64,000 nucleotides of DNA. Origin: Gordonibacter sp. An230. GTDB lineage: Bacteria; Actinomycetota; Coriobacteriia; Coriobacteriales; Eggerthellaceae. A program made the position numbers and the translations under genes. This document shows positions 1 to 64,000 of the stretch, piece after piece (the stretch's first letter is position 1; each line of letters begins with the position of its first letter). The notes beneath the pieces were generated by a model. The model searched no databases. It had not been told where the DNA came from and saw only the letters and a program-made list of their open reading frames with translations. Location of the stretch: assembly GCF_002159915.1 (NCBI RefSeq), contig NZ_NFJP01000017.1:1-64000 (forward strand), written 5' to 3'.

Positions 1-35
1 CGGTCTCGTGGGGTCGGGTTGTGTATAAGAGACAG
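1..35 (+). other. Sequencing transposon adapter remnant
   Basis: Bases 3-35 closely match the 34-base Nextera read-2 transposase adapter. The last 16 bases (TGTGTATAAGAGACAG) match the mosaic end exactly, and the first 8-10 bases match the adapter 5' part, with a few substitutions and one missing base between. This is probably untrimmed library sequence at a contig end, not genome sequence. Confidence 0.85.
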
Positions 36-665
36 GAGGGAGGGAGGGAGCGCCCCGAAGGGCCGCCCATCGACGTTCAGCCAGGGCACCGGCAGGCATT
101 CGAAGCCGGTCCGGCGGAGAAAGCGCAGCCGCGCACCGAAAGCCTTTGATCGGTCAACAGTCTTCAAAGTCTCGAAAAACGCAAAAAGGAGGCCGCATGC
201 CGCAAAGACCGATCGAAGAAACCGGAAGGCAGGAAGGCCCGCGATCTCCCCTTCGCGCCCATCGAGAAAGCGCGGCGAATTCGGGACCTCGAAAACGCGC
301 AACGCGAAGGACAGCGAAGCGGGGCTGGGAACGGCTTCGAAAACCGCAAGCCGCTCCCCATTCGCGAATTCCTAGCAAAAACGGACAAGATCCGCCGATA
401 AACCGAGGTCGGCAGACGTCACGAAAGTCCGCCGGGCAGATCCCGCCGACGCTTGGGAGGGCTCCCTTGCGCAGCGGGGAGGCCTCCGCCTCACCTGGCC
501 GCAAGGGGTTCGATCCGAAACCCGACGAGCGCCGCCTCACCTCGATCCTGGTTCAGCGGCGAAGAGCGAAGCCCTCGCCAAGACCTCGCCTGATGCGCAT
601 CAAAGCGAAGCCGAAGGGGCGAGGCGGCAGCCTCCAACAACGTCCCGGCCCCCTTGCGCGCACCA
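36..665. other. Gene-free spacer at the contig edge
   Basis: No reading frame here looks like a protein; the open frames are Arg/Pro/Ser-rich and overlap on both strands, as expected by chance at this GC content. It begins with a (GGGA)n run at about 36-51 that could form a G-quadruplex but abuts the adapter remnant. It lies downstream of the S-component gene. No terminator with a T-tract was found. Confidence 0.5.
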
Positions 666-1352
666 TCAAACCAAAGCGTACTTGCGCTTCACGCGATCGA
701 GCTTTCTCTTCCACGGAGCGTAGAGCATGGCAAGGAAGAAGGAGGTCGACAGTCCGTGAACGACGTCGAACGGCAGGGCGGCGGCGTACACGAGCGCGGC
801 TTGGGCCAGCGTCTGCGGATGGTAAAAGCCGATGATGCTCCACAGATTCAGCACGAGGCCGTACAGGATGCCGGACAGAAATCCAAAGCCGAGCAGAACC
901 GGTGTGCGGCCGAACGCGCCCACGGCCGCGAGAACCCCGCCAAGATAGCCTGTGAGCCCCCACGCGTACATCTGCCACGGCGTCCACGGCCCCTGCCCGA
1001 AGAAGAAGTTCGACGCCAGCGCCGCGAGCGCCCCCACCAAAAAGCCGCTGCGACGGCCGAACACCGCCCCGGCGACGATGGCGATGGCCGCCACCGGCTT
1101 GAAGCTGGGGATGGGCGCGAACAGAATGCGTCCCGCCGCCCCCAGCGCGGCCAGCACCGCCACCGGCATGGTGTCGCGCAGCCGCGGACGGCCCTTCTCG
1201 TATCCTGCGAAGAACAGCAAAAGCGAAAGCACGACCACCGCCATGCTGAGCAGAGCCGCCTGCTCCACTCCCGCGACCGCGCACGCCGCGAGCGCCGCCG
1301 GCACCGCGCCGACAGCCGCCGCCTCCACAATATGAGATGCGATCCGCCCCAT
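666..1352 (-). CDS. ECF transporter S component, probably for a corrinoid
   Basis: This 228-residue, almost entirely hydrophobic protein has about six membrane segments and a basic C-terminus (WKRKLDRVKRKYALV). The central part (FGQGPWTPWQMYAWGLTGYLGG, residues about 118-139) resembles CbrT-like S components, the substrate-binding subunit of energy-coupling-factor vitamin importers. It is the last gene of the operon and starts 10 bases after the ATPase stop. Substrate assignment is inference: the operon begins with a cobalamin riboswitch and two DUF4430 (transcobalamin C-terminal-like) proteins. A different vitamin-like ligand cannot be excluded from this protein alone. Confidence 0.8.
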   Translation of the reverse strand: MGRIASHIVEAAAVGAVPAALAACAVAGVEQAALLSMAVVVLSLLLFFAGYEKGRPRLRDTMPVAVLAALGAAGRILFAPIPSFKPVAAIAIVAGAVFGRRSGFLVGALAALASNFFFGQGPWTPWQMYAWGLTGYLGGVLAAVGAFGRTPVLLGFGFLSGILYGLVLNLWSIIGFYHPQTLAQAALVYAAALPFDVVHGLSTSFFLAMLYAPWKRKLDRVKRKYALV

Positions 1353-1362
1353 GCGCCCCCCG

Positions 1363-3120
1363 TCAATCTATGAGCGCGAACAGGCGCGACGCGGCGCTGG
1401 GACGATACACGAGGTTGTTCGCGAAAAACGCCTCCGCAGGCTCGGTGCAGGCGGCCTCGCCGTCGAACAGCATCGTCACCTCGTCGGCAGCCACGTAGGC
1501 GAAGTCGAGGTCGTGCGTGACGAGAACCGCAGTGCGCCCCTCGTCGGCCAACGCGCGCAGCGTGCGCGCCATGTCGGCGCACGCCTGCGGGTCGAGGCCC
1601 TTCGTGGGCTCGTCGAGCAGAAGCAGCCGCGCGCCGGTGAGCAGAAGCTTCGCCAACGCGAGCATCTGCTGCTGGCCGCCGGAAAGGTCGTAGGGATGCA
1701 GGGTTTCACAGCCGTCGAGGCCGAAGCGGGAGAGCATCGCCCTCTCGTCGTGGGGCGCCCAACCGCAGCGGGCGCGCCATTCGGCCAGCTCTTCGGCCAC
1801 GCTGTCGCACACGAGCAGCGCCTTGGGATCCTGCGGCAGAAGCGCCTGCGAACGCGCGAGCGCGTTTCCCACCCGGCCGCGCTGGGGCTTCTCCACACCC
1901 GCCATGAGTTTGAGCAGGGTGGACTTCCCGCAGCCGTTGCCACCCACCACGGCGTGCACGCTGCCGCGGCGCACCGCGAGATCGAGCCCGCGCAGCACCC
2001 ACGGCTCGCCGCGACCGTAGCGGAAATGCGCGCCGCGCACGACGAGGCAGGGCTCGCTCGCCGCCAGCGCCTCGGCGCGGGCGCGCCAGCGCGGGCGCAG
2101 CCGCTCGCACGCCACGGCGCAGGGCGCGGGGGCGAGCGGCGCGCCCAGCTCGAGGCGGCAGGTGGCGCAGCCGGCCACGTCCTCGGGCGCATGCGTGGAC
2201 ATCACCACCGTGACGCCCAGGTCGCGGTTCACGCGGGCCAAAAGCGCGATGAACTGGCTTTGGGCGTTCGGGTCAAGCTGGGCCGTTGGCTCGTCGAGCA
2301 GAAGCAGCCGCGGGCGCAGCGCAAGGGCGGCCGCGAGGTTCACGATCTGTTTCTGCCCGCCCGACAGCGTCTCGCACGCGGCGTGCAGCCACGGCTCGAT
2401 GCCGAAAAAGTGAGCCGCCTCGGCCACGCGGCGGCGCATCTCGTCCTGCGGCGTGCCGAGGTTCTCCAACCCGAACGCCAGCTCGTGCAGCACGGTGTCG
2501 CACACCAGCTGCGCGTCGGGGTCCTGCATGACGAAGCCGATCTGCGCGGCGCGGATGCGGGGGTCGGGGGCGGAAGCGGCAGAGGCGGCCTTGGGGAGAG
2601 GAGCGGCCTGCGCCGCGGAAACGTGACCGCAAGCGCGAGGATCGAAGGCGGGAGCGGAGGCTGCGGAGGGGGCCTTGGCGCGATCTGCGGCTGCGTACGG
2701 GCATTCCTCGGCAGACGGCGCGTCGAGCAGCACCTGCCCGCACGCCTCGATGCGGCCCGCGCGCACGCCAACCGGAGCCAGCTCGGGCTTGAGCGAACGC
2801 AGAAGCGTGGTCTTGCCGCAGCCCGTCGGCCCCGTCACCACGCAGAACGCGCCCTCCTTAACCGCAAACGACACATCGCGCAGCACCGGTCGCAGCGAGC
2901 CGTCGGGCTCCTCGTAGGAGAACGAGAAGCCCGCCACGCGAACGAGAGGGGCTTCAGGCGCCGAAGCCGTCTCTTCCACCGAAGCTGTCTCACCCGCGAA
3001 GGAGGCTTCGAATTCCACGCCCGCCGCTTCTGCCGCGGGAAGCTTTGCCCCCGCCGCAAGCGCCGCCGCCCCTGCGACCGCATGCGCGCCCGCACCCCTC
3101 CGCGCCGTCACTTCCGCCAT
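1363..3120 (-). CDS. Fused double ABC ATPase of an ECF transporter
   Basis: This 585-residue protein carries two complete ABC nucleotide-binding domains in tandem, replacing the usual EcfA1/EcfA2 pair. Domain 1 has Walker A GPTGCGKTT, signature LSGGQKQ and Walker B LLLLDEPTAQLD. Domain 2 has GGNGCGKST, LSGGQQQ and LLLLDEPTKGLD. Domain 1 contains an Ala/Pro-rich insertion of about 50 residues between Walker A and the Q-loop (IGFVMQDPDAQ). The chosen ATG has a GAGGGAG ribosome site and overlaps the EcfT gene by 13 bases, so the two are probably translationally coupled. It powers uptake through the S component encoded just downstream. Confidence 0.88.
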   Translation of the reverse strand: MAEVTARRGAGAHAVAGAAALAAGAKLPAAEAAGVEFEASFAGETASVEETASAPEAPLVRVAGFSFSYEEPDGSLRPVLRDVSFAVKEGAFCVVTGPTGCGKTTLLRSLKPELAPVGVRAGRIEACGQVLLDAPSAEECPYAAADRAKAPSAASAPAFDPRACGHVSAAQAAPLPKAASAASAPDPRIRAAQIGFVMQDPDAQLVCDTVLHELAFGLENLGTPQDEMRRRVAEAAHFFGIEPWLHAACETLSGGQKQIVNLAAALALRPRLLLLDEPTAQLDPNAQSQFIALLARVNRDLGVTVVMSTHAPEDVAGCATCRLELGAPLAPAPCAVACERLRPRWRARAEALAASEPCLVVRGAHFRYGRGEPWVLRGLDLAVRRGSVHAVVGGNGCGKSTLLKLMAGVEKPQRGRVGNALARSQALLPQDPKALLVCDSVAEELAEWRARCGWAPHDERAMLSRFGLDGCETLHPYDLSGGQQQMLALAKLLLTGARLLLLDEPTKGLDPQACADMARTLRALADEGRTAVLVTHDLDFAYVAADEVTMLFDGEAACTEPAEAFFANNLVYRPSAASRLFALID

Positions 3121-3965
3121 AGCCACCACTCCCTCGCCCGCAGCATGATCGGCACCGCCAACAGAAGCGCGTACGCGCCGTAACCCCACCACGGCACGAG
3201 CGCGCTCAGCGCGGGGTAGAACCGGAACTGCCCGCACGCCACAAACGCCAACGCGGCGTTCGCCACCACCAGCGCGACGACGGTCCCCGCAAGCGCCGCG
3301 TCCACCGCTCCGAAGCGGTAGCGCCGGTAGGTGGTGCGCCGCACGCCGCAATCGTAGCCGCGCGCGCGCATGGCATCGCTGCGGATGAGGCCGTCCTCCA
3401 TTCCCCATCCCATCAGCACCGACGTCACGCGCAGCCGACCGCGAGCCCGTTCGCGCGCCGTGGCGGGCGCGGCGGCGCTCGCGGCGTCCTGCACAGCAGC
3501 CACGATGCGCCCGCGCCGCACGAACTGCGGTACGAGGCGCATGACCTGCGAAACCATGAGCGTCGTCGTCGGCAGCGCGCGCCCGAACAGCGCGAGCGTG
3601 TCCTCGCTTCCCATGCACACTGCATACGACGAGAACCACAGCAGCACGCTGGCCAGCATCCCGCCTGCGACGAGGCCGTATGCAAGCGCCTCCACGTACA
3701 CCGCGCGCGTGCCGACGCGCACGATCTCGGTGGATCCCGATGCCACGAACAGGCAGTTCGCCGCAGCCACCACGGCAACGAGCGGCACGGCCCATGCAAG
3801 GGCGCGCAGCGCCGCCCGCCCGCCGCGCACCGCCGCGAGGCAGCCGAGCGCGCCCGCGCACGACAACGCCACGTACACGGGATGCATCGCCGCCATCGAC
3901 AACGCGATGACGCCCGCGAAGAACGCGAACGCCACCGCCGGATGCCATGCCGCAAAGGGGTTCAC
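3108..3965 (-). CDS. ecfT: ECF transporter transmembrane component T
   Basis: This 285-residue membrane protein couples ATP hydrolysis to movement of the S component. It has membrane segments at both ends and a central cytoplasmic coupling region with the family-typical SDAMRARGY motif. The GTG start at 3965 is preferred because a GGGAGG ribosome site lies just upstream; ATG codons further in would remove the first membrane helix. It lies between the small DUF4430 gene and the fused ATPase, with short gap and overlap, so it serves this operon rather than the riboflavin system near 24 kb, which has its own EcfT. Confidence 0.88.
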   Translation of the reverse strand: MNPFAAWHPAVAFAFFAGVIALSMAAMHPVYVALSCAGALGCLAAVRGGRAALRALAWAVPLVAVVAAANCLFVASGSTEIVRVGTRAVYVEALAYGLVAGGMLASVLLWFSSYAVCMGSEDTLALFGRALPTTTLMVSQVMRLVPQFVRRGRIVAAVQDAASAAAPATARERARGRLRVTSVLMGWGMEDGLIRSDAMRARGYDCGVRRTTYRRYRFGAVDAALAGTVVALVVANAALAFVACGQFRFYPALSALVPWWGYGAYALLLAVPIMLRAREWWLWRK

Positions 3966-3984
3966 TCGCCGCCTCCCGAAGATC

Positions 3985-4878
3985 CTACAGGCCCTCGCTC
4001 GAAGAGAGCACGTACTTCCATACAATGGAGTCGCCGTCAGAAAGCACGTAGGCGTTGCAGCCGTAACCAGGCTCGGCCCCGTTGACGAAGTACTTCCAAC
4101 CGCTGCCGGGATAGCCGGCATGCCTCTCGGCAAGCCCGCCGATGGAAGACACGTACAACGAGCCCAGGAGCGGGTTCCACTGGGTGGCGAGCGCAAGCCC
4201 CGTCCCGCAGAGCGCATCGTACACCGTGGCGCCCTCCTCGAACGAGAGCGTGCCGGAATACGACACCGGCGAGCCGACGTTGCCGGAATCCACGGAGATG
4301 CGCACGGCGACGGAGGCCGCCGGCTCCGCTGCGCCTCCACCCGCCCCGTCCAAGCCTGCGCCGCCGTCGGACGAAGGGCCGCCGGAACCGGAGGCGGGCG
4401 AAGGCTGCCCGCCGTCCGCGGACTGCGGCGCATCGACGCCGTGTTCGGCCGGGACGGCACCGGCAGAATCGGGGGCAGCGCCTTTATCGTCGGCGCCGGC
4501 AGACGCCGGATCCTCGACCGCTCCTCCGTCTTCAACGTTGCCTGCGGCGACGTCCGTGCCCTCGACGCCTGCGTCGGCAGACGGCGTGGGAGCCTCCGCG
4601 ACCTCCGCCGTCGTTTGCAATGCCGCCGACCAATCGGATACGGTCGGTGGCTCTCCGAAGAGCGCCCCAACGGAGAAAACGATGATCAGGGCAGACGCCG
4701 CAGCAACAGCGCCTGCGGCGATGCGCTTCCGCGCGCTTGGCATGCGACGGGCGACACAGGGAGCCCCCTGCGGACACGACCCGATGTCGGTCGAAGAGCC
4801 TTCCTCGCCCCGCATCGGGAGATCGCCCACTGAAAGCGCTGCGGCAGCGGCTGAATCTTTGCGGTCCCCGTGCGTCAT
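3985..4878 (-). CDS. Membrane-anchored DUF4430 protein
   Basis: This 297-residue protein has a cytoplasmic N-terminus of about 45 residues, one membrane segment (about 53-75, RKRIAAGAVAAASALIIVFS), a long Ser/Ala/Pro/Gly-rich linker and a C-terminal DUF4430 domain (last about 115 residues, ending KYVLSSSEGL). DUF4430 resembles the C-terminal corrinoid-binding domain of transcobalamin. Its ATG overlaps the upstream gene's TGA (ATGA at 4875-4878) and has a GGAGGGG ribosome site. Topology and context suggest that it hands ligand from the larger capture protein to the ECF transporter; that role is inference. Confidence 0.75.
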   Translation of the reverse strand: MTHGDRKDSAAAAALSVGDLPMRGEEGSSTDIGSCPQGAPCVARRMPSARKRIAAGAVAAASALIIVFSVGALFGEPPTVSDWSAALQTTAEVAEAPTPSADAGVEGTDVAAGNVEDGGAVEDPASAGADDKGAAPDSAGAVPAEHGVDAPQSADGGQPSPASGSGGPSSDGGAGLDGAGGGAAEPAASVAVRISVDSGNVGSPVSYSGTLSFEEGATVYDALCGTGLALATQWNPLLGSLYVSSIGGLAERHAGYPGSGWKYFVNGAEPGYGCNAYVLSDGDSIVWKYVLSSSEGL

Positions 4879-7800
4879 CGCGCCCCTCCTTCCCCGCTCC
4901 CACGCTGCGCGCGCACGAACCACGCAAGGGAAGCGGCGAGCCCGCACGCGCCGACGGCGATGCCAGCCACTGGCAGCCAAGGAATCCCCCTTTCTTCTCG
5001 AGGCGCTCCTCCGTCCTCCTCCGAGGCGACCGCGACGCGCCCGGAGCCGTTCGCGCCGTCGCGGGGCTCCATCGAAAGCGCCGCGACCTCGGACGACGCC
5101 TCCTCGTCAGGGACCTCCTCTTCGGGCGCATCCTCGAAAGCCTCCTCCTCGACCGCATCCCGTGCGTCACCTGGAGAAAGAGGCCGTTTCGACGGGGGCG
5201 CGGCAGCGAAGGCGCCTCGATCGCGGGGATCCGCCTCTTCGTCCGCACCGCCGCCTCCCGCGTCGCCTACCGGCGGATTCGAGCCGTCCGGGCCCAAGGG
5301 GCCATCCCCTCCGTCGCCCTCTCCGCCCGTCGCGGCCGCCCCCACAGCGAAGAGAGCGCCGGAATCGTTCACGTAGTACAGCATGCCGTCGGAGCCGCAA
5401 ACGATCGAGGACATCGAATATTGGGCATGGTCGGCATCGGGCTCGTACATGAGCTGGGCCGATGCGTCGCCCACCCGGTAGCGGTAGATGCCGCCGGGCC
5501 TGGCGTTGCAGGTGAAGTAGACGTAGGTTCCGTCGTCCTGCGTCGACACGAGCGGAGCGGACTTCGAATCGCCCGGCAACGGCACGGCCTCCTCGCCGTA
5601 CGTCAGAACCTCGTGTTCGAGCGCGAGAGACTCCTCGTCGATGACGGCCAGCACACCGCCGTACGTCACGTACCCCCATTCGTTTTCGACGCCTTCCCGC
5701 GACGCGCCGCCCGCGTACACCTTGCCGTTCGCCACCGTGGGGGTGGAGGTGCTCGACGAGCCGAACTTCACCCGGCCCTCCTCGGAAAGCGCGCCGGTGC
5801 GCGCGTCCACCAGCACCTTGTGCAGCACGCCATCCGAGGTGACGACGAACACGGTGCCCTCCCGCGAGCCTGCCACTGCGGTCGAGCGAACGGGAGCGCC
5901 CATATCGAGGAGCCCCACGGTCTCGCCCGACGCGGCGTCGCTGACGGTCAGCGCGCCGGCGTCGTCTCCTATAACCGCCCAATCGCCGACAAACACGGCG
6001 CCGGCCCAGTAATAGCCCGCCTCCTCGTTTCGCCGCTGCCACAGAATAGAGCCGTCCGCCAAGCTCACGCACGTAAGATACCCGTTGTACGACTCGCCCG
6101 ACCAGCCCGCCGAAGCCGTGCCGAACACGACGCGCCCCTCGTCCACCGCAAGCGAGGACAGCGCCTGCTGCGTCCCCGTATCGTCGATGGGCGCCAACTC
6201 GGCGGTGACCCACACGGTGGCCAAAGCATCGGCCGTGAGCGCCTGAAGGCGACCGCCCGACAGCGGCACCACCACGATGCCGTCCGCGTACACCATGCGC
6301 GCCACGGAGTCGATGGGCGCGGCCAGCGCCGCGACGCCCACGCGCGCACCGGTCGCGGCGTCGAACGCGCGCAGCTGGCGACCCACCGCCACGTACACCC
6401 GCCCGTTCACGACGAGGGGGTCCGAGACGTACGTGCTGTAGTCGGAGGGGTCCTTCAAGTCGGACACCCACGCCTCCTGCGCGTCCCCTGCGGGCGTGGG
6501 AGCCTGCGTGGCTGCCGCACCGGAAGCGAACCCCGGCCAGAACGCCTCCCAATCGGGACGCGGGGCATCCGGGCTGACGACGATGCCGTCCTCGTTGGGA
6601 AGGCCTTCGCCGAAAGCCGCGTGGTACCACGTCACCGCATCACCCGGGCGAAGCGCGTAGCCGTCGGCGTAGGAGCCGCACGGCTCGCCGTTCACGAGCA
6701 GCCGCCAATACCGCCACGCACCCCCCTCTTGCACCGTCCCCAGCGTGAGGCCGTCGTCGTACGGCGAGGTGACGGCATCGAGCGACCAGCCCCATTCGGT
6801 CTGGCTCGCCCGGTAGCCAAGACCTTCCTTCGCGAACAGCAGCTTCGTGAGGTCGGCAACCGTCGATCCCTCGACAAGCGCCGTCTCGGCAGAGGCGAGC
6901 CACGTCTGCGCGACGCCGTCCGCATCCCGGCCGATCACCTGCAAGGACGCCTTCACCTGCCCGGGAAGCGTCCCGTCGGCGCCGTAGCACCATGTCACCA
7001 CGTCGCCCGGCTGAAGCGCGCAGGCATCGGCGCCCACCTCCGCCATCTTCCCGTTCACGAAAAGCTGCCAGAACGCGCCCGTCTGCGCGTCCCACGACAG
7101 CTTCACGTCGGGATCGAGGGGCGAAGTCACCTCGTTGAGCATCCAATAACCCTGCTCATCAGGGGTGACAATGTCCGCCTCGATGCCTTCCTGCGCGAAA
7201 AGCTCCTCTGTGAGGTCGGCGGCCGTGGACCCTTGCGGCAAGGAGATCGACGCCTCGGGCAGCCATGTCTGGGAAACGCCGCGCGCATCCTGCCCCACGA
7301 GCGAAAGGGAAACGGACATCTCGGCGGCCGGAGGCTCCTCGCCCGATACGGAGTAGAACCACACGACGGCATCGCCTGCGGAAAGCTCGCGCTTATGCAA
7401 GTAAGGATCGTATTGGTCGACCTCGACGCCGTTGACGAACACGTGCCATCTCTCGCCCGTGTCGAAGTCGGTTCCGAGCACGAGGTCGTCGTCGAACGGA
7501 GAGGTGATGCTGTTCACCTGCCAGCTCGATCCCGAGGAAGGGGCGAAAACGTTCGCCTCGATGCCATTCGCCTCGAACATCGCCTCGGTGAGATCCGCCA
7601 CCGAGGCGCCCGCATCCAGCGTGTACGAGCGCGGCGCAGCCCACGTCTCGACGCCGCCCTCGGCATCGCGCCCGACAAGCGAGGCCGTCGCCGAGACCTC
7701 TGACGCCTCCGCACCGCCCGATGCGGCTTCCGCAGCCTCCGACGGCTTCGCGGGCTCGCCCGCGAGCGGCGAGGGCCCATCAGGAGAAGCTACGTCCGCG

Positions 7801-8174
7801 CCCGAAGAAGGTTCCCCCTCAGCGCCTCCCGCGGCGGCGCACCCCCACGCTTCGTCCGAGACGGGAGCTTCGACGCCGGAGACGGTCCCATCGGAAACCC
7901 CGGGGCCATCGGCGGCCGCGACCGCCTCGCCTCCGGTCGGACGAACGCCGCCCTCGGCGGAAGCTCGTTCGTCCGCCACGGAAGTCTCGGAGGCAGCGGA
8001 GGATCGTGACGGCGCGCCGTCATCAGGCGCACCCGCCTCGGCCCAAGCGGCGCTCGGAGCCAAGGAGACGGCGAGCGCGAAAGCAAGGAGCGCGGATGCT
8101 AGTTTTTCAGGGAAGCCCGCCCGTTTTCGGGCGTCGGAGCGCACGCGATCGCGCGCGAGGCAAGAACCGAGCAT
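4875..8174 (-). CDS. Exported protein with three DUF4430 domains, a beta-propeller and a C-terminal anchor
   Basis: This 1,099-residue protein is first in a five-gene operon. It has a signal peptide (about 1-46, ending SAAWA/EAG), a low-complexity acidic linker to about 160, three DUF4430 repeats (about 160-275, 285-397 and 407-520, each with LT..(L/M)F.. and a (F/L)VNG motif), a PQQ-like beta-propeller (about 565-975), another acidic linker, one membrane helix (about 1066-1088) and a basic tail. DUF4430 is related to the corrinoid-binding C-terminal domain of transcobalamin. With the cobalamin riboswitch upstream, the simplest reading is a cell-surface corrinoid-capturing receptor. The propeller's job is unknown. 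The ATG at 8174 is preferred over an upstream one inside the riboswitch. Confidence 0.85.
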   Translation of the reverse strand: MLGSCLARDRVRSDARKRAGFPEKLASALLAFALAVSLAPSAAWAEAGAPDDGAPSRSSAASETSVADERASAEGGVRPTGGEAVAAADGPGVSDGTVSGVEAPVSDEAWGCAAAGGAEGEPSSGADVASPDGPSPLAGEPAKPSEAAEAASGGAEASEVSATASLVGRDAEGGVETWAAPRSYTLDAGASVADLTEAMFEANGIEANVFAPSSGSSWQVNSITSPFDDDLVLGTDFDTGERWHVFVNGVEVDQYDPYLHKRELSAGDAVVWFYSVSGEEPPAAEMSVSLSLVGQDARGVSQTWLPEASISLPQGSTAADLTEELFAQEGIEADIVTPDEQGYWMLNEVTSPLDPDVKLSWDAQTGAFWQLFVNGKMAEVGADACALQPGDVVTWCYGADGTLPGQVKASLQVIGRDADGVAQTWLASAETALVEGSTVADLTKLLFAKEGLGYRASQTEWGWSLDAVTSPYDDGLTLGTVQEGGAWRYWRLLVNGEPCGSYADGYALRPGDAVTWYHAAFGEGLPNEDGIVVSPDAPRPDWEAFWPGFASGAAATQAPTPAGDAQEAWVSDLKDPSDYSTYVSDPLVVNGRVYVAVGRQLRAFDAATGARVGVAALAAPIDSVARMVYADGIVVVPLSGGRLQALTADALATVWVTAELAPIDDTGTQQALSSLAVDEGRVVFGTASAGWSGESYNGYLTCVSLADGSILWQRRNEEAGYYWAGAVFVGDWAVIGDDAGALTVSDAASGETVGLLDMGAPVRSTAVAGSREGTVFVVTSDGVLHKVLVDARTGALSEEGRVKFGSSSTSTPTVANGKVYAGGASREGVENEWGYVTYGGVLAVIDEESLALEHEVLTYGEEAVPLPGDSKSAPLVSTQDDGTYVYFTCNARPGGIYRYRVGDASAQLMYEPDADHAQYSMSSIVCGSDGMLYYVNDSGALFAVGAAATGGEGDGGDGPLGPDGSNPPVGDAGGGGADEEADPRDRGAFAAAPPSKRPLSPGDARDAVEEEAFEDAPEEEVPDEEASSEVAALSMEPRDGANGSGRVAVASEEDGGAPREERGIPWLPVAGIAVGACGLAASLAWFVRAQRGSGEGGAR

Positions 8175-8194
8175 GGCCGGAACCTCTCTTTCCA

Positions 8195-8392
8195 GGGCTG
8201 AACGCGATGGATGGGCATTCCGACTTCGCTTCGTCCGAAGGGAGCCCCGCTGCATGGGCGGGGCGGCCTTCCCTCCGTCGGCGTTTACGGTTACTGGTAT
8301 AGCGCGGGATTCTCACCCGCATTCCCCCGAGGCCGCGGCGAGCCCGGCCCCGCGCCGTGCCCGGCGCAACCATCTGTGCCAATAGGTGTACC
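8195..8392 (-). ncRNA. Cobalamin riboswitch
   Basis: Read on the minus strand, the segment from about 8325 down to 8285 contains the hallmark core (GGGAAT...GGGTGAGAATCC...CAGTAACCGTAA). A B12-box-like element (GAAGTCGGAATGCCC) follows at about 8213-8227. A purine-rich stem region and a -10-like TAGAAT (8398-8403) lie upstream. It ends about 20 bases before the ATG of the triple-DUF4430 gene, so it may act on translation. It predicts repression of the whole capture-and-ECF operon when adenosylcobalamin or a similar corrinoid is plentiful. The exact ends are approximate. Confidence 0.85.
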
Positions 8393-8585
8393 GGTGCATT
8401 CTACCACGCCGTACGGCCATCTTCCGAAAAAAGACCGTCGGAAGGGAGGGCGCGGCCTTCCCGTTCGAAACGCGCCGCGCGAAACCACCGCGGCGTTATG
8501 GTAGCATGCGGCCGACGGCGCAAAAGGCTCCGGACGACGGGCGCGTCTCGTCCGGAAGGATAAGAGCGGAAGGAGGAACGCGCTG

Positions 8586-9011
8586 GTGGGGGAGTTCTCG
8601 GAGAAAGTGTTCGAGGCGGTGCGGCGCGTGCCGCGCGGGAAGGTTGCCACCTACGGCCAGATCGCGCGGATGATAGGATCGCCGCGCTCGGCGCGCTACG
8701 TGGGATACGCCCTGCGCAGCAACCCCGAGCCCTGGGCGAACGGGAAAGGCGTCCCCTGCCATCGCGTCATCTTCAAGGACGGCAGCCTGTGCGGCACCTA
8801 TGCGTTCGGCGGCGCGGATGCGCAGCGCGCCTTGCTGGAGGCAGAGGGCGTCGCGTTCGCGGACGAGGCGCACGTGGACATGGGAGCATGCCTGTGGGAC
8901 GGACGGACCCAGGAGGCCGACCGCACGGGAGGGCGCACCGTACCAGCTGGCGCGCCCACGGCCCCGCCAGCCGACTTCGACTGGAAGCGAGAGCTGGGAG
9001 AAGAAGGCTAG
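8586..9011 (+). CDS. MGMT-family alkyltransferase-like DNA repair protein
   Basis: This 141-residue protein matches the DNA-binding C-terminal domain of O6-alkylguanine-DNA alkyltransferases. It has the active-site motif PCHRVI (about residues 58-63) and the upstream helix-turn-helix region (GKVATYGQIARMIGSPRSARYVG). Because the Cys is present, it may be a true suicidal alkyltransferase rather than a Trp-type ATL protein, but it lacks the N-terminal MGMT domain. The last 40 residues are a charged extension. The GTG start at 8586 has an AAGGAGG site 9 bases upstream. It is a single gene between the divergent riboswitch operon and the convergent flavoprotein pair. Confidence 0.85.
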   Translation: MGEFSEKVFEAVRRVPRGKVATYGQIARMIGSPRSARYVGYALRSNPEPWANGKGVPCHRVIFKDGSLCGTYAFGGADAQRALLEAEGVAFADEAHVDMGACLWDGRTQEADRTGGRTVPAGAPTAPPADFDWKRELGEEG

Positions 9012-9192
9012 CCGCCCGTCGTCGCATCCAATGCGTCCTCGGGCCCATCGAGGGCCGGATGCGAAGCGCCCGCCCGAACCCGATGCGGTCGCCCGGACGC
9101 GGCGGGGCGGGGCCGAAGGGCGGAAGCGGGCGCGCGCCCGAAAAAGGGCGGGGCGTTGCCGCGGACGCGGGAAAGGCCGTCCTCGCGACCCG
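9012..9192. other. Spacer between convergent genes
   Basis: This GC-rich 181-bp spacer separates the MGMT-family gene from the flavoprotein that ends at 9193. No coding sequence and no clear T-tract terminator were seen. Confidence 0.4.
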
Positions 9193-11001
9193 TCATCCGA
9201 AGGCGTGCGCCAGCGCCTCGGCCACGCGCAGCCCGTCGCACGCAGCGCTCATGATGCCGCCCGCATATCCCGCCCCCTCGCCGCAGGGATACAGTCCGCT
9301 GCCCGAGAAGCCTTCCGTACACGCTCCGAAGGCGCCGACCCCGCCGCTTTCGCTTCGCGGGCGCCGAGAGCCGGCGGCCGCGAAAGGCGCGTCACGCACA
9401 GGGAGGGAGTCGGCGGGCGAGGCGCTTCCCTTTCCCGGCACGAGGGCCTGGAGGCCCTCGTCGCGCACGATGCGCACAGGGCTCGAGCTTCGCGTCTCCA
9501 CGCCGGTCATCACCGCGTCCCCATCGGCGAAGCCGTGCAAACGGCGATCAAGCAGCGGCAACGCGCGGGCCAGCGCATCGGCTACGAACGGCGGCAGGCA
9601 TTCGCGCAGGTCGCACCAGGCCACACCGCGTGCGTAGGTGGGGCGAACGGTCGCGCTCGCGTTTCCGGAGCGCCCGGCCAGGAAGTCGCCCACCGTCTGA
9701 GCGGGAGCCTCGTACGGCGCACCGCCGGCCGCGCGCGCCGCCTCGAAGGCCGCACGTTCCATGCGCCTTTGCAGCGCCACTCCCGCAAGCGGGTGATCGC
9801 TCCCGAAATCTTCCGGCCCCACCCCCACGAGAAGCGCGCTATTGGCGTTCAGCCCGTCGCGGGCGAAGCGGCTCATCCCGTTCACCACCACGCCGCCCTC
9901 CTCGCTGGCGGCGCACACCACCTCGCCGCCAGGGCACATGCAGAACGTGTAGGCGCTCCGGCCCTCCGGCAGGTGGACGGCCAGCTTGTAGTCGGCCGCC
10001 CCGAGCGCCGGATGCGCGGCGGCATCCCCGTACTGAGCCCGGTCGATGGCGGCTTGGCGGTGCTCGATGCGCACGCCCACCGAGAACGGCTTCTGCTCTA
10101 AGAACACGCCGACGCCATGCAGCACCTCGAACGTGTCGCGCGCCGAATGCCCGCAAGCGAGCACCATGCGACGGGCGGCGATGCGTCCCCGAACCCCCGT
10201 GCGCCCGTCGCGCACGTCGAGGGCCTTAAGCCGCCCGCTCTCGAAACGAAGACCCACAAGCTGCGCGAAGAACCGCACTTCGCCGCCCGCATCTTCGATC
10301 TGCGCGCGCAGGGCGCGCACGACGTTCGCAAGCAAGTCGGTGCCGATGTGGGGCTTCGCCTGCCAGAGGATCTCCCCGGGCGCCCCCGCGTCCGCAAGCC
10401 AGCGCAGCACGTGGGGCGCGTACGGGCTTTTTATGTTCGTGGTGAGCTTCCCGTCCGAGAACGTCCCCGCCCCGCCTTCGCCGAATTGGATGTTCGTCTG
10501 CACGTCGAGCGGCCCGCCCGCATCGAACGCCGCGACGGCTTCCCGGCGAGCGTCCACATCGCCGCCGCGCTCGAGCACAAGGGGTCGCAAGCCCGCGCGC
10601 GCCAGATAGAGCGCCGCGAACAGGCCGGCAGGTCCCGCGCCCACGACGACAGGACGCGGCTCGCCGGACGCCTCGAGCGCGCTGGCGAGGTCGGGTACGG
10701 CCAAGGGCTCGCGCGCCTCGTAGCGCTTCACGCGCGTCCCCGCGACTGCCCCGCCCCGCGCCGCCGAAGCCGCAAGCGCGCGCCGCTCGACGTCGCCGGG
10801 CAGATCCACGGCGAGGCTCGCCACGAAATGAACGTCGCGTTTCTTTCGCGCGTCCACACTGCGCTTGAGAAGACGCACGTCGCGCACGTCGCCCTCCGCA
10901 ACGCCGAGCGCGTCGGCGGCCGCAGCGCGCACGAGCGCCTCGGCAGTCGGCCCGGGCAGCCCCGCATCGAGCGGAAGCCTCACGTTTGCCACCTCAAGCA
11001 C
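9193..11001 (-). CDS. NAD(P)/FAD-dependent oxidoreductase (COG2509-like)
   Basis: This 602-residue cytosolic flavoprotein has an N-terminal region of about 150 residues, then the FAD-binding dinucleotide fold VVVGAGPAGLFAALYLARAG. The family-typical stretch FSVGVRIEHRQ.AID..QYG and a C-terminal FAD contact (GLYPCGEGAGYAGGI) follow. The family is widespread but its substrate is not established. The GTG start at 11001 gives M-L-E-V-A-N with a GAGGGGGAGGG ribosome site and overlaps the stop of the preceding flavoprotein gene by 8 bases, showing an operon. A longer upstream reading would begin inside that gene and looks non-coding. Confidence 0.85.
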   Translation of the reverse strand: MLEVANVRLPLDAGLPGPTAEALVRAAAADALGVAEGDVRDVRLLKRSVDARKKRDVHFVASLAVDLPGDVERRALAASAARGGAVAGTRVKRYEAREPLAVPDLASALEASGEPRPVVVGAGPAGLFAALYLARAGLRPLVLERGGDVDARREAVAAFDAGGPLDVQTNIQFGEGGAGTFSDGKLTTNIKSPYAPHVLRWLADAGAPGEILWQAKPHIGTDLLANVVRALRAQIEDAGGEVRFFAQLVGLRFESGRLKALDVRDGRTGVRGRIAARRMVLACGHSARDTFEVLHGVGVFLEQKPFSVGVRIEHRQAAIDRAQYGDAAAHPALGAADYKLAVHLPEGRSAYTFCMCPGGEVVCAASEEGGVVVNGMSRFARDGLNANSALLVGVGPEDFGSDHPLAGVALQRRMERAAFEAARAAGGAPYEAPAQTVGDFLAGRSGNASATVRPTYARGVAWCDLRECLPPFVADALARALPLLDRRLHGFADGDAVMTGVETRSSSPVRIVRDEGLQALVPGKGSASPADSLPVRDAPFAAAGSRRPRSESGGVGAFGACTEGFSGSGLYPCGEGAGYAGGIMSAACDGLRVAEALAHAFG

Positions 11002-12238
11002 GACGGCCCTCCCCCTCGCGCCGTCCGACCGCGTTCGCCGCAGCGCGACCGGCGACGATGCCGCTCGCCCATGCCCAATGGAGGTTGTAACCGCCGCAGG
11101 GTGCGTCCACGTCGAGCGCCTCTCCTGCCGCGAACAAACCCGACAGCCCCCGCGCCTCCATCGTGCGCGCGTCGAACGCCGAAACGTCGAATCCGCCACG
11201 CGTCACCTGGCACTGCCGCGCATCGCCGACGCCGCGCACCGCAAGCGCGAACCCTTTGAGCGCGCCCGCGAGCACGGAAGCGTCGCCGTCCGCGAACGGC
11301 GCATCGGGCCGCAACCCCGCCTGCCCGAGCACCGCGCGCGCCACCTGGGGCAGCAGCATGCCCACAAGCAGCTCCTCCCCCGTAGGCGCGCCGAGGCGGA
11401 CGCGACGAGCGCGCAGCTCGCGCTCGCATGCGCGCTCGTCGAGCTGCGGCACGAGATCGAGCAAGAGCGCATCGCCCGGCCGGGCGATGCGCGACAGGTT
11501 GAACACCGCGATGCCAGACACGCCGTAGTCGCGGAACAGGATCTCCCCCGCCTCGGACGCCCTCGGCGCTCCATCCGGCCCCGCGAGCGTCGCCACGCAG
11601 CGCACCCGTATGTTGTTGAGCGGCTTAACCGGGGCCGTTTCGGTGCGCAACGGCCCGAGCACCGGATGCTGAGGTTGAAACGGCAGCGCGTCGGGCAGAA
11701 GGCCGCGCGGCGTGCGACCACCCGTCGCCACGACCAGGGCCCGCGCGTGCGCGATGGAGCCGTCCTCGAAACGCACGTGGTAGCGTCCGCCGGGCTGCCC
11801 GGGCCGGTCGATGCGCGTCGCCCGATGCCCGAGCTGCGCGCGCACGCCTTCGCGGGCAAGCGCGCCGCGCAGCACGTCGAGCACGCTCGACGCTTTGTTC
11901 GCAAGCGGATAGAGCCGTCCGTCGCCCTCCTCTCGCCACAGAAGCCCGAGGTCGGCGAAGAAGGCGTGCACGGGATCGGCCGAGCCGCAGGGCGCAAGCG
12001 CTCCGAGAACCCCGGCCACGAACGACGCGTTGCGATACGCATCCGCGCTCACGCAGGCGTTCGAGAAGTTGCATCGCCCGTTGCCCGTCGCGAGAATCGA
12101 GCGCCCCACACGCTCGTCGGCCTCGAACACGACGACCTCCGTGCGAGCGGCGGTCCCCAACGACGCGAGGGTGCGCGCCGCAGAGACGGCGGCCGCGAGC
12201 CCCGATGCGCCGCCCCCTATGATCGCAATCGTTTCCAT
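10994..12238 (-). CDS. HI0933-family FAD-binding flavoprotein
   Basis: This 414-residue protein begins with a classic FAD fold (METIAIIGGGASGLAAAVSAA) and carries the family motifs TGNGRCNFSN (about 54-63) and a C-terminal GGYNLHWAWASGIVAG. The family (COG2081, sometimes called aminoacetone oxidase-like) has no firmly established reaction. The ATG at 12238 is chosen because the alternative ATG at 12247 lies within a TATAAT box (12246-12251); this would leave almost no leader. It forms an overlapping pair with the COG2509-like gene downstream. Confidence 0.85.
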   Translation of the reverse strand: METIAIIGGGASGLAAAVSAARTLASLGTAARTEVVVFEADERVGRSILATGNGRCNFSNACVSADAYRNASFVAGVLGALAPCGSADPVHAFFADLGLLWREEGDGRLYPLANKASSVLDVLRGALAREGVRAQLGHRATRIDRPGQPGGRYHVRFEDGSIAHARALVVATGGRTPRGLLPDALPFQPQHPVLGPLRTETAPVKPLNNIRVRCVATLAGPDGAPRASEAGEILFRDYGVSGIAVFNLSRIARPGDALLLDLVPQLDERACERELRARRVRLGAPTGEELLVGMLLPQVARAVLGQAGLRPDAPFADGDASVLAGALKGFALAVRGVGDARQCQVTRGGFDVSAFDARTMEARGLSGLFAAGEALDVDAPCGGYNLHWAWASGIVAGRAAANAVGRREGEGRRA

Positions 12239-12245
12239 GCGGGAC

Positions 12246-12251
12246 ATTATA
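12246..12251 (-). promoter_or_regulatory. Candidate -10 box at the very start of a gene
   Basis: A perfect TATAAT on the minus strand ends 7 bases before the ATG at 12238. If it is used, transcription would begin at or next to the start codon (leaderless mRNA). No good -35 box was seen at 16-18 bases, so this is tentative. Confidence 0.35.
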
Positions 12252-12670
12252 CGCTATGGACGCTACACGCTGCGGACGCGTCTCGGCCCAGCGACACGGT
12301 CGCCGACGAAGCGGCCGAAATCCACGGACGAGCCCCGCAAGCCGAACCAGGAGGCCTGCCTTCGAAGAGGCATGAGACGACCCGCATGGGAGCCGGACGG
12401 GCGAGGCACGCACATCGGCACGCACTCCGCTCCGCCGCCCGAACGGGAACGGGCGGAAGACGCTCGACACGCTTCGCCTAGGCGAGCTTCCACCACCCGC
12501 ATCCGCATGCGGGAGCGGCCCGTCCCGAGCGCAAGCCCCCATTGGCCGCCGGGGCGGATCGGTCGGCGGCCGGACCGCAGACGCACGCCGACGTCGATTT
12601 GGCGGCGAAGCCCCCGACGCTTGTGCGCCCCGAAGAGAAGCGACCCGCCAGCCGCCTCCGGCAAATCGAG
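12252..12670. other. Gene-free spacer, about 420 bp
   Basis: This region lies between the flavoprotein pair and the 3' end of the first AGCS carrier gene. An open minus-strand frame at 12263-12664 is Arg/Gly/Ser-rich, without a ribosome site or domain-like segment, and is taken as chance. No convincing terminator or RNA was seen. Confidence 0.4.
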
Positions 12671-14086
12671 CTACTTGCTCTCGATCACCGGTATGGACGC
12701 GCCGTCGGCCTCGTCGAGGTTGCCCTCCCACACGTAGTGGCGCGTCTCCCGCGCTATCATGCCCGAGAGCAAGAGCACCACGACGATGTTCGGAACCGCC
12801 ATGAGGGCGTTCGTGATGTCGGAGACGGTCCACACGACATCGCCCACGCCCACGGCTCCCAGGAACGCGACGACCACGTACAGCACCTGGTAGGGACGCA
12901 CGCCACGCTTGCCAAACAGGTACGCTGCGCAGCGATTTCCGTAGTACGACCAGCCCAGGATGGTGGAGTACGCGAACAGGATCATGCCGATCACGAGGAT
13001 GGGCGTGCCGATGTAGGGGATGCTCGCGAACGCAGCGCTCGTGAGGTCGGCCCCTTCGGCGATGGTGCCGCCCTCCATGATGCCGGGGTTCGCCAACATC
13101 GTGGACACGAGCACGATGCCCGTGAGCGCGCAGATGACCACGGTGTCCCAGAACGTGCCGGTCATGGACACGAGCGCCTGGCGCGCCGGGTTGCGCGTGG
13201 AGGCCGCCGACGCCACGATGGGCGCCGAGCCCAGGCCCGACTCGTTGGAGAACAGGCCGCGCGCGCAGCCGAACTGCAGAGCCATCATGATGCCCGACCC
13301 CACCGCGCCGCCGAAAGCCGCCTTCGGGGTGAAGGCGCACTCGAAGATGAGGCAGAGGGCAGGCCATACGTACTCCCAGTTCATGCCGATGATGACGATG
13401 CAGCCCCACGCGTAGGCGATGGCCATGAACGGCACAAGCTTCTCGCACACCTTCGAGATGACCTTCACGCCGCCGAAGATGACCGCCGAGACCATGATGG
13501 CGATGGCGAGCCCGATGCCCCATGCCGGTATGCCGGGAGCGTTCGACAGGATGATGCCCGTCATGGCGCTCGACTGCACCGCCGAGCCGATGCCAAACGA
13601 TGCGACGGCTGCGAACAGAGCGAACGCGCCAGCCCCGAGGGCGGCCCACCAAGGCGCGCGCCCGCCTTTCTCGAAACCGCGCTTCCATGCGTACATCGCC
13701 CCGCCCAGCATGTTTCCCTTATGGTCGCGCACGCGGTACTTCACGGCGGCGAACGTCTCGGAGTACTTCGTGGCCATGCCGAACACGCCGGTGAGCCACA
13801 TCCACAAGACAGCGCCCGGTCCTCCCGCGAGGATGGCGGTGGCCACGCCCACGATGTTGCCCGTGCCGATGGTGGCCGACAGCGCCGTGGTCAGCGCGCC
13901 GAACTGGCTGATGTCGCCCGGGGCGTCGGGATCCTTCGTCACCGACAGCCTGATGGCCGTCGGCAGCTTGCGCTGGACGCACCTCGTGCGGAACGTCAGG
14001 TACAGATGCGAGCCCAGCAGAAGGATAATCATCGGAGGGCCCCACACGAAGGCGTCGATGTCGTTGATGATCTGGACGATGTCCAT
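12671..14086 (-). CDS. Sodium:alanine symporter family (AGCS) carrier, copy 1
   Basis: This 471-residue membrane protein is of the alanine/glycine:cation symporter family. It has about ten hydrophobic segments and the family-typical blocks GTGNIVGVATAI..GGPGAVLWMW, GCARGLFSNESGLGSAPI and YYGNRC. It would import a small amino acid with Na+ or H+. The ATG at 14086 has an AGAGGAG site; longer readings run into the upstream cytochrome gene in another frame. It shares a 159-bp block of identical DNA (13184-13342) with copy 2 at 21781-21939, although the rest is clearly diverged. It follows the cytochrome c gene on the same strand after a 115-base gap and may belong to that transcript. Confidence 0.93.
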   Translation of the reverse strand: MDIVQIINDIDAFVWGPPMIILLLGSHLYLTFRTRCVQRKLPTAIRLSVTKDPDAPGDISQFGALTTALSATIGTGNIVGVATAILAGGPGAVLWMWLTGVFGMATKYSETFAAVKYRVRDHKGNMLGGAMYAWKRGFEKGGRAPWWAALGAGAFALFAAVASFGIGSAVQSSAMTGIILSNAPGIPAWGIGLAIAIMVSAVIFGGVKVISKVCEKLVPFMAIAYAWGCIVIIGMNWEYVWPALCLIFECAFTPKAAFGGAVGSGIMMALQFGCARGLFSNESGLGSAPIVASAASTRNPARQALVSMTGTFWDTVVICALTGIVLVSTMLANPGIMEGGTIAEGADLTSAAFASIPYIGTPILVIGMILFAYSTILGWSYYGNRCAAYLFGKRGVRPYQVLYVVVAFLGAVGVGDVVWTVSDITNALMAVPNIVVVLLLSGMIARETRHYVWEGNLDEADGASIPVIESK

Positions 14087-14201
14087 GTCGGCTCCTCTTT
14101 CCGGCGGGTGATCGCAGGCAAAGGGCCGATGCCGAAACGGATTCTGAAAGGATCGCGAAGCCGTTTCGGCACGGGCGCTTTCGCATGCCAAGGCACAAGG
14201 A

Positions 14202-14942
14202 TTATACCGAGCGGAGGCCTCGCCCTCCGACAGCAAGCGCAAAACCCTCCGGCGAACGGCGCCGACGAGCTCCTTGGGCGTCGCATGAAGCGCCATGACG
14301 GGAGCAGGGGACTCCTTCGCGCCCGTCCCCGAACCGGCCGCCGGCCTCCAAACCGTGGCGGACGTTGTGGACGAGCGTGCCGAACTCGTACTGCGTGGGG
14401 ATGTAGCCCGGCGAGTACGTGTGGCAGAACAGGCACTGGTCCACCGTCGTGACCGCGTCGAGCGCCTCGCTGTTCGGCGAGGGGTGCATGGTCTGCGCGA
14501 GGTGCTGCAGCGTGGCGTCGAGGTCGGCATGGCAGCTGTTGCAGCCGCGGTTGTCGTTGTTCAAGCGGTAGATGTTGTACGGCGTCTTGCCCTGACGGGC
14601 GCGCTCGGCGGGCTCGCTCGGGGCGCGCTGCACGATCTGGCCGCTCGGCAGCGTGCGCAGCTCGGGCGCCCACTGGTCGACGTTGGCGTCCCACATGTCG
14701 CGCATGCCGTCGAGGTAGTCCTTGCCCGGATAGGCGTCGAGCGTGATGCCGTCGTAGGTGGTGCCCTCCTCGCCCTTGATGATGGATTGCTGCTCGTCGG
14801 TGTAGTCGCGTCCTTCCGCTTGCGAGGCTTGCTGGTCGTCCGTCGCAAGCGCCTCGTTCGCTTGAGGAGCGCAGCCGGCTATGCCGACCGTCCCCAGCAA
14901 GGCGCATGCCGCGACCAGCGCGATCTTGCGTTGTGCGTGCAT
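14202..14942 (-). CDS. Cytochrome c-type lipoprotein, possibly C-terminally degraded
   Basis: This 246-residue protein has a lipoprotein signal (LGTVGIAGC, Cys at about residue 22) and two heme c motifs, CNSCH and CLFCH, followed by YIPTQYEFGTLVHNVRHG. It lies 246 bases after the ferredoxin-subunit gene of the molybdopterin module on the same strand and probably passes electrons to or from it outside the membrane. After NVRHG the sequence becomes Arg/Gly-rich. Where related gut cytochromes often have another heme site, it reads PCSRHGASC, one residue short of CxxCH, suggesting decay or a frameshift. The start has an AGGAAGGAG site. Confidence 0.75.
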   Translation of the reverse strand: MHAQRKIALVAACALLGTVGIAGCAPQANEALATDDQQASQAEGRDYTDEQQSIIKGEEGTTYDGITLDAYPGKDYLDGMRDMWDANVDQWAPELRTLPSGQIVQRAPSEPAERARQGKTPYNIYRLNNDNRGCNSCHADLDATLQHLAQTMHPSPNSEALDAVTTVDQCLFCHTYSPGYIPTQYEFGTLVHNVRHGLEAGGRFGDGREGVPCSRHGASCDAQGARRRRSPEGFALAVGGRGLRSV

Positions 14943-15188
14943 CGGTCTCCTTCCTCTCCTGTTCTCGTCCGCGCGACGGCCGGAAGCTCGGCCGGCTCCC
15001 CCGCGCGGAGAGCATGGTAGGGAAACGGAGGCGGCGCGCGCCATCGTCGAAGCGAACCATCTTGGGCTCAGGGGGCATCCTACGTTCCGGAGGATGCCGC
15101 CGAACAGGCGAAACGGCCCCGACAATGCGGGGCCGCTCGCAGAAACCGTGCGCGCCGGGAGGGAGGAGGCGCGCAGAGCAGTAGGGGT

Positions 15189-15788
15189 TTACGCCTTCTT
15201 CGCGCTCTTAGACGCGGCCGGCTCGGCGGCGCGCGCCTCCACGGCGGCGTCGTCGGGCTCGGCGGAAAGCGCCGGATCGACGGTGATCACGAAGTTCGGC
15301 TTCGTCCCCACCGCGTCGTCCGACACGATGTCGGCCTGGTGCGCCTTCTCGAGGTCCGCCATCTCGCCGACCGCGATGTTCATGCCGGGGCACGCCGCCA
15401 CGCAGGCGGGCAGCTCGCCGCGCTCCTGCCGATCGACGCACATATCGCACTTGTGCGTCTTGCTTTCCTGCTCGTCGTAGCAGGGCGCATGGTACGGGCA
15501 CGCCTCGATGCACGTCTTGCAGCCGATGCACAGGTCGTGGTTCTGCCGTACGATGCCGTTCTCCAGCTTCGTGTAGGCCTGCACGGGGCAGTTCGCCGCG
15601 CACGCGGGCTCGTCGCAGTGGTTGCACGACATGGACAGGAACGCCAGCGCCCGCGGATCGTCCTGCTTGATCTCCGTGACATGGCGCAGCAGCACGCCCT
15701 GGCCGAGCTGCTTCTCGCTCTTGCAGGCGATGGAGCACGTTTTGCATCCGTAGCAGTTCTTGTTGTTCATCCAGAATCCGAGCGCCAT
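15189..15788 (-). CDS. Four-cluster 4Fe-4S ferredoxin subunit (DmsB-like)
   Basis: This 199-residue electron-transfer subunit has four Cys clusters: CYGCKTCSIAC, CNHCDEPACAANCP, CIGCKTCIEACP, and CDMCVDR with a later CVAACP. This is the standard beta subunit of DMSO-reductase-type enzymes. It has no signal peptide of its own and would be co-exported with the Tat-targeted catalytic subunit, whose stop lies 3 bases upstream. The C-terminal 50 residues are an Ala/Glu-rich tail. No NrfD/DmsC-type membrane anchor gene is present, so the partner is probably the downstream cytochrome c lipoprotein. Confidence 0.92.
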   Translation of the reverse strand: MALGFWMNNKNCYGCKTCSIACKSEKQLGQGVLLRHVTEIKQDDPRALAFLSMSCNHCDEPACAANCPVQAYTKLENGIVRQNHDLCIGCKTCIEACPYHAPCYDEQESKTHKCDMCVDRQERGELPACVAACPGMNIAVGEMADLEKAHQADIVSDDAVGTKPNFVITVDPALSAEPDDAAVEARAAEPAASKSAKKA

Positions 15789-15791
15789 GGT

Positions 15792-18155
15792 TTACGCCTC
15801 CTTCTTCACGTCGACGAGGGTCTGGTTGCAGCAGTGGGTGCCTCCGAGCGTCTTCCACTTGTCGTTGGTGACGTAGCTCGACGAACCGCCCTGCTGCTCC
15901 CACCACCCGTTCTGCAAGCCCACCACGCCGGCCTTGATGCGGTCGTTCACCTCGGCCACGCCGCGATGCTCGCCGCGATCATTGAACACGACCACCGCAT
16001 CCCCGTCGGCGATGCCGCGCGCCTCGGCGTCCGCCTTGTTCAGCAGGACCACCGGCTGCCGGTCGCACACCTCGTCCATCCACTCGAGGTTGTTGAACGT
16101 GGAGTGCACGCTGCGGTACGTCTTGCGCTGCACGCTGAACAGCGGGTACTTCGCCGCCAGCTCATCACCGTTGCGCGCGTCTTCCTCGGCACGGGTGTAG
16201 CTGCAGATGGGGTTGAAGCCCTCCTTCTTCCAGGCGCCCACCCAGAACTCGGCTTTCTTCGACGCAGTGAAGAACACGCCATCCTTGTAGGGGATGTAGT
16301 CCTTGCCCACCACGTCGACGGCCTTCTTCTCCACGAGCTCGTCGTAGGTGACGCCCGTGGGCGCAAGCACGTTGGAGATGAGGTCCTTCATGGGCACGTC
16401 GAACGCATCGCCGAAGCCGAAGCGACGGGCAAGCTCGGCGAAGATCTCGAGATCGCTCTTCGACTCACCCGGACCGTCCACCGCCTTCTCCATGAGCTGG
16501 ATCCAGTGGCTGCGCGCGTTGGCCAGCACGCCCTCGGTCTCGAAGATGCCGGTGCACGGCAGCACGAGGTCGGAATACAGCGCCGTCGGCGTAAGGTACT
16601 GGTCGACCGTGACCACAAATGGGATCTTCTCAAGCGCTTTCTTCACCATGCCCGTGTTGGGCCACTGCGTCATAGGGCTGCCCGTCATCGACCACAGCAC
16701 GTTCACCTTCACCGGATCCTCGTTGAGGACAGCCTCGCCGAACCTGAAGCGCGGAATGGCCGCCATCTCCTCGGCCACCTTCGGCACCTCGATCAGGTTA
16801 CCCGTGGCCACCTCGTTCATGCCGCCCGCGTCGCTCACGCCGTCGCCGACATGGCCCACCTGGCCGCAGAACGCCACCAGGTACGCGCCCACGGCCGTGG
16901 CGTACGTGCCGTTCTCGGTGCGCATGAAACCGCCCATGTTCTGCACGATCATCGCGTGCTCGGCACCGGCGTACTCCTTCGCGATGCGCTCGATGTCCGC
17001 CGCGGGGACGCCGCACTCCTCCTCGGCCGCCTCGAGCGTCCAGGGCTCGGCTTCGGCGTAGATCAGCTCGAACTCGGTTCGGTAGGCATCGGCCGCGTCG
17101 GTGCCGTCCAGCGCGAGCGCCGCCTCGATGCCGCCCTGGTCGTGCGGCACCACCTCGCCGCTCTTCTTGTCGAACACGACGAACGACGCGGGATCGTCGA
17201 CGTCCTTCAGCACGGGCTCGCCCGTCGCGCGGTCCACGAGGCATGGCGCGCACGTGTGCGCGAGCAGGAACTCCTCGTCGTAGAGCCGCTCGTCCACGAT
17301 GACCTTGAGCATGGCCAGGCCGAGCGCCGCATCGGTTCCGGGCCAGGGCTGCAGCCAGTCGGTGGCCTTGGCGGCCGACTCCGTGTAGATGGGATCGATC
17401 ACCACGAGCTTGCCACCGTTCTCCACCACGCGCTCGAAACGCTGGAAGTAGCCCTGCTTCGAGATGGCGGGGTTGTTGCCCCACACCACGACGTAGGTGC
17501 TGTTCTCGATCTGGTTGCGGCAGTCGAGGAAGCGCTTGCCGTAGATGGGGACGATGGCCGCCGTGGTGCCCGCACAGCACAGCGACCCCACCGTGGTGGA
17601 CGCGCCGCCCAGATGCGCGAAGAACGCGTCAGCCACCGGGCCGTGCATGGCGCCGAAGTTGCCGGAGCCGGTGACGTAGCAGATGGACTTGTTGCCGTCG
17701 GAGGCGATGGCGTCGTTGAGCTTCTGCTCTATGAGCTGATAAGCCTCGTCCCAGCTGATCTCCTTGAACTTGCCGCTGCCCTTCTCGCCGTCCAGCAGAA
17801 GCGGCATGGTCAGACGGTCGGGGTCGTTCACCATCTGCGAGCGGCTGATACCGCGCGCGCAGGCCGCGCAGTCGTTCAGCTCGGACGACTCCACCTTCAC
17901 GAGCTTCCCGTCCACCACGTAGCCTTTCAGGTTGTGGTGCTGGCACTCGGGCGGGCAGGTGGAATAGAACACCTGCGCGTCGGCGTAGGGATCCGTCGCC
18001 GCGCCCTCGGCGCCGTCGCCCGCGCCAGCATCCGTTTCCGCCTTCGGGCTGCATCCGGAGAGCCCCAACACTGCGGCGGCTCCCGTCGTAGCAGCGGCCG
18101 TGACGAACGTGCGTCGCGACAGCGACGGCAGCCCCTGATCCGCGGATTTCCTCAT
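15792..18155 (-). CDS. Tat-exported molybdopterin oxidoreductase, DMSO reductase family
   Basis: This 787-residue catalytic subunit has a twin-arginine signal (SRRTFVT, Arg14-Arg15) ending in a lipobox-like LSGC (Cys35). A 4Fe-4S site follows with Cys67, Cys71 and Cys96 or Cys99. Family blocks include WDEAYQLIEQ, YVVVWGNNPA and a C-terminal cofactor-binding region (VQRKTYRSVHSTFNN...). The family reduces S- or N-oxides, nitrate, catechols and others; the substrate cannot be read here. The ATG at 18155 has a GAGGAG site. It is divergent from the heme-motif sensor kinase, which probably controls it. Confidence 0.9.
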   Translation of the reverse strand: MRKSADQGLPSLSRRTFVTAAATTGAAAVLGLSGCSPKAETDAGAGDGAEGAATDPYADAQVFYSTCPPECQHHNLKGYVVDGKLVKVESSELNDCAACARGISRSQMVNDPDRLTMPLLLDGEKGSGKFKEISWDEAYQLIEQKLNDAIASDGNKSICYVTGSGNFGAMHGPVADAFFAHLGGASTTVGSLCCAGTTAAIVPIYGKRFLDCRNQIENSTYVVVWGNNPAISKQGYFQRFERVVENGGKLVVIDPIYTESAAKATDWLQPWPGTDAALGLAMLKVIVDERLYDEEFLLAHTCAPCLVDRATGEPVLKDVDDPASFVVFDKKSGEVVPHDQGGIEAALALDGTDAADAYRTEFELIYAEAEPWTLEAAEEECGVPAADIERIAKEYAGAEHAMIVQNMGGFMRTENGTYATAVGAYLVAFCGQVGHVGDGVSDAGGMNEVATGNLIEVPKVAEEMAAIPRFRFGEAVLNEDPVKVNVLWSMTGSPMTQWPNTGMVKKALEKIPFVVTVDQYLTPTALYSDLVLPCTGIFETEGVLANARSHWIQLMEKAVDGPGESKSDLEIFAELARRFGFGDAFDVPMKDLISNVLAPTGVTYDELVEKKAVDVVGKDYIPYKDGVFFTASKKAEFWVGAWKKEGFNPICSYTRAEEDARNGDELAAKYPLFSVQRKTYRSVHSTFNNLEWMDEVCDRQPVVLLNKADAEARGIADGDAVVVFNDRGEHRGVAEVNDRIKAGVVGLQNGWWEQQGGSSSYVTNDKWKTLGGTHCCNQTLVDVKKEA

Positions 18156-18437
18156 ATCGCACTCCTCTCCTCGTCTTGATTCCCAAACAGCGGCGGGACT
18201 TGGCTCCCCCGTTCCTCCGCCGACCCCATTTTCCCCAGGCGCGCGCATCGGTTCAATATTCTGCAATGGAACATTCGATTAAGAAAGCGCTGCCAGATAT
18301 TAAAAAAGTATTACCTTCGGAAACTCTCCGCTGCGCGCAGGCGGGTTTGTCGGATAATTATGCGCGGGAAAAGGTTGCACGCACCTGACGATGCACAAGG
18401 GGTTTGCCGTCGGGATGCGCTTCCAGGGGAGGCAGCC
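18156..18437. promoter_or_regulatory. Divergent control region of the molybdoenzyme and sensor kinase
   Basis: This 282-bp region between two divergent start codons contains an unusually AT-rich core (about 18250-18315) for this genome, including AATATT and ATATTAAAAAAGTATTA. A possible -10 (GATAATTATG, about 18352-18361) points toward the kinase. The response regulator is likely to bind here; the exact site was not identified. Confidence 0.5.
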
Positions 18438-20132
18438 ATGACGTTCAAACGAAGTATCCGCTTCAAGTTCGCGGTGTTCATCGGCGCGTTCATCGTGGCC
18501 CTCATGGCCGTCGACGCGCTGTGGAACGTCCAGCTGCAACAGCAGCAGGCCGAAAACGAGGCGCGCGAGAAGGCCGAAGTGCTGGCCGACGAGATGCACG
18601 CGATGTGGGACTTCATCGACATCAACCAGAACACCATCAACCGCACCGAGGACGGCGCCTTCCGCACGAAGGCCCTCGTATGCGTGGTCGCGGCCAAATC
18701 GGTGAGCACGCTGTTCACCATGAATACCGACTACAAGATCCAGTACACAAGCCCCACCCCGCGGCAGGCGGCGAACGCTCCCGACGAGTTCGAGCAGCAG
18801 GCGTTCGACGCCTTCGATGCCGACGCGGCCCTCGAAGCGTACTACGACGTGGGCTACGACGCAGAAGGTCGGCGCGTATTCCGTTACGCCGAGCCGCTGT
18901 ACGTGACCGAGACCTGCCTCGAATGCCATGGTGAGCCCGTCGGCGAGCTCGACCAGTTCGGCTATGAGAAGGAGGGCATGCGGGTGGGCGACATCGGCGG
19001 CGCCGTGTCCATCACCGAGCCCATGGACATCTACGCCGACGGCATGCGCACGAGCGTGCTGCAGCAGGTGTTCATGGTGCTGCTCGTGCTCGTACTGGCC
19101 TGCGCGGGCATCTACTTCGCCGTGAGCAAGCTCGTGCTGCACCCGCTCGACGTGCTCGGACGCGCGGCAAAGCAGATCGGCGCGGGCGACTTCTCCTACC
19201 AGTTGGAGACGCGCACCGTGGGCGGCCCCGACGAGCTCACCGAGTTCGCTGATGACTTCGACAAGATGGCCCGGCAGCTGGAACGGCTCTACACCGACCT
19301 CGAGAGCGAAGTGCGCAGCCAAACCGACAAGCTCTCGGCGCTCAATGACCTGCTGCTGTTCCAGAAAGCCGAGCTCAAGCGTGCACTCGACCGTCTCAGC
19401 GAGGAAACCGCCTACAAAAACGAGTTCTTCGCCATCATGAGCCACGAGCTGCGCACGCCGCTCACCTCCATCCTCGCGTTCGCGCGCATCCTGCGCGAGG
19501 TCGACTCGCTCGACGCCAAGACGCGCAGCGCCGTGGAGGAGATTGAAGCGAACGCGACGCTTTTGCTCAACATGGTGAACAACATCCTGACCATCTCGAA
19601 AGCCGAGGCGCACAAGAACGAGCTGGTGGTGGAGCCGGTCGATTTCGTGGACCTGCTGGGTTTCGTCAGGAAGTCGCTCGAACCCGTGGCGAAGAACAAG
19701 GGCATCTCCCTGACCGCGAAGACCGATGCCGACGTGCCCGTGTCGATGGCCGACTGGGAGAAGCTCCGGCGCATCGTCGAGAACCTCGTGGACAACGCCA
19801 TCAAGTACACCCACGTCGGCGGCAAGGTGGACGTGCGCGCCACGTTAGACGGCGACCGCATCGCCGTGGCGGTTTCGGACGACGGCATGGGCATCGACGA
19901 AGCCGACCAGGAGGGTATCTTCGAGCGCTACCGACAGGCCAGCCAGTCGCCCAACCGCCGCTACCGCGGCACGGGCCTCGGCCTGGCCGTGGTGAAGGAG
20001 CTGGCCGAGCTGCACGGGGGCAGCGTTTCGGTGGAGTCGGCGCGCAAGCTCGGCAGCACGTTCACCGTGCGCATACCCTACGTTGCCGTGGATACGGAGG
20101 ACTACGATGAAGAAGATCCTTCTGATCGATGA
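18438..20132 (+). CDS. Sensor histidine kinase with a periplasmic DUF3365 heme c-motif domain
   Basis: This 564-residue membrane kinase has TM1 at about 11-29, an extracytoplasmic DUF3365-like sensor at about 30-205 with a heme c site CLECHG (Cys160, Cys163, His164), TM2 at about 208-228, HAMP, a dimerisation domain with H-box MSHELRT (His336) and an ATPase domain (NLVDNAIKY, GTGLGLAVV). DUF3365/Tll0287-type domains can bind heme c and are thought to sense redox state or small ligands; the signal here is unknown. The ATG at 18438 has a GGGGAGG site. It overlaps the response regulator gene by 26 bases. Confidence 0.88.
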   Translation: MTFKRSIRFKFAVFIGAFIVALMAVDALWNVQLQQQQAENEAREKAEVLADEMHAMWDFIDINQNTINRTEDGAFRTKALVCVVAAKSVSTLFTMNTDYKIQYTSPTPRQAANAPDEFEQQAFDAFDADAALEAYYDVGYDAEGRRVFRYAEPLYVTETCLECHGEPVGELDQFGYEKEGMRVGDIGGAVSITEPMDIYADGMRTSVLQQVFMVLLVLVLACAGIYFAVSKLVLHPLDVLGRAAKQIGAGDFSYQLETRTVGGPDELTEFADDFDKMARQLERLYTDLESEVRSQTDKLSALNDLLLFQKAELKRALDRLSEETAYKNEFFAIMSHELRTPLTSILAFARILREVDSLDAKTRSAVEEIEANATLLLNMVNNILTISKAEAHKNELVVEPVDFVDLLGFVRKSLEPVAKNKGISLTAKTDADVPVSMADWEKLRRIVENLVDNAIKYTHVGGKVDVRATLDGDRIAVAVSDDGMGIDEADQEGIFERYRQASQSPNRRYRGTGLGLAVVKELAELHGGSVSVESARKLGSTFTVRIPYVAVDTEDYDEEDPSDR

Positions 20133-20814
20133 CGAGACCAGCATCGCGCGTCTCGTGAGCAGCATGGCGGGCGATGCGGGATACGCGTTCGCTTACGCCG
20201 AAGACGGCGCCGAGGGCCTCCTCGCCGTCGAGCGGGAGGCGCCCGACCTCGTCATCATGGACGTGATGATGCCAAAGATGGACGGCTTCACCACCTGTCG
20301 GCTCATGCGCGAGCGCGGCATCACGTGCCCCGTCATCTTTCTCTCCGCGAAAGGCGATATCGTAGACAAGGGCGTGGGCTTCCAGGCCGGCGGCGACGAT
20401 TACATGGTGAAGCCGTTCGACCCGCGCGAGCTGCTCATGCACATCGAAGCCCACCTTCGCCGCGCGAGCATGGCCGCCGCGCCCGCCGCGTCGCGAGGCG
20501 ACATCCTGTACGCGGGACGCTTCGTGCTCGACCGCGGGCAGTTTCGCGTCACAAAGGACGGCGATCGTCTGGCGCTCACGCCCAAGGAGTTCAAGATATT
20601 CTACGCACTGGCGGAAAGTCCCAGCCTCGTACTGTCGAAGGAGCAGCTCGTGGAGGCGGCATGGGGCAAAGAATTCGTTGGCGAGACGTCGAGCATCACG
20701 GTGTTCATCAAGAAGCTGCGCGAGAAGGTGGAGGACGACCCCTCCGACCCGCGCGTCATCCAAACCGTCTGGGGCATCGGCTATCGCTTCGAACCCGATG
20801 GCCGCGAGGACTAG
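20107..20814 (+). CDS. OmpR/PhoB-type response regulator
   Basis: This 235-residue regulator has an N-terminal receiver domain (LLIDDETS; phospho-acceptor Asp in VIMDVMMPKMDG; LSAKGD; KPFDPRELL) and a C-terminal winged helix (LTPKEFKIFYALAESPSLVLSKEQL...VWGIGYRFEPD). The ATG at 20107 follows a GGAGGACTACG site inside the kinase gene, so the two are translated together. The likely target is the divergent molybdoenzyme operon at 18155. Confidence 0.93.
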   Translation: MKKILLIDDETSIARLVSSMAGDAGYAFAYAEDGAEGLLAVEREAPDLVIMDVMMPKMDGFTTCRLMRERGITCPVIFLSAKGDIVDKGVGFQAGGDDYMVKPFDPRELLMHIEAHLRRASMAAAPAASRGDILYAGRFVLDRGQFRVTKDGDRLALTPKEFKIFYALAESPSLVLSKEQLVEAAWGKEFVGETSSITVFIKKLREKVEDDPSDPRVIQTVWGIGYRFEPDGRED

Positions 20815-21225
20815 GGAGCGGCACGCGTCCCAAAATGAGGACAATTCTGTTTGGGGCACCGACCTTGAGCGACCGGCTCCAAGCTGACCGAGAGTCAGGC
20901 ACGCAGAAGACATCCCGTGCGACGGGCGTCGACGCACCGTACGAGCCGACATGCGGGACGGCGAACGGGCGACTCACCCCGTCGATCTTGGCATGGGTTT
21001 TCGAACTCAGCGCTTTGCGGCTTTGCTCAAACGCTCACACCGACCTTGGCTCAACGACGGACCGCCGCAGACATGGGGCGCAAATCGGCGCCTATGACAA
21101 TTTCAGCACCCGCTTTGCACAGCACTCGATTCCGACGAGGCGCAAACCCCAGATAGCGATGCTTTGACAAACCGCAAATCGCAAGACGCATCGGCGCGCA
21201 TTGTCGTGAATACCGGCTCGCATCC
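20815..21225. other. Gene-free spacer, about 410 bp
   Basis: This region lies between the response regulator and the convergent AGCS copy 2. The sequence is somewhat less GC-rich than coding DNA, and none of the short open frames looks like a protein. The terminator of the AGCS gene lies at its right edge. Confidence 0.4.
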
Positions 21226-21257
21226 AAAAAGCGCCGCGACTGCATTTCGGAGGCGCT
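21226..21257 (-). terminator. Terminator of AGCS copy 2
   Basis: On the minus strand, a GCGCC...GGCGC stem that begins at the stop codon is followed by TTTTT. It has a five-pair outer stem with a loose interior, so it is of moderate strength. Confidence 0.55.
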
Positions 21258-22707
21258 ACCTGCCCTCTAGCTGCGGTATGGGCGCGTCGTCGGCCTCGTC
21301 GAGGTTGCCCTCCCACACGTAGTGGCGCGTCTCGCGTGCGATCACGCCGGAGAGCAGCAACACGACGACGATGTTGGGAATGGCCATGAGCGCGTTGCCG
21401 ATGTCGGAAATCGTCCACACGACATCGCCCACGCCGATGGCGCCGAGGAAGGCCACGGCCACGTAGACCACCTGGTACGGACGGATGGCGTAACGGCCGA
21501 ACAGGTACGTGATGCAGCGGTTGCCGTAGTACGACCAGCCCAGAATGGTGGTGTAGCTGAACGCCACCATGCCCAGCACCAGGATGGGCGTGCCGATGTA
21601 GGGGATCTTCGCGAACGCCTCGCTGGCCAGCATCGCGCCGGAGTAGACGGTGGGGTTCGCGAGAATGTCCGACGCGATGTCGGGGTTCGCCAGCATCGTG
21701 GACACGAGCACGATGCCCGTGAGCGCGCAGATGACCACAGTGGACCAGAAGGTGCCGGTCATCGCCACGAGCGCCTGCTGCGCCGGGTTGCGCGTGGAGG
21801 CCGCCGACGCCACGATGGGCGCCGAGCCCAGGCCCGACTCGTTGGAGAACAGGCCGCGCGCGCAGCCGAACTGCAGAGCCATCATGATGCCCGACCCCAC
21901 CGCGCCGCCGAAAGCCGCCTTCGGGGTGAAGGCGCACTCCAGGATGAGACCCAGCGCCTCGCCGACCAGCGCCCAGTTGAGCGCGAGGACGACCAGGCAG
22001 CCGCCCGCGTAGGCGACGGCCATGACGGGCACGAGTTTCTCGCACACCTTCGAGATGGACCGCACGCCGCCGAAGATGACCGCCGAGACGAGCGCGACAA
22101 TGACGATCCCGATGGCCCAAACGGGTATCCCGGGCGCGTTTGCCGTGATGATGCCCGTCATCGCCGACGCCTGCACGGCCGATCCGGTGCCGACGGCCGC
22201 AATGGCCGCGAACGCCGCGAACGCAACGGCGCCGAGCCTCGCCCACCAGGGAGCTCGTCCGATGGAACCGGAGTCGCGCCCGCTCGCGGCGTTGCGCCCG
22301 AACGCGCGCTCCCAGACGAACATGGCGCCGCCGAGCATGGCGCCGTTGTGATCGCGCACGCGGTACTTCACGGCGACGTACGTCTCGGCGTACTTCGTGG
22401 CGATGCCGAGCACGCCGGTGACCCACATCCAGAGCACCGCGCCCGGCCCTCCCGCCAAGATGGCCGTGGCCACGCCCACGATCGAGCCGGTGCCGATAGT
22501 GGCCGCAAGCGCAGTGGCCAACGCGCCGAAATGACTGATGTCGCCCGTGCCCTCGGGGTCGCTCGACAGCGACAGCCTGATGGCCCGAGGCAGCTTGCGC
22601 TGGATGAACCCCGTCTTGAACGTGAAGAAAAGATGCGATCCCAAAAGAAGCGCGATCATCGCTGGACCCCAGACGATGGAGTCGATGGTGTCGAGAAGCT
22701 CAAGCAT
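21256..22707 (-). CDS. Sodium:alanine symporter family (AGCS) carrier, copy 2
   Basis: This 483-residue paralogue of the carrier at 12671-14086 has the same family blocks (GTGSIVGVATAI, GCARGLFSNESGLGSAPI, YYGNRC). It differs by a 12-residue insertion (about 141-152, AASGRDSGS) and a longer loop near residue 335. It shares a 159-bp identical DNA block with copy 1, pointing to gene conversion. A TATAAT box at 22719-22724 sits 12 bases before its ATG, with no room for a normal leader. Substrate is inferred as a small amino acid with Na+ or H+. Confidence 0.93.
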   Translation of the reverse strand: MLELLDTIDSIVWGPAMIALLLGSHLFFTFKTGFIQRKLPRAIRLSLSSDPEGTGDISHFGALATALAATIGTGSIVGVATAILAGGPGAVLWMWVTGVLGIATKYAETYVAVKYRVRDHNGAMLGGAMFVWERAFGRNAASGRDSGSIGRAPWWARLGAVAFAAFAAIAAVGTGSAVQASAMTGIITANAPGIPVWAIGIVIVALVSAVIFGGVRSISKVCEKLVPVMAVAYAGGCLVVLALNWALVGEALGLILECAFTPKAAFGGAVGSGIMMALQFGCARGLFSNESGLGSAPIVASAASTRNPAQQALVAMTGTFWSTVVICALTGIVLVSTMLANPDIASDILANPTVYSGAMLASEAFAKIPYIGTPILVLGMVAFSYTTILGWSYYGNRCITYLFGRYAIRPYQVVYVAVAFLGAIGVGDVVWTISDIGNALMAIPNIVVVLLLSGVIARETRHYVWEGNLDEADDAPIPQLEGR

Positions 22708-22718
22708 GATGGCGTCGC

Positions 22719-22724
22719 ATTATA
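22719..22724 (-). promoter_or_regulatory. Candidate -10 box of AGCS copy 2
   Basis: A perfect TATAAT on the minus strand lies 12 bases upstream of the ATG, implying a leader of about 5 bases if it is used. The -35 region has no clear match. Confidence 0.4.
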
Positions 22725-23466
22725 CCCCATCCGCATCCGCCCTTCGCCGAAAACGCCCATCGAGTTATCGCGAAGCGGCCCGGCATGCCGCCATCGAGCG
22801 CGCTGGGCCGCTTCGCACATGCCGAAAGGCGTTTTGACGGCAAGAATCGCCGGATTGCCGCCGAAAGCCCCCGCGATTCCGACCCGATTCCCTTCGGTTC
22901 GCCGAGCGCAACCCAAGCATCGCCGGAAAAGGACCCGGCCGTAAAACGCAAGGGAAAGAGGGCGGCCGCTCGGGAGCCTGCGCATGGCAGCAATCTGGCG
23001 AATTTTGCGCCGGAAAAGCCCTATGCGCCGCCGAGCGATGTCGGCGAAGGCCATGCAAACCCGCAACGCAGATCCCCGCGACGCTTGGTGGGAGCTCGCC
23101 CCATGGGACGGCCTTCGCTTCGCCCGACCGCACTGACTCGACCCGGCATCAGGCGAATGCCGGGTCGAGTCAGCCATGGCTTGACGACGAAACGCCCCTC
23201 CCCATACCGAACCAGAAGCGGCGCAGGCGCTCCGCAAAACCGAAGCCGACGGAAGCGCTCGGCGGCTTCGGTGCCGAGGGTCCGCGCGAGGCTCTGACCC
23301 TGGAGTCCAAACCGCAGCACGTCGATCCGCGCCGATCCCAGCCCGCAAGCAGCGCGCCCCTTGCGAGAGCGCCCAACCCCCTTCCTCGCCGCGAGCGAGA
23401 GGATGACGCGCGAGATGCCGCAGAGCGGAGGGCCCGAAAGCGCCGATGCGCGCATTCGGCCCTCCC
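22725..23466. other. Gene-free spacer, about 740 bp
   Basis: This region lies between the divergent AGCS copy 2 and the riboflavin operon. Open frames are Arg/Ser/Pro-rich on both strands and none has a domain-like segment. It contains a strong inverted repeat (23133-23173) and a 60-bp segment (about 22982-23046) related to another spacer at about 44062-44130. Confidence 0.5.
23133..23173. repeat. 17-bp perfect inverted repeat
   Basis: The arms (TGACTCGACCCGGCAT and its complement, plus one outer C-G pair) are separated by a 7-base loop. There is no T-tract on either side. It lies in the spacer about 400 bp from AGCS copy 2 and about 330 bp before the riboflavin promoter. Function is unknown. 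Confidence 0.75.
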
Positions 23467-23495
23467 TTGCACCGCGCAAGGGAAACGGTTACAAT
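23467..23495 (+). promoter_or_regulatory. Promoter of the riboflavin transport operon
   Basis: TTGCAC at 23467-23472 and TACAAT at 23490-23495 are separated by exactly 17 bases. Transcription would start about 7 bases later, just before the FMN riboswitch. The same two hexamers at the same spacing precede the LuxR-type gene near 47.46 kb. Confidence 0.7.
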
Positions 23496-23505
23496 GCGCG
23501 CCATG

Positions 23506-23684
23506 GATTCTGTTTCAGGGCGAGGTGCAATTCCTCACTGGCGGTAATCCGGCCCGACCCCCGCGTCGGCGCCGCGAGTCCGCGACCTCGAACGGCACGT
23601 CTGGGAGTAGCCCCACCCGCGCCGCTTCGGGCTGATTCCGGTGAGATCCCGGAACCAACGGTATAGTCCGGATGGAAGAGGCAG
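23506..23684 (+). ncRNA. FMN riboswitch (RFN element)
   Basis: The conserved blocks appear in order: TTTCAGGGCGAGGTGCAATTC, CACTGGCGGTAATCC, GGTGAGATCCCGGAACC, and AACGGTATAGTCCGGATGGA followed by AGA. The element precedes a RibU-ECF operon and is followed by an intrinsic terminator at 23725-23759, so FMN should stop transcription before ribU. Confidence 0.93.
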
Positions 23685-23724
23685 AGATCCGCCAGGCGCC
23701 AGGCGTCTCGGCGGACCCCGTGTA

Positions 23725-23759
23725 AGCCTGTATGGATGGAATTCATACGGGCTCGTTTT
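23725..23759 (+). terminator. Riboswitch-controlled intrinsic terminator
   Basis: AGCCTGTATG (23725-23734) pairs with CATACGGGCT (23744-23753), giving ten pairs with one G-U. The run CGTTTT follows. It lies between the FMN aptamer and ribU, as expected for the off-state terminator. Confidence 0.8.
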
Positions 23760-23819
23760 CTCTCAAGGCCGGAAAACCTGACCCGAATCGGAGCGGGCCT
23801 TGCGAGAAAGGAGCCCATC

Positions 23820-24476
23820 ATGCAGAACGGCACGACACCGCGCGTCGGCAACGGAGGCAAAGCGCCAGGAGGCAACGAACCCTCGAAAGCCACCTCGGCC
23901 CCCTCTCCCTACAAGCTCTCCAACACAAACACCTGGGACACCCGTCAGCTCGTCACGATGGCCCTCATGTGCGCTATCGGAGTGCTGTTGTCGTTCATCG
24001 AGTTCCCGCTTCTGCCAGGCGTCACCTGGCTCAAATACGACGCTTCGGCCATGCCCGCCATGGTGTGCGGCTTCGCGTTCGGCCCGGCGGCGGGCCTTTC
24101 GGTGGGCGTCGTCGGGGCCGTCATCCACGGCATCCTCATGGCCGACTTCTCCGGAGCGCTTATGAACATCCTCGTGGTGACGGGTTTCGTCCTCCCGGCG
24201 GCGGCCGTCTACCGGCGCTCGCGCACGTTCAGAAGCGGCGCCGTCGGCCTCGCGCTGAGCGTCATCGCTGCCACGATCATGGCCATCTTGGGCAACCTGC
24301 TGGTCACGCCGGCATGGCTCGGCGTGCCCCTCGATGCCGTCATCGCCATGATCCTGCCTATCCTCACGCCGTTCAACCTGGCCAAAGGGGTGCTCAACGC
24401 CGTGCTCACCCTCGTCGTGTACAAGAGCGTGTCGAACCTCATCACGCCGAAGAAAAAGCAGGTCAAGGGACGCTAA
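23820..24476 (+). CDS. ribU: Riboflavin ECF transporter S component
   Basis: This 218-residue protein has a hydrophilic N-terminus of about 45 residues and about six membrane helices. RibU-like blocks include FPLLPGVTWLKYDASAMPAM and FGPAAGLSVG. It binds riboflavin (or FMN) outside and delivers it through the ECF motor encoded downstream. The ATG at 23820 has a GAAAGGAG site; an earlier ATG at 23736 lies inside the terminator hairpin and is unlikely. The FMN riboswitch supports the substrate assignment strongly. Confidence 0.93.
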   Translation: MQNGTTPRVGNGGKAPGGNEPSKATSAPSPYKLSNTNTWDTRQLVTMALMCAIGVLLSFIEFPLLPGVTWLKYDASAMPAMVCGFAFGPAAGLSVGVVGAVIHGILMADFSGALMNILVVTGFVLPAAAVYRRSRTFRSGAVGLALSVIAATIMAILGNLLVTPAWLGVPLDAVIAMILPILTPFNLAKGVLNAVLTLVVYKSVSNLITPKKKQVKGR

Positions 24477-24486
24477 GTCCCCGTAT

Positions 24487-24520
24487 CGCCGCCTGGCGTC
24501 TTGCGATATGCCAGGCGGCG
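24487..24520 (+). repeat. 11-bp inverted repeat between ribU and ecfA1
   Basis: CGCCGCCTGGC and its perfect complement GCCAGGCGGCG are separated by 12 bases. It ends 16 bases before the ecfA1 start, with no T-tract. It could adjust mRNA stability or ratio between the S component and the motor genes. Confidence 0.7.
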
Positions 24521-24536
24521 GGAACAGGATGCGCAC

Positions 24537-25358
24537 ATGATCGAGTTTGACAACGCGGGCTTCACTTACGATGGCGAGACATTCGTGCTCGACAGCGTGA
24601 CCGCGCGTATTGAGCAGGGCGAGTTCGTCTGCATACTCGGCGGCAACGGTTCGGGGAAATCCACCCTCGCCAAGCACGTCAACGCCTTGCTCTCGCCCGA
24701 CGAGGGCAGCGTGCGCGTGCTCGGACACGATACGCGCGACGAGGACAGCGTGTACTTCATCCGAAGCCAAGCCGGCATGGTGTTCCAAAACCCCGACGAT
24801 CAGCTGGTGGCCAGCCTCATCGAAAACGACGTGGCGTTCGGTCCGGAAAATCTGGGGGTGCCGACGAACGAGCTGCGCGAACGCGTTTCGGCAGCGCTGG
24901 CCGACGTGGGCCTGCAAGGTTTCGAGAAGCGCGAGACGGCAGCGCTTTCGGGCGGGCAGAAGCAGCGCGTGGCCATCGCAGGGGCCCTTGCCATGGAGCC
25001 GGCCATCCTCGTCCTGGACGAAGCCACGGCCATGCTCGACCCGCGCGGGCGCAAAGGCCTCATGCGCGTGTGCCGCACGCTGCACGAACGCGGCATGACC
25101 ATCGTCATGATCACTCATTTCATGGAGGAAGCCGCCCAGGCCGACCGCGTCATCGTGCTCGAAGGCGGGCACGTGGCCGCCGACGGCACGCCCGCCGATG
25201 TGCTCGTGCAGGCCGACCTGCTCAGGCGTCTGCACCTCGACGTGCCCTTCGCGTGCGCGCTGTCGTTTGCGCTCAAGCGCCGCGGGGTGGATGCGGGCGT
25301 CCACATCGAAACGACGAGCCTGAAGGAGGAGCTGTGCCGATTGCTTTCGAGGGCGTGA
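24537..25358 (+). CDS. ecfA1: ECF transporter ATPase A1
   Basis: This 273-residue ABC ATPase has Walker A GGNGSGKST, Q-loop VFQNPDDQ, signature LSGGQKQ and Walker B ILVLDEATAMLD. It pairs with the second ATPase downstream to drive EcfT. The ATG at 24537 gives the family-typical MIEFDNAGFTY start, but the ribosome site is weak (GGCGGGAACAGG). It comes 60 bases after ribU, behind a perfect hairpin, and overlaps the next gene by 25 bases. Confidence 0.93.
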   Translation: MIEFDNAGFTYDGETFVLDSVTARIEQGEFVCILGGNGSGKSTLAKHVNALLSPDEGSVRVLGHDTRDEDSVYFIRSQAGMVFQNPDDQLVASLIENDVAFGPENLGVPTNELRERVSAALADVGLQGFEKRETAALSGGQKQRVAIAGALAMEPAILVLDEATAMLDPRGRKGLMRVCRTLHERGMTIVMITHFMEEAAQADRVIVLEGGHVAADGTPADVLVQADLLRRLHLDVPFACALSFALKRRGVDAGVHIETTSLKEELCRLLSRA

Positions 25359-26374
25359 GCTACGCCTACGTCGATCCCGAGCGCCAGGCGAAGAGCGCGC
25401 GCCGCCGCAAACGCCGCCGCGATGCCGGCGCCATCGAGGAGGCGCCTTCCCTCGAGAAGGGCTTTCCGGCATGGGGCGGATCGCCGGATGCCGTATGGGC
25501 GCTCGCCGACATCGACTTCACGCTGGCCGACGGGGAGTTCCTCGGCGTGGCCGGGCACACCGGCAGCGGGAAGAGCACGCTCGTCCAGCACATGAACGGG
25601 CTTGTGCACCCCACGCGGGGACGCGTGCTCTTCGACGGACAGGACCTGGCCGACAAGCGCGTCGCCCAGGAATGCCGCGGGAAAGTGGGGCTGGTGTTCC
25701 AGTATCCCGAGCACCAGCTGTTCGCGGCCACCGTACGCGAAGATGTGGCGTTCGGCCCCCGCAACCTGGGGCTATCCGACGAAGAAATCGAACGGCGCGT
25801 GCGCGCCGCCTTGGAGGACGTGCACCTCGACCCCGACGAGGTGGGCGGCAAGAGCCCTTTCGAGCTTTCCGGTGGACAGCAGCGGCGCGTCGCGTTCGCG
25901 GGAGTGCTGGCCATGGAGCCGCGTGCGCTCGTGCTCGACGAGCCGGTGGCGGGGCTCGACCCGGTGGCGCGCGAGGAGTTCCTCTCGCTCATCGAAGAAC
26001 TGCACAGCGCGGGCCTCACCGTGGTCATGGTGTCCCATAGCATGGACGATCTCGCACGCCTCGCCGACCGCATGCTCGTGCTGAACGAAGGCAGGCAGTT
26101 CGCGCTCGGAACGCCCGCGGAGGTGTTCGCGCACGGCGATGCGCTGCGCGCCATCGGCCTGGACGTGCCCGCCGCCCAGAAGCTTGCCGAGGAGCTGCGT
26201 GAAATGGGGGTCGAGCTGCCACGCGACCTGTACGATTTAGAATCGCTCGCCGACGATTTGGCGGGAAGACTTGCCGACAGCGCACCCTCCCGCGAACCGA
26301 AAGTCGGCGAAGACGAGCCGGGGCGGAACGCGAGCGAAGCGCCCTGCGCCGCCGGGGAGGCCCCCTATGCCTGA
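25334..26374 (+). CDS. ecfA2: ECF transporter ATPase A2
   Basis: This 346-residue ABC ATPase has Walker A GHTGSGKST, Q-loop VFQYPEHQ, signature LSGGQQRR and Walker B ALVLDEPVAGLD. A charged insertion of about 35 residues (KSARRRKRRRD...) lies between the first strand and the Walker A region, and the last 45 residues are an acidic extension; both are longer than usual for EcfA2. The GTG start at 25334 has an AAGGAGGA site inside ecfA1. It overlaps ecfT by 8 bases. Confidence 0.92.
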   Translation: MPIAFEGVSYAYVDPERQAKSARRRKRRRDAGAIEEAPSLEKGFPAWGGSPDAVWALADIDFTLADGEFLGVAGHTGSGKSTLVQHMNGLVHPTRGRVLFDGQDLADKRVAQECRGKVGLVFQYPEHQLFAATVREDVAFGPRNLGLSDEEIERRVRAALEDVHLDPDEVGGKSPFELSGGQQRRVAFAGVLAMEPRALVLDEPVAGLDPVAREEFLSLIEELHSAGLTVVMVSHSMDDLARLADRMLVLNEGRQFALGTPAEVFAHGDALRAIGLDVPAAQKLAEELREMGVELPRDLYDLESLADDLAGRLADSAPSREPKVGEDEPGRNASEAPCAAGEAPYA

Positions 26375-27161
26375 CATCGCCGTCCTCGGCCGTTATTGGC
26401 CCGGCACGAGCCCCGTCCACCGCATGGACGCGCGCATGAAGCTCGTGCTGTCGCTGCTCGTGATGGCCGCGGCGTTCGCAGCGCAGTCTTTTCCGGGGCT
26501 CGCAGTGTGCGCCGCATTCGTGCTTGGGTTCTTCGCGCTGGCGGGCATCCCCGCAGCCTCGGCGCTCAAATCCGTCGCGCCGCTCGCGTTCATCGTGGTG
26601 CTGACGGCCCTCCTCAACGTGCTCTTCGTGCAAGACGGCAAGGCGCTGTTCGAATGGTGGATCGTCCGAGTGACCGAGGGGGGGCTTTGGCAGGCGGCTT
26701 TCATCGCATGCCGCCTCCTCGTGCTGCTTTTGAGCATGAGCCTGCTCACGCTGACCACGCCCACCCTCGACATCACCGAGGCGTTCGAATGGACGCTGGG
26801 GTTCTTGCGCCCTCTTGGCGTCCCCGCACACGAGCTCGGCATGATGATGGGCATCGCGCTGCGGTTCCTGCCCCAGTTCGCCCTCGAGCTGCGCACGGTG
26901 CACCGCGCGCAGGCGAGCCGCGGGGCGACGTTCTCGAAAGGGCGGCTGCGCACGCTCTCGGCCCTTATCGTGCCGTTGTTCACAAGCGCGTTTCGCCATG
27001 CCGACACCCTGTCGGCCGCCATGGACGCCCGATGCTACCACGGTGGCGTCGGTCGGACGCGCCTGAACCCGCTTGCCTGCACCCAACTCGACGCGCGGGG
27101 CGCGGTCGCAGTCGCGCTCATGCTGGCCTGCGTCATCGCCTCGAACTTTGCCTTCGCGTGA
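26367..27161 (+). CDS. ecfT: ECF transporter transmembrane component T
   Basis: This 264-residue protein has about five to six membrane helices and the coupling region FRHADTLSAAMDARCYHGG, equivalent to the second Ala-Arg-Gly-like signature of EcfT. It completes the riboflavin ECF module. The ATG at 26367 has a GGGGAGG site and overlaps ecfA2. Confidence 0.92.
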   Translation: MPDIAVLGRYWPGTSPVHRMDARMKLVLSLLVMAAAFAAQSFPGLAVCAAFVLGFFALAGIPAASALKSVAPLAFIVVLTALLNVLFVQDGKALFEWWIVRVTEGGLWQAAFIACRLLVLLLSMSLLTLTTPTLDITEAFEWTLGFLRPLGVPAHELGMMMGIALRFLPQFALELRTVHRAQASRGATFSKGRLRTLSALIVPLFTSAFRHADTLSAAMDARCYHGGVGRTRLNPLACTQLDARGAVAVALMLACVIASNFAFA

Positions 27162-27210
27162 CACCCGTCGCCCAAGGCTCACGACAACCAACGCTACGAA
27201 AGGAAACCCT

Positions 27211-27642
27211 ATGAACGACTCGGAGAAGATCGACGGAATGGACGCTATCGCCGAGTACCTCGCGAGCGTGCCCGCCTGGTACCTGGCAACATGCGAGGGC
27301 GATCAGCCACACGTGCGCCCGTTCAGCTTCGTCGCCGTCGAGAACGGCCGCATCTGGTTCTGCACGGCCACCACGAAAGACGTCTACCGAGAGCTTGAGG
27401 CCAACCCCAAGTTCGAGCTGACGGCCTGGAGGCCAGGAAGCGGCTGGGTCATCATGCGCGGGCGCGCCGACCTGGACGACCGAGCGAGCGACAAGGTTCG
27501 CCGCGCCGGGTTCGAGCACATGACGGGGCTTGGGGAGAGCTACGATGGACCCGGGGACGACACGCTCACGTTCTTCTCCGTGGAGGGCGCCGAGGCGTGG
27601 ATATGCGACATCGACGGAAGCTGGGCGCCCGTGGCTCTGTGA
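27211..27642 (+). CDS. Pyridoxamine 5'-phosphate oxidase-like split-barrel flavoprotein
   Basis: This 143-residue split-barrel protein (WYLATCEGDQPHVRPFSFVAV, IWFCTATTKDVYRELEANP, FELTAW) is like the FMN-binding PNPOx-like family that includes small flavin-dependent reductases. FMN binding and any reaction are inferred from family only. It follows ecfT by 49 bases with its own AAAGGAAAC site and is probably the last gene of the FMN-riboswitch operon. Confidence 0.82.
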   Translation: MNDSEKIDGMDAIAEYLASVPAWYLATCEGDQPHVRPFSFVAVENGRIWFCTATTKDVYRELEANPKFELTAWRPGSGWVIMRGRADLDDRASDKVRRAGFEHMTGLGESYDGPGDDTLTFFSVEGAEAWICDIDGSWAPVAL

Positions 27643-27653
27643 GCGCGCCCGCA

Positions 27654-27694
27654 CCGAGCATCCGCGGGTTCGTCGAACAAGCTCGGATGCTCGG
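27654..27694. terminator. Hairpin after the riboflavin operon
   Basis: CCGAGCATCCG (27654-27664) is perfectly complementary to CGGATGCTCGG (27684-27694), with a 19-base loop. No T-run follows, so termination is possible but not certain. Confidence 0.5.
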
Positions 27695-27774
27695 TTCCGA
27701 GCACGCCTCGACGGACGCTTCGCAATGAGAGGGGGGTAAGCCGGTGTTTTGGAGCGCCGCATTGTGAAGTAAAC

Positions 27775-27993
27775 TCACAGATCGCAGAACAACTCTCCGA
27801 CCGGCACGTCGAATCCTCCGGCTATGCGCTCGAGCATGTCGACCGTTGGATTGGCCTCCCCTTTCTCGATGTCGATGAGGTATTGTCTACTTATCCCGAC
27901 CATCAGTGCGAACGTCGTCTGAGAAAGCCCCATCGCCGTTCTGAGCCTCGCGATTCTCGCGCCAAGCTGAGTTTTTAGTGAAGCGTTCTCCAT
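27775..27993 (-). CDS. XRE-family helix-turn-helix regulator
   Basis: This 72-residue DNA-binding protein is a single HTH domain (RIARLRTAMGLSQTTFALMVGISRQYLIDIEKG..NPTVDMLERIAGGFDVPVGELF), typical of small Cro/C1-type regulators. It has no partner domain. A perfect 18-bp palindrome lies 36 bp upstream in the divergent region and is the likely operator for itself and the small gene on the other strand. Confidence 0.9.
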   Translation of the reverse strand: MENASLKTQLGARIARLRTAMGLSQTTFALMVGISRQYLIDIEKGEANPTVDMLERIAGGFDVPVGELFCDL

Positions 27994-28028
27994 GCACGAT
28001 AAAGGCTAGTGCCCGTTGGAGGAAAAGT

Positions 28029-28046
28029 CGTAAACTATAGTTTACG
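28029..28046. promoter_or_regulatory. 18-bp perfect palindrome, likely operator
   Basis: CGTAAACTATAGTTTACG is a perfect palindrome between the divergent XRE gene (start 27993) and the small gene starting at 28132. A related half-site (GTGAAGTAAACTCAC) overlaps the XRE stop codon at about 27764-27778. Confidence 0.7.
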
Positions 28047-28131
28047 CAACGTCAAGAAAACAAGGGGTTTCACGCTCAGGGAAAAGCGCGTTGGTCATGG
28101 TCGCATGACGACAGGAGCAGCGGAGGTGGAG

Positions 28132-28326
28132 ATGGAAGGAACCGAGTACGAAAGGCTTATGGGATCGATCAGGCGCGCCACCGCGCGCATCTTCGAGTTC
28201 GCCGAGACGGAAGAGGAAGTATGCCGCCTCGAGAAAGCGATCAACAACGAGGTGATGTACCTCGCCGCCATCGCGCAGTCCGAGCGAGTCAAGCCCCCGA
28301 CAGGCTGGGATCCGCTCGGCCGTTAG
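28132..28326 (+). CDS. Small hypothetical protein divergent from the XRE gene
   Basis: This 64-residue acidic, helical protein (MEGTEYERLMGSIRRATARIFEFAETEEEVCRLEKAI...) matches no family I recognise. The ATG at 28132 is preferred over 28105 or 28009 because GGAGG lies 8 bases before it; the earliest option would include the operator palindrome. It is probably repressed by the XRE protein. Confidence 0.6.
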   Translation: MEGTEYERLMGSIRRATARIFEFAETEEEVCRLEKAINNEVMYLAAIAQSERVKPPTGWDPLGR

Positions 28327-28708
28327 GCGCACGGCCCGCTCGAGCGCCGTGCAGTCCCCCTCGAAAGCGCCTCCGCCAGAAACCCGCCCCGCCCGCCGAA
28401 TTCAAGCAACGCAAGAGAAGCAAAGCTTTCACCGCTGTTAGCAAACGCGACGCAACCCGCAGACCCCCTCCGTCTTTGCAATGCCCGGCAATATGGCAAA
28501 TTGCATTCTCGTCGAGATCGCGGATTCGTATCGGCTCGCCGGCGGTCAGACGCCCTTCGGGCTTCGCGCTTAGGAGAAATCCTCGGCTGCCGCTTCCCAT
28601 GCTTCCGGCAAAGATCGCGGAGCTTTTGGGACCGCCCCCTCGTTCGCAAACGAGGGGGCGGTCGCCATACGGCCGATGCGCAATGCGGAGGACGGATCGA
28701 TCGAAGGG
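28327..28708. other. Gene-free spacer with one strong hairpin
   Basis: No convincing gene was seen in about 380 bp; open frames continue on several strands without a ribosome site. It contains the 15-bp inverted repeat described separately. Confidence 0.4.
28630..28663. repeat. 15-bp perfect inverted repeat
   Basis: GACCGCCCCCTCGTT and its perfect complement are separated by 4 bases. There is no T-tract on either strand. It lies downstream of both flanking genes and may be a bidirectional terminator or processing hairpin. Confidence 0.65.
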
Positions 28709-29086
28709 CCCTTCTTTTCGTCATGGAACCCTTTTCCCGCCAAAGGAAAGCCTCGTGACGATCCCATAAAGATAATCGATGTTTCGACGGCATCCCCAAC
28801 GCGTCCCCCGCAATAAGCTCCGACTCCTCTTCCTCGCGGCCCTCTATCTTGAAGCTGGCGACGATGCTCGCATTGTCTCTTTCTTTGATGCCGCTCAGGG
28901 AATTCACAGTTGAAACGCGAACGAAATCGCCCATTCCCCGAAAGCGGAATCCTGCCTCTCAAAGCCGAATGCCGCCTCCAAGCCTCCATCCTTTTCTATG
29001 TTTGCAACCACGATGCCCTTGGACGAATCGAAATCGACGACGCGTCCTTCATACCATTCAGGACGAGGATTGCCAGCCGCCTCCAT
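28709..29086 (-). pseudogene. Frameshifted small protein, possibly cold-shock-like
   Basis: From the ATG at 29086 the frame reads EWYEGRVVDFDSSKGIVVANIEKDGG...AFGFERQDSAFGE and then runs to an early stop. Shifting by one base at about 28936-28939 (a GGGG run) continues as MGDFVRVSTVNSLSGIKERDNASIVASFKIEGREEEES. Together they look like one protein with a beta-barrel pattern resembling a cold-shock domain (G.V..FDSSKG at the start, GD.V.V in the middle). A one-base loss, real or from assembly, explains the break. The C-terminal limit is uncertain. Confidence 0.45.
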
Positions 29087-29260
29087 ATCACAATCCCCCC
29101 CCCGCCCGCGCATACGGCAAAAGAAGCAAAAGCGCAAAGGAGGCAAGCAGCGCCGATGCCGCCAACAAGCCCCCTCCCGAACGCTCAGCCCCACGGCCCC
29201 TTTGCCCCTCAAAGCGCTTTCAATCCATCATCGGCTCTACGCCCCGACCGCAGTGCCACC

Positions 29261-29584
29261 TCAGTCGGCGAAATCGTAGAGGTCCTTCGTCGCGACCCGG
29301 AAATCGTCGTACACCTCGGCCGCAACGCCCTCGTCTTCGACCAGCTCGAACGCGGAGGGCTGCCCCTCCTCGTCGAGTTCGGTGACCTCGAGCAGCACGA
29401 CCTCCCCCGACGAGCCCGCCGGCGCCTCGTCGGTCACCGGGAAGAAGAACCCGTAGCGGCGGTCGCCGTGAAGGACGAGGCCGAGGAACTCGAGCTCCGT
29501 CCGCTCGCCCTTCTCGTCTTCGAGCACGAGGGTGATGCCCTCCTCGGTGGGCGGGCAGAAATTGGGGGCGCTTCCTTCGCGCAT
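29261..29584 (-). CDS. DUF1292 family protein
   Basis: This 107-residue acidic protein has the DUF1292 pattern (ITLVLEDEKGERTELEFLGLVLHGDRRYGFFFPV...EVVLLEVTELDEEG). The family is common in Gram-positive bacteria and has no assigned function. The ATG has an AAGGAG site. A single gene; the next 217 bp up to the LuxR-type gene hold nothing recognisable. Confidence 0.85.
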   Translation of the reverse strand: MREGSAPNFCPPTEEGITLVLEDEKGERTELEFLGLVLHGDRRYGFFFPVTDEAPAGSSGEVVLLEVTELDEEGQPSAFELVEDEGVAAEVYDDFRVATKDLYDFAD

Positions 29585-29801
29585 GGCTCAGCTCCTTACC
29601 TTCGGCACAGTATCGATGCCCCACAGCGTACCACACCCGCTTCTCGCAGCGCCCCGCCTCTGCCCTTCGACACGAACCACCCATCTGCGGCGGCGCGGCG
29701 CTAACCGCCTCGCTTCCGCAGGCGCCCCCCCGAACACCATCCCGGCATCCGACCGCGCCCGTCGTCGGGCAATCAGGTCCGCGGCGACGGCGGCGAAAAC
29801 G

Positions 29802-31265
29802 CTAAACGGTGGCGCGATCGGCCTCCACCAAGTCGATGAGCTCCTGCTGCGTGTGCACGTTCAGCTTCTGGTAGATGCGGCGGATATGCGTCTTGGCGGT
29901 ATTGCGCGTCACATGGCACTCCTGCTGGATGAACGCGCCGTTGCGGCCTCGCGCAAGCAGGGCGAACACCTCCCCTTCGCGCTCGGTCAAGCCATGGGCA
30001 GCAGCCAAGCGCGCGCAGCGGGCCTCGACGGCGGCCTCGGGAGCGGGAGCGGCCACGGGTTCGACGGGGCGGACGCCCTGGATGGCGTCGGAGAAGCTGA
30101 ACCCCCGGAGACCGATCCACACGTAAGCCACGAGCACCACGGCCACGAGCGCGAGCGCGAGCAGCCGCGCGTCGGCGAGCGCGGCGTCCTGCGCGCCGAC
30201 GGGAAGCCCCCCGAGCGCCACGCCCGCGGTGGCGCCGACGTTCGAGGCGCAAAAGCCCGTCGCAAGCGCCGTGATGCCTCCTGCGGGGTTGCGCGCGGCG
30301 ATGATGGCGAGCGTCGCCCAGGTAAGCACGCTGAACGTCTGGGCGCCCACCGCGAGCGCGCTGCGGGAGACGTCCGACAGCAATGCGGTGGACGACGAAG
30401 AGACGAAGAACCCGAACACCACGAGCAGGCCCGACAGATGGAACAGCGCGTCCTCGCGAGAGCGTAGGCGCGTGCGCGCGCACCATACGGCCACGAGCGC
30501 GAGCGCGATGCCCGCCGCGACATCCTGCCGCCACGCCGCGACGCCCGCACCGAACTCGATGGAGAAGCCGAAGGCCACCTCGAACAGAGCGATGCACGCG
30601 AACAGCCGGTTTCCGGGGCTTGGAAACGACGAGGGGTTGGTGAGCGCGAGCTCGCTCGGAGGCGCCGGGCAGGTGGCGGCGAGCCCGCGGCGGGCGGCGT
30701 CCACCGGGCGCGCGACGAGCGCGAGCGCGAGCAACGGAAGCAGCGCGTAGGAGACCGCCGGAGCGGCGGAGAGCAGCGGCTCGAACGCGAGCAGCGCCGC
30801 GTACGACAGGCCCACGCCGAGAGGAACGGTGACGGACACGCCGCGCGGTGCGACGGATGACAGCGCGAGCCCGGAGACGACGACGGCCCACGAACGCCCC
30901 AGAGCGATCGGCGCCGATGCCGCCAGCAGGCCAACAGGCGACGAACCGCCGGCTTGCGCGAGCAACCATGCGATCGCACCGAGCGCAAGCAGCGCCCCGG
31001 CGAGCGCAGAAAGGCGCGCAACCGGCAGCCAGCGCTTCCTCACATGCGCCAGCACGGCCCAAAAGGCGAACGCGAGCGAGTACAGCGCGCCGTGCGCCAC
31101 CAGCGGCCACTGCTCGCCCGAGGACGACATGGGGTACACGTATCCGTTCTGCACGAAGGTCGACAGCGAGAGGGCGCACACCGCAGCCAAGCAGCGCACG
31201 TCGACAAGCCGTTCGCCGCCGGCATCGTCGCCACCATGCTCCCCCGCTTTTTCCGCCTGATCCAT
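29802..31265 (-). CDS. Membrane-embedded LuxR-type regulator, next to an M20 peptidase and YfcC carrier
   Basis: This 487-residue protein has about twelve hydrophobic segments (residues about 25-410) and a C-terminal LuxR helix-turn-helix (LTEREGEVFALLARGRNGAFIQQECHVTRNTAKTHIRRIYQKLNVHTQQELIDLV). This layout, a transporter-like membrane domain fused to a DNA-binding domain, is characteristic of Eggerthellaceae. It diverges from the peptidase-carrier operon at 31457 and is presumably its ligand-responsive switch; that target is inference. The ATG has an AAAAGGAG site. Confidence 0.88.
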   Translation of the reverse strand: MDQAEKAGEHGGDDAGGERLVDVRCLAAVCALSLSTFVQNGYVYPMSSSGEQWPLVAHGALYSLAFAFWAVLAHVRKRWLPVARLSALAGALLALGAIAWLLAQAGGSSPVGLLAASAPIALGRSWAVVVSGLALSSVAPRGVSVTVPLGVGLSYAALLAFEPLLSAAPAVSYALLPLLALALVARPVDAARRGLAATCPAPPSELALTNPSSFPSPGNRLFACIALFEVAFGFSIEFGAGVAAWRQDVAAGIALALVAVWCARTRLRSREDALFHLSGLLVVFGFFVSSSSTALLSDVSRSALAVGAQTFSVLTWATLAIIAARNPAGGITALATGFCASNVGATAGVALGGLPVGAQDAALADARLLALALVAVVLVAYVWIGLRGFSFSDAIQGVRPVEPVAAPAPEAAVEARCARLAAAHGLTEREGEVFALLARGRNGAFIQQECHVTRNTAKTHIRRIYQKLNVHTQQELIDLVEADRATV

Positions 31266-31456
31266 GCACGCTCCTTTTCAAACCGTTCACCGGCAAAAAG
31301 CAACCGCTCGCACCCACGTAACGCCACCGGGGTGACGATCAAATCGACTTCGGCCCCGTATTGTACCGCTCAGAAGGCGCTGAAATGCGCGCGCGACCGA
31401 AGACGGCGGCCGCTTTGCCGCAACCGTCGTCGCATCGAAGCGAAGGAGGCATACCC
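31266..31456. promoter_or_regulatory. Divergent promoter region, LuxR-type gene and M20 operon
   Basis: This 191-bp region holds an inverted repeat CACCGGGGTG (31325-31334) and TTCACCGG about 40 bases earlier, similar to sequences in front of the other regulator-enzyme units. It is a candidate regulator site only. Confidence 0.4.
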
Positions 31457-32671
31457 ATGACCATCCTGGAAGAGGCCGAGGCGCTGGCGGACGACATCGT
31501 CGCCGACCGCCGCTGGCTGCACGAGCATCCCGAGATCGGATTCGACCTGCCCCAAACGACCGCCTACGTCGCCGACCGGCTGCGCGAGATCGGCCTCGAG
31601 CCGAAGGAGATCGTGCCGGGAGGCCTCGTGGCCACCATCGGCGACCCATCGTCGGATCGCTGCTTCATGCTGCGCGCCGATATGGACGCGCTGCCTTTGC
31701 GCGAGGAGACGAACCTGCCCTTCGCCTCCGACAACGGCTTCATGCACGCATGCGGCCACGACGCGCACACCGCCATGCTGCTGGGCGCGGCCCGCATCCT
31801 CAAACACCGCGAAGCCGAGCTGAACGGCTGCGTGAAGCTCATGTTCCAACCCGACGAGGAAGGCTGCGCTCCCGACGAGATATGCGGCAACGAGGCCATG
31901 ATCAACGCCGGGGTGCTTGAGAGCCCGCACGTCGACGCGGCGGCGGCCATCCACCTCATGCCGTTCGACTACCGCCTGGGCGAGGTGGCCACGCGCCCGG
32001 GCACGGGCTTCTCCTCCATCGACGACATCGACATCGTCGTGCACGGCAAAGGCGGACACGGCTCCCGCCCCAACCAGCTGGTCGACCCGTTCAACATCGC
32101 ATGCCATATCTTCCAGGGCGCGCAGAACCTCATCGCGCGCGAACTCGATCCGAACGACCAGGCCGTCATCACCTTCGGCGCGATGAACGGCGGCACGGCG
32201 GCCAACGTCGTGCCCGACGACGTGCGCATGCTCGGCACCCTGCGCACCGTGGACGAGGGCACCCGCGCCCACCTCAAGGAGCGCATGGCGGCGATGTGCG
32301 AGGGCATCGCCGAAGCCTTCGGCGGCAGCGTGGAGGTGCGGTTTCTCCGCGGCGTGCCGAGCGTCCACAACGACCCCGAGCTCACCCGCGAGCTGATCGG
32401 CTACGTGGAAGAGCTCATCGAGCGCCCCGTCACCATCCTCGATACGCCCATCTCGGGCTCCGATGACATGAGCGTGATCTCCCAAGCCGTTCCCACCACG
32501 TACTTCGTCGTAGGGACCGGCACCGAGGACGAAGGGGTCCGCTACCCCGTGCACAACGCGCGCGTGGTCTTTGATGAGAGCGTGTTCGCCCAAGGAGCGG
32601 CGATGACCGCGACGATGGCCCTGCGCTGGCTTGCGGCCCGTGCGGACGGGAAAGGAGAGATCGATGGCTGA
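31457..32671 (+). CDS. M20 family amidohydrolase/peptidase
   Basis: This 404-residue cytosolic zinc hydrolase has metal and catalytic motifs HACGHDAHTAM (about 95-105) and FQPDEEG (about 132-138), and a dimerisation domain around VHGKGGHGSRP. The family cleaves N-acyl amino acids, hippurate-like conjugates and small peptides. The ATG at 31457 has an AAGGAGG site. It overlaps the YfcC carrier gene by 8 bases, suggesting that the substrate enters, or a product leaves, by that carrier. The acyl group and amino acid are unknown. Confidence 0.9.
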   Translation: MTILEEAEALADDIVADRRWLHEHPEIGFDLPQTTAYVADRLREIGLEPKEIVPGGLVATIGDPSSDRCFMLRADMDALPLREETNLPFASDNGFMHACGHDAHTAMLLGAARILKHREAELNGCVKLMFQPDEEGCAPDEICGNEAMINAGVLESPHVDAAAAIHLMPFDYRLGEVATRPGTGFSSIDDIDIVVHGKGGHGSRPNQLVDPFNIACHIFQGAQNLIARELDPNDQAVITFGAMNGGTAANVVPDDVRMLGTLRTVDEGTRAHLKERMAAMCEGIAEAFGGSVEVRFLRGVPSVHNDPELTRELIGYVEELIERPVTILDTPISGSDDMSVISQAVPTTYFVVGTGTEDEGVRYPVHNARVVFDESVFAQGAAMTATMALRWLAARADGKGEIDG

Positions 32672-34151
32672 GACGACCGCGAACGAGGCCCCGAAGAAGC
32701 GCAAGAAGAAGCGCCGCGCACCCGATTCGTTCATCATCCTCGTGGCGTGCCTCATCGCAGTGGCGCTCGCCACGGTGATCGCGTCGCTGTTCACCGACCA
32801 GGTGACGGGCGCGACGTTCGCCGACGTGGTCACTGCGCCCGTGCTGGGCTTCTCCGACGCCATGCAAGTGTGCGTGTTCGTTCTGGTGCTCGGCGGCTTT
32901 CTGGCCATGGTCAACAAGACCGGCGCCCTCGACGCCGGCGTGGCCACGCTCGTCCGCTCGCTCAAAGGGCACGAGCTCGTGCTCATCCCCATCCTCATGC
33001 TTTTGTTCGGCATCTGCGGCTCCACCTACGGCATGATGGAGGAGACGGTGCCGTTCTACATCCTTTTGGCGGCCACCATGTACGCCGCCGGCTTCGACAC
33101 GCTCACCGGCGCGCTCGTGGTGCTTTTGGGAGCGGGCGCAGGCTGCATCGGCTCCACGGTGAACCCGTTTTCCGTGGGCGTGGCCACCGCGGCCCTCACC
33201 GACCTCGGCATCGCCGTCGACCAAGGCCTCATCATCGGATTCGGACTCGTGCTGTTCGTCGTCGCCGAGGCCATCTCGATCTTCTTCGTCATGCGCTACG
33301 CCAAAAAGGTCATGGCCGACAAGGGGTCCACGTTCATGTCGCTGCAGGAGCAGCAGGACGCCGAGAAAGAGTACGGCCAGATGGAGGAAGGTGCCGAAAG
33401 CCCGTCGCTCTCCGCCGTGATGTCGGGCAAGCAGAAGGTAGTGCTCGTGCTGTTCGCGCTCACGTTCGTCGTCATGATCATCGGCTTCGTGCCGTGGCAG
33501 AACTTCGGCATCGACCTGTTCATGCTGGGCGGTTCGGTCGACAACCCCTCCGGCGCATGGAGCGCGTTTCTCACCGGCACGCCGCTGGGCTCGTGGTACT
33601 TCAACGAGGCCACGGCATGGTTTTTGCTTATGGCAATCGTCATCGGCGTCCTCGCACGCCTGTCGGGCAAAGACATCGTGGGAACGTTCCTCGGAGGCTG
33701 CGCCGAGATGGTCAGCGTCGCGCTCGTCATCGCGCTGGCGCGCTCCGTCGCCGTCATCATGGGCGAGACGCAGCTCGACACGTTCATCCTCACGAACGCC
33801 GCGAACGCGCTATCCGGCGTGCCCGCTTTCATCTTCGCACCCGCCACGTTCCTGTTCTACTTCGTGCTGTCGTTCGCCATCCCGTCGAGCTCCGGCATGG
33901 CCACGCTGGCGATGCCCATCATGGGACCGCTTTCCAGCGACCTGGGTTTCTCGCCCGAGGTCATGGTGATGATCTATGTGGCCGCGCACGGAATCGTTGC
34001 CATCATCACGCCTATGAACGGCGCGGTGCTGGCAGGCCTCGCGCTCGCGAAAGTGCAGTACGCCACCATGTTGAAGGCCGTGATGAAGGTGATCGTGGTC
34101 ACCTCCCTCGCGTGCGTCGTTCTGCTGACCGCCGCGATGCTGATCCTGTAG
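32664..34151 (+). CDS. YfcC/DcuC-type carrier
   Basis: This 495-residue membrane protein is of the YfcC family (related to anaerobic C4-dicarboxylate and arginine/ornithine-type carriers). It has a very basic N-terminus (KKRKKKRR), about 12 hydrophobic segments, and family blocks GICGSTYGMMEETVPFY and GCIGSTVNPFSVG. It probably takes up the substrate of the M20 enzyme upstream, to which it is translationally coupled. A 34-bp perfect palindrome follows the gene. Confidence 0.9.
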   Translation: MAETTANEAPKKRKKKRRAPDSFIILVACLIAVALATVIASLFTDQVTGATFADVVTAPVLGFSDAMQVCVFVLVLGGFLAMVNKTGALDAGVATLVRSLKGHELVLIPILMLLFGICGSTYGMMEETVPFYILLAATMYAAGFDTLTGALVVLLGAGAGCIGSTVNPFSVGVATAALTDLGIAVDQGLIIGFGLVLFVVAEAISIFFVMRYAKKVMADKGSTFMSLQEQQDAEKEYGQMEEGAESPSLSAVMSGKQKVVLVLFALTFVVMIIGFVPWQNFGIDLFMLGGSVDNPSGAWSAFLTGTPLGSWYFNEATAWFLLMAIVIGVLARLSGKDIVGTFLGGCAEMVSVALVIALARSVAVIMGETQLDTFILTNAANALSGVPAFIFAPATFLFYFVLSFAIPSSSGMATLAMPIMGPLSSDLGFSPEVMVMIYVAAHGIVAIITPMNGAVLAGLALAKVQYATMLKAVMKVIVVTSLACVVLLTAAMLIL

Positions 34152-34171
34152 GCTGCGCAGCGGTATGAGAA

Positions 34172-34205
34172 CACGATGACGGCCGCCGCGGCGGCCGTCA
34201 TCGTG
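34172..34205. terminator. 34-bp perfect palindrome after the YfcC gene
   Basis: The arms begin CACGATGACGGCCGCCG and meet with no loop. It lies 20 bp after the carrier stop and is terminator-like in strength, but it has no T-tract. Confidence 0.55.
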
Positions 34206-34569
34206 AGAAACGGCGCACGACGGCCGATGAGGAAATCGAGCCGCCGCTCCTCGGCATGATCGCCGAAACGGCCCGCACGCCGCCGTCAACCGCTCCGCGC
34301 CGTTGCGATACGCGCGTCGAAGGCGCCTCCTTCAACGCTCTTTCCATTGCTCTCTCGCTTGGAGCGACTGCGGATCAAGTTTCCGACGGCGCCTTCGGCC
34401 GCAGCTTCGCTCCCCTCCATAACGGATGCGCCCCTTCTGCTGAAGACCCCGCCTGCAACTTCCGAGGCAACACGGAACGAAGGCTCAGGTTCAGCGCCTC
34501 CTCGTCCGAGAAGCGGCAAAAAGGATGGGAAGGGGGCTTGCGGAAAGAACTCGCCTGCCAACCAGCCCT
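34206..34569. other. Gene-free spacer between convergent genes
   Basis: About 360 bp lie between the YfcC gene and the secDF terminator. No gene or RNA was recognised. Confidence 0.4.
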
Positions 34570-34600
34570 CCCCATGAAAGAAGCGGGCCGAAGCCCGCCT
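34570..34600 (-). terminator. Terminator of secDF
   Basis: On the minus strand GCGGGC-TTCG-GCCCGC is followed by TTCTTTC. It starts 10 bases after the stop codon. A stable UUCG-type loop on a six-pair stem. Confidence 0.8.
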
Positions 34601-34608
34601 CCTCCGCA

Positions 34609-37182
34609 TCATTTCCTCTTGCGAGAGCGCTTCCCGCGCGCAGGCTTCGACGGGGCCCGCTTCGCAGCGACCTCAGCAGAGCCTCCCTCGTCTGACGCAC
34701 CCTCATCGGACCCTTCCGCAGCTTCTCGCTCCTCTCCGGATGCTCCCTCGTCGGCGTAGAACGCCTCGAGGCGCGGATCTCCCGGCAGGTACCCCAGGTA
34801 GCAGCGCTGCACCTCCGGCCCGTACTTCTTCACGAGCTTGGCGTACTTCGGCTCGCGCTGCTTCCAGATGGTGTAGATCGGGATAGCCACCGAGATGGTC
34901 GAGTAGGCTCCGCACACCAAGCCGATTGCCATGGCGAACGCGAAGTCCTTCAGGGTCTCGCCGCCGAACGCGAGCATGGCGACCACGGGGATGAGCGAGG
35001 ACAGCGAGGTGTTGAGCGTGCGGATGAACACCTGGTTGACCGAGCGGTTCGCCATCGTCGCGAACGTGCACGAACCCTCGTCGCCCTTCATATTCTCGTT
35101 GATGCGGTGGAACACGACCACCTTGTCGTAGAGCGAGTAACCCAAGATGGTGAGCAACGCGGCCACGGCGTTCGGCGTGACCTCGCGCCCGACGAGCGCG
35201 TACACTCCCACGACGATGACGATGTCGTGGATCAAGGCCACGATGGCCACAACGCCCATCTTGTACTCGAAGCGAATGGCAATATAGGCGATGATCAGCG
35301 CGAAGGAAACCGCGAGCGCGATGAGGGACGACTGGATGACGCTTGCGCCCCAGTCGGGCCCGATGGTGGACACCTCGAACGAATCAGCCGACCAGCCGAA
35401 CCGCCCGGCCACCTGGTTGGCCACGTCGGTGGCCGCATCGGGAGAGGTGTTCGACGTGCGCACGAGGTATCCCTGCTCCCCGTCGGTCACCGCCGTCTGC
35501 ACCACGGCGTCGGGCTCGCCCGCGTCGGAGAACGCGCTGCGCACCTCCTCGATGCCCACGTCGCCAGTGGCGCGGAAGTTGATCGAGGTGCCGCCTTGGA
35601 ACTCGATGCCGAAGTTTAGCCCGCGCACGCCCACGACGACCGCCACGGCGGCGATCATGACCGCCGCGATGACGAGGAACGTGCGACGATGGCCCACGAA
35701 GTTGATGTCGCGCTTGATGAAGCGTCCTTTGACCTTGCGCGGAAGCCGACCCGCTTGCTCGGCCGCAACGAGATCCTGGCAATCCTTGACGTCCCAGAAG
35801 CCCGGATGCTTTGCGACGACGTTCGGAGCCAGCAGGCGGATGAGCGGCATCATGAACACGAGCATCGCGACCACGTTGCAGGCAATGCCGAGCGCAAGCG
35901 TCAACCCGAAGCCCTTCACCGATGCGCTGGCCAAGAAGAACAGCGTGAGCGCCGAGACGAGCGTCACGAGATCGGCGTCGATGGCCGTGCTGATGCCGTG
36001 GCGCACGCCCGTGACGGAGGCCGCGCGCACGCTCCTGCCCATGCGCACCTCCTCACGAACACGTTCGAGCACGAGGATGGACGCGTCGGCGGCCATGCCG
36101 ATGGTCAGCACAATGCCGGCGATGCCCGAAAGGGACAGGCTGAACAAGCCGAACTGCGAAAGCAGCGCAAGCAGCCCCAGGTAGAACACGCCGAACACGG
36201 CCATCATGGCCACGGCGACAAGGCCGAGCCCCCGATAGAACACCAAAAGGTACAAAAGCACGACCGCAAGACCGATGGCCGCCACGAGCACGCCGGAGGC
36301 GAGAGCGTCTTGGCCGAGCGTGGGGCCGACGGTCTGGCTCTGCGCATACTCGAAGCTCACGGGAAGCGAGCCGCTCTCGAGCACGGTCTGCAACGCTTTC
36401 GCCCCGTCGAGCGTGTAGCCCCCCGTGATGGACACCTCGCCGTTCGGTATCTCGGACTGCACGGCGGGCGCGGACTGCACCTCGTTGTCCAAGATGATGA
36501 CGATCTTGCCGTTGCTCGACACAAGATCCTTCGTGGCTTCGGCAAACGCAGCCGCCCCTTCGGAGTCGAGCTTCACGTTCACCGCGTAGTCCGCAGACGT
36601 TTCGGACGCCTTGCCGACGCTCACGTTCGTAATGTTGGCGCCGGTGACGAGCGGCGTGTACGTGCCGTCGGCCACCTGGAGATGCTCTTCGGTGCCCGAG
36701 GGGAGCGAGATGCCGAACTCGTCGGTGACGACCCCCTCCCCGCCGTACTGGCCGTTCTCGATCTTCGTCTTCACGTCCTCGTCGGTGAACGAGTCGAGGC
36801 GCGCGAACTCCAGCTTGCCGGTCTTGCCGATGGTGTCGAGCGCGTCCTCGGTATTCGTGAGGCCGGGGATCTGCACGAGGATCTGGTCGGTGCCCTGCAC
36901 CTGCACCACGGCCTCGGAGGCGCCGAGCGCGTTCACGCGGCTCTCGATGATGGCGCGGGACTTCTCCATGTCCTCGTTGGACACGGCCTGCCCGTTCTCG
37001 CCTTTCGCCGTGAGCACGACCGATAGGCCGCCTTGGATGTCAAGGCCCTGGCTGATCCTCTCCTGCGGCGGCGTGAACAGAAACACCGATCCGATGACCA
37101 GCAGGGTCGTGACGACGAGAAGCCAGACGTTGCGCCTGTCCTTCGATCCCGACCGCTTCTTCGTCTTGCGCGTTGACGCCAT
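34609..37182 (-). CDS. secDF: Fused SecD/SecF protein-export subunit
   Basis: This 857-residue fusion of SecD (about 1-480; D1 motif QGLDIQGG) and SecF (about 500-815; GLNFGIEFQGG) has 12 predicted membrane helices and the large periplasmic P1 domain. It uses the ion gradient to complete Sec-dependent export. The C-terminal 45 residues are an acidic then strongly basic tail (ending KRSRKRK), longer than in many SecDF proteins. The ATG has a GGGAGAA site. A single-gene unit with its own terminator. Confidence 0.97.
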   Translation of the reverse strand: MASTRKTKKRSGSKDRRNVWLLVVTTLLVIGSVFLFTPPQERISQGLDIQGGLSVVLTAKGENGQAVSNEDMEKSRAIIESRVNALGASEAVVQVQGTDQILVQIPGLTNTEDALDTIGKTGKLEFARLDSFTDEDVKTKIENGQYGGEGVVTDEFGISLPSGTEEHLQVADGTYTPLVTGANITNVSVGKASETSADYAVNVKLDSEGAAAFAEATKDLVSSNGKIVIILDNEVQSAPAVQSEIPNGEVSITGGYTLDGAKALQTVLESGSLPVSFEYAQSQTVGPTLGQDALASGVLVAAIGLAVVLLYLLVFYRGLGLVAVAMMAVFGVFYLGLLALLSQFGLFSLSLSGIAGIVLTIGMAADASILVLERVREEVRMGRSVRAASVTGVRHGISTAIDADLVTLVSALTLFFLASASVKGFGLTLALGIACNVVAMLVFMMPLIRLLAPNVVAKHPGFWDVKDCQDLVAAEQAGRLPRKVKGRFIKRDINFVGHRRTFLVIAAVMIAAVAVVVGVRGLNFGIEFQGGTSINFRATGDVGIEEVRSAFSDAGEPDAVVQTAVTDGEQGYLVRTSNTSPDAATDVANQVAGRFGWSADSFEVSTIGPDWGASVIQSSLIALAVSFALIIAYIAIRFEYKMGVVAIVALIHDIVIVVGVYALVGREVTPNAVAALLTILGYSLYDKVVVFHRINENMKGDEGSCTFATMANRSVNQVFIRTLNTSLSSLIPVVAMLAFGGETLKDFAFAMAIGLVCGAYSTISVAIPIYTIWKQREPKYAKLVKKYGPEVQRCYLGYLPGDPRLEAFYADEGASGEEREAAEGSDEGASDEGGSAEVAAKRAPSKPARGKRSRKRK

Positions 37183-37360
37183 GAAACGTTCTCCCTACCT
37201 ACGCATGCGGCCGCGCGTCGCCGCGGTCGCAGAGCCTCCCTCGATAACTGAACCATTCTGCCACAATCTAGGAGAATACGCCAGAACGGTTTGCGAGCGA
37301 AGACCAAAAGAGCGGCACGTTCGCATGGCGACCGCAACAGCTGGGCGAACGACCCTTCCC

Positions 37361-38917
37361 TCAAGGCCGCTCGCCCAGCCTTCCGTCCATGAGCGAATCC
37401 ACAAGATCGATAAGCTCCTGCTTAGAGTGCACGTCGAGCTTCCGATAGATGTGGCGGCGATGGGTGGCCGCCGTCCCCTCGGAGATGAACAGCTTCTCTT
37501 GCACCCTCTGCAGGCTGTTGCCGCGCGCCAAGATGGTCAGCACCTCCGCCTCTCGCTCGGAAAGGCACTTCTCCAAAGCAAGGCGATTGCACGCTTCGGA
37601 CAGGGCGTCCTCCTTCCCCATGAGATCGGCTATATCCAGGCGAAGAGGGAACCTTCCCGCGGCGACCAGCTTCGCCGTCTCCAAAGGCTCCCGAACGACC
37701 AGCACGTTCGTAGCCAGAAATGCGGACAGAAGCGCTATGAGGCCGGCGAAGTAGACCATCTCCTCCCCTATGGGACTGCGCGCCATCGCGAAGTAAGCGA
37801 AGAGCAGGCCGGCACACGCGCCGAAACCGATGCCCGCGACGCCCCTCAGCGCTCCGGAGGAGCCCACGGCGCGCAAATCCCCCTCCTCGGTCAAAACGAG
37901 CACGACCGCCAGCGGCACTACCGCGAACGCCGACAGGGCCGCGAAGGCCATCGCGAACTGGAGGGCGTAGGCGCTCTCGCCGCTCAGGGGGAAGAACGCC
38001 GGGATGGCCGTCGCGCAGCTCAACCGCAGCGCCATGTACGGATCCTCCTCGCGGCGACGCACCCAGCCGACCACGAGCAACACGCATGCCGTAGCCACTC
38101 CGAGAAACGGCGTCGTCCAGGTCAGCGGCGCAACCGTCCCCCGTCCCGCCGTGAACGCGAACACGCACCCCATGGTCGTCCACGCAAGCCCCACCAGGAA
38201 CAACGAGGCGAAGGCCCTGAGCGTCGTGCGACGGACGCACTGTTTGAACAGCGGAGCCTCCTTGCCCGGGTCGCGAGAGAAGCCGGACGGATCGCGCCGC
38301 CTCTCCGCGCACGGCCCTGCTCCGGAGGAGCGGAGGCCGGAACCCGATGCGAAAACGAGGGCCGCTGCGGAAAAGACCGTGCACGCCAAAGCCGCGACAT
38401 CGAGCGCCGCATCGGAAAGCGGCGAGAGGAACACGCCCGCCGTAACAGCCGCCAGGATCGCCGCTCGCATCCTGCGACCCGCCGGCCACCACGACGCCTC
38501 GCGCAACCAAGCGCCCGCAAGGCAGCCCCATGCCGCCCCGAAGCACGAGCACAGCAGCGTCCCGAGCGCCGTCGACGGCTCGGTCGGCACGCCGCACGCA
38601 GCCAGCAGAACCGAACCCACCGCTGACAAGACGATGCCGAGCAGGGCGCAGGAACGCAAAACCACCGCCTCCGAGCGAGCCCGCGCAAGCACCGCGACCG
38701 CCAACGCCGCCGCGAAGAGCGCAGCGAACGACAGCAGGAAAAGGAACAGGGCGTCCTTCGCTCCTGGGTCCTCGAACAATCCGAGTTCGTAGCGCCCCAT
38801 GAAAAACCGCGCGCACGGCGCCCACGGCGCGCAGAGGACGAACCCCGCGAACCCGAGCGCCTCCCGAGGCGTCGCGCGCGCACCCGACGCGCGCTTCCCG
38901 TCGTCCCTTTCGCCCAT
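37361..38917 (-). CDS. Membrane-embedded LuxR-type regulator, next to FAD reductase A
   Basis: This 518-residue protein has about twelve hydrophobic segments and a C-terminal LuxR helix-turn-helix (LSEREAEVLTILARGNSLQRVQEKLFISEGTAATHRRHIYRKLDVHSKQELIDLV). The ATG at 38917 follows a GGGAGG site; a longer reading begins in the spacer. It diverges from a Tat-exported FAD reductase at 39210, the usual partner layout in this family of bacteria. Control of that gene is inference from position. Confidence 0.88.
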   Translation of the reverse strand: MGERDDGKRASGARATPREALGFAGFVLCAPWAPCARFFMGRYELGLFEDPGAKDALFLFLLSFAALFAAALAVAVLARARSEAVVLRSCALLGIVLSAVGSVLLAACGVPTEPSTALGTLLCSCFGAAWGCLAGAWLREASWWPAGRRMRAAILAAVTAGVFLSPLSDAALDVAALACTVFSAAALVFASGSGLRSSGAGPCAERRRDPSGFSRDPGKEAPLFKQCVRRTTLRAFASLFLVGLAWTTMGCVFAFTAGRGTVAPLTWTTPFLGVATACVLLVVGWVRRREEDPYMALRLSCATAIPAFFPLSGESAYALQFAMAFAALSAFAVVPLAVVLVLTEEGDLRAVGSSGALRGVAGIGFGACAGLLFAYFAMARSPIGEEMVYFAGLIALLSAFLATNVLVVREPLETAKLVAAGRFPLRLDIADLMGKEDALSEACNRLALEKCLSEREAEVLTILARGNSLQRVQEKLFISEGTAATHRRHIYRKLDVHSKQELIDLVDSLMDGRLGERP

Positions 38918-39209
38918 GAGCCCTCCCAAGCATCCTCCTCGTACGCCGCGCCGCGCTCGCGCAGCTCCCGAACCGACCGTACCCGAGAAGCTTCGCAAAC
39001 GCAAGCCGGGAGCAGCCCTCTCCGTCATCCGAAACAGATGATTCTGGCCAAACGGCGCATCAGCCCGTCATCCAAAAGCGCCGAAGCTCGAAGTTCAGCG
39101 GAAACGGGGGATTCTGACGCGGGCGCCGCATGCTGCAATACGGGTCGAAGGGCGGCTCGGACCGCCCCAGACGGAGCCGCATAAGCGGCGCGAGATCAGG
39201 GAGGACGAT
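38918..39209. promoter_or_regulatory. Divergent control region of FAD reductase A
   Basis: This 292-bp region has two copies of CCGTCATCC(G/A)AAA (about 39025 and 39067), each followed by GATTCTG at different distances (about 39041 and 39111). The second block, AAACGGGGGATTCT, resembles AAACAGGGGATTCT in the same orientation relative to the reductase at about 52.26 kb. They are candidate regulator sites. Confidence 0.45.
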
Positions 39210-40850
39210 ATGGAAGCGAAAAGGGTGTCGAGACGCTCGTTTCTACGGGGCATGGGACTGGCGGCCGCCGCGAGCGCGACGGCGGGCGCGCTGTCCGCAT
39301 GCTCGCCGAAAAACGGTGGCGACGACGCCAAACCGACGGACGCGGAGCGTCCGGAGACCGAAAGCTGGACGGCCGACATCGAGGAGCTCGGGGAGCCAGA
39401 GGAGATCCTGAACGTCGACGTGTGCGTGGTGGGCGCCGGCGGCACGGGGCTGGCAGCCAGCATGCAGAGCGTCCAAAACGGCCTGTCCGTGGTCTGCCTG
39501 GAGAAGAACGGGGCTCCGGGAGGGTCGTTCATCTGCACCGAGGGGATGGCCGCCATCGGAACGCACTGGCAGATGGACGAGGGGGTGGAGATCCGCCAAG
39601 ACGAGCTCATCGCCGAGCTGATGGCCTACCACCACTGGATCCCCGACTACGACCTGTACCGGACGTTCCTAGAGAACAGCGCCGATGCCATCGACTGGCT
39701 GGAATCGCTGGGCTGCAACTTCCAGCGCGTCCGCGCGTTCGGCCCCTCCTACCAGGTCTGCCACGAGTACGCCGGCGATCCGGCGCAAGGCCTGGGATCC
39801 CAGTTCGTCGAAAGCATGGTGGCAGCCGCCGAGAAGCTCAACGTGGATATCCGCTGCAGCACGCCGGCGAAGCGCCTGGTCGTCGAGAACGGAAGCGTGG
39901 TCGGCGTGCTGGCGACGGACGAGGACGGCCGCGTGATCAAAGTGGAGTGCCCTTCGGTCATCATCGCAACCGGAGGCTACGGCAACAACCCCTCCATGCT
40001 CGAGGCGTTGGCCGGCGTCGACCCCGACAAGGTGGTGGCCTCGGGAACGCCCGGCCACGACGGCGACGGCATCCGCATGGCCCGCAACGCGGGCGCTGCG
40101 CTGTGCTGGGACGCCGGAGTGGCCAACTTTTACGGCAACATCCTCATCGGCAGCACCTACGGCAGCCACGTGTCGGCAGCTTGCTCGCTGCAGCCAGTCT
40201 TATGGGTGAACGAGAAGGCGCAACGCTACGTGAACGAGGACATGTTCGCGATCAACTTCCCGTTCAACGGCATGGCCCGCAAAGGGCAGAAGTCGGCGTT
40301 CACCATCATGGACCAGTCCATCATCGACAGGTTCGTCAACGAGGGCACCCAGGTGGAGGTGGGCGCCGCCGCACCTGCAGGCACGCCTTACGAGACGCTG
40401 CTTGACGACATCCAAAGCATGCTCGACCAAGGCAACGAGCATATCTTCATCGAAGACAGCATCGAGGCGCTCGCCGAGAGCGCCGGGCTGGATCCCGAGG
40501 CGCTCGCCGACACGGTGGTGCGCTACAACGAGCTGTGCGCCGCAGGAACGGACACCGATTTCGGGAAGAGCTCCGACTTCCTCATCCCCATAGAGACGGC
40601 GCCGTTCTACGCCTTCGAGGTGGGCAACGGGTTCTTCACCACCGTAGGAGGCATCAGGGTGTCCACGAAAGCCGAGGCCTTGGACGAGAACGAAGAGCCC
40701 ATCCCCGGCCTCTACGTGTGCGGCATGGATTCAAGCGGGTTCTACGGCGACTGCTACGACGCGGGGGTCGCTCCGGGATCTACGGCGGGCTGGGCAATCG
40801 TCTCCGCACGCTTGGCCGCCAACGCCGCGAAGGAGAGGGCGGGCAGGTAG
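39210..40850 (+). CDS. Tat-exported FAD-binding reductase A (fumarate reductase-like)
   Basis: This 546-residue flavoprotein has a twin-arginine signal (SRRSFLRG, Arg8-Arg9) ending in a lipobox-like LSAC (Cys31), an FAD fold (VCVVGAGGTGLAA, about 71-83) and the C-terminal FAD contact PIPGLYVCGMDSSGFYG. It belongs to the FAD-binding-2 family, which includes fumarate, urocanate, cinnamate and digoxin reductases. No FMN or heme domain is fused, so electrons must come from a separate carrier. The ATG has a GGAGGACGAT site. The substrate is unknown. Confidence 0.9.
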   Translation: MEAKRVSRRSFLRGMGLAAAASATAGALSACSPKNGGDDAKPTDAERPETESWTADIEELGEPEEILNVDVCVVGAGGTGLAASMQSVQNGLSVVCLEKNGAPGGSFICTEGMAAIGTHWQMDEGVEIRQDELIAELMAYHHWIPDYDLYRTFLENSADAIDWLESLGCNFQRVRAFGPSYQVCHEYAGDPAQGLGSQFVESMVAAAEKLNVDIRCSTPAKRLVVENGSVVGVLATDEDGRVIKVECPSVIIATGGYGNNPSMLEALAGVDPDKVVASGTPGHDGDGIRMARNAGAALCWDAGVANFYGNILIGSTYGSHVSAACSLQPVLWVNEKAQRYVNEDMFAINFPFNGMARKGQKSAFTIMDQSIIDRFVNEGTQVEVGAAAPAGTPYETLLDDIQSMLDQGNEHIFIEDSIEALAESAGLDPEALADTVVRYNELCAAGTDTDFGKSSDFLIPIETAPFYAFEVGNGFFTTVGGIRVSTKAEALDENEEPIPGLYVCGMDSSGFYGDCYDAGVAPGSTAGWAIVSARLAANAAKERAGR

Positions 40851-40861
40851 CCCGAAGCCGT

Positions 40862-40888
40862 GCGCCGGGCAGAAACCCCGTCCGGCGC
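40862..40888. terminator. Hairpin between convergent genes
   Basis: GCGCCGG and CCGGCGC are separated by 13 bases. It lies between FAD reductase A and tgt, which end toward each other. It may terminate both, although the T-tract is poor. Confidence 0.5.
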
Positions 40889-40896
40889 CCCTTCCC

Positions 40897-42940
<2,044 letters not shown>

Positions 42941-43032
42941 TGCGTAGCCCTTCCGTTCGTCGTCGTGCGTTCTGCCCTGATTTCTCTCGACATGGTAGTA
43001 TACGAGACGATGCAAAGGAGCGCCGAAACCCG

Positions 43033-43815
43033 ATGAAATTGCTACTTCACGCCTGTTGCGGGCCATGCTCGCTCGAACCGGTGCGCATCTTGCGCGCTGA
43101 GGGGCACGACCTTGCCATCCACTACGCGAACTCGAACATCGCGCCGGCCGAAGAGCACGCGCGCCGCCTGGCCACGCTGCGCGCTTGGGCCGACGGCGAA
43201 GGCCTGCCCGTCTTGGAAGGGCCTTACGATCCTGCGACCTGGGAGGCGTGCGCGGGGCGCGTCGGCGAGGCCGCGCTCTCCGCGGTCGGCGGCGACGTGC
43301 TGCGCCTTGCAACCGAAGAGGGGGCCCGCGAGGCCCGCTGCCGCGCCTGCTACCGACTACGGCTCTCGGAGACGGCCCGAACGGCTGCCGAGCAGGGCTT
43401 CGACGGCGTGGGCACGACGCTTTCCGTAAGCCCCTATCAGTTCTCGGACGTCATCCGCGAGGAGCTCGTCCGCGCGGCGGCGGATGCGGGCGTGCGCGCC
43501 GTGTTCGAGGACTTCCGGCCCTTCTATGACGAGGCCGTGCGCCGAAGCCGGGCGCTTGGAATGTACAGGCAGAACTACTGCGGCTGCCGCTTCTCCCAAG
43601 CCGAAGCAGAGGCCGAGCGGGTCGCGCGCAAAAAGGCGCGCGCCGCCGAACGCGCTGCCGCGGCCGAGGCGCGAGCCGCCGAGCAGGCGGACGCGGCGGC
43701 CGAGCGCGCCGCTCGCAAGGCCGAACGGGCAGCCTACGATGCCAAACAGGCCAGAAAGCGCGCCGTGCTGAAAGCGTTGAGGGAGCAGAGGCGCGGGAAC
43801 GGCGAGAACGAGTGA
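43033..43815 (+). CDS. queH: Epoxyqueuosine reductase QueH
   Basis: This 260-residue DUF208/QueH protein catalyses the last step to queuosine without cobalamin. Family cysteine motifs are visible (LLLHACCGPCSLEPV at the start, C.AC in the middle, YCGCRFSQ at about 180). The C-terminal 75 residues form a long Ala/Arg/Lys/Glu-rich helix not needed by the family core. It diverges from the HAD-tgt pair. AAGGAG lies about 12 bases before the ATG. Confidence 0.94.
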   Translation: MKLLLHACCGPCSLEPVRILRAEGHDLAIHYANSNIAPAEEHARRLATLRAWADGEGLPVLEGPYDPATWEACAGRVGEAALSAVGGDVLRLATEEGAREARCRACYRLRLSETARTAAEQGFDGVGTTLSVSPYQFSDVIREELVRAAADAGVRAVFEDFRPFYDEAVRRSRALGMYRQNYCGCRFSQAEAEAERVARKKARAAERAAAAEARAAEQADAAAERAARKAERAAYDAKQARKRAVLKALREQRRGNGENE

Positions 43816-44543
43816 CCAACGGCATGTGGCGAGGGGAAGGGGCGAAGCGCGCTGCGACGACCGGCGATTTGCCTTTGAGCGCAACGGGGCGGCAATCCTT
43901 GACCCGAAATTTGATTCCAAGCGCAAGATCCGCCTGATCGCCACTGGCAAGACGGGCGCTTTCCATGCGCCGTCCTCGCTTCCGCGATATTATCCCAGGT
44001 TGCCAAAACCGATCATGCCGGCCGGCGCGAGTTCGGAGCCGCGGGACCCCGTCAGCCCCCCCCCATGCCCGGCGGCGATCTTGTGGATTTTGCGCCGAGA
44101 AGGCCTTCCGCGCCGCAAAGCGAGGTCCGCAGGGACGGCCCGCCGGATCGTTCGCGCCGAAGCCCGCATCCGAGGCCCTGGCCGCAACATGCCGTCCCCG
44201 CCCCCGCTTCGGCAACGAAGATCCTCCCCTCCCGAAACCCGCCGCACTTCGAAAAGGCGGCACCGGCCCAACGCGAACGATCCGCAGACACAAGGCCGAC
44301 GCGCCAGCCTTCGCCCTGCATCGGACGCGACGCGCGCGGCCCCGGCGGCCCTCCCTCGACCACCTGCACCGCCTTCTCAACAAGAAGCGCAGATGGCGAC
44401 GCAGCCGATCGGAGGCGAGGGACGGCAGGCGTCGAAGTAGGGGCCTGCGAAGGGCGGTCCGGAGCGCCCCTGGCCCGGCGCACCGCGAATGCCTATAATG
44501 GTTGGGTTCGGACGAACCCCACCCCCTTCGCGAAGGAACCGAC
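43816..44543. other. Gene-free spacer, about 730 bp, before queA
   Basis: No protein-like frame was found on either strand. It contains a segment (about 44062-44130) related to the spacer at 22.98 kb, and a TATAAT box at 44493-44498 about 45 bases before queA that may be its -10 element; no good -35 was seen. Confidence 0.5.
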
Positions 44544-45623
44544 ATGCTGACGAGCGATTTCGACTACGACCTGCCCCCCGAGCTCATCGCGCAAGAGCCC
44601 GCTCCCAACCGAGACGGTTGCCGCCTGCTCGTGATGGATCGCTCGACCGGCGCTCTCGAGGACCGCGTGTTTCGCGACATCGTCGAGTACCTGCGTCCGG
44701 GAGACGTGCTCGTGGCGAACGAGACGCGCGTCATGCCGGCGCGCCTCGTCGGCACAAAGAGAGGCACGGGAGGCGCGGCCGAAGTGTTCCTGCTGCGCCA
44801 GCACGGTACTCCCTTCGACAACAAAAGCGCGCTCTGGGAGGTGCTCGTACGGCCCGGAAAGCGCCTCAAACCCGGAAGCGGGGCCGTGGTGGACTTCACG
44901 GACTCCAAGGGCAACGCAGCGCTGTCGGCCGAAATCGTGGATTGGGCGCCGAACGCCCAAAAAGGCGAACGCGTCGCGCGTATCTCGACGACGCTGCCTT
45001 CGCTCGACGAGGCGCTGCATGCGGTTGGCCGAACGCCGCTGCCCCCTTACATCAAAGACTACGCTGGCGACGAGGAGCTCTACCAAACCGTGTACTCCCG
45101 CCGAGAGAGCTCGGCGGCAGCCCCCACGGCGGGGCTGCACTTCACGCCCGAGCTCATCGAGCGGCTGCGCGGACAGGGCGTGGGGTGGGAGACGGTGGAG
45201 CTGGAAGTCGGCTTGGACACGTTCCGCATCGTGGACGAAGACGACCCCGAACGGCACGCCATCCACACCGAGTTCTACACCGTGGGACAGCGCACTGCCG
45301 ACGCCGTCAACGAAGCGCGCGAACGCGGCGGACGCGTGGTGGCCGTCGGCACGACGAGCGTGCGCAGCCTCGAGAGCGCCTGGGACGCCGAGCGAGGTCG
45401 CCTCGCCCCGAAAGAGCGCGAAGCAACCTCGCTCTACATCCTGCCCGGATACGAGTTTCGCGCAGTGGACGCCCTCATCACGAACTTCCATGTCCCGCGC
45501 TCCACGCTCATGATGCTCGTCTCCGCATTCTCAACCCGAGACAACGTCATGGCCGCCTACGCCCACGCCATCGCCGAGCGCTACCGCTTGCTCTCGTTCG
45601 GAGACGCGATGCTCATCCGCTGA
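44544..45623 (+). CDS. queA: S-adenosylmethionine:tRNA ribosyltransferase-isomerase
   Basis: This 359-residue enzyme transfers and isomerises ribose from S-adenosylmethionine onto preQ1-modified tRNA, the step before QueH. Family blocks include FDYDLPPELIAQEPA at the start, AAPTAGLHFTPELI, VAVGTTSVRSLES and ITNFHVPRSTLMMLVSAF. The ATG at 44544 has an AAGGAACC site. It converges with FAD reductase B, whose stop lies 20 bases away. Confidence 0.97.
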   Translation: MLTSDFDYDLPPELIAQEPAPNRDGCRLLVMDRSTGALEDRVFRDIVEYLRPGDVLVANETRVMPARLVGTKRGTGGAAEVFLLRQHGTPFDNKSALWEVLVRPGKRLKPGSGAVVDFTDSKGNAALSAEIVDWAPNAQKGERVARISTTLPSLDEALHAVGRTPLPPYIKDYAGDEELYQTVYSRRESSAAAPTAGLHFTPELIERLRGQGVGWETVELEVGLDTFRIVDEDDPERHAIHTEFYTVGQRTADAVNEARERGGRVVAVGTTSVRSLESAWDAERGRLAPKEREATSLYILPGYEFRAVDALITNFHVPRSTLMMLVSAFSTRDNVMAAYAHAIAERYRLLSFGDAMLIR

Positions 45624-45643
45624 GGCAAGCCGCGGGGCTCACC

Positions 45644-47248
45644 TTACGAGAGGCCGAGGGCGCTCCGCGCGGCAATCCGCCCGAACACGAGGCATTCGGA
45701 CAGGTTGCACGACCCTTGGTAAAGATGCGACCAGAGCGATCCGAACTCGCCGGCAGAATACAGGCCCGGGATCGGATCGCCTTTCGTGTCGAGGATCTGC
45801 GCCTTCGCATTCCGGCGCGGCCCTCCGTCTGTGTTGAGCAGCTCGCAGCACAGTTTCATCGCGTAGAACGGCCCGTTGGCAACGGGATTGAGCGTCGAAG
45901 GCGGGCGATGGAAGGACACGTCCTCACCCTGCGAGCAGTACGAGTTCCAAAGGTCCACCGTCTTCTTCAGCTCGTCCGCGGGAACGTCGATGAGATCGGC
46001 GAGCTCTTCGATGGAGTTGGCGGAAACCGCAAACCCGTCCGCCACCGGATCTCCCGAGCCTTCGACGTAGGCATCGCCCGCACGATCTTGGTCGTAGACG
46101 AACCACATCACCGAAGGCAGGGGCAGAAGGGACCATTCGCCACCGAACTGCTGATGCCCGTGGCGGCACCCCACGTCGCCCTCAAGCGACGCCAGCTTAT
46201 CAGACTGCGGCCATCCCGACACCGACATGTCCCAGTCCATGAAGAACCGACGGCCATTGACGGCCACGGTTATGCCGTTTTGCTTGTTGATCTTTCGATA
46301 GGCGCAGTACTTGCTCCCGTCAAGGGCGACGGCATTCGTCCAAAACCCCGCGCACGAATGCATATGCCACATGTCCGCCCCGATCCTTGCGCATATGCGA
46401 TGCCCGTCGCCCGTGTTACCAAGACCGGCCACTGGGTGAGCGTGGGGAGCGGAAAGGTAGTCTTGCCGCATGACCGAGTCGTTCTCGAAGCCTCCGCAGC
46501 ACATGACGACGCCCTTGTTCGCCTTGGCGCGCGTCTCTTTCCCATCGTCGTCATACACGACCCCGACGACGGCGCCGCTGTCGGGATCGAGCACGAGATC
46601 GGTCAGAGGCGCCTTGGTCTTCTCGGTGACAACGTCGTCGTGGGCCTCGACCACCGACAGGGCAAACTGGGATATGTGCTTGAAGCTTTTGGATCCTTTC
46701 TTGTCGAAGCTCATATAGCGATACGATTCCGAATGAGGAAGCTCGCCAAACTCGCCTTTTCCGGAGCCATCCTCGTTCGTGAATTTCATATCGGATTCAT
46801 CCGCGCCAAGCCCAATCACCCAATCGCGCAACCCGGCACTTCCTTCGGCGAACGCCTCCAGAATATCGTCGGGAGTTGCCGTGTACTCCCCTCTCAGCGC
46901 CTTGAGGTACTTCGCAAACGCCGCGGCGTCGTCGGTGTACGTCACGCTTCCAGATGAGTACTGGCTGTTGCCACCTCCGGCAGGTTGCTCGCTTTTCTCG
47001 AGCAACAGACACGTGGCCCCCTCGCCCTCTGTGGCCACCGTGATAGCGGTCGCAAGTCCGGCAAGGCCGGCCCCTACGACGACAACGTCGTACTCCTCAT
47101 CCCAGGTCGCATCGTCGGAATTCGGTAATGCGTCCTGAGAACCCCTCGGTGAGCATCCCGTCAAACCAAGTACCGATCCTCCGACCACCCCAAGCATCCC
47201 CAAGCCAGCCGCTTTCACAAACCCGCGTCTCGTCGTCTTTCCTTTCAT
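45644..47248 (-). CDS. Tat-exported FAD-binding reductase B (fumarate reductase-like)
   Basis: This 534-residue flavoprotein has a twin-arginine signal (TTRRGFVKAAG, Arg7-Arg8) ending in a lipobox-like LTGC (Cys32), an FAD fold (VVVVGAGLAGLATA) and a C-terminal block PIPGLYSAGEFGSLW...CLVFGRIAARSAL close to fumarate/urocanate-type reductases. No FMN or heme domain is present. The ATG has a GGAGGAGG site. It diverges from the LuxR-type gene at 47.5 kb. The substrate is unknown. Confidence 0.9.
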   Translation of the reverse strand: MKGKTTRRGFVKAAGLGMLGVVGGSVLGLTGCSPRGSQDALPNSDDATWDEEYDVVVVGAGLAGLATAITVATEGEGATCLLLEKSEQPAGGGNSQYSSGSVTYTDDAAAFAKYLKALRGEYTATPDDILEAFAEGSAGLRDWVIGLGADESDMKFTNEDGSGKGEFGELPHSESYRYMSFDKKGSKSFKHISQFALSVVEAHDDVVTEKTKAPLTDLVLDPDSGAVVGVVYDDDGKETRAKANKGVVMCCGGFENDSVMRQDYLSAPHAHPVAGLGNTGDGHRICARIGADMWHMHSCAGFWTNAVALDGSKYCAYRKINKQNGITVAVNGRRFFMDWDMSVSGWPQSDKLASLEGDVGCRHGHQQFGGEWSLLPLPSVMWFVYDQDRAGDAYVEGSGDPVADGFAVSANSIEELADLIDVPADELKKTVDLWNSYCSQGEDVSFHRPPSTLNPVANGPFYAMKLCCELLNTDGGPRRNAKAQILDTKGDPIPGLYSAGEFGSLWSHLYQGSCNLSECLVFGRIAARSALGLS

Positions 47249-47328
47249 TACCTCCTCCTTCTGTCGCTCTTCGAAACCGAATGCCCAAAAGCTATCGTGT
47301 TCTCTTTACCCCCAAAACGCAAAAACCG

Positions 47329-47340
47329 GGTGAAAACGCC
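47329..47340 (-). promoter_or_regulatory. 12-base motif shared with the OYE unit promoter
   Basis: GGCGTTTTCACC lies on the minus strand, 81-92 bases before the start of FAD reductase B. The same 12 bases occur at 58927-58938, at the start of a duplicated site upstream of the Old Yellow Enzyme-type gene, in the same orientation relative to the enzyme gene. Confidence 0.4.
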
Positions 47341-47434
47341 CCTCCCCTTTCGACGCCCTGCCACAAGCGGGACTAGTCCGTGCGGGGTGAGGCCTTTGAT
47401 AGCGCGACCACCCCTACGAGATTCGGATCCCGCC

Positions 47435-47463
47435 TTGCACCCAACTGACCACTTGCCTACAAT
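47435..47463 (+). promoter_or_regulatory. Promoter of a LuxR-type gene
   Basis: TTGCAC (47435-47440) and TACAAT (47458-47463) are 17 bases apart. This is the same pair of hexamers and spacing as in the riboflavin operon promoter. The TACAAT overlaps a possible ATG at 47462, making that start unlikely. Confidence 0.65.
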
Positions 47464-47500
47464 GGTCGAAGGGGATCTTGTCGAATCGACATGGGAAAAC

Positions 47501-48982
47501 ATGATTGAAGCAGTAAAAGATTCCATCGCCAAGTACTTTTCGTCTGTGAATGAGCAGGCGCCGTTTCTCGGCTATCTCGGTGCTGCCTTCTGGTCCGCAT
47601 GGATCCTTGCTACAAGCGGAGTGCAAGATTGGGTTTCATCCTCATTCGGGGCAGAATCGGCCCTCTCAGCGACATACGTCGAAACGAGAACTGTGGCAAT
47701 CGCAGCGCTCGTCCTCTTCGCCTTCCTCGGGCACAAGACGACCAAGCTTCTCGAAAGCAAAAGGATCATGCTCCTCGCCTCACTCGCAGCCGTAGCGGGA
47801 AATGTCCTCCTAGCCTCGTCATGGCTTCCCTCTACCGTCTCGACAACACTGCTTCACACAGGTTCTTTGCTCTCAGGATGCGGCATGGCCTTTCTGTTGA
47901 TAAAGACAGGATTGCTTTACAGCACCCTCTCCCCTTGGAGAGCCATGCTCTTGTTCATGGTCTCCCAGATGATCGCAGCGTGCCTGTACCTCGTCATCAC
48001 AGTCGCACCCACCGAAGCGTCAACCGTAGCGTTCTGCAGCCTCCCTCTCGCCGCCGCCGTGACTTTCGCACTCGTTCCGAAATCTTTTCGCGGCAAAAGG
48101 AGGGTCTCCGAAAGCCGGGGCGCCATCGACGGCTTCGCACGACTCGTCCTCATGATCTTCGCATTTCGGCTCTGCTCAAATTACGTCAAGACGCTCCTCG
48201 CGGCTTCTCAGACGTCAGATTCCATAGAACTCGGGGTCGTCGGAAACATCCTGCTCAAAATGCTCGTGGCCTTCGCGTTCATCTGCTACGCCTTCAACGC
48301 GAGCAAGAAGGTCGATTACGGACGCGTATGCTATTTCCTCTTTGTGGGGTCCACGATGACACTTGCCGTGATTCCCCTTTTCAAGGATCAAGCGCCGCTA
48401 TTCTACGCGCTCAGCGGCACGTTAAGCGGGCTCACGGGAAGCATCGCTTTCTGTATCTTCGCCTACATCTGCTTCCAATCAAAGGCCTCACCCACTCGAG
48501 CATTCGGCTTCGGTTATGCAGCAGTTCTACTTGGAAGCCTGCTCGGGCAGGTGCTCGGCGGTCAAGCCGGAATGTTGATATCCCATGAAAGCCTGTCTTC
48601 GGCGCCATTTCTCGCGGCCGCGTATGCTTTGATACTGCTCGCGCTCCTCGCGTTTTCGCCGCGCCAGCTTGACAAGTTGGCGGCCCCGGAAAAATATGAA
48701 GACGCGCTGGATCTCACCAAGAAACGGGAAGCAGCAGATGCCGAGACCTTCACCGCGCGCTACGACATCGTCGCGCGGAAGTACCGCTTGACTGATCGAG
48801 AGCGCGAGGTTCTCGAGCTTCTCGCAAGCGGACACGGGCGCGCTTACGCTGCAAACCGCCTACACGTGTCGATCAACACCGTAAGGTCACATTCGCGAAG
48901 CATCTACACCAAGCTTGATGTCCACTCCCATGCGGAACTCATGACAGTACTCGACCGCACCGAAACCCGGCCATCCGGATAA
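47501..48982 (+). CDS. Membrane-embedded LuxR-type regulator, next to FAD reductase B
   Basis: This protein of about 493 residues has about twelve hydrophobic segments and a C-terminal LuxR helix-turn-helix (LTDREREVLELLASGHGRAYAANRLHVSINTVRSHSRSIYTKLDVHSHAELMTVL). The start is uncertain: ATG 47462 overlaps the -10 box, so ATG 47501 is preferred although its ribosome site is weak. Its codon use and base composition are noticeably less GC-rich than the neighbouring genes, a hint of separate origin. It diverges from FAD reductase B. Confidence 0.85.
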   Translation: MIEAVKDSIAKYFSSVNEQAPFLGYLGAAFWSAWILATSGVQDWVSSSFGAESALSATYVETRTVAIAALVLFAFLGHKTTKLLESKRIMLLASLAAVAGNVLLASSWLPSTVSTTLLHTGSLLSGCGMAFLLIKTGLLYSTLSPWRAMLLFMVSQMIAACLYLVITVAPTEASTVAFCSLPLAAAVTFALVPKSFRGKRRVSESRGAIDGFARLVLMIFAFRLCSNYVKTLLAASQTSDSIELGVVGNILLKMLVAFAFICYAFNASKKVDYGRVCYFLFVGSTMTLAVIPLFKDQAPLFYALSGTLSGLTGSIAFCIFAYICFQSKASPTRAFGFGYAAVLLGSLLGQVLGGQAGMLISHESLSSAPFLAAAYALILLALLAFSPRQLDKLAAPEKYEDALDLTKKREAADAETFTARYDIVARKYRLTDREREVLELLASGHGRAYAANRLHVSINTVRSHSRSIYTKLDVHSHAELMTVLDRTETRPSG

Positions 48983-49520
48983 GCCGTCCTTAGAGAAAGA
49001 AGCGGCGGCGGCCTCACCTGATAACGCAGCTACTCTATGCGGGCAGAGAGCCGTCGCACGGCATGCGTGTCACCTTTGGCAATCACAGCCCCTCGCATAT
49101 CGCTTGACATCGCAAGAACTCGCGACACCTCGACCTTTCTTTCCTCAGTTTGCCAAGGCGGTTCCGCCGCAACTGGACGCCTGCCGAAGTCGCCGATCTA
49201 GACACCGACGATCCGGCAGCCAGACTATCCGATCCGTGCTGCTAGGACGCGGGAGGCGCACCTCACTCTTCGATGAGCACCCGCAAACCTCGGGATTCCA
49301 AGACGCTGCGCAGATGCACTAAGGCATCGGCCGCCTTTGCGAACGTCCCTTCCCACGACGTCCCACGACCGCAGAGCTATTCTCCACATGCGCGTTTCGA
49401 CCGCCTTAAGCAATGCGTAAGAACGTTGACAACTCCTTCCCAACGCCGAGGGCCTTCGGCGGCCACCCCGGTTTGCGATGCCCGCCGATCCCAAAGTTGC
49501 CTGCGGCACGAAGGGCGCAC
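48983..49520. other. Gene-free spacer, about 540 bp
   Basis: This region lies between a LuxR-type gene and cspA. It is of lower GC than its surroundings. A minus-strand stretch at about 49264-49377 reads like the last 37 residues of a helical protein (SWEGTFAKAADALVHLRSVL then ESRGLRVLIEE) but has a stop just before it and no start, so at most it is a remnant. Confidence 0.4.
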
Positions 49521-49553
49521 AAAAAAATGCCCCTGCTTCCCGCAGGGGCATTT
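49521..49553 (-). terminator. Terminator of cspA
   Basis: On the minus strand AAATGCCCCTGC and GCAGGGGCATTT are perfectly complementary with a 5-base loop, followed by a T run (TTTTTTT overlapping the stem base). Strong intrinsic terminator. Confidence 0.9.
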
Positions 49554-49572
49554 CGGCGTTGGCAAAAGACGC

Positions 49573-49776
49573 TTACAGCTTCACCACGTTGCTCGCCTGG
49601 AGCTTGCCGTTCTGGCCGGTGGTGACGTCGAATTCGACCGCTGCACCCTCGTCGAGAGTCTTGAACCCGTCCATCTTGATCTCGGAGAAGTGGACGAAGA
49701 GATCCTCGCCGTCGTTCTGGGAGATGAAGCCGTAGCCCTTCTCGGGATTGAACCACTTCACAGTACCTTGCGCCAT
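49573..49776 (-). CDS. cspA: Cold-shock protein
   Basis: This 67-residue single cold-shock domain has both RNA-binding motifs ([12 protein letters not shown] and DLFVHFSEI). It binds single-stranded RNA/DNA and acts as an RNA chaperone. The ATG at 49776 is the standard family start ([10 protein letters not shown]) and has an AAAGAGGA site upstream. It has its own strong terminator. Confidence 0.97.
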
Positions 49777-49924
49777 CTTAAATCCTCTTTCCTCTCCCCG
49801 ATCCCTCGGGAAGGTAACACTGCGTGCTGCGTGGCGGCAGCACTCGCCCTCACCTCGAGAGCACTCGTCCACTATACGCCATACGGAGGGAAAAATGGTC
49901 GGGATTCTGCTTTTCGCGCCTTTT

Positions 49925-50431
49925 TTACCGATCCGTTGACTGGAGGGCTGCGAAACGCTCGCAACTCTCGAGCGTCTGCGCGTAATCCTGTCGGTACGCG
50001 GCCACCTCCTCCTCGAGCTCAGAAAGGGCCGCGTCGTCCATGAGCGCGGAGCGGGCGTCGTCCACCGAAGCGAACGGCCCCTTCTCGAGCGCGCAGCTCA
50101 ACGCGCGCTCGGCGTTTCGGCATGGCCCGACGCAGTATCCGCGCAGCGCCGCCGCCTGAAGCACGGCGCGGCGCGCCTTGCCCACGGCGTCCCCACCTCG
50201 TCCGTCGCCGACGGCAGGGCCGCATTCGCTCGCATGGGCGAGGCCCCTTTCGGTGGCGGCCAGCCGCTCCTCGGCGGCTGCAAGCAGCGCGGAGCGCGAT
50301 GCGCGCTCGGCCTCAAGGCGCACCACGCGTTTCGCCTCGCGCGCACGGGCAAGACGCTTCCCCTGCCTCCGCATGGCCGGCAACCGGCCGAGCAATTCCC
50401 TCAAATGGGTGAAATCGGCATCGGCATCCAT
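49925..50431 (-). CDS. Hypothetical coiled-coil protein
   Basis: This 168-residue protein, rich in Ala, Arg and Glu, is predicted mostly helical with heptad-like patterns ([23 protein letters not shown]). It has three Cys, two of them in GYCVGPC. I do not recognise a family. It starts 7 bases after the stop of FAD reductase C on the same strand and may be co-transcribed, but it has no signal peptide, so it would not join the enzyme outside. Codon pattern supports a real gene. Confidence 0.6.
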
Positions 50432-50438
50432 AACCGCA

Positions 50439-52121
50439 CTACGCTTTCACCTGGTCGTACACGCCGGCAAGCTGCTCGCCCAGGCATTTGCCCTCAACAA
50501 GGCAGCGGCCATGGCTGTTGCCCTGCACGTTGATGGGGTAGTCGTAGGCGTAGATGTCCCCCGCGCAGTTGCCGATGGCGTAAAGGCCGGGCACCGGTTC
50601 GTCGGCGTCGTCGAGCACCTCGAAGTCGTCCGAGATATGGATGCCCCCGCACACGGCAAGCAGCCCGGGCGCCACCATGCACGCTGTGAAAGGGCCTTCC
50701 TTTATGGGGTAGAGGAAATGGGCCTCTTTGTAGAAATCCACGTCCTCGCCTGCCTCGCATCGCTCGTTGTACCGCTCGACCGTCGCAAGAAACTCGTCTT
50801 TGTCCACCTCGATCAGCTCCGCCAGCTCCTCGAGCGTGTCGGCGCGTTTGTAGTAGACAGGAGCGCTCTCCAGCCCTTTCTCGACCGTCTGCGTATGGGC
50901 GTCAACCGCCGTCTGGTAATCGGTGCCGAAGGCGCGGAAGCTGTCCCAGAACATGCCGCCGCCGTACTGTAGGCTGTCGAGCAAATCGGTTTGCCAGTTG
51001 GCGTCGAAGATGGACCAAGCATGGTCGGCGCCGCCGTTCACCATAACGCCGACGCACTTGCCCTGCACCCAGGTGGCCTCGTTCATGAAGCGCTTTCCGT
51101 CGGGGTTCACGAACAGGAAAGGCCCGTGGAACGCGGCGGCAGCCTGAGGATGCATCATGGTCGGCCACGGGGCCGCCTGGAAGGTGCCGCCCGCCCAGGC
51201 GGCCATGTTGTGGCCGTCGCCCACGTTTCCTTGGTCTGAGCACAAGCGCGTCATCACCTTGAAGGCGATCGGCGCGAACTCCTCGAGGTACTCGTCGTTG
51301 TAGCTCACATCTCCCGTGGCAAGAACCACGCCTTTGCTTGCGTTGTACTGCACGTAGTCGCCCTCTTTGCCCTGGCAGATAGCGCCCGTCACCCTGCCGT
51401 CGCCGTCTTGCACGAGCTGCACGGCAGGCATCTCGTAAACGAACTGCGCGCCCGCAGCCACCGCCTCGGCCTCAAACAGGTACTCCACGAAGTCGGCTGC
51501 CGAGTGCTGCTCGAACACCTCGCCGCCCATGATCATATGGTAGCAGTCGATCTCGGGATGCACCGCGCTGCGCGACCCGACGGTGACCATGCAGGTCGCA
51601 CCGTTTTTCTCAGCCAGGTCGAGAAGCCAGTTCATGCAGCGCTCGGACTCGCGGAACCACTTCGCCACGAGCGATTCACGACAGCGATTGCCGCATGTGG
51701 ACACCCATCGCTCCATCTCGATGGGCTTGTCGAAGCTGATGCCCAGCTTGTCCAGCTCGCGCGATCCGATGGCGCCCGTGCCACCTACGCCGTGGCCGTT
51801 GAGCATGGCGTCCTTCTCCACGAGGATCACCTTCGCGCCGTTCTCGGCCGCGCTGAGCGCGCAGCACGTGCCGGAATAGCCCCCGCCGATGACGAGCACC
51901 TCGGTGTCCACCGTCTCCTTGATCCGCTCGGCGGCGATGGGCTCGGGCTTGACCTCCCACGTATGGGAGCCCTGCCCTCCCGCCGTACCCGTCCCCCCGT
52001 CGTCCGACGAATCCGGCGACTGAGGGCTGCACCCAACGACGCCGAGCGCCGCAACGCTCGCTGCGCTCAGAGCCGCCCCTTTGAGCAGGCTTCTCCTTGA
52101 AATCCTCGTCGATGCACCCAT
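50439..52121 (-). CDS. Tat-exported FAD-binding reductase C (fumarate reductase-like)
   Basis: This 560-residue flavoprotein has a twin-arginine signal (SRRSLLKGA, Arg9-Arg10) ending in a lipobox-like VVGC (Cys31), an FAD fold (VLVIGGGYSGTCCALSAAENGA) and a C-terminal FAD contact (PVPGLYAIGNCAGDIYAYDYPIN). It belongs to the FAD-binding-2 family. No FMN or heme domain. The ATG has a GGAGGAACGAC site. Unlike the other units it lies downstream of its LuxR-type gene on the same strand, 165 bases away. The substrate is unknown. Confidence 0.9.
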   Translation of the reverse strand: MGASTRISRRSLLKGAALSAASVAALGVVGCSPQSPDSSDDGGTGTAGGQGSHTWEVKPEPIAAERIKETVDTEVLVIGGGYSGTCCALSAAENGAKVILVEKDAMLNGHGVGGTGAIGSRELDKLGISFDKPIEMERWVSTCGNRCRESLVAKWFRESERCMNWLLDLAEKNGATCMVTVGSRSAVHPEIDCYHMIMGGEVFEQHSAADFVEYLFEAEAVAAGAQFVYEMPAVQLVQDGDGRVTGAICQGKEGDYVQYNASKGVVLATGDVSYNDEYLEEFAPIAFKVMTRLCSDQGNVGDGHNMAAWAGGTFQAAPWPTMMHPQAAAAFHGPFLFVNPDGKRFMNEATWVQGKCVGVMVNGGADHAWSIFDANWQTDLLDSLQYGGGMFWDSFRAFGTDYQTAVDAHTQTVEKGLESAPVYYKRADTLEELAELIEVDKDEFLATVERYNERCEAGEDVDFYKEAHFLYPIKEGPFTACMVAPGLLAVCGGIHISDDFEVLDDADEPVPGLYAIGNCAGDIYAYDYPINVQGNSHGRCLVEGKCLGEQLAGVYDQVKA

Positions 52122-52286
52122 GTCGTTCCTCCTCGCTCAAACGGTTTCCCTTCCGCGGTTCAATCGCCCGCGATTTGAAGCGAAGCTTATCCTCGGGCGG
52201 AAAGACGCCGCATCCCATGATTCGGGTTGTTCGGAATCGCCGCAGGTAGGCGTTGGAGAATCCCCTGTTTTACGGGGTGTCCGCAA
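52122..52286. promoter_or_regulatory. Intergenic control region before FAD reductase C
   Basis: This 165-bp region contains CCCCTGTTTTACGGGG (52262-52277), a short inverted repeat near the LuxR stop codon that may be a weak terminator or an operator. On the coding strand it reads AAACAGGGGATTCTC, similar to the site upstream of FAD reductase A. Confidence 0.45.
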
Positions 52287-53792
52287 TCAATCGAGCAGAT
52301 CGACGAGCTCTTGGCGAGAGTGGACTCCCGCCTTGCGGTAGATGCTTTTCATGTGGTCTCGCGCCGTGTTCTCGGAGATGTAGAGCTTGCGGGCGATGGC
52401 GGGCACGTTGTTGCCCCGCAGCACGAGGGCCACCACTTCGCGCTCACGGGGGCTGAACGGCTCAGCCAAGCCGAGCGCATCGCAGCGCGCGTCGAGCGCA
52501 ACCGAGCGGTCCGACTCGGCGCGGGTGCCGGACGCGCCCGGTTCCGGCAAGGACGCGGGCTCTGCAAGGGGGGCGCTGCCGCCCACCACAGCCACGTCGA
52601 TGCGGGTCCCTTCATGGACGGGTGCCGCATCGCTTCTGCGCCCATGACGGCAAAACGACATGAAGAGCAGCACCATGGAAAGCGCGTATACGCACAAGAA
52701 CAGCACGTTCACACCCAAGGAGAAGTCGTATGCGACGATGGGACCGAGCCCTTTGCCCACCGCATCCCCTGCGAACATGGCCGCGAGCGTAGGGCCCACG
52801 CACAGCACATACGTTTGGGCCGCCGGCGCGCCCCGCTCGCTCGAGTACACCGCGCATGTCACGATGAGCAGCAGGTTCAGCACCTCGAACCCGAGCAGCA
52901 ACATGCCCACCAGAAGCGGCGCGAACTGCACGCCCAGAAGCGGCGGCAGCATGAGCACTCCCGTCACGAGCGGGAACAGCACCTGGTACACCCGCAGCGC
53001 CTCGAATCCGCGCTCAGAGAACAGCTCGATGAGCAGCACCGCCGCGGACGCGAGTGCCAAGCCTCCAAGCCCCGCCGCAGACGACGCGTCTGCCGAAACC
53101 GAGAACAAACCGGCCACGAGCTGCCATGCGAACCCGACGGCGCACGTGCAGAACACCGGCTTCCACAGCACCCGCGCTGCGGCAGCCGCGAGCGCACGCG
53201 ACATGCGCGCAGGGGGATCGGCGGGCACGATCTCGGACAAGCTCAGTCGCAAGGTGGCGGCCGATGCGACCGGCAGCACGCCGACGACGCATGCGATCCT
53301 GACACCGTCGGGCAGCATGCCGAGCACGGCGCTCACAAGAGCGGACAGGACCGCCGACAAAGGGATGCAAATGGCCGTGCGGGATGCACCCTCCGACGCG
53401 AAGAACTGCTGCCATGCCGCGTAGAAGAACCCGGTCGCGCCGCCGACGAGCACTCCGGCCAGCGCAGCCGCGGCAAAAGAGGGCGCTCCTCCGGGACGAA
53501 ACGCCACGCTGAACACAAGCGCCCCTGCGGCCAACAGAACGCCCGCAGCGTACGCGAGGCGCGGCGGGAACGCCGAAACGCGGCGCTCGGCGAGCGCCGC
53601 CGACGCCACCGCCGCGATGACGCAAACCTGCTGGCACGCTTCGAACAGGCGAAGCGCCGCTTCGCCAATGGGCGAGCCGTCCACATCAGCGGAAGCCGAT
53701 AGGCCGCCGAACGCAACCGCCCACACGAAGGCGAATCCCACATGGTGCCAACGCAGCGACGATATCAACGCTCTTGCTTTCGCGCCCGACAA
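52287..53792 (-). CDS. Membrane-embedded LuxR-type regulator, next to FAD reductase C
   Basis: This 501-residue protein has about twelve hydrophobic segments, an acidic/Pro-rich linker, and a C-terminal LuxR helix-turn-helix (FSPREREVVALVLRGNNVPAIARKLYISENTARDHMKSIYRKAGVHSRQELVDLL). The TTG start at 53792 is preferred because GGGGAGGG lies 5 bases before it; an upstream frame adds residues without a ribosome site. It lies in tandem upstream of FAD reductase C. Confidence 0.86.
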   Translation of the reverse strand: MSGAKARALISSLRWHHVGFAFVWAVAFGGLSASADVDGSPIGEAALRLFEACQQVCVIAAVASAALAERRVSAFPPRLAYAAGVLLAAGALVFSVAFRPGGAPSFAAAALAGVLVGGATGFFYAAWQQFFASEGASRTAICIPLSAVLSALVSAVLGMLPDGVRIACVVGVLPVASAATLRLSLSEIVPADPPARMSRALAAAAARVLWKPVFCTCAVGFAWQLVAGLFSVSADASSAAGLGGLALASAAVLLIELFSERGFEALRVYQVLFPLVTGVLMLPPLLGVQFAPLLVGMLLLGFEVLNLLLIVTCAVYSSERGAPAAQTYVLCVGPTLAAMFAGDAVGKGLGPIVAYDFSLGVNVLFLCVYALSMVLLFMSFCRHGRRSDAAPVHEGTRIDVAVVGGSAPLAEPASLPEPGASGTRAESDRSVALDARCDALGLAEPFSPREREVVALVLRGNNVPAIARKLYISENTARDHMKSIYRKAGVHSRQELVDLLD

Positions 53793-53897
53793 CGAAACCC
53801 TCCCCTTTGGCTCGACCCAACCCTTCCCGTCGCGGCCCGATACGCCCCAAACCACGGACAACACGTCGACCCGACGAGAAAAGGCCGAAAGACGGGG

Positions 53898-54479
53898 CTA
53901 CCCCCGAAGCTCGGGGCTTTCGACCTTATCGGGAAAACCGCCGGACGCGGCGCGCCCGACTTCGTCGGAACGCCCGCTGCGCCCATCGGGACGCAGAGTC
54001 TCGACGAGGGAGGGCTCGACCTTTTCGGGCGGCGCCTCGAAGCCAAGCGCCTCCATGGTCGAAAACGCCTCTTCGGAAACATCACCGTCAATCTCGTCGA
54101 GCAGGCGCATCGCATCCTCGGGATCGTCGGGCAGATCGAGACCGTAGGCGTCTGCGAGGGCGCGGGCCTGCTTCTCGCGCAAGTCGGCCAGGTCGTGCTC
54201 GTCCGCATCGCGCAAGTAGCGCGATGCGAGCAGCAGGCTGCGCGCGACGTAGTCCACGACGCGCGGATCGACGCCCGACACCTGCACAACGCTCGCGACG
54301 GAGTCGGGAGCAAGCGACAGCAGGGCCTCCCCGTCCATGTCAACCGCTTCGCCGACGGCGTCCTCGAGCATGTCGGCGGCGCGACGCGGATCGCGCTCCT
54401 TCTCGGCTTTCGTCCAGCTGCGTCGAACGACCTCGGCGAACTGGAGCAGTATGCGCATGAGATAGTCTCGCTCAAGCAT
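53898..54479 (-). CDS. DUF6483-like protein
   Basis: This 193-residue, mainly helical acidic protein starts MLERDYLMRILLQFAEVV, which resembles the start of DUF6483 proteins (cytosolic, of unknown function). A central helical-repeat-like stretch spans about residues 40-110, and the C-terminal 50 residues look disordered. The ATG at 54479 has an AAAGGAACC site. It follows ruvB by 83 bases on the same strand. Family assignment is from memory of the N-terminal pattern. Confidence 0.65.
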   Translation of the reverse strand: MLERDYLMRILLQFAEVVRRSWTKAEKERDPRRAADMLEDAVGEAVDMDGEALLSLAPDSVASVVQVSGVDPRVVDYVARSLLLASRYLRDADEHDLADLREKQARALADAYGLDLPDDPEDAMRLLDEIDGDVSEEAFSTMEALGFEAPPEKVEPSLVETLRPDGRSGRSDEVGRAASGGFPDKVESPELRG

Positions 54480-54562
54480 CCGGTTCCTTTCTCGCAAACT
54501 GCGTCGCAAGCGGCGATGCGCCTCTCGATGGAGGGAGCAGGGCCTCGCGACTCAAGATTCTA

Positions 54563-55642
54563 TCAGGTCGGCGGCTTTGGCAAACCCAGATGATCGTAAG
54601 CCCGCTCAGTGGCAACGCGGCCCTTCGGCGTGCGCAGCATGAGACCCTGCTGCATGAGAAACGGCTCGTACACGTCTTCGAGCGTATCCGGGTCCTCCGA
54701 GAGCGCCGAAGCGAGCGTGGTCAGGCCCACGGGACGACCGCCAAACTGCACCGCGAGCAATTCGAGGATGCGATTGTCCATGCCGTCGAGGCCAAGCGCG
54801 TCAACCTCGAAGAAACTCAAGGCCTGAGCTGCCACGTCTTCGTCGATGATGCCGTCGCCTCGCACCTGCGCCCAGTCGCGCACGCGCTTGAGCAGACGGT
54901 TCGCCAAGCGCGGCGTGCCACGGCTGCGCCGGGCGATCTCGAGCGCCCCGTCCTCGGCGATGCTCACGCCAAGGATGGACGCCGAGCGCCTCACGATGGA
55001 GGCCAGCTCCTCTGGCGTGTAGTACTGCAGACGAAACACGATGCCAAAGCGGTCGCGCAAGGGCCCCGTCAGAAGGCCCGTGCGCGTGGTGGCGCCGATG
55101 AGCGTGAAGCGCGGCAGGTCGAGGCGGATGGAGCGCGCAGCCGGTCCCTTGCCCACCACGATGTCGAGCGCGAAGTCCTCGAGCGCGGGGTAGAGCACCT
55201 CCTCCACCATGCGATTCAGACGGTGTATCTCGTCGATGAACAGCACGTCGCCCTCTTCGAGGTTCGTGAGGATGGCCGCAAGGTCGCCCGTGCGCTCGAT
55301 GGCCGGGCCGCTCGTCGTCTTGATGTTCGCCCCCAGCTCGTTGGCCACCACGGTGGCGAGCGTGGTCTTGCCGAGGCCCGGAGGACCCGAGAACAGGATG
55401 TGGTCCACCACGTCGCCGCGCGCCTGAGCCGCCTCGATGAGGATGGCAAGCGACTCTTTGATCTTCGTCTGGCCCAGGTAGTCGCCAAGGCGCCTCGGCC
55501 GCAGGCTGCGGTCGAGCGCAAGGTCGTCCTCGGTGAGCTCGGGAGCGACCGCCCGAGCGCGCGCAGACGGCCGATCCCCGCCGCCAAAGGCAGGATCGGC
55601 CTCGAACACGAGGCCCTCTATTTCGATGCTGTTGTCAGCCAT
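54563..55642 (-). CDS. ruvB: Holliday junction ATPase RuvB
   Basis: This 359-residue AAA+ motor drives branch migration. It has Walker [10 protein letters not shown], Walker B FIDEIHR, sensor region GATTRTGLL, and a C-terminal winged helix ending in FLMQQGL..RTPRGR-like PKGR. The ATG at 55642 has a GGAGAGG site. It follows ruvA by 40 bases in a ruvC-ruvA-ruvB operon. Confidence 0.97.
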
Positions 55643-55682
55643 GACCGCCTCTCCGTCAGAAGGCTCGGGCACGCCGACGCCC

Positions 55683-56282
55683 TCACGAGTTCGCCCCCAA
55701 CCGCTTCAGAGCGTATTGTAGCAGCACGCCCTCGTCGCCGCCTTCGGGCGCGCCCTTGAGCGCCACATCGGCCTCCGCGGAGGTGAAGCCCATCGACAGC
55801 AGCGCCTCGCGCGCGCCCGCAAGACGCTCGGGCGCGGGCACCCCGGCGCGAGAAGCATCGTCGAAAAGGCCCGCAAGGCCCTGGTCGAACGACCCTTTCA
55901 ACTCCAAGATGATGCGCGAGGCCGTTTTCTTCCCCACGCCGGGCACGCGCTGCACAGCCGCCACGTCCTGCGCGGCAACCGCCGCCACGAACGCCGCGGG
56001 CTCGAACGACGAGAGCACGGCAAGCGCCACCTTCGGCCCCACACCGCTCACACCGACAAGGCGCTCGAACAGCGCCTTCTCCTCCAAGGAGAGAAAGCCG
56101 TACAGCGCGAGTGCGTCCTCGCGCACCTGCAAGCGAGTATGGATCTCCACGGGGGACCCCGCCTCCGGCAGCTTCGAAAGGGCCGCCTGCGACATGCCCA
56201 CGGCATACCCCACGCCTCCGACCTCCACGTAAGCCGTTGCGGCGTCCTTGCCCGCAAGGATCCCCTTCAGAAACGCGATCAT
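55683..56282 (-). CDS. ruvA: Holliday junction-binding protein RuvA
   Basis: This 199-residue protein has an OB-fold ([13 protein letters not shown]...), two helix-hairpin-helix motifs ([17 protein letters not shown] and [20 protein letters not shown]) and the C-terminal RuvB-binding domain ([14 protein letters not shown]). Its ATG overlaps the ruvC stop (ATGA at 56279-56282), so translation is coupled. Confidence 0.97.
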
Positions 56283-56905
56283 GCCCTCACCTTCTCCTCG
56301 GTCTCTTTGGCCGCATGAGCCCCTGCCGCACGCTTGGCGCGCGTCGCCCCGTGCGCCTCATCCCGCGCCGCAGCCTCGCGCGCCTCGGCCTGGGCGACCA
56401 GATGGTCGAAGCGGCCTTCCGCGCGCGCAAACCCCTCGTGCGTCGCGAAGCAGATGGCCGCGGCCAGCGCGTCTGCCGCATGGTCGGGCCGGGGAGCGTC
56501 GCTCAACGAGAGCGCTTGGCGCACCATGTACTGAACCTGGGCCTTGTCGGCCGTGCCCACGCCCACCACGGCGAGCTTGATCTGGTTGGGCGAGAACTCC
56601 TCCACGTACAGATCGTGCTCGGCGCACGCCACGAGCGCCGCGCCGCGCGCCTGGCCGGTGGCGAACGCAGCTGAGACGTTCTGCCCGAACCACACCGTCT
56701 CGACGCCCGCGCACGAAGGCTCGAACCGCGCGATGACGGCTCCTATCTGCCTCTGCACCTTCATCAGGCGATGAGCGAGCGGCATGTCAGCGGAAGTGGA
56801 GACGCACCCGTAGGCGACGCATGCCAAGCGCGGCCCGCGCTGGGCCACGACGCCCCATCCGGTGTTCGCCAAGCCGGGGTCGATCCCGAGTATGGTACGT
56901 TCGAT
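56279..56905 (-). CDS. ruvC: Holliday junction resolvase RuvC, with an unusual start
   Basis: This resolvase has catalytic acids in GIDPG (first Asp), GVETVWFGQN (Glu) and DHAADAL (two Asp). The first conventional start in frame (TTG at 56872) would remove ILGIDPG and its essential Asp. Going upstream, the frame reads ATC-GAA-CGT-ACC-ATA-CTC-GGG and contains no ATG, GTG or TTG before AAGGGGG, a good ribosome site 12 bases before the ATC at 56905. I place the start there (208 residues). Either a rare ATC/ATA start or a sequence error is implied. A Lys/Ala/Glu-rich C-terminal tail extends beyond the core. Confidence 0.85.
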   Translation of the reverse strand: MERTILGIDPGLANTGWGVVAQRGPRLACVAYGCVSTSADMPLAHRLMKVQRQIGAVIARFEPSCAGVETVWFGQNVSAAFATGQARGAALVACAEHDLYVEEFSPNQIKLAVVGVGTADKAQVQYMVRQALSLSDAPRPDHAADALAAAICFATHEGFARAEGRFDHLVAQAEAREAAARDEAHGATRAKRAAGAHAAKETEEKVRA

Positions 56906-57036
56906 GGTCGTGATCGACCCCCTTGTCTGTCGTCGCGCCCGCCGGACCCTTTCGAGCGGCAGCTTTGTTGCAAACGTTTGTTCGTCATAATCCTATCACA
57001 TCGATTTGGGAAGGACGTCAAAGAAGCAGCGTTTTT

Positions 57037-58827
57037 TCATTTTTCCACAGCCCTGCCGGAGGATGGCCCCTTTTCGCCTGGCACCTGCGATACGACGCCC
57101 TCGCAAACCGCCTTCGCGCTTTCAAGAGCCCCCTTCGCGCGCGGCTGCTCAACCTCGTCCACGAGGTTGAGCAGCTCCTGCTTGCTGTGCACGCCGAGCT
57201 TCGCGTAAAGCGTTTTGGAATGCGTGCGGATGGTGTTGGGGGAAAGGCAGAGCCGCTCCGCCAGATACGACACGTTGCGGCCATGCGCGAACGCCACGAG
57301 CACGTCCGTCTCGCGCGGGCTCAAGGCGAACCGCTCCGCCAGCACGAAGCAGCGACGGCAGATGGGATCGGGCTCGTCGGGGACGGCTTCGGCGGCAAGC
57401 CGAAGCGCGGCAGCCAAGCCCAGCGGCGAGGTCCCTGCCGAGCCCCGAGGTCCCGCATCGGACTCCGCAGGCTCAATCGCCGCCCGACGGCCGCACGACG
57501 GCGCGACCATCCGATCCTTCGCGCTGCCGTCAGCAGAGCCCGACCCCAAGCCCTCCCCTGCGCCCGCGGAAGAATCGCCCGCGCCTTCGGCGACGCTCAT
57601 CCCCGCACGGCGCTGCACGAGCGCGTAAGCCATTGACAGCACGTACAGCACGAGCAGCGCGGCCGTGAGCGAGGCTGTCGCCCCGAAGCCGCCCCCCTCG
57701 GAGAACAGGCTCAAGCCGATCCACGTGGATGCCGCGAACACCGCGTACACCGCTCCCGCGAACAGCCCGTACGTCGTCGTCGAGCGCACGCCCCTCTGTC
57801 GCGCCGCGTCGATGCAGGCGGGCACCATGAGAGCCTGCATGAGGGAGTACGCTGCGAACACCGCGGCCCCCACGGCAACGGCCAGCCGTTCCCCGCCAAC
57901 CGACAAAGCCAGAAGCAAGGTGGCCACCACGGGGAACAGGATGCGGAACAGCGCGGGAATGGTGGGGCCCGACACGCGACGCCCCCGAGGTCCGCGCAGC
58001 ATGGCGAGCAGCGCGACCGCTCCGACGGCCATGCACGCAACGCCGGACGTCCCCACCATGCCGAGCTGCGTGCGAAGCGTCATCGTGCGGGTGACGGCCA
58101 CGGCGAAGGCGATGGCAGCCGCGCAGAACAGCGGGGTGCGCACCGCCCCGAGCGCCTCGCGCGCAAGCCCGCCTGCGGCCCTCGGCGCGCCCGCTGCGGC
58201 TTCCCCGCCGTCGTCGACCGGGGCAGGGGCCGGCGACCTGCCGCACGCCGCGCTCACGACGGCCAGCAAGACGGCCGAGCCGCACGCCGCCGCAGCGTAG
58301 GCGAACTCCAGCGCGGGCAGCGCAAGAGGCTCCGTCGCGAGGGAGAGCGCCGCGCACACGACCACCGACCACAGCACGAGCCTCGGCACGTCGCAAGCGC
58401 CAAGGCGAGAGAGCGCGTGCGCCCACAACGCCGAAAGCCCGCCCATACCCGCCCCCGTCAAAGCGGCGCCGGCGCCCACGAGCGCATGGAGCCCCGACGG
58501 CGCCGCCGCGACGAGACCGTACCCCGCGACGGCCAGCATGGCAAAGCCGAACGGCAACGCCCGAAACGCCGCGCCCGCGGCCTTGCCGCGAGACGCCCGC
58601 AGCGAGGCCGCGGCGCCCATGGAGGAAAGTACGACTGCCATGCCGATGAGCAAGGGCACCGTCCACCACGTCAAGATGGACGGAACGTCCAGCCCCGTGC
58701 GCTCGGAGAGCCGAAGCCCTCCCCATACGGCCAGCTGGCACGCGAACGACAACAGCGCGTACCCGCCGCACGCGCACGCGCGGACGCGCGCAACGCCCCT
58801 TCCTCCTCGTATGGACCCATCCGGCAC
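57037..58827 (-). CDS. Membrane-embedded LuxR-type regulator, next to the exported OYE-type enzyme
   Basis: This 596-residue protein, the largest of the five, has about twelve hydrophobic segments, an acidic linker of about 100 residues and a LuxR helix-turn-helix (LSPRETDVLVAFAHGRNVSYLAERLCLSPNTIRTHSKTLYAKLGVHSKQELLNLV). A 35-residue tail follows. The GTG start at 58827 is chosen for its AGGAGG site 7 bases upstream. The HTH end is encoded by a 15-bp perfect inverted repeat (57144-57175). It diverges from the Tat-exported OYE-type gene at 59154. Confidence 0.87.
   Translation of the reverse strand: MPDGSIRGGRGVARVRACACGGYALLSFACQLAVWGGLRLSERTGLDVPSILTWWTVPLLIGMAVVLSSMGAAASLRASRGKAAGAAFRALPFGFAMLAVAGYGLVAAAPSGLHALVGAGAALTGAGMGGLSALWAHALSRLGACDVPRLVLWSVVVCAALSLATEPLALPALEFAYAAAACGSAVLLAVVSAACGRSPAPAPVDDGGEAAAGAPRAAGGLAREALGAVRTPLFCAAAIAFAVAVTRTMTLRTQLGMVGTSGVACMAVGAVALLAMLRGPRGRRVSGPTIPALFRILFPVVATLLLALSVGGERLAVAVGAAVFAAYSLMQALMVPACIDAARQRGVRSTTTYGLFAGAVYAVFAASTWIGLSLFSEGGGFGATASLTAALLVLYVLSMAYALVQRRAGMSVAEGAGDSSAGAGEGLGSGSADGSAKDRMVAPSCGRRAAIEPAESDAGPRGSAGTSPLGLAAALRLAAEAVPDEPDPICRRCFVLAERFALSPRETDVLVAFAHGRNVSYLAERLCLSPNTIRTHSKTLYAKLGVHSKQELLNLVDEVEQPRAKGALESAKAVCEGVVSQVPGEKGPSSGRAVEK
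57144..57175. repeat. 15-bp inverted repeat inside a LuxR-type gene
   Basis: GCTGCTCAACCTCGT and its perfect complement are separated by only 2 bases. It encodes the residues ELLNLVDEVEQ at the end of the HTH domain. Purpose unknown; it could be a hairpin in the mRNA or a binding site. Confidence 0.8.
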
Positions 58828-58932
58828 TCCGCACCCTCCTTGCGCTGCCGTATATCGCACTCCGTTTCAGTATCGCATATCCACAGCGGGCAAACGGCGG
58901 CTTTTCGCCCCCGAAAGCACTTCGAAGGCGTT

Positions 58933-58950
58933 TTCACCAATCCGGTGTGA
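58933..58950 (+). repeat. Direct repeat copy 1, likely operator
   Basis: TTCACCAATCCGGTGTGA, with the inverted core CACC-N5-GGTG. It is identical to the copy at 59008-59025. Confidence 0.8.
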
Positions 58951-59007
58951 GGCTTTTGGCCCCCGAAGGCGGTCGAAAGCCTCGGATGCGGGCCGAATGG
59001 ACGCACG

Positions 59008-59025
59008 TTCACCAATCCGGTGTGA
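59008..59025 (+). repeat. Direct repeat copy 2, likely operator
   Basis: Second identical copy of TTCACCAATCCGGTGTGA, 128 bases before the OYE-type start. The 75-base spacing is about seven helical turns. Confidence 0.8.
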
Positions 59026-59153
59026 AGCGCACATGCCCTCTTTGCTGCTAGGATGCGACGGCCGACGCGAACAGGGCGCAGGCGAAAAGGGACGCGCGAG
59101 CGATCGGCGCGCGGACGAACAAGCACAGGCAAAGACGAGAGAAGGAGCGGAAC

Positions 59154-61352
59154 ATGACGCTATCGCGACGTCAATTCCTCGCAGGGGTAGGCGCAGCCGG
59201 CATGGCGGCGGCAGGTGCGGGGTTTGCGGGCTGCGCGCCCAAGGAGGCCGTCCGGGCAACCGACGGCGGGAAGGCGGCTCAAGCAGCCGGCGAAGGCGGC
59301 CTCATCGCCACCGCCTCGCTCAACCCGCAGGACTACGACTACCGCCAGAACACCACCGATTTCGCAACGCTGTTCTCGCCGATGAAGATCGGGCCGATCG
59401 AGCTTTCGCACCGCATGGTGAAGTCAGCCGCCGGATCGGCCTGCTACTTGGCCGGGTTCACCAAGGAGCTTTCGGAGTACTACGTGAACTTCGCGAAAGG
59501 CGGCGTGGAGCTCATCTGGGTGGAAGGCGAGATGCTGCCCGCGGGCGACGTGTCCGACGAGGCGATGGCGTTCGGCCGCGACCTCGTCGAGCAGTGCGCG
59601 GCGCACGGAGCGCACCTCGGCTACCAGTGGGCCGTCTCAGCCGACATCCCCGCTATGAGCATTGAGGAGATCGTCCAGCTCGAGGACGCCGGCGCGGCCA
59701 GAGCGGCGGCGCTCAAGGCCATGGGCTTCGAAGCTATGGAGATCAACGCCGCAGGGTTCAACGCGGGCGCGCACTTCCTGTCGCGCTTCCACAACACGCG
59801 CGACGACGAATACGGCGCCGGCAGCCTCGAGAGCCGCGCCCGCTTCGTCGTGGAGAGCATCCGCAAGATCAAGCAGGCCTGCGGCGACGATTTCGCGGTG
59901 CAGGTGCTCATCGACGCCGTCGAGGAGAACGACAACCTCACCAACGACGCCACGCTCATGACGATGGACAAGGATGTCACCGCTCCCCACAACTTGGCGA
60001 ACACCATCGAGGAGGGCATCGAGTTCGCCAAGATGTTCGAGCAGGCCGGCTGCGACTCTTTGCACCTGCGCCTCGGGCCGCTCGGCAACCATCCCTGCCA
60101 GTTCGGAAGCGATCTGTACTTCATCCTGAACGGCATCGAGGGCGCCACCGGCTACGGCACCCAGTGGGATTTCTCGCGCCACTTCCAAGGACAGCTCGTT
60201 GCCAACCACAGCGGAGCGGGCATGATGCTCGATGTCGCCGCGCGCTACAAGGAGGCCGTCTCCATCCCCTGCGGCACCGTCACCTACATGGATCCTGCGC
60301 ACGCTCCCGACTTCTTCGAACAGGCGCTCGCAGACGGCAAGTGCGACTTCTACCTCATGAACCGACCGCTCACCGTCGATGCCGACTACGTGGCCAAGCT
60401 GCGTGAGGGGCGCATCGACGAGATCGCGCCGTGCACGCGCTGCCTGCACTGCCACATCGGCAGCAACGAGATGAACGCCGCCATGGGCTGCTGCCGCGTG
60501 AACGCCCTCACCCAGCGCGTCATGCGCGAGGGCGGCCCGGCCACCTACGAGCTTCCCCCCGTCGACGAGGCGAAGAGGGTCATGGTGATCGGCGGCGGCC
60601 CGGCCGGCATGGAGGCGGCCCGCATCGCCGCGGCGCGCGGGCACGACGTGACGCTCTACGAGAAGAAGGCGTCGCTCGGCGGACTGCTCGACTTCGCAGC
60701 CAACGTGAAGGGGCCGCACGAGAACCTGGGGGATTTGAAGAACTACCTTGCGCGGCAGCTCGAGCTGACCGGCGTGAAGGTCCAGACGAGCACCGAAGCC
60801 GACGAGGCGCTCATCGAGCAGGAGGCGCCCGACGCGGTGATCCTCGCCGTCGGCGGCTTGCGCGGTGCGCTCGACATCGCGGGCGCGGGGAGCGTGCCGG
60901 TGGTGGACTTCGAGCAGTTCTTGACCGCCGACATGGGCGACAACGTGGTGGTGTACGGCTCGAACGCCCAGGCGTTCGACTGCGCGCTGTGGCTGACCGT
61001 CCACGGAAAGCGCGTCGTCATGGTCACGCCGAGCGCCAACGAGGAGCTCGACATGCAGCAGTCGCAGCACGCTCAGCGCTTCATGACCACGGCCCTGTAC
61101 GCGCTCGGCCTCAAGGTGTGGCCCAAAGCATCCATCAAAGAGGCCGGCGACGGGCGGGTCATCGTGGCCACCGAGGTGGGCACCGAGGTTGCCGTGCCGT
61201 GCGACGCCATCGTGAACGCCGCCGACCTGCTGCCGAACACGGCGCTCGTCGACGGGCTGTCCATCGAAACGTACGCGGTGGGCGACTGCGCCGAGCCGTT
61301 CAACATCGCCCGCGCCATCCAGGCGGGCAACGACGCTGGACGCGCCGTCTAG
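59154..61352 (+). CDS. Tat-exported Old Yellow Enzyme-type oxidoreductase
   Basis: This 732-residue protein has an N-terminal twin-arginine signal (LSRRQFLAG, Arg5-Arg6) ending in a lipobox-like FAGC (Cys27), an FMN-binding TIM barrel like Old Yellow Enzyme and 2,4-dienoyl-CoA reductase (about 70-420; FSPMKIGPIELSHRMVKSA), a 4Fe-4S site (CTRCLHC and a later CC, about 427-446) and a C-terminal FAD/NAD(P) domain (VMVIGGGPAGMEAARIAAARG). The family reduces activated C=C bonds and is normally cytosolic; export is unusual. It starts 326 bases from the divergent LuxR-type gene. The substrate is unknown. Confidence 0.9.
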   Translation: MTLSRRQFLAGVGAAGMAAAGAGFAGCAPKEAVRATDGGKAAQAAGEGGLIATASLNPQDYDYRQNTTDFATLFSPMKIGPIELSHRMVKSAAGSACYLAGFTKELSEYYVNFAKGGVELIWVEGEMLPAGDVSDEAMAFGRDLVEQCAAHGAHLGYQWAVSADIPAMSIEEIVQLEDAGAARAAALKAMGFEAMEINAAGFNAGAHFLSRFHNTRDDEYGAGSLESRARFVVESIRKIKQACGDDFAVQVLIDAVEENDNLTNDATLMTMDKDVTAPHNLANTIEEGIEFAKMFEQAGCDSLHLRLGPLGNHPCQFGSDLYFILNGIEGATGYGTQWDFSRHFQGQLVANHSGAGMMLDVAARYKEAVSIPCGTVTYMDPAHAPDFFEQALADGKCDFYLMNRPLTVDADYVAKLREGRIDEIAPCTRCLHCHIGSNEMNAAMGCCRVNALTQRVMREGGPATYELPPVDEAKRVMVIGGGPAGMEAARIAAARGHDVTLYEKKASLGGLLDFAANVKGPHENLGDLKNYLARQLELTGVKVQTSTEADEALIEQEAPDAVILAVGGLRGALDIAGAGSVPVVDFEQFLTADMGDNVVVYGSNAQAFDCALWLTVHGKRVVMVTPSANEELDMQQSQHAQRFMTTALYALGLKVWPKASIKEAGDGRVIVATEVGTEVAVPCDAIVNAADLLPNTALVDGLSIETYAVGDCAEPFNIARAIQAGNDAGRAV

Positions 61353-61795
61353 CCCGCAACGCGCGAGCGAACGCGTCGAACGTCAGCCCCTCGCGCAAAA
61401 TGCGGCGGAAAGGTGCCTCTGGCGCACCTTTCCGCCGAAGGGCAACGACGCTCGACAGCGAAAAGGCACGTCGCGCAGGCATCCATCCAGCGAACTCGTC
61501 GGCCGAGAAGAACGAGCGACCGGTACGGAGCGCAAGCAAGCGAGCCGGTCGCGTCGTGCCCTCAGCCCATCTCGCAGGCTCTCCATCCCCGCGCGCATCC
61601 CGCGCGCCTTTAGCACGCCGAACAGCGCAGGAGCCATCGACCCTTCGAACGCTTTCCGACAGGCCCCGCAATAAAGGATAGGAGATCGGAGCCGAAGCGT
61701 CACGGCCTGCTACAGGGGCGAGGCCACGGCACGTGCGACGATTCTCGAGCAAAGCCCTCCGGCAGAATTGCCCGAAACCCCTTTGGGACGCCTTG
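61353..61795. other. Gene-free spacer, about 440 bp
   Basis: This region lies between the OYE-type gene and the yebC terminator. It holds the hairpin at 61403-61437. A short ATGCGGCGG... segment near 61400 resembles part of the recurring spacer element. No gene was seen. Confidence 0.4.
61403..61437 (+). terminator. Hairpin after the OYE-type gene
   Basis: CGGCGGAAAGGTGC and its perfect complement form a 14-bp stem with a 7-base loop, about 50 bases after the stop. It lacks a T-tract but is the likely transcript end. Confidence 0.6.
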
Positions 61796-61837
61796 CGAAA
61801 AACGGACGGGGGCGCGGCATGACCGCGCCCCCGTCCG
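61796..61837 (-). terminator. Strong terminator of yebC
   Basis: On the minus strand a 15-bp perfect stem (GGACGGGGGCGCGG and complement, plus one pair) with a 5-base loop is followed by TTTTT. Confidence 0.93.
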
Positions 61838-61877
61838 AACCTCGGCTTTCCCTCGGAGAAAACCGCCGAAGGACCGG

Positions 61878-62678
61878 CTACTCGTCAAGCGCCTCGGCGA
61901 TCTCGTCGGTGATGTCCATCGTGTGGTAGACGTTCTGCAGATCCTCGAGCTCCTCGAGCTTGTCCACGAGGCGCATGACCTTCTTCGCATCGCCCACGCT
62001 CACCGTGGCGGGCGTGGTGGCTTCCATCGTGAGTTCGGCGCCCTTCACCTCGATGCCCTGCCCCTCGAGGGCCTTCTTCACAGCCATGAGATCGGTGGGC
62101 GCAGTGTAGACGATCCACTCGTCCTCAGCGTCCTCGTAGTCAAGGCCGCCGGCCTCGGCCACGGCCATCATGAACTCATCCTCGTCGGCGGCGGCGCCGT
62201 TGGGGCGCACGGGATTCTTCTTGTCGCCCGTTTCCACCTCTTTGGCTACCATGACCTGTCCCTTGCGCTCGAACATGAACGCCACGGAGCCGGAGGTGCC
62301 GAGATTGCCGCCGTGGTGGTTGAACGCCGCGCGCACATCGGCGGCGGTGCGGTTGCGATTGTCGGTGAGCGCCTCGCAGTAGATGGCCACGCCGCAAGGC
62401 CCGTAGCCCTCGTAGACCACCGTCTCGTAGTTCGCCGAATCCTTGCCGGAGCCGAACGCCTTGTCGATGGCGGTTTTGATCTTGTCCTTCGGCAGGGAGT
62501 AGCCCTTGGCCTTCTCGATGGCGGCAGCAAGCGACGCGTTGTTGTCGGGGTTGGGGTCGCCGCCCTCCTTCGCGGCCACCGTGATGTTGCGCGACAGCTT
62601 GGAGAACAAGGCCGAGCGCTTCGCGTCCTGCGCCGCCTTGCGGTGTTTCGTTGTAGCCCACTTAGAATGCCCAGACAT
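61878..62678 (-). CDS. yebC: YebC/PmpR family protein
   Basis: This 266-residue protein begins MSGHSKWATTKHRKAAQDAKR and has the three-domain family pattern (NNHHGGNLGTSGSVAFMF-like centre NHHGGNLGTSGSVAF). It has been described as a transcription regulator and, more recently, as an aid for ribosomes at proline-rich stalls. In many bacteria it precedes ruvC; here 5 kb with a regulator/OYE unit separates them. The promoter -10 may be TAAAAT at 62715-62720. AAGGGACG is the ribosome site. Confidence 0.96.
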   Translation of the reverse strand: MSGHSKWATTKHRKAAQDAKRSALFSKLSRNITVAAKEGGDPNPDNNASLAAAIEKAKGYSLPKDKIKTAIDKAFGSGKDSANYETVVYEGYGPCGVAIYCEALTDNRNRTAADVRAAFNHHGGNLGTSGSVAFMFERKGQVMVAKEVETGDKKNPVRPNGAAADEDEFMMAVAEAGGLDYEDAEDEWIVYTAPTDLMAVKKALEGQGIEVKGAELTMEATTPATVSVGDAKKVMRLVDKLEELEDLQNVYHTMDITDEIAEALDE

Positions 62679-62891
62679 AGACGTCCCTTCCGATGTTGCA
62701 CTTGCCGACCAGTTATTTTACCACATGCGGCGAATCGCCAAGTCGCTTTCGCATGGTCTTCAAAAAGGCTATGCGAAGGGAACAAGCAGGAGCCGGCACG
62801 GGCAGCGGCCGAGACGAAAAGAGGTGGCAAAGGGATCATCTACCGAGCAGGGCCGCTTCGCAGGCGAAGCCCGAAACGAGGACCTGTGCGA
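62679..62891. other. Spacer between yebC and the radical SAM gene
   Basis: Holds the yebC promoter and two short inverted repeats (GCTTCGC-AG-GCGAAGC near 62850, and TTCGCAT...ATGCGAA near 62750-62780). No gene. Confidence 0.4.
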
Positions 62892-63800
62892 TCAGATCGA
62901 CCCCGAGCGCCGACCTGCAGATCCCTTCTTCGCGCGCGGAACGACCTCTTCGTGGAAAAAGTAGTTCACGATGACGGGCGGATCTTCGAAGGGCCTGGTG
63001 AACGAATCGTCGTTGCGAAGATACGATAGGCCCTCGCCCAAGGCAAACCGCCGTATCTCCTCATCGAGCAGCATCCAGTACCCGCGATCTCCTTTTCGGT
63101 AGATCGCCTGGTACAAAGAGGTCAAATCGGGCCGCTTCCGCGCTATGTAGCCCAATATCTCCTCTTTGTACGCGCCGCGTAGGTTCAGGTTCTCAAGCCA
63201 TACGAGGTTGCACCTGTCCCTTGCTCGCCGTATGATCGCCGCAACGTCCGTGATGCCGGGGAAGATGGGAGAGATGAAGCAGGTCGTTCGCACCCCGGCA
63301 TCGTGAAACACCTTCATCGCTGCCAAGCGGCGTTCTATGCTCGCCGCACGATCCATGTCTTCTCGAAATTCCTCATCAAGCGTGTTGACAGACCATGAAA
63401 CTCGGGCATCCGGAAAGGTTTTGATCAGATCGAGATCGCGCAGAACCAAATCGGACTTCGTCGCGATGCTGATCCTGCAACCGCTCCCTTGCAACTGCTC
63501 CAGCAGGGCCCTCGTTCTTTCTCGCTCTTCTTCCACCGGTTGGTACGGATCGGTGACGGATCCGATGAAAACCTCTTTTCCCTCGTATTTCCGAGAATCC
63601 TTAATCTCTGGCCAATGCTTAACGTCCACGAATTCCCCCCATGGTTCTAGATGCCCTGAAAATCTCTTCATGAACGACGCGTAGCAGTACGCACACCCAT
63701 GGGAGCAACCGATGTAGGGATTCGCAGAATAATCGCTTACGGGAAGGTTCGACTTCGACAAAACACCTTTCGATTCCACATCCTTTACGACCACCTCCAC
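62892..63800 (-). CDS. SPL-type radical SAM protein
   Basis: This 302-residue protein of the spore photoproduct lyase-like radical SAM family (COG1533) has a 4Fe-4S site CSHGCAYC in the stretch NPYIGCSHGCAYCYASFMKRFSGH, and FIGSVTDPYQPVE typical of the group. The GTG start at 63800 is preferred: GGAGAAAGGCGG lies just upstream and the family usually starts shortly before ...SKSNLP.SDY.... An ATG at 63887 or one nearer the window edge is possible. The substrate is unknown in this clade; it need not repair DNA. Confidence 0.87.
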   Translation of the reverse strand: MEVVVKDVESKGVLSKSNLPVSDYSANPYIGCSHGCAYCYASFMKRFSGHLEPWGEFVDVKHWPEIKDSRKYEGKEVFIGSVTDPYQPVEEERERTRALLEQLQGSGCRISIATKSDLVLRDLDLIKTFPDARVSWSVNTLDEEFREDMDRAASIERRLAAMKVFHDAGVRTTCFISPIFPGITDVAAIIRRARDRCNLVWLENLNLRGAYKEEILGYIARKRPDLTSLYQAIYRKGDRGYWMLLDEEIRRFALGEGLSYLRNDDSFTRPFEDPPVIVNYFFHEEVVPRAKKGSAGRRSGSI

Positions 63801-64000
63801 TGCAACCGCCTTTCTCCGAACATCCTTGGGCAAACTCCGCAGCCCCTCATCATCGCACCTCGTCAGACGCCCCTTCGACGCCCACATCGTCGACAACGCT
63901 TCCCACCACGGCCTCGCCTCGTCAAAGGGCGGCGCGAAAAGCGCCAACCGTCGACGATCGCACCACCAAAGGCACGCAGGCGGCGCGGCGCCTTTCAAGC
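63801..64000. other. Window edge, no gene assigned
   Basis: The minus frame stays open upstream of the radical SAM start and reaches the edge, but it reads as Arg/Trp/Pro-rich sequence without a ribosome site. It may be a promoter region, or an extension if the real start lies beyond the window. Confidence 0.35.

Follow-up and report, generated by a model that had tools for sequence, protein, structure and literature searches.

We propose that the 64,000-nt stretch of Gordonibacter sp. An230 DNA analysed here (hereafter, the window) very probably carries an operon for the acquisition of corrinoids (vitamin B12-type), in which capture at the cell surface and import by an ECF transporter would be governed by a riboswitch. 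Five genes lie on the minus strand in the order propeller/DUF4430 protein, second DUF4430 protein, ECF T subunit, A subunit and S subunit, with gene 1 at the operon start. Corrinoid capture coupled to ECF import is a well-supported prediction because several features point the same way, namely the riboswitch, the conserved gene order, the CbrT-like S subunit, the fold of the DUF4430 domains and what the host appears to lack. A preliminary description, confined to positions 4875-8392, had read gene 1 as a Gram-positive surface trap for corrinoids under B12 control, an interpretation to which context and predicted fold lend good, if indirect, support. Its edge at 8392 agrees with the full riboswitch and the idea of B12 control is supported; however, these limits cut off the remainder of the operon (666-4878), and neither the second DUF4430 protein nor the ECF transporter was recognised.

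The minus-strand ORF of gene 1 (4875-8255) comprises 1126 codons when read from its first ATG. ATG 8255 was rejected as the start, as it falls within the conserved RNA element; rather, the true start is probably ATG 8174, which is preceded by the Shine-Dalgarno sequence AGAGAGG (8189-8183) and up to which the leader is conserved, giving a surface protein of 1099 aa (4875-8174) in place of 1126 aa. By reading of the sequence, the protein appears to begin with a signal peptide (8040-8174) that has a long basic N-region and ends in ...SAAWA. It closes with an acidic linker and a putative C-terminal transmembrane anchor (WLPVAGIAVGACGLAASLAWFVRAQRG; 4899-5330), in which a hydrophobic segment is followed by a basic tail; comparable tails are present in homologs. 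This agrees with the anchor proposed initially, which is not of the LPXTG type, as that sorting motif is absent from the gene 1 protein sequence. In the AlphaFold model (pLDDT 93.3, 57 aligned sequences), a propeller comes after three alpha/beta domains, and the domain set first described (three DUF4430 repeats and a propeller) was recovered by Pfam, alignment, AlphaFold and fold search in combination.

Gene 2 (3985-4878, minus strand) begins at an ATGA overlap with the gene 1 stop codon and encodes a protein that has a hydrophobic anchor at its N-terminus and a single DUF4430 domain at about 3988-4317 (Pfam PF14478: 49.6 bits, cut-off 23.8). Gene 3 (3108-3965, minus strand) is a putative CbiQ-like ECF T subunit. 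The Pfam search returned no match for the gene 3 product itself; it is assigned from its position, kept in 28 of 40 loci, and from its clostridial counterpart, which is a Pfam CbiQ match (E value 1e-7). Gene 4 (1363-3120, minus strand) encodes an ECF ATPase with two ABC domains (Pfam ABC_tran in two stretches; TIGR01166 cbiO above cut-off), and gene 5 (666-1352, minus strand) an ECF substrate-specific (S) subunit (Pfam PF20221/PF07155), whose best relative of solved structure is 6FNP, CbrT of ECF-CbrT (phmmer: E value 6e-6, residues 55-224). The promoter scan revealed no sigma-70-like promoter, and the terminator-like matches scored only modestly above shuffled sequences. A search for a plasmid origin returned no match.

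The three DUF4430 repeats of gene 1 are encoded on the minus strand at 7347-7700 (repeat 1), 6975-7322 (repeat 2) and 6606-6956 (repeat 3). Pfam returned PF14478 at 66.5 bits (cut-off 23.8) and called two stretches, corresponding to repeats 2 and 3; the divergent repeat 1 was not called and was recognised by its alignment to repeat 2 (42 % identity) and by its AlphaFold secondary structure. Profile comparison tied the gene 1 repeats to the gene 2 domain with a probability of 98 %. The model of the latter (pLDDT 93.8) yielded 19 Foldseek matches at an E value of 0.001 or below, all of which are chains of transcobalamin, intrinsic factor or haptocorrin, or 3U7Z, an uncharacterised Ruminococcus protein, and nothing else; E values to the transcobalamin-type fold ranged from 9e-6 to 5e-4. 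VIA Z scores of 13.4-15.1 were obtained against transcobalamin-type beta-domains, the next best score (8.7) belonging to other beta-grasp proteins. The predicted DUF4430 beta-grasp fold thus resembles the beta-domain of transcobalamin, intrinsic factor and haptocorrin, in agreement with the kinship to the C-terminal domain of transcobalamin and intrinsic factor stated in the preliminary description. Sequence-profile searches of the PDB with both DUF4430 sets did not reach transcobalamin, and the homology is therefore argued from predicted structure. The structural matches include 5NP4, in which the human transcobalamin beta-domain was solved in isolation with cyanocobalamin; this domain binds cobalamin on its own (PMC5599065). 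Pfam detected no alpha/alpha barrel domain of the transcobalamin type in the five operon proteins. In transcobalamin, high affinity depends on the alpha-barrel half.

The segment at 5331-6509 (minus strand) is predicted to form a PQQ/BamB/YxaL-type beta-propeller with a conserved core (AGYYWAG, STSTP, YVYFTCN..PGG and LYYVNDSG). The Pfam match to a propeller was weak; the assignment draws on the model, alignments and a fold search that returned YxaL (Z 41), BamB and eight-bladed designs. The seven-bladed BtuG (3DSM) was not among the propeller matches listed, of which BamB/YxaL and the eight-bladed designs were best over the full length. A role as a PQQ quinoprotein dehydrogenase was rejected, as the curated quinoprotein models (NCBIfam) scored far below their cut-off. 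In two homolog alignments, all invariant columns sit in the propeller, and the coverage by aligned homologs rises from about 21 % for repeat 1 to 52 % for repeat 2, 77 % for repeat 3 and 94 % for the propeller; the number of DUF4430 repeats among relatives ranges from 0 to 5. On the basis of coverage and the distribution of invariant columns, we consider the propeller to be the constant part of the protein and the repeats to be a variable array; the three binding units suggested in the preliminary description are accordingly to be taken as candidates. If the usual strand order of propellers applies, AGYYWAG, STSTP and KSAPLVS would be located at loops entering the inner strands, on a single face close to the central channel.

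Upstream of gene 1, the AdoCbl-II family RF01689 matches the minus strand at 8264-8335 (35.9 bits, E value 3.8e-7), 0.6 bits under the gathering score of 36.5; nothing is called at the site with the Rfam gathering threshold, and the match emerges when an E-value threshold is applied. It is the sole RF01689 match in the genome, and RF00174 has no match anywhere in the genome. Alignment of 28 leaders revealed that conservation exceeds this AdoCbl-II-like core, continuing through a box (AGTCGGAnnnCC), a CCTGG motif, AGAGAGG and the start codon. The full element occupies 8183-8374 (minus strand), with a putative P1 formed by GATGG (8374-8370) and CCATC (8214-8206) and a 3′ part in which the Shine-Dalgarno sequence follows the box AGTCGGAAT..CC and CCTGG. 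The downstream box was seen in 47 distinct leaders, including those of Collinsella, and both partners of P5 pairs have changed in 11, 12 and 2 sequences. RNAalifold, run on the full leader, recovered the core helices and a CCTGG pairing of uncertain role, and nothing further. The folding energy of the single sequence was unremarkable (z -0.8), a measure that is uninformative here because the leader is GC-rich. Although the gathering score was missed, the core, the P5 covariation and the position before B12 genes lead us to annotate the element as a cobalamin-class riboswitch related to AdoCbl-II, and not as a certified member of RF01689. The cobalamin riboswitch described at the outset is therefore present, but it is longer than was described (about 8374-8183) and overlaps ATG 8255. 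A c-di-GMP-II-GCG match on the opposite strand (18.4 versus 47.9 bits) was dismissed as chance.

The association recurs widely. The propeller protein was found in 48 of the 138 genomes of the family, and 35 of the 138 contain an RF01689 match above the gathering score. Most propeller genes (37/44) have an RF01689 match upstream on their own strand at a distance of at most 12 kb. Conversely, of the 105 RF01689 matches found in the family, 77 are situated at most 12 kb upstream of a DUF4430 or propeller match and share its strand; by our estimate, which assumes roughly one such locus in each genome of approximately 2.4 Mb, chance would account for fewer than one. The order propeller, DUF4430 protein, T, A, S is retained in 28/40 of the regions fetched. 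A pattern scan of named genomes that started from a single protein returned no relatives, but its alignment-based repeat yielded 80 loci, distributed among Eggerthella, Gordonibacter, Paraeggerthella, Slackia, Adlercreutzia, Raoultibacter, Collinsella, Olsenella, Atopobium and Clostridia. Within the Clostridia (Oscillospiraceae among them), most propeller genes lack a fused DUF4430 repeat; a separate DUF4430 protein follows in most loci, and T, A and S in several. There, a canonical RF00174 riboswitch (75-88 bits) is positioned 60-440 nt upstream in seven of nine loci. Two distinct riboswitch families thus precede the same gene, providing independent evidence of cobalamin control, and the finding that DUF4430 repeats and propeller are fused in Coriobacteriia speaks for joint action of the two parts. 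Large multidomain relatives bear adhesin-like repeats (aBig_2 and Listeria-Bacteroides repeats).

The host is probably a consumer of B12 that is unable to make it, since its genome has B12-binding domains and the two marker genes of B12 synthesis tested, CbiC and CobS, gave no match in an assembly that is 96.7 % complete.

Taken together, these data suggest the following model. When intracellular cobalamin is low, the riboswitch would leave the ribosome-binding site free, and the five proteins would be made. The gene 1 protein, with its three DUF4430 domains and propeller, and the anchored gene 2 protein would capture extracellular corrinoid and pass it on to the S subunit related to CbrT, both the identity of the ligand and the hand-over being predictions. 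The S subunit, acting in concert with T and the double ATPase, would then import the corrinoid at the expense of ATP. With ample cobalamin, the riboswitch would close the Shine-Dalgarno region and shut off the operon, provided that the switch operates in this direction.

As to how the surface protein engages its ligand, we think that the corrinoid is gripped by the DUF4430 domains and that the conserved propeller offers a partner face or docking platform. A bolder reading, in which the propeller replaces the alpha-barrel of transcobalamin and the corrinoid is clamped between a beta-grasp domain and the propeller face, is one we put forward tentatively and consider rather unlikely; if true, it would constitute a new two-domain B12 clamp serving an ECF transporter. 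The conservation pattern, with every invariant column in the propeller and repeats that vary from none to five, would also fit a propeller that binds the corrinoid itself, the fused repeats raising it above the membrane as spacers or avidity modules; the clostridial versions, which retain the propeller without fused repeats, are in keeping with this, as is the femtomolar affinity for B12 of BtuG, itself a beta-propeller (PMC6143338). We nevertheless find this doubtful, as the nearest folds among the matches listed are eight-bladed PQQ/BamB/YxaL propellers rather than the seven-bladed type of BtuG, the proven cobalamin-binding relatives belong to the DUF4430 fold, and most loci, clostridial ones included, pair the propeller gene with a DUF4430 protein. 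It is conceivable, though on balance improbable, that the propeller docks another protein (the gene 2 product, the ECF complex, or a B12 carrier of the host or its diet) and makes no contact with the ligand: BamB and Rv3035, which share its fold class, make protein contacts, and the structure search returned a solved complex of Rv3035 with FecB, but the long conserved motifs fit either role.

The main cargo could also be something other than complete B12, such as incomplete corrinoids or other cobamides (cobinamide, pseudo-B12) whose lower ligand is finished or exchanged by host enzymes. ECF-CbrT also carries cobinamide (PMC5997447) and several corrinoids trigger cobalamin riboswitches (PMC9600662); against this, CobS was not matched in the genome, hence the usual nucleotide-loop assembly would not be available, and we judge such a cargo quite unlikely. 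Finally, the adhesin-like repeats of the large multidomain relatives might indicate that gene 1 encodes an adhesin with no link to corrinoids, which lies next to the riboswitch and ECF genes by coincidence. This is highly improbable, given that the association recurs in many genera and with two riboswitch families.

The idea of B12 scavenging at the bacterial surface dates from 2007, when Burroughs et al. described transcobalamin-like SLBB domains in secreted and anchored proteins of Gram-positive bacteria and predicted that these scavenge B12 (PMC1796856). They noted paralogous pairs within an operon, CbiO/CbiQ neighbours and, in a Clostridium, a fusion to a propeller; the role they gave to the propeller and other fused domains was that of tethering to the surface (PMC1796856). 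The preliminary statement that no characterised protein with this order of domains was known holds for characterised proteins, but both the fusion and its function were predicted in that study, which makes no mention of a riboswitch (PMC1796856). The locus shares with those SLBB proteins its secreted, anchored beta-grasp domains, the propeller fusion, a second paralog and CbiO/CbiQ-like genes; it differs in its riboswitch, in up to five tandem repeats, in a Coriobacteriia-wide operon, in a CbrT-like S subunit and in having its strongest conservation in the propeller. We therefore regard it as a well-supported variant of the 2007 idea, whose conserved form with riboswitch and propeller is, as far as we found, undescribed. 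With transcobalamin, intrinsic factor and haptocorrin it has the predicted beta-domain fold in common; unlike these animal carriers, the operon lacks the alpha-barrel half, the domains occur as tandem copies anchored to the cell, and identity is 14-24 %. ECF-CbrT of Lactobacillus delbrueckii (6FNP), whose S subunit itself binds the substrate and which binds cobalamin and cobinamide with nanomolar Kd (PMC5997447), has a related S subunit and ATPases; however, CbrT relies on a shared ECF module, whereas dedicated T, A and S subunits and two surface proteins are encoded here in one operon. Like the Bacteroides proteins BtuG, BtuH and DUF4465 (PMC6143338, PMC8941943, PMC13398666), the proteins described here would be anchored surface capture proteins beside B12 transporters, but in a Gram-positive envelope, with fused transcobalamin-like domains and no TonB-dependent channel. 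BtuG and gene 1 both have a beta-propeller, apparently of differing class; BtuG is a lipoprotein beside BtuB, whereas the gene 1 protein has a C-terminal transmembrane anchor and ECF neighbours. The literature searched offered no characterised protein of Gram-positive bacteria equivalent to the surface B12 binders of Bacteroides; papers that name DUF4430 are sparse, and none of those retrieved appears to treat what a bacterial member does.

B12 is contested in the gut, and many gut Coriobacteriia (Eggerthella, Gordonibacter, Collinsella, Slackia and Olsenella) carry this operon gene set or parts of it. In ECF transporters, the S subunit normally binds the substrate itself, and the operon makes it testable whether extracellular capture proteins may serve such transporters. 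It likewise makes testable the proposal of 2007 that the beta-domain of the animal carriers derives from a bacterial B12-capture module.

Among the relatives, the counterparts of the first operon gene, which encodes the propeller protein, vary in architecture and surroundings. Three loci (L043, L056 and L038) encode large proteins of 2300-2950 aa, in which the DUF4430/propeller core is accompanied by extra repeats, namely atrophied Ig (aBig_2) and Listeria-Bacteroides repeats. In the Lachnospiraceae loci L182 and L184, the propeller gene is divergent from the ECF/DUF4430 genes, such that these do not form a single operon. Upstream of a single propeller gene, two Gordonibacter loci carry a tandem pair of cobalamin-type riboswitches (L038:13503-13982 and L041:4156-4635). 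A same-genus genome (G089) has a second riboswitch of the AdoCbl-II type, this one located ahead of a gene for a radical SAM protein rather than an uptake gene (L078:1545-2970).

Positions 1-35 of the window are the contig end, which opens with gtctcgtggggtcgggttgtgtataagagacag, a sequence similar to the Nextera transposase adapter; the frame here translates as MCIRDR. This stretch is probably a library adapter retained in the assembly.

Finally, the window contains a second, separate ECF vitamin system, comprising an FMN riboswitch on the plus strand (23507-23687, 91.9 bits), a probable ECF riboflavin S subunit just downstream of it (23736-24476) and an ECF ATPase (24501-25358), also with this riboswitch upstream.
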